A stretch of 22,786 nt of DNA from a virus. A program made the position numbers and the translations under genes. The notes under the pieces are model-generated. The model searched no databases and was not told the origin of the DNA. It worked only from the letters and a program-made list of their open reading frames with translations. The stretch covers positions 1-22,786 of the IMG/VR virus record IMGVR_UViG_3300013233_000525; one strand, written 5' to 3'. Shown in pieces: positions 1-22,786 of this stretch; the stretch's first letter is position 1, and each line of letters opens with the position of its first letter.

Positions 1-370
1 TGACATCCTGATGCATGTTGAATGAGGCCAGGGCGAGCGATTGCAGGCTGTTGAACTGCGCGATGGCGTGAAGGACGATGGTGTAGGCATTGAAACTGCC
101 TGTGGTGATGGCTGTGATCATTTCGCCAGGTTCGGGCAGGCCGATGTCTGCGAATGCGGAAATCTGGGCGCATTTCTGGCGATGGAAGGAAACACGCGAT
201 GATTCGGCCTTGCGGCGGGCAATATCACCGCGCTTTTCTGCTTCATCAACCAACTCATCGGAATCGCGGCGATCAATGGCGGCGGTATCTTCGCACAGCA
301 GGGCATCAATGTCACAGGACAGGAGATCATCCAGCATGGATTCGGGCGTTTCACAATTCTCCATTTGCAT
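1..370 (-). CDS. Unknown phage protein, C-terminus cut by window edge
   Basis: The reading frame is open from an ATG at 370 to the left edge, so only the first 123 codons are visible. The start overlaps the stop of the upstream gene (370..744) as TGATG, the coupling seen through the whole minus-strand set. A second ATG two codons later (364) is an alternative start. The protein begins with an acidic, Asp/Glu-rich stretch of about 50 residues, then a basic KAESSRVSFHRQK segment, then a more hydrophobic Ala/Phe-rich region. I recognise no domain. Its position after the probable small terminase suggests a packaging or head-region gene, but that is inference from order only. Confidence 0.7.
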   Translation of the reverse strand, partial: MQMENCETPESMLDDLLSCDIDALLCEDTAAIDRRDSDELVDEAEKRGDIARRKAESSRVSFHRQKCAQISAFADIGLPEPGEMITAITTGSFNAYTIVLHAIAQFNSLQSLALASFNMHQDV

Positions 371-744
371 CACCCTTTCATCTGCCGGATGGCTTCGTGG
401 GTTTTGGCGGTCAGTACTTTTTCGGCGTATTCGGAAATCGTGCCATCGGGGAAAATCAGGCGGTTGCCTTTGAGTTGATCGACTTTGAGGCGGACGCGCT
501 TGGATTGGAAACCGACTACGGCGGCGAGTTCTTCGGCATTGTAATCGATGCCCAGCCAGAGCCAGTGCCAGATGGTGTTGTCGCCTTCGGGCATGGGGTC
601 GCTGGTGGGCGTGCGCGTGATGGTGATACGCGGCCAGGCGATCAGCACGCGCTGCGCCATGTCATCATCCAGAATCGGCAGCACATCCATGACCTGCCCT
701 TTCGCCTTCATCGCTTCGAGCGTGGTGGTGTAGGTGTCAGTCAT
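370..744 (-). CDS. Hypothetical phage protein, possible winged-helix-like C-terminus
   Basis: This is a 124-residue protein of unknown function. The C-terminal half (about residues 65-124) contains a stretch with the AEELAAVVGFQSKRVR pattern, followed by a short positively charged turn and a GNRLIFPDGTISEYA segment. It reads like a small helix-turn-helix with a wing, but I cannot assign a family. The N-terminal half has a Trp-rich patch (IWHWLWLGIDY). The gene stops inside the start codon of the next gene. An 82-bp inverted-repeat segment lies just upstream and no strong Shine-Dalgarno is visible before the ATG. The neighbouring small-terminase candidate makes a DNA-packaging role thinkable but unproven. 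Confidence 0.7.
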   Translation of the reverse strand: MTDTYTTTLEAMKAKGQVMDVLPILDDDMAQRVLIAWPRITITRTPTSDPMPEGDNTIWHWLWLGIDYNAEELAAVVGFQSKRVRLKVDQLKGNRLIFPDGTISEYAEKVLTAKTHEAIRQMKG

Positions 745-752
745 AATCTTTG

Positions 753-834
753 TCCACGAATTACACGAATGAACACGAATGAAACAGCAGCGGATGGGCT
801 TGAACTATTCGTGCTAATTCGTGTCATTCGTGGA
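753..834. repeat. Inverted pair of ATTCGTG-type 10-bp-periodic repeats
   Basis: Two imperfect 28-bp arms, 753-780 and 807-834, are reverse complements of each other with a 26-bp spacer. Each arm is a run of degenerate ATTCGTG units spaced about 9-10 bp apart and ends in TTCGTGGA. Together they fill nearly all of the 108-bp gap between the genes starting at 744 and ending at 853. The transcript could fold into a long hairpin. There is no T tract beyond it, so a classical terminator is not supported. Confidence 0.8.
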
Positions 835-852
835 TGATGGTTTTCGGTTGGA

Positions 853-1593
853 TTATTCATCTTTCACTACCTCTGCATCGGTGATTTCGGACTCGTCAAA
901 GGCCGGGACTTGCATGGAATCGGGCAATAGCCGCGAAATCTGGCGGGTGAATTCGGCGGCGGTCTGTTGTTGGGCATCGTCCACGGTGGCTTTGGCGATG
1001 GATTGGGGGGTGGCCAGAAATTCGGGCAGGTTGATGCCGAGCGAACTCATCAGCTTCATCATGGTGGCGATTTGCGGGTTCTCGACTTCTTTTTGGCCGA
1101 TCACTTCGCCGTCCTTGTTGATCAGGTCGGTGGAGATCCATGTGCCGCGCGCCTGAATATCGGCGAACATCTGCTGAATCACCGAGATATTCATGCCCAT
1201 CAGCATGGCCGCCAAGCCCTGCATTTTGCCCATGTCGCCATTCTGGGCGGCGATGATGGCCTCGGTGGATTCTTCGACAATGTTCCAATCGCCCACATCC
1301 AGACATTTGCCGCCGGGCTGGGTTTTGTCGGCCTCGACAAACACACATGGATATTTCGGGCAGGTGGATTTGCACGGTTTGCCGACCATCGAAGCGCGCA
1401 CGGAGCGGGCGGACTGGCCGGTTTTCCATGCATTCATGCCACAGATGGCCTTGCCCTTTTCGGTGATGGGGCCGGTCTTGTTTTTGTTCGCCTCAACCGC
1501 AGCGGCGCGACGCTGGGCAAGTTCCGCCTCAGACAACGGCTTGCCAGCCGGGCGACCGGGCTTTTTGTGCGGGGTGGTTTTTTTGGCGGTCAT
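853..1593 (-). CDS. Putative phage terminase small subunit
   Basis: This is a 246-residue protein. The start at 1593 overlaps the stop of the Mor-like gene as ATGA; the longer open frame upstream only shadows that gene. The N-terminus is Lys/Arg-rich with an AT-hook-like KPGRPAGKP. It is followed by the TGPITEKGKAICGMNAWKTG pattern, a variant of the TGP-T-EGKA-S-NA-KHG motif found in proteins annotated as small terminase or DNA-binding phage proteins. A Cys cluster (CKSTCPKYPC, then GGKC) may bind zinc. The C-terminal half has a helix ending in NPQIATMMKLMSSLGINLPEFL, typical of small terminases that precede the large subunit. The large subunit should lie beyond the left edge. Function rests on motif resemblance and order, so it is moderately sure. 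Confidence 0.55.
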   Translation of the reverse strand: MTAKKTTPHKKPGRPAGKPLSEAELAQRRAAAVEANKNKTGPITEKGKAICGMNAWKTGQSARSVRASMVGKPCKSTCPKYPCVFVEADKTQPGGKCLDVGDWNIVEESTEAIIAAQNGDMGKMQGLAAMLMGMNISVIQQMFADIQARGTWISTDLINKDGEVIGQKEVENPQIATMMKLMSSLGINLPEFLATPQSIAKATVDDAQQQTAAEFTRQISRLLPDSMQVPAFDESEITDAEVVKDE

Positions 1594-1913
1594 GCGTTCT
1601 CCCTCGTGGTTTTCTGTGCGGATACGATCTGCTGGATGCGGCGCGGTTTGAGATTGTATTCGATGGCGAGTTGGCTGGTGTTGGTGCCATCGTAGCGGCG
1701 GCAGATTTCGGCATCGCGGTGGGGTCGGGTCAAGGCCATGATGAAATTCTCGAAGCTGGGGATATACGTCTCGCAACCGCGCTGACCAGCGAGCGTGTCC
1801 AGCACCACCTTGAGCGTCTCGGGGCCGAGAATCTGACCGAGCAATACCAACTCAGAATCAGAATCCGACGAGGCAAGCAAGGTGGCAACATCGGTGGGGG
1901 GGATTTTAGTCAC
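1590..1913 (-). CDS. Mor transcription activator family protein
   Basis: This 107-residue protein is read from a GTG at 1913. Starting further upstream would translate an intergenic repeat (SVKLCVLCGE), so the GTG is preferred although no clear Shine-Dalgarno precedes it. The second half (YIPSFENFIMAL, then RDAEICRRYDGTNTSQLAIEYNLKPRRIQQIV) matches the Mor/C family layout: a short beta segment for dimerisation followed by a helix-turn-helix. In Mu, Mor switches on middle transcription. Here the gene sits directly before the probable packaging gene, overlapping it by ATGA, so it may turn on the late or structural genes. A Mor-type regulator inside a lambda-like early layout is unusual. Confidence 0.8.
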   Translation of the reverse strand: MTKIPPTDVATLLASSDSDSELVLLGQILGPETLKVVLDTLAGQRGCETYIPSFENFIMALTRPHRDAEICRRYDGTNTSQLAIEYNLKPRRIQQIVSAQKTTRENA

Positions 1914-1927
1914 AGTCAAAATATTTT

Positions 1928-1957
1928 CACCACAGAGTACACAGAGTTTCACAGAGT
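1928..1957. repeat. CACAGAG-type 10-bp-periodic repeat
   Basis: Three near-copies of CACAGAG at 10-bp spacing, preceded by CACCA, fill the gap between the Mor-like gene and the next gene upstream. The same type of unit recurs at 2511-2535, 11106-11137, 12737-12768 and 12811-12842. Translated in one frame it gives the characteristic KLCVLCG string. Confidence 0.75.
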
Positions 1958-1970
1958 AAATCAAAATCAA

Positions 1971-2222
1971 TCATGTCAGTTCGTGTGCGGGAATATCTGG
2001 CATGCCATCATCCCAGCCTCTGAGCATGCTTCTCCAGCAATTCGCTACATCGTCACGGCGGCAATTTGAAATGTAGTTGATGCGTGAACCAGCCACTGGG
2101 TTGAAAACACACAGACTGAATTGCATATCTTCCCCGGTTAAATCTTTCAGCTTTAAGGTCAAATCATCAGCTATATCTTTGAGATTCTCCGACACGATCT
2201 TATCAGCAGGTGACAGTCCCAT
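1971..2222 (-). CDS. Small conserved-looking phage protein
   Basis: This 83-residue protein is translated from an ATG at 2222, two bases after the upstream stop. The C-terminal third (INYISNCRRDDVANCWRSML, then GWDDGMPDIPAHE) resembles a small phage protein pattern in which a beta strand with YISN is followed by a helix and a GMPDIPAH tail. I recall it from early or middle phage modules, but no function is established. The N-terminus (SENLKDIADDLTLKLKDLTGEDMQFSL) is predicted helical. It lies in the same transcription unit as the Mor-like regulator. Confidence 0.7.
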   Translation of the reverse strand: MGLSPADKIVSENLKDIADDLTLKLKDLTGEDMQFSLCVFNPVAGSRINYISNCRRDDVANCWRSMLRGWDDGMPDIPAHELT

Positions 2223-2224
2223 AA

Positions 2225-2485
2225 TCAGCGCCGCCTTGCGTTTAAGGCACGCGCTTTGTTGGCTGCTTTTCGAGCCTTTATCCTTTTCGCTTTTCGTTTT
2301 GCTGCTGCAAACCTTGATAATTTGCCGCCGGAAGTCTTGCTGATTGTGACAGACTCCTCGCCGTTCAGAGTGCGCCTAGCTGCGTGCTGTAGGTGATCAG
2401 GGATTGGTTCATAGCCAGAATCCATCGCGCTTATAACCTCATCCATTGTTTTTAAGGATATCAGGTGGTTCGTTTCACAGTGCAT
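2225..2485 (-). CDS. Small basic protein, unknown function
   Basis: This 86-residue protein has a good Shine-Dalgarno (AAGGAG, 7 nt before the ATG at 2485). Residues 1-50 are mixed. From about residue 55 the chain is strongly basic, with alternating Lys/Arg and Ala (FAAAKRKAKRIKARKAANKA), so the tail is probably helical and may bind nucleic acid. It follows the XerC/D-like recombinase after a 59-bp gap that carries a CTCTG repeat. A recombinase accessory role is possible but only guilt by proximity. Confidence 0.65.
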   Translation of the reverse strand: MHCETNHLISLKTMDEVISAMDSGYEPIPDHLQHAARRTLNGEESVTISKTSGGKLSRFAAAKRKAKRIKARKAANKARALNARRR

Positions 2486-2510
2486 TATTTATCTCCTTGT
2501 TTTTAGTTTT

Positions 2511-2535
2511 TCCTCTGTGTTCCTCTGCGGTGAAA
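2511..2535. repeat. CCTCTG-type repeat (reverse orientation)
   Basis: Two CCTCTG units 10 bp apart end in CGGTGAAA, the reverse-strand form of the CACAGAG/CGCAGAG family at 1928-1957 and 12737-12768. It occupies the gap between the recombinase gene and the small basic gene. Confidence 0.7.
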
Positions 2536-2544
2536 TATTTTAAC

Positions 2545-3525
2545 TCATGATGTGACCCCCAGTTTTGCCCAGCGGGATGTGGGGATGCGGGAGCGTTGCA
2601 AATGGCGGTCGGAAATGGCGATGTAGCCCCAGGTGGTCGCTTCGTTGGCGTGACCCATCAACAGGCGGATCGCGCCAACGTCTATGCCCTCGTCGTACAT
2701 GTCGGTGGCGTAGGTGCTGCGGAGTTTGTGCAGGAATACGCCGGTGGTGACGAGGCCGACGCGCTCGGCGGTGCGTTTGATGACGGCGTGCAGGCCGGAA
2801 TTGCCCAGGGCGCGGCCACTGCTGCCGTGGCGGTTGCCGTGCATGGAGGTGAATAGCGCGGGTTCGTCAGGCTGGGCGTGATTGGCGCGGACGATTAGCC
2901 AGGTCTTGAGCAGCGGGACGATAGGGCCTTCAAACGGGATGACGCGATGCTTCGCACCTTTGCCGATGATGTGAACGCGACCGGTGCGGGTGGCGAGGGT
3001 GACTCTGTCCATCGTCAGGGTGGCCATTTCTTGGCGGCGGATGCCGGTGGCGTAGAAGAGAATTAGCAGGCAGCGGTCGCGCAGGGCGGTGTCGTTTTTC
3101 TGGTCGGATTCGGTAAAAAGCAGCATCAATTCGCGGGGGCTGAATTTTTGCGCGGCCTTGCGGCTGAATTTCGGGGTGGGGACATCGTCGCACGGGTTGG
3201 ACGGCAGATGGCCGTGGTCAACCAGCCAGCCACAAACGGTGCGCAGCGATGAGAGGCGGCTGGCGCGGGTGGCGTTGGATCGGTTGTTGCAGTGCAGGGC
3301 GAGGTGCTTCATCCAGGCTTCGACGGTGTCGCGGGTGAGGGGCAAGCCTTCATCGTTCACCCAAGCGAAAAACAGGCGGGTGATGCGACAATATTTCTCG
3401 GCTGCGGTGGTGCTGCAACCTTTGGTGATCACATGGTAGTCGGTGAATGCTTTGGCGTGGTCTGCCGTCCAGGTGAAGTGACTCATGCGGCGCAGCCGCA
3501 AAACCGAAATGCGAAAATCGGCCAT
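2545..3525 (-). CDS. XerC/XerD-like tyrosine recombinase
   Basis: This 326-residue protein has a complete tyrosine-recombinase catalytic set: Arg163 in ATGIRRQE, Lys189 in IIGKGAKHR, His266-x-x-Arg269 in HKLRST, His292 in MGHANEATT, and the nucleophile Tyr301 in TTWGYIAIS. An N-terminal SAM-like core-binding domain spans about residues 18-110. Length and motif wording (GKGAKHR, LMGHAN) fit the XerC/D group rather than the phage integrase at 5724. An alternative start is the Met at residue 14 (3486); neither has a strong Shine-Dalgarno. It may resolve genome multimers, invert a segment, or belong to a separate inserted element. The target site is not known. The adjacent 334-bp gap is the best place to look for it. 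Confidence 0.9.
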   Translation of the reverse strand: MADFRISVLRLRRMSHFTWTADHAKAFTDYHVITKGCSTTAAEKYCRITRLFFAWVNDEGLPLTRDTVEAWMKHLALHCNNRSNATRASRLSSLRTVCGWLVDHGHLPSNPCDDVPTPKFSRKAAQKFSPRELMLLFTESDQKNDTALRDRCLLILFYATGIRRQEMATLTMDRVTLATRTGRVHIIGKGAKHRVIPFEGPIVPLLKTWLIVRANHAQPDEPALFTSMHGNRHGSSGRALGNSGLHAVIKRTAERVGLVTTGVFLHKLRSTYATDMYDEGIDVGAIRLLMGHANEATTWGYIAISDRHLQRSRIPTSRWAKLGVTS

Positions 3526-3859
3526 TTTTTGAGAGCGAGGTAATGTGGGAGGTGGTGCCCGTCTGGCTGAGCTTTTAGGGGGGGGTGGGGGGTGGATAGT
3601 GCCAATGGGTGGAGTGTATCCCTTAAAGTGTAATGATATTGGTGGGTTACAGTGTCCAATGGTTCCGGAGTTTCGATGTTCCGATACTCAAATTTGGTTT
3701 TTCGTTGCCAAAAAACCGTATAGATGCGACATAGCGTGGCGCATGGTGTTGAATTGAGTAATGTCAGCAACAATTGCTTAGAGTCTAGCATCCTGAAAGT
3801 GGTGTAACTACAGAACATTATTACCATTCTCGCCATATAGGCAGGTGAAAAAAGCATGG
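3526..3859. other. 334-bp intergenic region upstream of the XerC/D-like gene
   Basis: I see no convincing gene here. One open frame runs from 3863 across the gap and starts with an ATGA overlap of the P-like stop, but its composition is unlike a protein. The region holds a G8-T-G6-T-G2 tract at 3578-3595, an AT-rich inverted repeat GGTTTTT/AAAAACC at 3697-3718, and three copies of a GTGT/AGTGTA-like element between about 3613 and 3656. It probably contains regulatory or recombinase-binding sequences for the gene at 2545..3525. Confidence 0.45.
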
Positions 3860-4546
3860 TCATGCCAACTCCCTCCGCCCTGCCAAATGGTCTGTCTGGC
3901 CGCCCTTTGTGATGCTTGCGAGATTGGCCATGATAGCTGTCGCTGCGATGGGTGCCGGTGATCCGATGCCTTCGCGTCCGGACATCATCACCGCTTTGGC
4001 TTTGGTTTTTTCTCCGATGAATACGACATCAGGAACCCACTCGCCATGCCCTCCGGCTGAATTGTCGCGCTCCAAAATGCCGGGCAGATATTTCAAGTGT
4101 CCGTTGCCTGGACGATAGGCCGCATAAGCCGCGCAGAATTCCTTGCGCGGAAACGGTGAGTCCACATCCACTTTGCCCAAACGCATCCAATCACCGAACG
4201 CCACCTCGATGGCGTAATGAATCGCCGGATCATCAAACGCGACCGACTGATATGTGCCGTGGCTACCCATCGCATCCATCACGCGTGCCCAGGCATATTC
4301 GCCGGCATCCTTCCGTTCATTCCGATCGCCGGATATTTTCGCAATCACATCCGCTGGCTTTGGTGAATACTGCCCACGATCAGGGCATGAGATATGTGCA
4401 GCCACGCCAGCAGACACCTGATCGATTGAAAACTTGAGCAGACAATGCCACCACAAATTCACCGCAGCCTCAGATGGTGCCTTGCCATACACCTCAAACG
4501 CCGCCTTCAAAATATCGCAGAATCTTTTTTTATCAGCATCAACCAT
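3860..4546 (-). CDS. Phage replication P-like protein (helicase-loader position)
   Basis: This 228-residue protein starts at the ATG at 4546, with GAGGTGG just upstream and an 8-bp overlap with the O-like gene. The N-terminal 65 residues (ADKKRFCDILKAAFEVYGKAPSEA, WWHCLLKFSIDQVSAGVAAHI, then GQYSPKPADVIAKI) match the pattern of small phage proteins that follow replication-initiator genes, in which a helical domain recruits other components. The rest has no motif I recognise. By position it is the analogue of lambda P, a helicase loader, but there is no ATPase motif, so loader function is inferred from gene order. The intergenic gap that follows suggests it ends its translational unit. Confidence 0.65.
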   Translation of the reverse strand: MVDADKKRFCDILKAAFEVYGKAPSEAAVNLWWHCLLKFSIDQVSAGVAAHISCPDRGQYSPKPADVIAKISGDRNERKDAGEYAWARVMDAMGSHGTYQSVAFDDPAIHYAIEVAFGDWMRLGKVDVDSPFPRKEFCAAYAAYRPGNGHLKYLPGILERDNSAGGHGEWVPDVVFIGEKTKAKAVMMSGREGIGSPAPIAATAIMANLASITKGGQTDHLAGRRELA

Positions 4547-5405
4547 TGACCACCTCACCCTCTACCGCAGTTTGATTTTCGTACCAGCCATCAATGCCGC
4601 CTTGCGCCATATCCGCTGTTCGGTCTTTATACCGTCCGGACATCACCGCCTCGATAATTTTTGGCGATAACAACCATCCCAGTGACAGCCCCTTGAAGTG
4701 CCGGCCATCCGGTGCTGTTTTTCTGCCGGTCAAAAATGCACTGGCTTCCGCTTTTTTGAAGAGAGCCACCCAATCATCACGGGGTATATTCTCGGTGACG
4801 TTTTTGATCTTGCTTTTCAGACTTGGATGATTCTTTGCAAAATTGAAATCCACTGCCTTTGCTGAAGGCACAAATTGGTGGTAATCAGCGATCAGTTGAA
4901 GCACGGGATCATCGCACGGTAAACCACTACCTACTGAACACTGATCGCCCTTATGTTCAGTGTTCAGTATCTGTACTTCTGAACTCTGAACGCGCGCGCC
5001 TGCGAGGGAATCCGTAATGACTCCCGATTCAGAACGGGAGTTAATCGGTAGTGACTCCGGACTTTTTTCACCCCTTCTTGTAAATTCATCCCTATATTTC
5101 AATAAGTTAGGAATTTCGACCCGGTAAAAAAACTGGTTTTTTATTTGAGAAACTTCCAACTTTATTAAATCTTTTTCTGCAAAGAGTTTGAAGTTTCTTC
5201 GCACTTTCTGTGCAGAAATGTATAAACTATTTGCCCAAAGTTTTGCAGAATATTTCAAAGAAACTTCATTCTTTTTATCCAACTGCCTCCCCACAATCTC
5301 CAAAAGCATGAAATAAATGCCATATCCTTCGACCCCAGACTCCTGGATCACAGCCATTATTTTCTGATCCTGCGCAGCAGTTGTGACGTGTTTAAACCAA
5401 CGCAT
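4539..5405 (-). CDS. Phage replication O-like protein, winged-helix initiator
   Basis: This 288-residue protein starts at ATG 5405, chosen because GGAG lies 7 nt upstream; an upstream in-frame ATG lacks this. The N-terminus (MRWFKHVTTAAQDQKI, then GVEGYGIYFMLLEIV) matches the winged-helix domain of phage replication proteins related to DnaD/Lin1244-type initiators. A Ser-rich linker (about 115-160) joins it to a C-terminal domain with WVALFKKAEASAFLTGRK and SLGWLLSPKIIEAVMSGRYKDR, the usual C-terminal signature of such proteins. Phage O proteins bind iterons inside or near their own gene, but I could not confirm an iteron set. Base composition is more AT-rich than the flanking genes. Confidence 0.75.
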   Translation of the reverse strand: MRWFKHVTTAAQDQKIMAVIQESGVEGYGIYFMLLEIVGRQLDKKNEVSLKYSAKLWANSLYISAQKVRRNFKLFAEKDLIKLEVSQIKNQFFYRVEIPNLLKYRDEFTRRGEKSPESLPINSRSESGVITDSLAGARVQSSEVQILNTEHKGDQCSVGSGLPCDDPVLQLIADYHQFVPSAKAVDFNFAKNHPSLKSKIKNVTENIPRDDWVALFKKAEASAFLTGRKTAPDGRHFKGLSLGWLLSPKIIEAVMSGRYKDRTADMAQGGIDGWYENQTAVEGEVVNG

Positions 5406-5581
5406 AAACATCTCCAATTTTCAGCGAGCAACAGGCACAATTCAGCACGAATTGACTGTGCCCTAACTGTGCCGTAGGTTTTTTCGGGAATGGTACAAAC
5501 AAAAGGTTTTTGAATTTGAAATAATAACCGGCAATTCTCAGGTTTTGGTAAATAGCCCCAAACACAACCCAACGGACAGTT

Positions 5582-5626
5582 CTTTTAATCCGTGGGCCGA
5601 TGGTTCGAGTCCATCTGGGCGCACCA
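5582..5626 (+). other. 3' half of a tRNA-Lys(UUU)-like gene (att core)
   Basis: From 5582 the sequence reads as an anticodon loop CTTTTAA (anticodon TTT), anticodon-stem 3' strand TCCGT, variable loop GGGCC, T arm GATGG-TTCGAGT-CCATC with a perfect 5-bp stem, acceptor 3' strand TGGGCGC, discriminator A and encoded CCA (5624-5626). The 5' half of a tRNA is absent: upstream bases do not form the D arm or the acceptor 5' strand. ACGGA at 5572-5576 could echo the missing anticodon-stem strand but is displaced by five bases. This is the classic core carried by phages that integrate into a tRNA 3' end and restore it. Confidence 0.8.
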
Positions 5627-5656
5627 GAAAAAAGGTAATGATTGTGGTAATTTATG

Positions 5657-5687
5657 GCGGCTGGTGCTTTTGGCACTGGCCGCTTTT
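5657..5687 (+). terminator. Rho-independent terminator-like hairpin behind the tRNA fragment
   Basis: An 11-bp stem (arms 5657-5667 and 5673-5683, nine Watson-Crick pairs and two G-T wobbles) with loop TTTTG is followed by TTTT at 5684-5687. It points in the tRNA direction, 30 bp after the CCA. It would terminate the restored tRNA transcript after integration and also insulate the convergent integrase gene. Confidence 0.55.
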
Positions 5688-5723
5688 GGTTGGAACTGTG
5701 CCTTAACTGTGCCCCGACTTGGG

Positions 5724-6812
5724 CTAGATGACGGCCTTGAGGTTGGGGCGTTTGCGGGCGGTTAGTTGGGCGTAGCGGGCTAAATGGCCGGTGCTGAAAT
5801 GGGCGTAGCGCATGACCATGGCCATGTTGCGCCAGCCGCCTAGCTTTTGCAGGGTTTCCATGGGGCAGTCGGCTTGTGCCATCCATGTTGCCCAGGTGTG
5901 CCGCAGGCTGTGCCAATTGAAGTGTTCCAAGCGTTCTGGCAGGTGTCCGCCGTTGGCTTTTTTGATGCGTTCCAGCGTTCGTTGCAGGGCGTTTCGCCAT
6001 GCCGTGTTGTTGAATCGAGACAGGTTTTTGCCGCGCCATGTGAACACAAACTCCGCGTTTAGGCCGGCGCGACTGTGTAGTATTTCCATGGCATCGGCAT
6101 TGAGCGGGGTGCCCAGTGATCTGCCGTTTTTGGTTTTGTAGATATACATCGCCTGCTTTTCCATGTTGATCTGATCCCAGCGCAGTTGGCATACATTCTG
6201 TTCGCGCAGGCCGGTGTTGAGCGTGAATAGCACCGCATCTTCCTGATGTCGGGCGGTCTGATGCAGTTCTTCGAGTAGCATATCCGTCTCTTCCCGCGTC
6301 ATCCAGACCACACAGCCTTCGGTTTCCTGTCGCATCCGTACGCGGGCGGGCATATCGATCCAACCCCAATCGCACCAGGCAGATCGCAGCACCGAGCGCA
6401 GTAAGGCCGCATGCCGGTTGACTGTCGCGCCGCTGACTCCATCCGCTGCTTTGGCATCCAGCACCGCATCGATGAATTCCCGATCCATCGTATCGAGATA
6501 AACGCCCCGGCAATGCTGATCCAGCCAGCGCAAACGCGAATGATCGTCGCGCAATGATTTTTTGTGACTGTGTTCGGCTAGCCATTTGACGACCGCCTCT
6601 TCCCAGACACGGCGTGGCCGCTCACCAATTTTGGCCTGTCGCCAGATATCGCGCTGCCGCTTGTCGTGGTATTCGCGGGCGCACTGCTTGGCTCCTGGCT
6701 GGTCTGACGTAATCCCAGTGCTTTCTCGTAGTCGCTCGCAACCCGAGATGGTGATGTCGAGATAAGCCGTTTTCGTGATACCGTCCGCGTTGATACGCCA
6801 TCTGATTGACAT
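5724..6812 (-). CDS. int: Phage tyrosine integrase
   Basis: This 362-residue integrase has a strong Shine-Dalgarno (GGAGG 5 nt before the ATG at 6812). The catalytic residues are all present: Arg203 (NTGLREQNV), a Lys in the beta-hairpin KTKNGRSLGTP (about 226-228), His301-x-x-Arg304 in HSLRHTWAT, Trp327 at the His/Trp position (LGGWRNMAM), and Tyr336 in MRYAH. Residues 60-150 form the core-binding domain (TVNRHAALLRSVLRSAW). The N-terminal 45 residues are the likely arm-binding domain. It sits 11 bp from the right-hand arm repeat of the attachment site, so the tRNA core there is very probably its target. Its start lies inside the frame of the excisionase-like gene. Confidence 0.95.
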   Translation of the reverse strand: MSIRWRINADGITKTAYLDITISGCERLRESTGITSDQPGAKQCAREYHDKRQRDIWRQAKIGERPRRVWEEAVVKWLAEHSHKKSLRDDHSRLRWLDQHCRGVYLDTMDREFIDAVLDAKAADGVSGATVNRHAALLRSVLRSAWCDWGWIDMPARVRMRQETEGCVVWMTREETDMLLEELHQTARHQEDAVLFTLNTGLREQNVCQLRWDQINMEKQAMYIYKTKNGRSLGTPLNADAMEILHSRAGLNAEFVFTWRGKNLSRFNNTAWRNALQRTLERIKKANGGHLPERLEHFNWHSLRHTWATWMAQADCPMETLQKLGGWRNMAMVMRYAHFSTGHLARYAQLTARKRPNLKAVI

Positions 6813-7024
6813 GCTTCACCTCCAGTGACCATCCGCGCCCGCATCTGTTCACGCAAGCATGAGCGCAGCTCGGATGCATAGAAATACCACCGCCCACGCC
6901 CGCCGATTTGCACCGCAGGAATCTTGCCGGCCTTCGCCAACACGCGCACATGCGCCGGATGGTTGCCCAGAATAGCGGCAGCATCCTGCAAACCGATGGG
7001 GTTTTCTTCCAGTGCAGTGTTCAT
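6578..7024 (-). CDS. Excisionase-like helix-turn-helix protein
   Basis: This protein has 148 codons, starting at ATG 7024 with an ATGA overlap of the upstream stop. Residues 8-58 (ENPIGLQDAAAILGNHPAHV, then LAKAGKIPAVQIGGRGRWYF) form a MerR/excisionase-type winged HTH: recognition helix, wing with Gly-Arg-Gly-Arg-Trp, then an ASELRSCL helix. Placement immediately upstream of the integrase fits a recombination directionality factor or an integrase regulator. The frame stays open for 235 bp inside the integrase gene, giving a Ser/Arg-rich tail with no recognisable structure; this tail may be dispensable. An alternative role is transcriptional control of the operon. Confidence 0.75.
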   Translation of the reverse strand: MNTALEENPIGLQDAAAILGNHPAHVRVLAKAGKIPAVQIGGRGRWYFYASELRSCLREQMRARMVTGGEACQSDGVSTRTVSRKRLISTSPSRVASDYEKALGLRQTSQEPSSAPANTTTSGSAISGDRPKLVSGHAVSGKRRSSNG

Positions 7025-7515
7025 ACGACCTCTATTGTTTTTGTGCCATCAGGTCGGCAGGTTGTTATTTGCACCAACGGCGAGTTGTCAGGGCATGGCC
7101 CTCTGTCATTTGCTTCTATAATCCTTCCGGTTTCGGGAAAATGATTCCCTATGGTGTATGGTCGAGAATAATCTTCATATAAATCCGGTGTAATCCCGTC
7201 TGGATATAGGCTCTTTAATAAAGCTAAGCTTTTTCCTTCTAACCTGTAATAAAATTGATTTTCATTCGTGGAAAGAATGCCTGATGGATCTCGCAAAAAG
7301 ACGATGTCAGAGCCGAAACATCCGGCCTTTTTTCTGATTTGAACAACATATCCAACATATTTATCCCAGCCTTTCTCGCCTGAAATATTTCCTTGTTGCA
7401 TGCCAGTTGCTACATATTCACCTATGTCTGGGCTTTCACCAAAAGGAACAACATTTCCACCAGAACGACTCTCAAGAATCTGTTTAAATACATCTGATCG
7501 GCTTTGTTTTTTCAT
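7021..7515 (-). CDS. Hypothetical phage protein
   Basis: This 164-residue protein is joined on both sides by ATGA overlaps. Its central part (DKYVGYVVQIRKKAG, then GSDIVFLRDPSGILSTNENQFYYRL) looks like a small beta-rich domain found in phage early proteins, but I can name no function. The N-terminus is polar and contains NVVPFGESPDIGEYVATGMQQG. No Cys cluster or membrane segment is visible. Base composition is noticeably more AT-rich than in the integrase or the genes beyond 8800, as in the 218-residue gene two positions upstream. Confidence 0.65.
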   Translation of the reverse strand: MKKQSRSDVFKQILESRSGGNVVPFGESPDIGEYVATGMQQGNISGEKGWDKYVGYVVQIRKKAGCFGSDIVFLRDPSGILSTNENQFYYRLEGKSLALLKSLYPDGITPDLYEDYSRPYTIGNHFPETGRIIEANDRGPCPDNSPLVQITTCRPDGTKTIEVV

Positions 7516-7781
7516 ATAGCGTACCTCGTAAGTCCGGGAAATTGGGTTAGCAGTTCATCGGCTTCGGCTTCGTTCAGATCCAATACAGGGGCGCAGCCGA
7601 TGTCGTTGAATGTTTTGCGCATCAATGTGCACTGATCGCCCTGTATCCATTCACAGATCGCAGGGCGGTGCTTCAGCATCCAGTTCCAGACCGGTTTGCG
7701 CAGCTCGTGAGGCAGCCCTGCCAGATTGATCTGTAATTCGGGTTGCTGTGGAATATCACAAGCCTTACCTGGCAGACTCAT
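7512..7781 (-). CDS. Small hypothetical protein
   Basis: This 89-residue protein starts at ATG 7781, chosen for its ATGA overlap with the stop of the upstream gene; the open frame continues further upstream only as a shadow. It contains LPHELRKPVWNWMLKHRPAICEWIQGDQC, an amphipathic Trp-rich helix pair, and an acidic tail (LNEAEADELLTQFPG). I recognise no family. Strict coupling to its neighbours supports it being translated. Confidence 0.6.
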   Translation of the reverse strand: MSLPGKACDIPQQPELQINLAGLPHELRKPVWNWMLKHRPAICEWIQGDQCTLMRKTFNDIGCAPVLDLNEAEADELLTQFPGLTRYAI

Positions 7782-8434
7782 GGCATATTGTCCTTTCCGC
7801 AGTTCGTGCAGCCGGTGTAATAATTTTGCTCGGTTTGGAAGGCACCGCAATGACCGCATCGGAATTGTTGCTTATATGTTTTTAGTTTAATTAGTTTGAT
7901 GCCCGGTTCTGTTATCATGTTTTTAATGTCGATGTTTTCAGATTGAAATGTTCGCCGGGCTATTTTGTCTATTTCTGATTTAGAAAAGACATCAAAACAA
8001 TCAGGATCAAAGCCCTCCATATCAATCCCTTCATTACTGAAGGACTGTACTTTATTATAATCATAGGTATTGCCATGAAATCCGACAAATAGAATGTCGT
8101 TGCCATTCCATGCGCCTTTTAATTGAACAACATACTTGTCCTGATCGTCGCAAGAACCAGATTCTGGAAGAACCTGACAATCAACAGCTATAATGCTCAT
8201 TGCATCAACAGCAGACTTTAGCAATGGTACATCGCTTTCGCGGCTATTGTGCTGGCGTTGAGCCTGTTCAAGAGTATAAGTTTCTAGTTTATCCAGATTG
8301 GTTCCGTACCCCCTGCCACCTTTGTTCCAAAACACGACATTTGAACCACATAATGTCCTGATGTCCTGAAGATAGAATAATATATTTTCATTCAGAGCAG
8401 CCTCCGGCTGTTGGGTGATGGTTCCGGGCAGCAT
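7778..8434 (-). CDS. Phage protein with C-terminal zinc ribbon
   Basis: This 218-residue protein is coupled at both ends (TAATG at 8434, ATGA at 7778). The N-terminal region (CGSNVVFWNKGGRGYGTNLDKLETYTLEQAQRQH) follows a pattern I recall from phage and plasmid hypothetical proteins: a VLFW strand, a GYTTNLD turn and a Y-T-EEA helix. The middle has WNGNDILFVGFHGNTYDYN, probably a beta sheet. The last 25 residues carry two CxxC pairs (CGHCG and CTNCG, 16 residues between pairs), a typical zinc ribbon. The role is unknown; a nucleic-acid or protein-binding adaptor is likely. The gene is AT-rich relative to the integrase. Confidence 0.65.
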   Translation of the reverse strand: MLPGTITQQPEAALNENILFYLQDIRTLCGSNVVFWNKGGRGYGTNLDKLETYTLEQAQRQHNSRESDVPLLKSAVDAMSIIAVDCQVLPESGSCDDQDKYVVQLKGAWNGNDILFVGFHGNTYDYNKVQSFSNEGIDMEGFDPDCFDVFSKSEIDKIARRTFQSENIDIKNMITEPGIKLIKLKTYKQQFRCGHCGAFQTEQNYYTGCTNCGKDNMP

Positions 8435-8766
8435 TAGATATTTTCCTCAGCCGTGTCCGCGCACATATCGCAGCGACCGTTTTCATCTAACTCATTACCC
8501 CACATCTCACAATCAGTGCATGTTTCCGGACTGAAAATCAACACAGTTTCGCCCTTTGCGATTAAATCCCGAGCCTCTTTATTCGGATCGCGAATCAAAT
8601 TCACAGCCACATCAACAAACTCATCACAGATATCCCTGATGCCATGTTGCCAGGCATAGGCTTTAGCCTCACGGGCTGTTTTGGCGATAACCAGTTGCGC
8701 CGCTTCACCGCACCCACAACATCTACTATACACCATATAGGCTTTCATTCTGGATTTACTTGTCAT
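8434..8766 (-). CDS. Small protein with two Cys clusters
   Basis: This 110-residue protein starts at ATG 8766, overlapping the previous stop as ATGA; an upstream Met in the same frame lies in the neighbouring gene. A CCGCG cluster near residue 15 lies in YMVYSRCCGCGEAAQLVIAKTAREAKAYAW, which looks like a small beta-helix fold with possible metal binding. A second cluster, CTDCEMWGNELDENGRCDMC near the C-terminus, is a compact zinc ribbon. No function is known. It is one of a run of adjacent early genes encoding zinc-ribbon-like products. Confidence 0.65.
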   Translation of the reverse strand: MTSKSRMKAYMVYSRCCGCGEAAQLVIAKTAREAKAYAWQHGIRDICDEFVDVAVNLIRDPNKEARDLIAKGETVLIFSPETCTDCEMWGNELDENGRCDMCADTAEENI

Positions 8767-8957
8767 GATTCTGATACCTCCACCACGCACATTTCCAGTT
8801 TGAATGCATCGCCCTTCCATTCCGGGTGTTTGTTGCGCAGGGCGAGGTTGACCTCCTCACAGCGCTGTCGGGCGGTAGCCTCGTCGCCGAGCACCACGGG
8901 GCCGATGAAACGCCCGCTCCGGTCGGTAATCACATAGCCTCTACGGGATATCATCAT
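8763..8957 (-). CDS. Small hypothetical protein
   Basis: This 64-residue protein runs from ATG 8957 (a second ATG follows directly at 8954), with ATGA overlaps at both ends. It reads as a single small alpha/beta unit: strand YVITDRSGRFIGPVVLGDE, helix ATARQRCEEVNLALRN, strand FKLEMCVVEV. No motif identifies a function. Confidence 0.6.
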   Translation of the reverse strand: MMISRRGYVITDRSGRFIGPVVLGDEATARQRCEEVNLALRNKHPEWKGDAFKLEMCVVEVSES

Positions 8958-9163
8958 CGTTGACCTCCGGTGCAGAGCAGGGGCATGGGCGGCACGGTGG
9001 CGTGATGGCCGTGGGTTTGGATATCGGACAGGGCAGCCGCTTCGGCGGCGGCGTCCAGGGTGGCATAGGCCGGGCAGTTGCGGCGCAGCTTGCAGTCGGT
9101 GCTGATACACGATTGCAGGAATATCCGGTGCTGGTCTTTGTTGCACCACATTGCCTTCAGCAT
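8954..9163 (-). CDS. Small Cys-containing hypothetical protein
   Basis: This 69-residue protein starts at 9163, overlapping the upstream gene by 7 bp. Four cysteines, in CNKDQHRIFLQSC, STDC and RRNC, plus His in the first 30 residues could form a metal site or disulfide pattern. The second half is Ala/His-rich and probably helical. The function is unknown. Confidence 0.55.
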   Translation of the reverse strand: MLKAMWCNKDQHRIFLQSCISTDCKLRRNCPAYATLDAAAEAAALSDIQTHGHHATVPPMPLLCTGGQR

Positions 9164-9336
9164 ACTACCGGCTCCGCCGGATCCGGCTCTCTGTAGACCG
9201 GCTCAATCGACTCGATATGTTCGGCGGGCAGTTTTTGCTCGCAATTGACGCACTGGTCATCGTCGTTCAGACCGCCGCCGGTGACTGTCCAATAACGCCC
9301 GCAATCGGCGCATATTCCCGCCTTAATATTTTTCAT
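9157..9336 (-). CDS. 59-residue zinc-ribbon protein
   Basis: This small frame runs from ATG 9336 to TGA 9157. The product starts MKNIKAGICADCGRYW and carries two CxxC pairs (Cys9/Cys12 and Cys29/Cys32) with a Gly-rich turn between, a minimal zinc ribbon, followed by an acidic Glu/Pro tail. It overlaps the downstream start by 7 bp, so it fits the coupled early operon. The Shine-Dalgarno is weak (a GGGGGTG run about 10 nt upstream). Its reality rests on the Cys spacing, the codon-like composition and the tight packing between genes at 9163 and 9361. Confidence 0.7.
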   Translation of the reverse strand: MKNIKAGICADCGRYWTVTGGGLNDDDQCVNCEQKLPAEHIESIEPVYREPDPAEPVVC

Positions 9337-9360
9337 TCAACACACCCCCGATGGTCATGC

Positions 9361-9651
9361 TTACCTGTTATCTGCGCCGCGCTGGCAACGCCATGCGGTG
9401 CTGTATTTATATTTCCAGATCAGATATAAATAGACCGTATTGGTCATGGCCAGCAGCAGTGCCGCCCAGGCTGACCATGTTTGATTCAGTGTTGTGTAGT
9501 AAGGAAGGTTCCAAAATCCCCATGTGGCAAAGAAAATAGGCGTTAGAATGGATAACCCAGCAACCCTTTTATCTCTAATAATGGCCAGAATAGAGGGGAA
9601 CAATGCAAGCATCCCACCAAATTCAAATATAGAATTGGTTAAATCCATCAT
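9361..9651 (-). CDS. Small membrane protein, SemiSWEET/PQ-loop-like
   Basis: This 96-residue protein has three hydrophobic helices, at about residues 8-24, 33-52 and 62-80. Its sequence (GLSILTPIFFATWGFWNLPYY, then WSAWAALLLAMTNTVYLYL) has the Pro-containing half-repeat layout of SemiSWEET/PQ-loop proteins. Similar short proteins are found in many phage early regions, where their role is unknown; changing host membrane or nutrient uptake are guesses. The start overlaps the previous gene as ATGA. The last 15 residues are polar. Confidence 0.65.
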   Translation of the reverse strand: MMDLTNSIFEFGGMLALFPSILAIIRDKRVAGLSILTPIFFATWGFWNLPYYTTLNQTWSAWAALLLAMTNTVYLYLIWKYKYSTAWRCQRGADNR

Positions 9652-9851
9652 AAAATCACCTGCATCATCATCAAGGCCGGATGCATGCCATGCTGATTGG
9701 CTTCGCGACGGGCCTTGCAGACGGCATTGGCAATGGATCGGCGGTGTAGTTTATATTCTCGCTCGGCCTCGCCGTTGCTCATGCGTCCGGCCAATACATC
9801 AGCCACGGCCATGCGCATGCGTGCTGTTTTCTCAGGATTCGCGATGGCCAT
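9648..9851 (-). CDS. Small helix-turn-helix protein
   Basis: This 67-residue protein starts at ATG 9851, overlapping the upstream stop as TGATG; four extra in-frame residues upstream belong to the neighbour's coding region. Residues 10-47 (RMRMAVADVLAGRMSNGEAEREYKLHRRSIANAVCKARRE) look like a homeodomain-like or Psq-type HTH: helix, turn with Asn-Gly-Glu-Ala, recognition helix HRRSIANAV. It is probably a DNA-binding regulator of the phage; its target is unknown. Confidence 0.65.
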   Translation of the reverse strand: MAIANPEKTARMRMAVADVLAGRMSNGEAEREYKLHRRSIANAVCKARREANQHGMHPALMMMQVIL

Positions 9852-10258
9852 CAAACCACCTCCCATGCATCGGGATGCACAGTCAGATCATCCGATTCTT
9901 CAGATCCGCATTCCAAAATATGCCGACAAAAATCCCGATCCATAATTTTGATGATCGTGCAACCATCGCATCTTGTGACCAGTACATTTGTTAATAATAC
10001 AAACCCTGATCCATCACACTCCTCGCATTCGGCTGAATGGCCGCAATGGTCACATTCAATTTCACCTTCCCCCTCACATTTGGAACATGCCGTTTCATGA
10101 TTCCACAATACTGACGTGATCATGCCCAGTGTGTTCACACCATAAATTTCAGCATGAAGATCAAACAGACGCAATGGAGATGTACTAGATATAATGCTCA
10201 ATTCTTTCCGGTTGAACACATCAACATTAAGGTTATCAATACAGACAGCCGCGTTCAT
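9851..10258 (-). CDS. DnaJ-type zinc-finger protein (CxxCxGxG)
   Basis: This 135-residue protein overlaps its neighbours by ATGA (10258) and TGATG (9851). The middle carries CSKCEGEGEIECDHCG and CEECDGSG, the alternating CxxCxGxG pattern of the DnaJ zinc-binding domain, followed by a further CDGC. No J domain or C-terminal substrate domain is present, so this is a stand-alone zinc module rather than a full chaperone. The last third is acidic. Similar short CxxCxGxG proteins occur in phages without known function. Confidence 0.7.
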   Translation of the reverse strand: MNAAVCIDNLNVDVFNRKELSIISSTSPLRLFDLHAEIYGVNTLGMITSVLWNHETACSKCEGEGEIECDHCGHSAECEECDGSGFVLLTNVLVTRCDGCTIIKIMDRDFCRHILECGSEESDDLTVHPDAWEVV

Positions 10259-10455
10259 TGTGCCACCTTCTTTTCAATTTTACGGATGCGCCCTGCGATG
10301 GCATCAACGATGGTGCGGCGTTGAAAGTGATGGCGTTCATGCGCCAGCCAGTCGCGCAGATCGGCCAGCGAGGTGGACTTGCGGATGGTCACCACAGCCT
10401 CGGCAACGGATTCATCCATCGGGTGAAATGTGCGATTCGTTTCAAAGATATTCAT
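10255..10455 (-). CDS. Small helical hypothetical protein
   Basis: This 66-residue protein starts at ATG 10455, two bases after the exonuclease stop; a TTG two codons upstream would overlap that stop. The sequence is almost wholly helical (STSLADLRDWLAHERHHFQRR, then AIAGRIRKIEKKVAQ) and basic at the end. No family is recognised. Confidence 0.6.
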   Translation of the reverse strand: MNIFETNRTFHPMDESVAEAVVTIRKSTSLADLRDWLAHERHHFQRRTIVDAIAGRIRKIEKKVAQ

Positions 10456-10457
10456 GC

Positions 10458-11075
10458 TCAATTCTCACTTTCCAATTCACTATTCAAAAGCCTGCTCACA
10501 TCAATTTCGAGCATATCCGAGCCGTGCATGTTCGGGTTCAGAATTCCGCCCTCTTCAATGGATATATCGAGCAGGGCTTTGGTCAGGCGGATATCATTCA
10601 TGCAGTAATCGATCACCTCGCCGATCTGGCCGCGCTGCCAGCAGACCGGAGCCATCGCTCCATTGCCTGATTTGCTGATGCCAAAATTGACCAGGGCGCA
10701 GGCATCCAGCCCGTAGCCTGTGTGGCTTGGGTAATGAAATTCCCGTTCCAGACCTGCCGCGTCCCATATTTCCACCAATAGATCATAGGATTTTTCAGCC
10801 GGGATATGGATGCCGTTGGCAGCACAGAGCGGATTATCAAAGGCCAGCGAGTTAAAGCCGATGACGAAATCGGTGGCGTTGATCAGATCCTGAAACGCCT
10901 CAAAATTATCCTTGCAGAATACCCGGTGGCGTTCCTCTGCATAATCATAAGCACAGATCACCGAGATGCCCATGCCCTCAAAATCGCGCCAGCCGTTGCA
11001 ATATTCAATGCCGGGGATGCGATCTTCATCGTGCTTGGCAATGCCTTTTACGATTTCGCAATCGAATATAATCAC
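10458..11075 (-). CDS. DEDDy 3'-5' exonuclease-like protein
   Basis: This 205-residue protein starts at a GTG at 11075 with AGGAG 8 nt upstream. The DEDD acidic residues are visible: Asp5 and Glu7 in IIFDCEIV, Asp80 in FNSLAFDNP, and Tyr157-xxx-Asp161 in DYCMNDIRLT, the DEDDy variant. This is the RNase-H-like exonuclease fold seen in polymerase proofreading domains and YprB-type nucleases. A role in phage replication or recombination is likely. The last residues (LNSELESEN) are encoded by an AATTG-type repeat, so the natural C-terminus may have been changed by repeat insertion. Confidence 0.75.
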   Translation of the reverse strand: MIIFDCEIVKGIAKHDEDRIPGIEYCNGWRDFEGMGISVICAYDYAEERHRVFCKDNFEAFQDLINATDFVIGFNSLAFDNPLCAANGIHIPAEKSYDLLVEIWDAAGLEREFHYPSHTGYGLDACALVNFGISKSGNGAMAPVCWQRGQIGEVIDYCMNDIRLTKALLDISIEEGGILNPNMHGSDMLEIDVSRLLNSELESEN

Positions 11076-11105
11076 TGTTGTTCTCCTGTTTTAGAGTCAA
11101 AGGCT

Positions 11106-11168
11106 TTCACCGCAAAGGACGCAAAGGAACGCAGAGGAAAATCAAATTCACTATTCTTAATTCACTAT
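11106..11168. repeat. GCAAAGG/CGCAGAGG repeat next to AATTCACTATTC repeat
   Basis: Two repeat types sit side by side in the 93-bp gap between the 76-residue gene and the exonuclease gene. At 11106-11137 is a CACCGCAAAGG-type unit repeated at 10-bp spacing. At 11143-11168 are two copies of AATTCACTATTC about 14 bp apart. The first belongs to the family at 1928, 2511 and 12737. The second recurs at 10462-10487 and 20471-20503. Confidence 0.7.
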
Positions 11169-11399
11169 TCACGCTTCTGCCTCCAGGATGATATTCAGCA
11201 TCAGATTGCGGGCCCGCGCCCACTCTTCTGCTGTCTGGAACAGTGCTTGCCACAGCAGCACTTCGGCATGGCCGAGGGCGCGGGCGTTGCGGTCGCGTTT
11301 ATCCGTGCATTTGCCAGCCAGATGATCCAGTGCCGCTGCGACCTGCTCAAAGGTGATTTCCTTCGCGCCCTTCGTGATGCGCATGCTTTGCCCTTTCAT
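11169..11399 (-). CDS. Small hypothetical protein
   Basis: This 76-residue protein starts at 11399 with an ATGA overlap of the upstream gene, which also rules out the longer frame that continues through it. A charged N-terminal strand (MRITKGAKEITFEQVAAALDHL) precedes a long helix rich in Ala/Leu/Trp/Arg (HAEVLLWQALFQTAEEWARARNL). No family is recognised. Confidence 0.6.
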   Translation of the reverse strand: MKGQSMRITKGAKEITFEQVAAALDHLAGKCTDKRDRNARALGHAEVLLWQALFQTAEEWARARNLMLNIILEAEA

Positions 11400-11917
11400 C
11401 GTTGCCCCCGTGCTGCTTCCATCAGTCCATAAAGTTGCTCGACTTCTTCTTTGATGCTGCGGGCAATGGTGTCGAATTCGCGGGGGGTGATGCGCTTGCC
11501 GCCGCGTGAGGCGGGATCGATGGCAGCGGCGATGGTTTGGCAGACTTCGCCCATCTTGTGGCCGCAATCGAGCAGTGCGCAGGCCAGATCGCCGCAGGTT
11601 TGAGGGCGTTTTATTTTCAGGCATAGAATATCCACATCGCGCAAACACTCTTCAAACCATGACGGGTCCATGCCTTCGAGCAGGAGCTGCTGCACGTCAT
11701 CGGCATAAAAACGGTGATCCGGCTTGTGCGGGTCGGCCATGTTGCGGATTTCATCGTGGGTGCGGTGGATCACCTCGGCGGCATATTTCGGCCCCATCGG
11801 TTTGATCGGTGCGCCATCGCGCAAAAAGCGGCTGCCGCCCGGTACGCGCACAATGGAATCATGCAGTGCCTGGTTGGATCGCTCCCGCGCCCGTTTGTTT
11901 TCTACCGTGCTACACAT
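11396..11917 (-). CDS. Hypothetical phage protein
   Basis: This 173-residue protein starts at ATG 11917, overlapping the serine-recombinase stop by 8 bp; the open frame further upstream is a shadow of the recombinase. The protein is mostly helical and charged, with GPKYAAEVIHRTHDEIRN, DDVQQLLLEGMDPSWFEECLRDVDILCL and a Cys/Leu segment (CGDLACALLDCGHKMGEVC). I recognise no domain. It shares the operon with the recombinase and could be its accessory factor, but this is only position. Confidence 0.6.
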   Translation of the reverse strand: MCSTVENKRARERSNQALHDSIVRVPGGSRFLRDGAPIKPMGPKYAAEVIHRTHDEIRNMADPHKPDHRFYADDVQQLLLEGMDPSWFEECLRDVDILCLKIKRPQTCGDLACALLDCGHKMGEVCQTIAAAIDPASRGGKRITPREFDTIARSIKEEVEQLYGLMEAARGQR

Positions 11918-12722
11918 GTCGAACCGCCCGCAATTTCGACGGTGACACCCTGCCATGCGGCGTATCAGACTCTGCCGCATGTGCATCATCCGCCCGGTAT
12001 TCAGTCGCCCACAGGTCAAATTTTTCGACCGTCAGCGGGTGTTTGATGATTTTGCGAATCGTGCCGGGCAGCCAGACCAGCTTACCGCCGCGTGTTTTGT
12101 AGCCTTCATGCCTCAACCTTTCAGCAATATATGGGCTATTGCGCCCCTCAATGCGGTGCAGGATGCAAATTCGATAAAGCGCGTACTGTTCGGCCTGATT
12201 CTCCACCCGTTCGCCATCGACATAATCCCAGCCAAACGGGGGCACGCTGCTATATTGCTGGCCATGATCGCGCTTGTGGCGCAGGGCGTTGCGGGTGCGT
12301 TCGCCGATTTGTTTGCGTTCCAGTTCGCCAAAGGCTGCCGCCATGGTCAGGAAAAAGCCGCCCATCGGGGTGGATGTGTCGAGGCTGACGCCACCGAGAT
12401 CCATGATATGAGTGGCCACGCCCAATGCCTGCAATTCAGGGATGATGGTGATGGCATCCACCGTGCTGCGGAACATGCGATCCAGCTTGCAGGTGACCAC
12501 CGTGTCCATCGCGCCTTGCCGTGCCAGTTTAAGCAGTTGCTTCATGGCCGGTCTGCCAATCACCGATTTACCGGAAAGCCCTTTATCTTCGAGAATTTCC
12601 AGCAGTTCAATATCATGCAGCGCGCAATAGGTTTCTATTTTCTCCACCTGCGCCGCCAGCGATACGCCATGCTCCACCTGTTTATCTGTGGAGACGCGAA
12701 TATATCCGATGGCTGTCTTCAT
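11910..12722 (-). CDS. Serine site-specific recombinase (resolvase/invertase type)
   Basis: This 270-residue protein starts at ATG 12722 with GGAGG 9 nt upstream; the frame beyond that translates a repeat (KLCVLCG). The N-terminal catalytic domain has YIRVSTDKQ with the nucleophile Ser11 and Arg9, then a conserved GLSGKSVIGRPAMKQLL, KLDRMFRS, MGGFFLTMAAAFGELERKQIGERTR. It is followed by a recombinase DNA-binding domain (PPFGWDY, then YIAERLRHEGYKTRGG, then GTIRKIIKHP). It is shorter than large serine integrases and longer than simple resolvases. It may invert or move a segment, or be the relic of a mobile element: a pair of inverted repeats and a palindrome lie just upstream (12737-12842). 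An integrated tyrosine integrase is also present, so its job in this phage is unclear. Confidence 0.9.
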   Translation of the reverse strand: MKTAIGYIRVSTDKQVEHGVSLAAQVEKIETYCALHDIELLEILEDKGLSGKSVIGRPAMKQLLKLARQGAMDTVVTCKLDRMFRSTVDAITIIPELQALGVATHIMDLGGVSLDTSTPMGGFFLTMAAAFGELERKQIGERTRNALRHKRDHGQQYSSVPPFGWDYVDGERVENQAEQYALYRICILHRIEGRNSPYIAERLRHEGYKTRGGKLVWLPGTIRKIIKHPLTVEKFDLWATEYRADDAHAAESDTPHGRVSPSKLRAVRHV

Positions 12723-12736
12723 AAGCTTAAAACCTC

Positions 12737-12842
12737 CACCGCAGAGAACGCAGAGTTTCGCAGAGTAACAAACAAGCATGTGCATGCTGTATTGTCGTTT
12801 TTTTGCATTTCCTTCGTGCCCTCTGTGATCTTCGTGGTGAAA
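12737..12842. repeat. Inverted pair of 10-bp-periodic repeats around a palindrome
   Basis: The left arm, 12737-12768, has CGCAGAG units at 10-bp spacing after CACC. The right arm, 12811-12842, is the reverse-strand counterpart with CTTCGTG/CTCTGTG units ending in GGTGAAA. Between them is a 14-bp palindrome, AGCATG-TG-CATGCT, at 12775-12788. The block sits directly upstream of the serine recombinase and may also hold its promoter or target site. Confidence 0.65.
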
Positions 12843-12861
12843 TGGGTTTGACTTTTTTTAC

Positions 12862-13080
12862 TCATGCCACCGCCTCCGGTCGTTGTACCGATTGCCAGGC
12901 GCGTTCGGCTTCCATGGCGCGGGCATATAATCCGCGCGCATGGCGATAGGCTCCGATGTCGCCGCGTTTGCGGGTCTGTTCCATGATGATTTCGTGGCGG
13001 CGGGTGGTGCGGTGTGCCGCGTTCAGCGCCTTGAGCCGGTCAGCGCCCGGTATTTCGGGTGGAATGATGAGTCTGAGCAT
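12862..13080 (-). CDS. Small basic hypothetical protein
   Basis: This 72-residue protein starts at ATG 13080 with a strong Shine-Dalgarno (AAGGAGG, about 9 nt upstream), one of the best in the early region. It is Arg/Ala-rich and helical (DRLKALNAAHRTTRRHEIIMEQTRKRG, then YRHARGLYARAMEAERAWQ). No family is recognised. The gap before it (13081-13156) contains a stem-loop and no overlapping start, so it may begin a new translational block. Confidence 0.7.
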   Translation of the reverse strand: MLRLIIPPEIPGADRLKALNAAHRTTRRHEIIMEQTRKRGDIGAYRHARGLYARAMEAERAWQSVQRPEAVA

Positions 13081-13120
13081 GCTGTTTTACCTCCTTTTTA
13101 TTGTGAGCGTTTTTCCATCG

Positions 13121-13141
13121 CCTCCGGGGTTTGCCCGGAGG
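13121..13141. other. GC-rich stem-loop
   Basis: A perfect 8-bp stem, CCTCCGGG (13121-13128) with CCCGGAGG (13134-13141), has the 5-nt loop GTTTG. It lies between the 52-residue and 72-residue genes. No T tract follows on either strand, so it is more likely a processing or attenuation element than a terminator. Confidence 0.5.
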
Positions 13142-13156
13142 AGGCGGGCGGGGTGC

Positions 13157-13315
13157 TCAGTCCCGCCCTGCGAAGGCCGAGTCAGGGAGGGGATCGCTTC
13201 CCGGCTTCCGGTCTGGTGTTATCAATTCTTCACGCCTGCCACAGCACTCGCACACCCGGCAGCGGTTGAACCACAGCCACGAATGAAACCCCGCAAAACA
13301 AAAGATGCGCTGCAT
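13157..13315 (-). CDS. 52-residue Cys-rich small protein
   Basis: This small frame starts at ATG 13315, overlapping the antirepressor stop as TGATG, and ends at TGA 13157. The product is aromatic and basic at the start (MQRIFCFAGFHSWLWFNRC) and has a Cys cluster, CRVCECCGRRE, at residues 19-29. It may bind a metal. The last 15 residues (PGSDPLPDSAFAGRD) are low in structure. Coupling to the upstream gene and the Cys pattern support translation, but there is no family evidence. Confidence 0.5.
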   Translation of the reverse strand: MQRIFCFAGFHSWLWFNRCRVCECCGRREELITPDRKPGSDPLPDSAFAGRD

Positions 13316-14118
13316 CATGCGGTCTCCTTCAAATCTTCCGGCGGTGTGAATTCATCACCGAGCACGGCTACAGGCCAGTGCATATCTGCGGCGTATGCTT
13401 GCAGGCGGTCTTTGGCATGATAAAAAATGTCGCGGTAGAACATTTCATCATGCATGCCTTCGCGCATCGCAATGGATACCACTGTATTGGCCTTGCTGAC
13501 GCGGTCGTTTTGTTCAGCCGACCAAAACAGCGGCCCTGCTGCCGGATTTTCCGGCACGGCGATGGCATTGATCATCTTGGCGATATTGGCAAAATACCAA
13601 TGCGCATGCTGTGCGCCGCGCTGAACAGCGTATGCGATATAATCATGCACCGATGCCGATTTGGCCTTTTCGGAATTCAGCCGCGCCGCGTTGGCTTCGT
13701 GCCAGTCATATTCGGCTCGCCTTTCAGCGGCTCTGACCTGACGAAGTTCTTTCTTTCTGAAATATTCATCTTCAAGCAGCTCGTAAACTTCCCATGCTCG
13801 ATCTGATTCCAGCATCTTGGCATGAAGTGCCGCGCCGCGCTCTGTCCACAGGGTTACAGAACGGGATTTGGGGTGAATTTGAGAGTGTCTTAAAGACACT
13901 CTCAAATCGTCCAGTTCTTCGCCTTTTATTAGGAAATAATGGCGGCCCTCGATAAAATGTTTTTTATTGCGTTGAAAGTTTTTCCTGAGCGCCGCTGGCT
14001 CAACATTGTAAAACTCAGCCAGGGTGGACGATGTAGCGACAGCCAACTTTTTATATTCCATTTCCGTAAACTGAATACCAGCCAGTTTCATGCGTTTAAA
14101 CAGTTTAAGATTACTCAT
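13315..14118 (-). CDS. ORF6N-domain antirepressor-like protein
   Basis: This 267-residue protein starts at ATG 14118, overlapping the second Cro-like stop as ATGA. Residues 25-100 (LAVATSSTLAEFYNVEPAALRKNFQRNKKHF, FLIKGEELDDLR, VTLWTERGAALHAKMLESDRAWEVYELLEDEYF) match the ORF6N DNA-binding domain found in KilA-N/Roi/Ant-type phage proteins. The C-terminal half is helical with a central HEANAARLNSEKAK and MINAIAVPENP, family unknown. Such proteins often antagonise the repressor or alter host regulation. Given that the repressor lacks a self-cleavage domain, antirepression is a plausible induction route, but this is inference. Confidence 0.8.
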   Translation of the reverse strand: MSNLKLFKRMKLAGIQFTEMEYKKLAVATSSTLAEFYNVEPAALRKNFQRNKKHFIEGRHYFLIKGEELDDLRVSLRHSQIHPKSRSVTLWTERGAALHAKMLESDRAWEVYELLEDEYFRKKELRQVRAAERRAEYDWHEANAARLNSEKAKSASVHDYIAYAVQRGAQHAHWYFANIAKMINAIAVPENPAAGPLFWSAEQNDRVSKANTVVSIAMREGMHDEMFYRDIFYHAKDRLQAYAADMHWPVAVLGDEFTPPEDLKETA

Positions 14119-14345
14119 AAGCCTGCCTCCGCGCAGTCATCCCAAATCGCCACTACATCCATATCAGCGGCAATGGCCGCGCCAAGTATCTTATCGCCGA
14201 TGTGGAGTGGCAGGGGATCGATCCATTGAGCGACCTCAGCAAGGGAGCATTTGGTCGCCTGCGCCAGTGCCGCATCGCTGCCGAAGACCTGCAACGCCTG
14301 TTTTTTACTCATCCGGAGAAACCGATATTCGGAGGGGATACTCAT
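14115..14345 (-). CDS. Second Cro/YdaS-like regulator (paralogue)
   Basis: This 76-residue protein overlaps both neighbours by ATGA. AGAAGG sits 5 nt before the ATG at 14345, supporting that start; an inner Met (MSKKQALQVF, 14312) is the alternative. The body (KKQALQVFGSDAALAQATKCSLAEVAQWIDPLPLHIGDKI) is a YdaS/Cro-type HTH. It parallels the first Cro-like protein residue by residue around FG, AELA/AALA, W-DPLP and the I-D-I helix, so the two genes are a tandem duplication. The recognition helix differs, suggesting a different operator. Confidence 0.75.
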   Translation of the reverse strand: MSIPSEYRFLRMSKKQALQVFGSDAALAQATKCSLAEVAQWIDPLPLHIGDKILGAAIAADMDVVAIWDDCAEAGL

Positions 14346-14539
14346 GCGGCCTTCTTCAGATCAGCATCCAGTAATGGTGCTGGATCGATGCCTGCGCGGA
14401 CACAGGCTGCGATGACACGGTCTGCAATTCTGGACGGAAGTGGGTCAGGCCAGTTGTTTACGGCAGCTCTTCCACAACCGATTACTCTGGCCAGTTCTGC
14501 CTGCGTTCCGAACATTTCTATCGCTTTTTGTTTGTTCAT
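14342..14539 (-). CDS. First Cro/YdaS-like regulator
   Basis: This 65-residue protein is the first gene of the leftward early operon. Its sequence (KQKAIEMFGTQAELARVIGCGRAAVNNWPDPLPSRIADRVI) is a compact HTH of the YdaS/Cro group, lacking any other domain. Its ATG at 14537-14539 lies 7 bases after the -10 box of the minus-strand promoter, so the mRNA may be leaderless. It is divergent from the repressor, the lambda cro position, and probably shuts down repressor transcription. Confidence 0.8.
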   Translation of the reverse strand: MNKQKAIEMFGTQAELARVIGCGRAAVNNWPDPLPSRIADRVIAACVRAGIDPAPLLDADLKKAA

Positions 14540-14540
14540 G

Positions 14541-14608
14541 GTGCAAGTATAGTATGATAGACCACTATGTCAAGCATAAAATACAAAGTGCAGTATAGTA
14601 TTCATCAC
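14541..14608 (+). promoter_or_regulatory. Divergent operator region with duplicated AGTATAGTAT and repressor promoter
   Basis: GTGCAAGTATAGTAT (14541-14555) and GTGCAGTATAGTAT (14588-14601) are near-identical direct copies, 46 bp apart. The left copy covers the -10 box of the leftward promoter. The right copy contains TATAGT (14594-14599), a good -10 for the plus-strand repressor, 9 bp before its ATG at 14609. No good -35 is visible for the plus strand, so this promoter may need activation. The copies are the best operator candidates. Confidence 0.65.
14546..14573 (-). promoter_or_regulatory. Early leftward promoter (PR-like)
   Basis: Read on the minus strand, a perfect -35 TTGACA (14573-14568) and -10 TATACT (14551-14546) are separated by 16 bp. 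This is a near-consensus sigma-70 promoter facing the first Cro-like gene. The expected start point falls at or next to the ATG at 14539, giving a leaderless or almost leaderless transcript. Confidence 0.8.
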
Positions 14609-15232
14609 ATGACATTTGGAGAGAGACTGCGCACCCGTAGAAATGAACTTGGGCTGACACAGCAGCAGGTAGCGGACTGCATTGGTGTTACGAAGGGGGC
14701 AATATCCGGGCTGGAGAATGGAAACTCAAAAACGTCATCATCGGATAATCTGATCCCCTTAGCTAATGCCCTGCGCGTTCATCCCGAATGGCTAACCACG
14801 GGCAAATTGCCAGATGTCATGTTGTCTGCCACACAGCAACGCATAGCCAAAGCGATGAAGGCGTTGAATATGCACTCGTTTGATTTGACGGATGCTTGTG
14901 ATGGGCGGGTTGCGTGGGAAACGGTGGATATGTGGTTGCGGGCGGCGGCTGATCCGACGGATGCGCAACTGGAGATGATTGCCAGGCCGCTGGGCAGGAC
15001 TTTCGATTGGCTGAAATCCGGTGTGGCGGTGGTGCGTGAAATGGGCTTTGACCGGGTGGTCTATGATGCACGCGGCGAACCGGTACCGGATAATCTGAGT
15101 CAGTTGGAGCTTGATGTGGTGCGGGGCTTGCGCGAACTCAGCAGCGCCGAACTTGACGCGGCAGTGTCTTATATCGAGTTTATGGTGGAGAAGGCACGAG
15201 CGACAAGAAAAAAAGAACCCCGCTGCGGATAG
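14609..15232 (+). CDS. Phage repressor (CI-like) without peptidase domain
   Basis: This 207-residue protein starts at ATG 14609 (MTFGERLRTRRNELG), preferred over an ATG at 14567 that lies inside the promoter. Residues 3-65 form a Cro/C1-type HTH (LTQQQVADCIGVTKGAISGLENG). A second, weaker HTH-like unit follows at about 72-130 (ATQQRIAKAMKALNMHSFDLTDACDGRVAWETVDMWLRA, then FDWLKSG); the first unit closes with the comparable PEWLTTGK. The C-terminal 70 residues are mostly helical, ending in a basic tail. The S24/LexA-type Ser-Lys peptidase is absent, so RecA-stimulated self-cleavage is not expected. Its position opposite the Cro-like gene and the operator pair identify it as the lysogeny repressor. 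Confidence 0.85.
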   Translation: MTFGERLRTRRNELGLTQQQVADCIGVTKGAISGLENGNSKTSSSDNLIPLANALRVHPEWLTTGKLPDVMLSATQQRIAKAMKALNMHSFDLTDACDGRVAWETVDMWLRAAADPTDAQLEMIARPLGRTFDWLKSGVAVVREMGFDRVVYDARGEPVPDNLSQLELDVVRGLRELSSAELDAAVSYIEFMVEKARATRKKEPRCG

Positions 15233-15269
15233 TATGGAGTCAGGAGGCGGCCCGGATGGAGGGGATAAC

Positions 15270-15983
15270 ATGGTAAAAACAAAACAATGCAGAGACTGTA
15301 AAGCAGACATCCCGAAAGATGCGAAAAAGTGCATGCACTGCGGCAGCAAGCAGGGTATTGGCGTGGTTGGCGGCGTGGTCGCAATCCTGTTTACGCTGCT
15401 GGTGATCGGGTGGGTGTCCAATGCTGTGAATCCAAATTCCCCCAACCCGGCAATGACAAGTCCTGGGACATCTCATCAAATGACAGCGCAGGAACGTGCG
15501 GCACAGCAAGCCAGCGAAAAGAAAGAACGTGATGCACAGCGGATCAATACCGGCAGGGCCTGGATTACCTCTGATTTTGAAGACAAGGTCAGCGGCAAGC
15601 AAGTACACACGAAAAGCCTGCGCAGCACCAACACCATCAACCTCGGATTTCCCTATCAGGGCGAGCAACGTGCATCCCTGACGGTGCGTAGTCACCCACG
15701 CTTTGGCAAGGGTATTCTACTGGAGATCGAGCGCGGACAGATGCTGTGCAGCAGTTATGACGGGTGTAACGTAACGGTGCGTTTCGGTAAGCATCCACCT
15801 GTGAAATATAAGGCATCGGGGGCTGCGGATGGATCATCCAATGTTTTGTTTATCCGAAACTACAAGGCGTTTGTAGCGAACATGCATCGCGTAGAGCAAC
15901 TGGTCATCGCCCCTACAATATATCAGGCCGGCGGCATCGCACTGGAATTTAGCGTCGGCTCGAAGACTGTCCGCGCGGAATAA
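15270..15983 (+). CDS. Zinc-ribbon, single-TM, extracytoplasmic protein; likely lysogeny accessory gene
   Basis: This 237-residue protein starts at ATG 15270 with GGAGG upstream; a longer open frame overlapping the repressor is a shadow. Residues 5-25 (CRDCKADIPKDAKKCMHCG) have two CxxC pairs, a cytoplasmic zinc ribbon. A transmembrane helix spans about 29-50 (VVGGVVAILFTLLVIGWV). A Ser/Gln/Lys-rich linker to about 90 leads to a folded, mostly beta domain of about 145 residues on the far side of the membrane. It lies 37 bp after the repressor on the same strand, so it is expected to be made in the lysogen. Superinfection exclusion, host-surface change or sensing are possible roles; none is shown. 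Confidence 0.75.
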   Translation: MVKTKQCRDCKADIPKDAKKCMHCGSKQGIGVVGGVVAILFTLLVIGWVSNAVNPNSPNPAMTSPGTSHQMTAQERAAQQASEKKERDAQRINTGRAWITSDFEDKVSGKQVHTKSLRSTNTINLGFPYQGEQRASLTVRSHPRFGKGILLEIERGQMLCSSYDGCNVTVRFGKHPPVKYKASGAADGSSNVLFIRNYKAFVANMHRVEQLVIAPTIYQAGGIALEFSVGSKTVRAE

Positions 15984-16021
15984 TTTTCAAGGGCCATGCA
16001 TATTTGGCGGCGGTCAGGGGA

Positions 16022-16273
16022 TCAATTTCCGGCATGATCTATTTCCTGCACCCAGCCGGCCAGGGCATCGTGGCGCTGGCGGCAGAGGCGATAGAGTTGG
16101 GTGATGTCAATGTGATTGCGCAGCACCGCCCTTGATTTTCCGTCCGAGAGCATGGGCAGCGGCGCGCAAGGGGCCATCAGACTGATTGGCCTCTGGAGCG
16201 TTGGCACTGGCGGTTGCTTTGTTCCACACGCTGAGAGCGTGATCATCAAGACACTCATTAACAGTAATTTCAT
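16022..16273 (-). CDS. Rz1: Outer-membrane spanin lipoprotein (o-spanin)
   Basis: This 83-residue protein starts at 16273 with GGAGG before the ATG. It has a lipoprotein signal: hydrophobic MKLLLMSVLMITLSAC with the lipobox LSAC and Cys16 as the lipidated residue. The mature part is Pro-rich at the start (KQPPVPTLQRP), as in Rz1. It begins inside the Rz gene in a different frame (overlap 16107-16273) and runs past its end, the overlapping-embedded spanin arrangement. Together with Rz it disrupts the outer membrane at the end of lysis. Confidence 0.9.
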   Translation of the reverse strand: MKLLLMSVLMITLSACGTKQPPVPTLQRPISLMAPCAPLPMLSDGKSRAVLRNHIDITQLYRLCRQRHDALAGWVQEIDHAGN

Positions 16274-16490
16274 TGGCGGCCTCCTTTATAGTGCGGTAGA
16301 CAATGCGGGTTTTTTGTTCGCGACTCAGTTGGGCGCGGATTTGCGCTTCGGAGGCTTTGCGTTTGGCCTCGTAGTCGCTGGCGACCTGCTCCACTTGTGT
16401 TTTGTAGTCGGCATCGTAGGCCCAGCTCGTGATGCGCCAGCCGAAAAATCCGCCGAGCGCGATGGCTGCGACCAGGACATAGACCATCAT
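16107..16490 (-). CDS. Rz: Inner-membrane spanin (i-spanin)
   Basis: This 127-residue protein overlaps the holin candidate stop as ATGA. One N-terminal transmembrane helix (about residues 3-22, VYVLVAAIALGGFFGWRIT) is followed by a long charged periplasmic coiled-coil stretch (YKTQVEQVASDYEAKRKASEAQIRAQLSREQ) and a KTRIVYRTIKEAANEI segment, the Rz signature. The C-terminus carries ECLDDHALSVWNKA, also frequent in Rz-like proteins. The nested Rz1 gene confirms the assignment. Confidence 0.9.
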   Translation of the reverse strand: MMVYVLVAAIALGGFFGWRITSWAYDADYKTQVEQVASDYEAKRKASEAQIRAQLSREQKTRIVYRTIKEAANEITVNECLDDHALSVWNKATASANAPEANQSDGPLRAAAHALGRKIKGGAAQSH

Positions 16491-16702
16491 TTTTTCGGGC
16501 TTCCGGTTTCCATGTAAAATTTATAAAATCCGACTACCAGAGCCAGTATGGTGCCCGCAAATGCGGTCTGCGCCTGTGTCGGCTCCGACATGGTGAAATA
16601 CCAGTGCGAGCAATGCGCACCCATGTATGTTACCACCAAAGCCATGATGCGCGGGATGATTCGCCATTTGTTGATCAGTTCGTAGGCTTTTTCTTCGTTC
16701 AT
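16487..16702 (-). CDS. Holin candidate, two transmembrane helices
   Basis: This 71-residue protein starts at 16702 with AAAGGAG 6 nt upstream. There are two hydrophobic segments, at about residues 17-38 (RIMALVVTYMGAHCSHWYFTM) and 46-63 (AFAGTILALVVGFYKFYM), with a charged N-terminus and a short basic tail. Small size, two TM helices and placement between endolysin and spanin genes are the usual holin features, but holins are diverse in sequence. The 112-residue protein at 17368..17706 is a rival or partner. Confidence 0.7.
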   Translation of the reverse strand: MNEEKAYELINKWRIIPRIMALVVTYMGAHCSHWYFTMSEPTQAQTAFAGTILALVVGFYKFYMETGSPKK

Positions 16703-16717
16703 GGCTTGCTCCTTTGG

Positions 16718-16737
16718 ATTCCCGTCGGCACGGGAAT
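16718..16737. repeat. dRS3-like inverted repeat ATTCCC-N8-GGGAAT, copy 1
   Basis: This exact 20-bp element is ATTCCC, eight bases (GTCGGCAC), GGGAAT. The layout is that of the Neisseria dRS3 repeat and related elements of other bacteria. It lies in the 51-bp gap between the holin and endolysin genes. The flanking bases (GGATTCCCG on one side, CGGGAATGAC on the other) are shared with copy 2. Confidence 0.8.
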
Positions 16738-16753
16738 GACGTTCTTATTTCTG

Positions 16754-17371
16754 TTACAGCAATGCATCATCGTTGACGGTTATGGTTTGTGGATTCCCGC
16801 CTGCACGGGAATGACTGGCGGTGGATGGCGCATGATCACAATCCAGAATGGCCAGGGCGCGGTAGTAGATGGCGCTGCGCTCGGCGAGGCCGTTATAGCC
16901 GCCGTTGATGATTTTGGTGATGCCTTTGATGTCGCGCACGTCGGCCAAATCGTTGAGGTTGTGCGCGTTCCAATACCAAGCCGCGCTCATGGCCGCATTG
17001 ACAGGCTCTTCGAGCAGCTCCGGCTGCTCTGCCAATGGCAAACCCAGCGCGTTACCGCAGCGCTCATAATTGCTGCGACCGGTGATCTGAATCAGGCCGC
17101 GCCCCATATAACGATGCCCATCGCCCGGCTCGGTGTTGCCCAGATCCACGCGACCTTCATAGCGCAACTGCCACGGCATTGGCCCCCACAATTCATGCAC
17201 ATATCGAAAGCGCCCCGATTCGTGACCAATCTGCGCCAAAAACGCAGCCACCTGTTCAGCTCTGGTGATACCATAATGGCGACACGATAAATCCACCGGA
17301 TCGCACCATTTCACCGCCCTCGCCGCCGGAATTTCCAGCACGTCTATCAGTGTCTGTTCGTTGATGTTCAT
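16754..17371 (-). CDS. Endolysin, glycoside hydrolase family 19
   Basis: This 205-residue protein starts at 17371 with an ATGA overlap. It shows the GH19 lysozyme/chitinase fold: AFLAQIGHESGRFRYVHEL with the catalytic Glu51 and Glu60, then HRYMGRGLIQITGRSNYERCG, then AMSAAWYWNAHNLNDLAD and TKIINGGYNGLAER, the usual order of phage GH19 endolysins. There is no signal peptide, so release needs a holin. The last 19 residues (SHSRAGGNP then TITVNDDALL) are encoded by the second dRS3-like repeat and the bases after it. The natural gene end has thus been extended by a repeat insertion; the catalytic fold is upstream and looks intact. Confidence 0.9.
   Translation of the reverse strand: MNINEQTLIDVLEIPAARAVKWCDPVDLSCRHYGITRAEQVAAFLAQIGHESGRFRYVHELWGPMPWQLRYEGRVDLGNTEPGDGHRYMGRGLIQITGRSNYERCGNALGLPLAEQPELLEEPVNAAMSAAWYWNAHNLNDLADVRDIKGITKIINGGYNGLAERSAIYYRALAILDCDHAPSTASHSRAGGNPQTITVNDDALL
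16793..16812. repeat. dRS3-like inverted repeat ATTCCC-N8-GGGAAT, copy 2
   Basis: This second 20-bp copy has eight-base centre GCCTGCAC. It lies inside the endolysin frame and encodes SHSRAGGNP on the minus strand. It is 75 bp from copy 1, in the same orientation, with the endolysin stop codon between the two copies. Confidence 0.8.
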
Positions 17372-17706
17372 GGCTTTGTAGGCCAGAAATGCACAACGGC
17401 TGAAACAGAGCCAAGGATGACACCGATGGAAAGCACAAGCTTAGCAGTCCAAAATATTCCACGGCCTATCGCTCCAGCGCCATCCCATACGGAAGTGACG
17501 CTCTTTATAAGCGTGTCTGTAGCAGCCTGATTCGCAATGATTGTATCCAGCGTTTCGCAGACTTTCTCATGTGCGGATATGTCCTTCTTTTCATGCTCCG
17601 CCAACCATGCCTGCTCTTCGACTTCATGTTCATCTAACGCGCATTTTATTGATCGTCTGATTGCCTGACTGATCTCACTGCGGCGCTCCTCGCCTTCGTA
17701 TGTCAT
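17368..17706 (-). CDS. Single-TM protein at the head of the lysis cassette
   Basis: This 112-residue protein starts at ATG 17706, preferred because GGAG lies 6 nt upstream. Residues 1-80 are charged and helical (EERRSEISQAIRRSIKCALDEHEVEEQ, then EKKDISAHEKVCETLDTIIANQ), with one transmembrane helix at about 85-107 (FWTAKLVLSIGVILGSVSAVVHFW). Topology is probably N-terminus in the cytoplasm. It overlaps the endolysin start by ATGA. It may be a single-TM holin or a holin regulator; the sequence does not decide. Confidence 0.6.
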   Translation of the reverse strand: MTYEGEERRSEISQAIRRSIKCALDEHEVEEQAWLAEHEKKDISAHEKVCETLDTIIANQAATDTLIKSVTSVWDGAGAIGRGIFWTAKLVLSIGVILGSVSAVVHFWPTKP

Positions 17707-17774
17707 CCGTTTCTCCATGCTTGATATATTGTTACAGTTAAAACTGTGATGTAAATAACTAGCCACTTAGCCCA

Positions 17775-17846
17775 TCATGATAATATTGCAAACGCACAGC
17801 CCATTATCACTAAGCCGAATACCATTGTTGCAGCTACAGCATCCAT
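17775..17846 (-). CDS. 23-residue single-TM micro-protein (tentative)
   Basis: An open frame from ATG 17846 to TGA 17775 encodes a 23-residue hydrophobic peptide (starts MDAVAATMVFGLVIM) that would span a membrane once. It begins inside the 11-residue frame at 17834..17869, so translation could be coupled. A GGGGCAGGGG stretch upstream is a poor ribosome site of its own. Location between tail and lysis genes would suit a small lysis factor. Evidence is weak because of its length. Confidence 0.3.
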   Translation of the reverse strand: MDAVAATMVFGLVIMGCAFAILS

Positions 17847-17869
17847 GCCCCTGCCCCGATCTTTTTCAT
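17834..17869 (-). CDS. 11-residue leader-like micro-ORF (tentative)
   Basis: ATG 17869 has a very good ribosome site (AAGGAG, 9 nt upstream) yet the frame stops after 11 codons (MKKIGAGAWML). The TAG lies inside the frame of the 23-residue peptide. A strong ribosome site in front of a stub suggests a leader peptide that feeds ribosomes to the next frame, or a sequencing or natural frameshift that split one gene. Confidence 0.3.
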   Translation of the reverse strand: MKKIGAGAWML

Positions 17870-17889
17870 GATATGCGTCTCCTTTGGTA

Positions 17890-20391
17890 TCACAGTGTCA
17901 CCTGCGTTTGTTCGGCGGATAGATTCAGTGTTGCTGCGCCCCACTGATCGCGGGCTGCTACGATCAGGTAGTAGGTCGTACCGGTGGTCAGGCCGGTGAG
18001 GGTCGCAGCGGTTGCTGTACCGGTGTAGGCCAGCGTGGTGGCATCCGGCGTGAATCCGGATGTGGTGCTGATCCATACCTGATAATCCTGCAAATCGATA
18101 TCGGCCACCGCGTTCCAGTTGATGTCGATCGTCGTGGTGCTGTTGCTGGCGGTAGCGATGCCGGTCGGCGCAGCCGGAGTCGGGTTGCTGATGTTAAGCT
18201 GGGCAAATCCGGATAGCTGTGCGCCGGTAACTGATCGCACTTTGACGGTGTAATCGCGCCATGGGCCACCATCAGCCACCGCATCAGATTGGGCATAGGT
18301 GAATGTGGTCGATGTGGTGGAGCTACTGCGCCGCAAGATGCCGCCGCTCCAGATTTCGATATCGTAACTGGTTGCGCCAACCACGGCTGTCCATTGAATT
18401 TTGAAGGTCAAACCGACAAATGCTGATTGCAGTGCCAAATTGGCGGGGCCGGTCAAGGTGCCTCCGGATAAGGTGCGGTTGTAGGCCGTGACATTGGCCA
18501 GCGATTCTTCGGCATGGCCAAAAGCATTGAATGATGTGAACTTGAAATAGACCGTCTGGCCAACCAGCGATGCATTGTAGACGTATTTGAACATCGCCTG
18601 ATCGAGCCGGGCAAACTGCACGCCTGCATTGTGCGCAGCGGCAGCGGTGCCAAACAGGCCTCGGCGCAGATACGATAGTGCATAGCGGCGATTGGTGACC
18701 AGATTCGCATCACGATAGGCCAGCATCTCACCACCGACATAGCAAAGCGACACAGCAGCATCTACTGCCGCTTGCGAGGCGGGCAGGATCTGACCATCGG
18801 TGTTGAGATCGATGGTGAGCGTGTTGGCAATATCGGGATCCAGTGCTGATGCAGCCAGGGCGGTATTGAGTGTGCCGAATCGAGCATCGCCATAAATCGT
18901 GCCGACCTGTTCAAACGTGGCATTATCGAGACTGACACAGACATTGCAGCCGCCCCAATCGATGCCGCCGGACACGGCTGCCCAAACTTCATTGGAGCCG
19001 CCCGATAGCGACAGCGGCGGCTCGAATAATAGCGGCGCATTGACGCTGCCGGGTGGTGTATTCCACCCCACCGAAAAACCACCGCCGCCGTTTGCTGCAT
19101 ATTGCGCCGGATCAGCCACGCCAATGGGGAATTCTTCAGCCGTGATGTGGATATCGCCCTGATCGTTTTCTTCGGTTGAAATAATCCGCGCCGGGAATCG
19201 ATCAAGACCCAGATCAGCATCGGTGAGCGTGACGATATCCATCGGCTCCAGGCGGCAGTAATTCCAGCCCAGATCAAACTCATACTGATTGCGGATATAG
19301 AGCACCCGTTGCAGCCGCGCCTGCGCTACTTTCTGAGCCACTGCGGCGGTGGTAATCCAGTGCATCTTTTGCACATCTTCCTGCCGCAAGCCATAGCCTT
19401 CGATATTGGCCTGATCTTTGGCTTCGGCAATGGCGATATTGTAATCATTGGCGCGATCCACATATTCGACCTGCACGGCATTGAATGCATCAGCCGTGGG
19501 TGTGCGGCGGCACAGTACCGGCGCATCTTGTGTATCGAGAAAATCGTCATCGGTGAGATCATAAAGCGGCGTGTTGTCCGGCGTGAACGTGTGGCCATTG
19601 CCGGTCACTGTAGTATCAGCGCGCGGGATAATTTTGAGCAACCCTTCCGAATAGACGAATTCGCAACCAACTGAGTTGACCAGTGCAAGCAAATGCTCCT
19701 GTGCCGCTTTTTGCTCCACAAAGGCAGGCGATACAAACAGACCGGCGGCAATGCAATAATCTGAAAACGGTGTCAGATCGCCGATAGATGATGTAGGAAA
19801 TCCGGCTCCGTGCGTGGCATGGGTCAGGAAATCCATCAGCACGGCTTTAGGATCAGCATCAACAATGCCGCCGGAAAACTGCAACGGCCCCAACACCTCA
19901 AAATTATGATTACCCAGGTTGGCACTGCCACCCAGAGCATAGGACGCATGCGCCACATAGGCCATTTCGCTGTAGCCAATCGCCTCGGCGGCATGATTGG
20001 TGGTCAAATGACCCCACACAGCCTGCGCCATCGCGCCCAAAAAGGCCGACATGCCTCCGGCGGCAACCAGATCAGCAAACTTGGTTTTATCTTTCCACAC
20101 CGCACCGATGCCGACGATAACTCCTTCGCACAGACCAATAGCCAGCGCCGTGGTGTAGGTATAGGTGGTGTTCGATTGCGTCGCGCCGCCGCCCTTGCCT
20201 CCGGTGGTTTGCGTCGTGGTGTGCGCAATCGGTGTGAAATCACCATACCAGATCAGATTGCCGGAAATGCGTTGTTGGCCATAGACCAGCGGAATCACCT
20301 GACCATAGCTGGATGTCTGAATCTTGAGCGCACCGAGCCGTGGCTCAGTTGTAGAGATCGTGCCGCCACCGCCACCGAATAAACCGCCCAC
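17890..20391 (-). CDS. Phage tail-tip protein with C-terminal fibronectin-III-like repeats
   Basis: This 833-residue protein starts at a GTG at 20391 with GGAG about 7 nt upstream. The Gly-rich start (GGLFGGGGGTI) is followed by a segment with LGALKIQTSSYGQVIPLVYGQQRISGNLIW, the hallmark of the phage tail/central tip protein related to lambda J and gene-transfer-agent tip proteins. The middle (about 130-450) is the conserved tip core (NSVGCEFVYSEGLLKIIPRAD, LRLEPMDIVTLTDADLGL). From about residue 650 the sequence repeats as Ser/Thr-rich beta domains with NLALQSAFVGLTFKIQWTAV and SNPTPAAPTGIATASNSTTTIDINW, two or more fibronectin-III-like units. It probably contacts the host receptor or carries the fibres. 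Its start is in a small hairpin. Confidence 0.85.
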   Translation of the reverse strand: MGGLFGGGGGTISTTEPRLGALKIQTSSYGQVIPLVYGQQRISGNLIWYGDFTPIAHTTTQTTGGKGGGATQSNTTYTYTTALAIGLCEGVIVGIGAVWKDKTKFADLVAAGGMSAFLGAMAQAVWGHLTTNHAAEAIGYSEMAYVAHASYALGGSANLGNHNFEVLGPLQFSGGIVDADPKAVLMDFLTHATHGAGFPTSSIGDLTPFSDYCIAAGLFVSPAFVEQKAAQEHLLALVNSVGCEFVYSEGLLKIIPRADTTVTGNGHTFTPDNTPLYDLTDDDFLDTQDAPVLCRRTPTADAFNAVQVEYVDRANDYNIAIAEAKDQANIEGYGLRQEDVQKMHWITTAAVAQKVAQARLQRVLYIRNQYEFDLGWNYCRLEPMDIVTLTDADLGLDRFPARIISTEENDQGDIHITAEEFPIGVADPAQYAANGGGGFSVGWNTPPGSVNAPLLFEPPLSLSGGSNEVWAAVSGGIDWGGCNVCVSLDNATFEQVGTIYGDARFGTLNTALAASALDPDIANTLTIDLNTDGQILPASQAAVDAAVSLCYVGGEMLAYRDANLVTNRRYALSYLRRGLFGTAAAAHNAGVQFARLDQAMFKYVYNASLVGQTVYFKFTSFNAFGHAEESLANVTAYNRTLSGGTLTGPANLALQSAFVGLTFKIQWTAVVGATSYDIEIWSGGILRRSSSTTSTTFTYAQSDAVADGGPWRDYTVKVRSVTGAQLSGFAQLNISNPTPAAPTGIATASNSTTTIDINWNAVADIDLQDYQVWISTTSGFTPDATTLAYTGTATAATLTGLTTGTTYYLIVAARDQWGAATLNLSAEQTQVTL

Positions 20392-20411
20392 TATTCGGCT
20401 CCGCCGAATAG
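20391..20411 (-). promoter_or_regulatory. Hairpin holding the ribosome site and start codon of the tail-tip gene
   Basis: A perfect 9-bp stem, CTATTCGGC (20391-20399) with GCCGAATAG (20403-20411), has a 3-nt loop. In the minus-strand mRNA the loop is GGA, part of the Shine-Dalgarno GGAG, and the first base of the GTG start closes the stem. It could tune translation of the tail gene. Confidence 0.5.
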
Positions 20412-20503
20412 AATTGAGAATTGAGAATTAGGAATTGAGAATGAAAAGCAATTCACAACCCACGCAGCCCCTTTCACTATTCGTAATTCGTAATTCATAA
20501 TTT
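20411..20503. repeat. AATTGAGAATT / AATTCGTAATTC repeat pair
   Basis: Three AATTGAG(A)ATT units at 20411-20442 and three TAATTC/ATTCGTAATTC units at 20471-20503 are facing copies of one short family. They fill the gap between the NlpC/P60 gene and the tail-tip gene; the NlpC/P60 stop codon lies in the right-hand copy. Related units are at 10462-10487 and 11143-11168. Confidence 0.65.
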
Positions 20504-20914
20504 TTTATCGCGCAGACGATAAAAACCGGCGATTCTTGGACCGAGTTCGCCGCGATCGCCCTCGCTCATCACGCAGCCCTGGCCACGATAGGCATGGATG
20601 ATCATCGGCCAGTCGATGACGATGCCTGCATGGGAGACTGTGCGCCCGAATTGATACAGCACTACATCGCCAGGCATAGGTTCATCAACTTGATCGGCAT
20701 ATTTTTTGATCCAGCCGAGATACTTTTCTTCTGAGCGGTGCAGATGCCAGTCCGGTGGATAGGGGCGCGGGTCGATATGCGGAATCATGCCGCAAGCCTC
20801 ATACACTTCGCACAGCAGCATGGCGCAATCCACACCCACCCCGCGCACGCGCGCCTGGTGATGATACGGCGTGCCGAGCCATTTACGGGCATCGGTGATA
20901 ACAGCATCCCGCAT
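20495..20914 (-). CDS. NlpC/P60-family tail peptidase
   Basis: This 139-residue protein overlaps the upstream stop as TGATG. It has the catalytic Cys30 in GVDCAMLL, His95 in VSHAGIVI and the third polar residue His107 in IIHAYRGQG, the NlpC/P60 triad, with MPGDVVLYQFG before the His strand. A family of this size encoded next to the tail-tip gene is the usual tail-tip cell-wall peptidase (lambda K-like position), which helps DNA entry. The last codons lie in an AATTC-type repeat. Confidence 0.9.
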   Translation of the reverse strand: MRDAVITDARKWLGTPYHHQARVRGVGVDCAMLLCEVYEACGMIPHIDPRPYPPDWHLHRSEEKYLGWIKKYADQVDEPMPGDVVLYQFGRTVSHAGIVIDWPMIIHAYRGQGCVMSEGDRGELGPRIAGFYRLRDKKL

Positions 20915-22786
20915 CAGATGATATTACTCACAACTTGATACACACACTCGCCAATCTGCTGCATGCCTTCTGTGCGTGGATGCACACCATCTCCCCCTGC
21001 CTGTTCAGTAACGGCTGGATATTTGGAGCACGGCGCGACCGTTGAGGCGGAATAGCCGTTGATCAGGTCGATAAACGCATAACTTGGTGCAATTGTCACC
21101 CATGTGTTGTATGCAGCATCCGCTTCAAAGGCTGCAATCATCAGTTCCGCGAATCTCAAGACCGTGTACTTTTTACCGTTCCAATCGTGGCTGGCGTTGT
21201 AGCTGCCAAAGGGCTCGATGGAGAAGACCACTTTAGCCAAAGGGTAAGCCGCGTGAACATGATCGGCGGCAGTTTTGAAGTCTGCGACCAGTGTGTTTAA
21301 TGACGCATCTGTAGCCCATAGATCCGTGTCGTTCCATGTGAACTGAAACACCACAACATCGGGCGCGGTGAATCCCCAAAAATTAATGTAGTTGGTTATA
21401 TCCAGTGCGCCGGTCGCATGGTTTAGAAATGGGTTAAAATATGCCGCAATTGGTGTTGTATATGCGATGACCGCATCACCTTGGCTCCCTGTCTGCCCGG
21501 CCACTTTGGTTAGGTTGCCAGCAGCAGGGAAGGTGGAAAAATCAGCCGTCACCGCTCCGAAGTTCGTTACAACAACATGTCCATTGCCCAGTCCATCGAT
21601 CTTACCGCCTCTGATTGTCCACTGTGTGCCTGTCGAGTCGGTATAGAACGTGCCTGGATAGCCAGTTTGTGGCAGTTGCGTCATTCCCGTGACTGAAACG
21701 ATGCGTGCAACGCCTGAGTTGGATGTTAGGAAAGTGTTATTCAGCGTCCCACCGCTTAGTCCTTCCGCCTTGATCCCTGCTTTGCCGGTTGTGCCCAGTT
21801 CATTGACAGTTACACCATCCGCCCCCAGCAAAGATGACACACGCGCGTTCCATGTGCCTATATCTGTAAACGAATCACCGATATAGAGTATATTGACTGT
21901 TTTACCATTATTTAATGCAGCATCTTTGACATCATAAGTCATCGCTTTCAATTCACCCGGCTTCAGGCTGCGTACAACTTGCGAAGTCATCGCTGCACCC
22001 GTCACCGCAGCGGCATGATTGAATGTCACCTGCCGATTGTAGTTTGAGCCCTTGTCGAACAGCAAACTTGTGGGGTCATTGAGATTTTTTAACAGCACAT
22101 TCTCAAAGTAGAGACACGATTCCGATCCTTTCACAAAGTATAATTTTGACGGAAGCACTGCGATGGTTTCTCGATCAGGAACTTGGCTAGAAATCGAGCC
22201 AAGACCGGCAATTTCAGTATAAGGCTCATACGGGGTTGTGACCGTCCCCACCTCCACCTGAAACTTATCAATGGGTTTAAGATAGCTGAACCGCGCATAA
22301 GCAGCACCAGCGGCAAATGGAATCATATTGCTGTTCACCGATGAGCCTGCAACATATGTGTCATTAGCATCGTACAAACATGCATAGGTATTCGCGACAC
22401 TAAAGTTGCCTTTTAATGTTTGTCCCGCTGCGATGGGTATTTTCCCAGATACACCGAACAATGCGTTTGTTCCAAACGCGCTATTGGCATTTAGATACTG
22501 CCCATCCATGACATCGTTGGGGTTAAATAAATTCTTGCCGATTTGTTTATTTACTTTTGTGCTCAACGCCACATCTGTTACGGCGGATTCTGTGTACACT
22601 TCATGAGCCGTTGATACCGTACCCTTTTCGACCTGATTTAATGATAAATCTGTTGAAGCAAAAGAGAACCGAGCATAAGCCGTGGCAGCAGTACCCGTCA
22701 GCGATGAACTAGCTTGTGCCGAACTAACCAAATTAAAGTTTGAATCATACAGGATATTATATGCCCCCCCTGAAGGAACACTGCAC
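20914..22786 (-). CDS. Tail-fibre-like protein with SGNH/GDSL esterase domain, N-terminus cut by window edge
   Basis: The frame is open to the right edge; 623 residues are visible and the true start is outside. The first part holds two copies of a beta repeat (about 60 residues apiece) sharing NILYDSN/ACLYDAND, AYARFS, QVE-GTV and EPYTE, likely a jelly-roll sugar-binding unit. From about residue 300 there is an SGNH hydrolase: block I GDSFTD with the nucleophilic Ser, a WNDTD block for the Asn, and the C-terminal DGVHP with Asp and His. This is an esterase fold that in tail proteins removes acetyl or acyl groups from surface sugars. Its stop overlaps the start of the NlpC/P60 gene. Confidence 0.85.
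   Translation of the reverse strand, partial: CSVPSGGAYNILYDSNFNLVSSAQASSSLTGTAATAYARFSFASTDLSLNQVEKGTVSTAHEVYTESAVTDVALSTKVNKQIGKNLFNPNDVMDGQYLNANSAFGTNALFGVSGKIPIAAGQTLKGNFSVANTYACLYDANDTYVAGSSVNSNMIPFAAGAAYARFSYLKPIDKFQVEVGTVTTPYEPYTEIAGLGSISSQVPDRETIAVLPSKLYFVKGSESCLYFENVLLKNLNDPTSLLFDKGSNYNRQVTFNHAAAVTGAAMTSQVVRSLKPGELKAMTYDVKDAALNNGKTVNILYIGDSFTDIGTWNARVSSLLGADGVTVNELGTTGKAGIKAEGLSGGTLNNTFLTSNSGVARIVSVTGMTQLPQTGYPGTFYTDSTGTQWTIRGGKIDGLGNGHVVVTNFGAVTADFSTFPAAGNLTKVAGQTGSQGDAVIAYTTPIAAYFNPFLNHATGALDITNYINFWGFTAPDVVVFQFTWNDTDLWATDASLNTLVADFKTAADHVHAAYPLAKVVFSIEPFGSYNASHDWNGKKYTVLRFAELMIAAFEADAAYNTWVTIAPSYAFIDLINGYSASTVAPCSKYPAVTEQAGGDGVHPRTEGMQQIGECVYQVVSNII

Follow-up and report, generated by a model that had tools for sequence, protein, structure and literature searches.

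Among the genomic islands that occupy tRNA genes, those with an anticodon-type attP constitute class A of Islander, in which the attP spans about 250 bp and includes a 3' fragment of the tDNA (PMC4383910). Hetero-bivalent integrases bind arm-type as well as core-type sites, as exemplified by IntS of KplE1, whose intS promoter overlaps attL (PMC2951348). For the Zetaproteobacteria, which are marine iron-oxidising bacteria, a Mu-like phage has earlier been tied to its host by means of CRISPR spacers (PMC8114936).

In this study we analysed the whole of the IMG/VR virus record IMGVR_UViG_3300013233_000525, a linear virus fragment of 22,786 bp (hereafter the window), in which positions 5455-5713 resemble the class A sites both in extent and in carrying a tDNA 3' fragment. 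To judge from its sequence, the site is the attP of a tRNA-targeting, hetero-bivalent tyrosine integrase of the lambda/P22 type and of the anticodon-loop class. Unlike the arrangement in KplE1, the integrase gene (int) of the window points towards the tRNA sequence. The best match to its product among phage records is the integrase of the Haemophilus/Aggregatibacter phage Aaphi23 (37% identical), which likewise has an arm-like pair, TTTGTGCC with a period of 11, beside the int stop; the Aaphi23 record ends before the P side, and that phage has a different host.

Paired arm repeats and a tRNA-Lys core

A motif search of the record found ACTGTGCC five times, against 0.78 matches expected, and none of 100 shuffles gave five. 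Four copies lie on the plus strand as two pairs, both with a period of 11 bp: a P-arm pair at 5455-5473 (copies at 5455-5462 and 5466-5473) and a P'-arm pair at 5695-5713 (copies at 5695-5702 and 5706-5713), the latter with 10 bp between its end and the stop codon of the integrase gene. As described in an earlier sequence-only reading, the pairs flank a 45-bp 3' half of tRNA-Lys(UUU); the distance of 222 bp given there was right to within one base, the measured inner gap being 221 bp (5474-5694). Within spans of 400 bp, ACTGTGCC is the sole 8-mer of the window whose pair recurs with the same period, and no such twice-occurring equal-period pair within 400 bp arose in 300 first-order Markov randomisations of the window. 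As to whether these pairs might be common elsewhere in the genome, a point raised by the same reading, the record holds no other pair, the fifth copy being a lone one at 19509 on the minus strand. A literature search for ACTGTGCC returned only unrelated primers and similar matches. An occurrence of ATTGTGCC at 5434-5441 (minus strand), considered as a possible third, inverted arm, is not claimed here, having no counterpart near the attR of the Zetaproteobacteria prophage G078 described below. The best match to the IHF consensus has two mismatches, and none has fewer.

The core of the site (5582-5626, plus strand) reads CTTTTAATCC...GCACCA and corresponds over its 45 bp to positions 32-76 of tRNA-Lys(UUU), from the anticodon loop to CCA; ARAGORN detected no complete tRNA in the window. 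A terminator-like hairpin of 13 pairs followed by a T tail occupies 5656-5684 (plus strand), between the core and the P' arm; 0.6 such sites were expected in shuffles. Folding of 5640-5692 yielded -23.7 kcal/mol (z -5.2), and hairpins occupy the equivalent place behind the tRNA of one relative (L020) and at an empty host site (L003).

Integrase, excisionase-like gene and flanking phage genes

The sequence-only reading had placed the site next to an integrase with phage genes continuing on both sides, and family matches bear this out. The tyrosine integrase gene (5724-6812, minus strand; 362 aa) matches PF00589 (E 2e-31) and the integrase family phrog_1 (E 3e-49), its catalytic domain is present, and its translation shows the R, K, HSLRH, W and Y motif residues. 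An HTH_17 excisionase-like gene (6578-7024, minus strand; PF12728, phrog_66 excisionase) overlaps the int start and has a homologue in the same place beside int in three relatives; it is probably the directionality factor. Assuming that int starts at 6812, the overlap (6578-6812) is about 235 bp long; phage APSE-2 (L096) has a comparable overlap in its annotation.

On the P side stands a replication-initiation or DnaD-like gene (4539-5417, minus strand; phrog_10469, phrog_345, PF14297) with a 91% relative in a viral contig. Similarity to it was detected in one of 78 Zetaproteobacteria genomes, and there only in part. Since this gene has phage relatives and is absent from nearly all Zetaproteobacteria genomes, the P side is phage DNA and not host chromosome. 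Further left lies a Mor-type late activator (1590-1970), and to the right of the attP follow repressor, anti-repressor, endolysin and tail genes. No host genes were seen in the window beyond either side of the site, including directly beyond the tRNA fragment, where the earlier reading would have looked for them.

Two viral contigs from the same IMG/VR sample, 3300013233 (L002 and L081), are 91-97% related to window proteins. They are the only close phage fragments among viral contigs, both without an attP. The former ends in int (residues 1-100) and the latter carries the replication gene from residue 77, so that the assembly was evidently interrupted to either side of the attP.

Three site-specific recombinase genes were recognized in this phage, the other two being a second tyrosine recombinase, XerC/D-like (2545-3525, minus strand; TIGR02224, E 2e-44, under the curated cut-off), and a serine recombinase/resolvase (11910-12785, minus strand; PF00239, phrog_95/phrog_125), a 40% relative of which occurs in the G077 prophage (L047). 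With two further recombinase genes at hand, integration might be assigned to one of them, and the repeats and tRNA fragment taken for a chance or decayed remnant. Such a remnant is nevertheless hard to credit: the repeat structure was unmatched in the randomisations, the core is unmutated over its 45 bp, and the adjacent integrase is intact and has relatives that lie at tRNA genes and possess equivalent sites.

Integrated relatives in Zetaproteobacteria

An integrase search of the 78 Zetaproteobacteria genomes identified four relatives (44-58% identity) in three genomes, each adjoining a tRNA gene: tRNA-Lys in G078 and on contig C67 of G070, tRNA-Asn on contig C68 of G070 and in G077. Like the window, the prophages of G078, G070 and G077 have int convergent with the tRNA gene and arm pairs with a period of 11; in contrast to the window, which carries both arms unsplit, they are integrated and bear other arm motifs. 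The sequence-only reading had reasoned that integration separates the arms between attL and attR, and this is the state of three integrated relatives with equivalent arms, in which one arm pair stands at attL, next to int and a complete tRNA, and its counterpart at attR, next to a tRNA fragment that has been displaced. Pairs equivalent to the P' pair of the window stand at attL in four relatives, and pairs equivalent to its P pair at attR in three.

In G078 both ends lie on one contig (C7, 168.6-204.5 kb), with CGTGAC pairs at attL (168698) and attR (204345) and a core duplication of 34 bp, the copies being 35.9 kb apart. The order at attL is complete tRNA-Lys, CGTGACcatatCGTGAC and int; at attR it is CGTGACcaaatCGTGAC, the 34-bp tRNA 3' copy, tRNA-Glu and a glutamate-synthase-like gene of 1554 aa, the last two names having been assigned by sequence reading and not by family search. 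The attR fragment (G078:C7:204471-204504; L058), at 34 bp, is without the last 11 tRNA bases, and its shortness suggests decay or deletion after an old integration. In G070, TTGTGCC pairs accompany the tRNA-Asn and GGCGTAACTCTGACGTA pairs the tRNA-Lys. The ends here lie on separate contigs and were paired by their common arm motif and core: TTGTGCCCTGGTTGTGCC adjoins a 47-bp tRNA-Asn copy on C5 (partner of C68), and GGCGTAACTCTGACGTAG adjoins a 45-bp tRNA-Lys copy on C27 (partner of C67), with a tRNA-Glu beyond. No attR was found for the G077 element (C69).

A TGTGCC pair on contig C4 of G070 was rejected as an att site, having no tRNA fragment alongside. Across the 78 genomes, TGTGCC pairs with a period of 11 number 60, against 3 for the reversed motif, a control that accounts only partly for composition, and triples occur in some genomes (G018, G027, G049, G064 and G067). 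Most of the pairs elsewhere (L059-L078) were not taken as att sites, since a tRNA gene lay nearby at no more than 4 of 20 inspected loci.

Different Zetaproteobacteria integrases have the tRNA-Lys gene as a common target, so that the site in the window might conceivably be a junction of two different elements at one tRNA-Lys, the attR of one meeting the attL of the next. Arm motifs differ between elements, however, and yet the four arms of the window are the same 8-mer with equal spacing, which renders a junction of this kind very improbable.

Host tRNA-Lys gene as candidate attB

The exact 45-bp core was found in eight of 84,980 species genomes, all of them Zetaproteobacteria (Mariprofundus and kin), namely Mariprofundus sp. 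EBB-1 and related isolates and MAGs; the core allele is therefore present in 8 of the 78 Zetaproteobacteria genomes. Each of the eight copies sits inside a complete tRNA-Lys(UUU) gene, as anticipated by the earlier proposal to search host genomes for one, and phage/host identity runs from C32 to CCA. Viral contigs gave no match to the exact core. Because the core occurs only in intact Zetaproteobacteria tRNA-Lys genes, the gene that contains it is the probable attB, and the identity between attP and attB makes Zetaproteobacteria the likely host class of the phage. No close relative of the window integrase was found in the eight core-bearing genomes, which consequently represent the attB sequence without this phage.

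Interpretation of the site as a complete attP

The site is not an attL, because the 5' half of the tRNA is missing to the left of 5582, nor an attR, because int and not host DNA lies to the right of 5626. Both arm halves, sharing one motif, are contained in the window, in agreement with the proposal of an intact attP made from the letters of the sequence. We estimate a probability of roughly 0.9 that 5455-5713 is a complete attP belonging to a temperate, tailed Zetaproteobacteria phage, sequenced in an unintegrated state (circle or virion) or, less likely, as part of a tandem of identical prophages. We infer this physical form from the presence of both arm pairs and one core amid the genes of one phage, an arrangement that points to the same two states, unintegrated or tandem, as had been proposed before; the split state of the relatives is absent from the window. 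The record is linear without an end repeat, and no circular junction was seen in it.

If two copies of the same prophage lay in tandem in a chromosome, their central junction would have the sequence of attP and be inseparable from it by sequence alone, and tandem islands do occur at tRNA genes (Islander table, 'Tandems >= 2: 125'; PMC4383910). We regard this as improbable, as it requires a rarer configuration and the fragment is without host DNA, both contig ends lying in phage genes.

For the unintegrated attP, protein binding and strand exchange can be predicted as follows. The N-terminal domain of the integrase (5724-6812) would bind the two ACTGTGCC pairs and its catalytic domain the tRNA-derived core, and the enzyme would then exchange strands between this core and the part of the host tRNA-Lys(UUU) gene that encodes the anticodon loop. 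The phage sequence 5582-5626 would substitute for the 3' half of the host tRNA, and the P pair would end up in attR, with its P' counterpart in attL. Transcription of the regenerated tRNA may be terminated by the hairpin at 5656-5684. Integration would in this manner supply the restored tRNA gene with a new terminator in addition to a new 3' half.

Conserved layout and variable arm motifs

When distances are taken from the first arm base to tRNA position 32, the P arm lies at -127 in the window and at -126, -126 and -123 in the elements compared, and the P' arm at +113 in the window and at +93, +93, +97 and +116 in the others. The P side of G078 and G070, at 123-126 bp from the core, is thus like that of the window, whereas their P' pair is some 16-20 bp nearer the core; overall, the P' distances fall into two clusters separated by some 20 bp, or nearly two turns of the helix. 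Core identity starts at tRNA position 32 in the window and in all relatives compared. The arm motif differs by element (ACTGTGCC, TTGTGCC, CGTGAC, CGTAA and TGTGTC) while the layout stays constant, and the two sides of the window share one identical motif in all four 8-mers.

An anticodon-loop attP with a tRNA 3' fragment belongs to a standard class, and the site in the window is in itself ordinary; the useful result is a host class for an anonymous virus fragment, together with the comparison of related att sites. This comparison raises the possibility, to which we would give even odds, that the phage belongs to a group, so far little described, of siphovirus-like phages that target tRNA genes in iron-oxidising Zetaproteobacteria and share a fixed attP scaffold (P at about 126 bp, P' at about 95 or about 115 bp, period 11), upon which arm specificity and target would evolve. 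With varied arm motifs at nearly fixed spacing, these related att sites constitute a small natural data set on change in integrase arm specificity.
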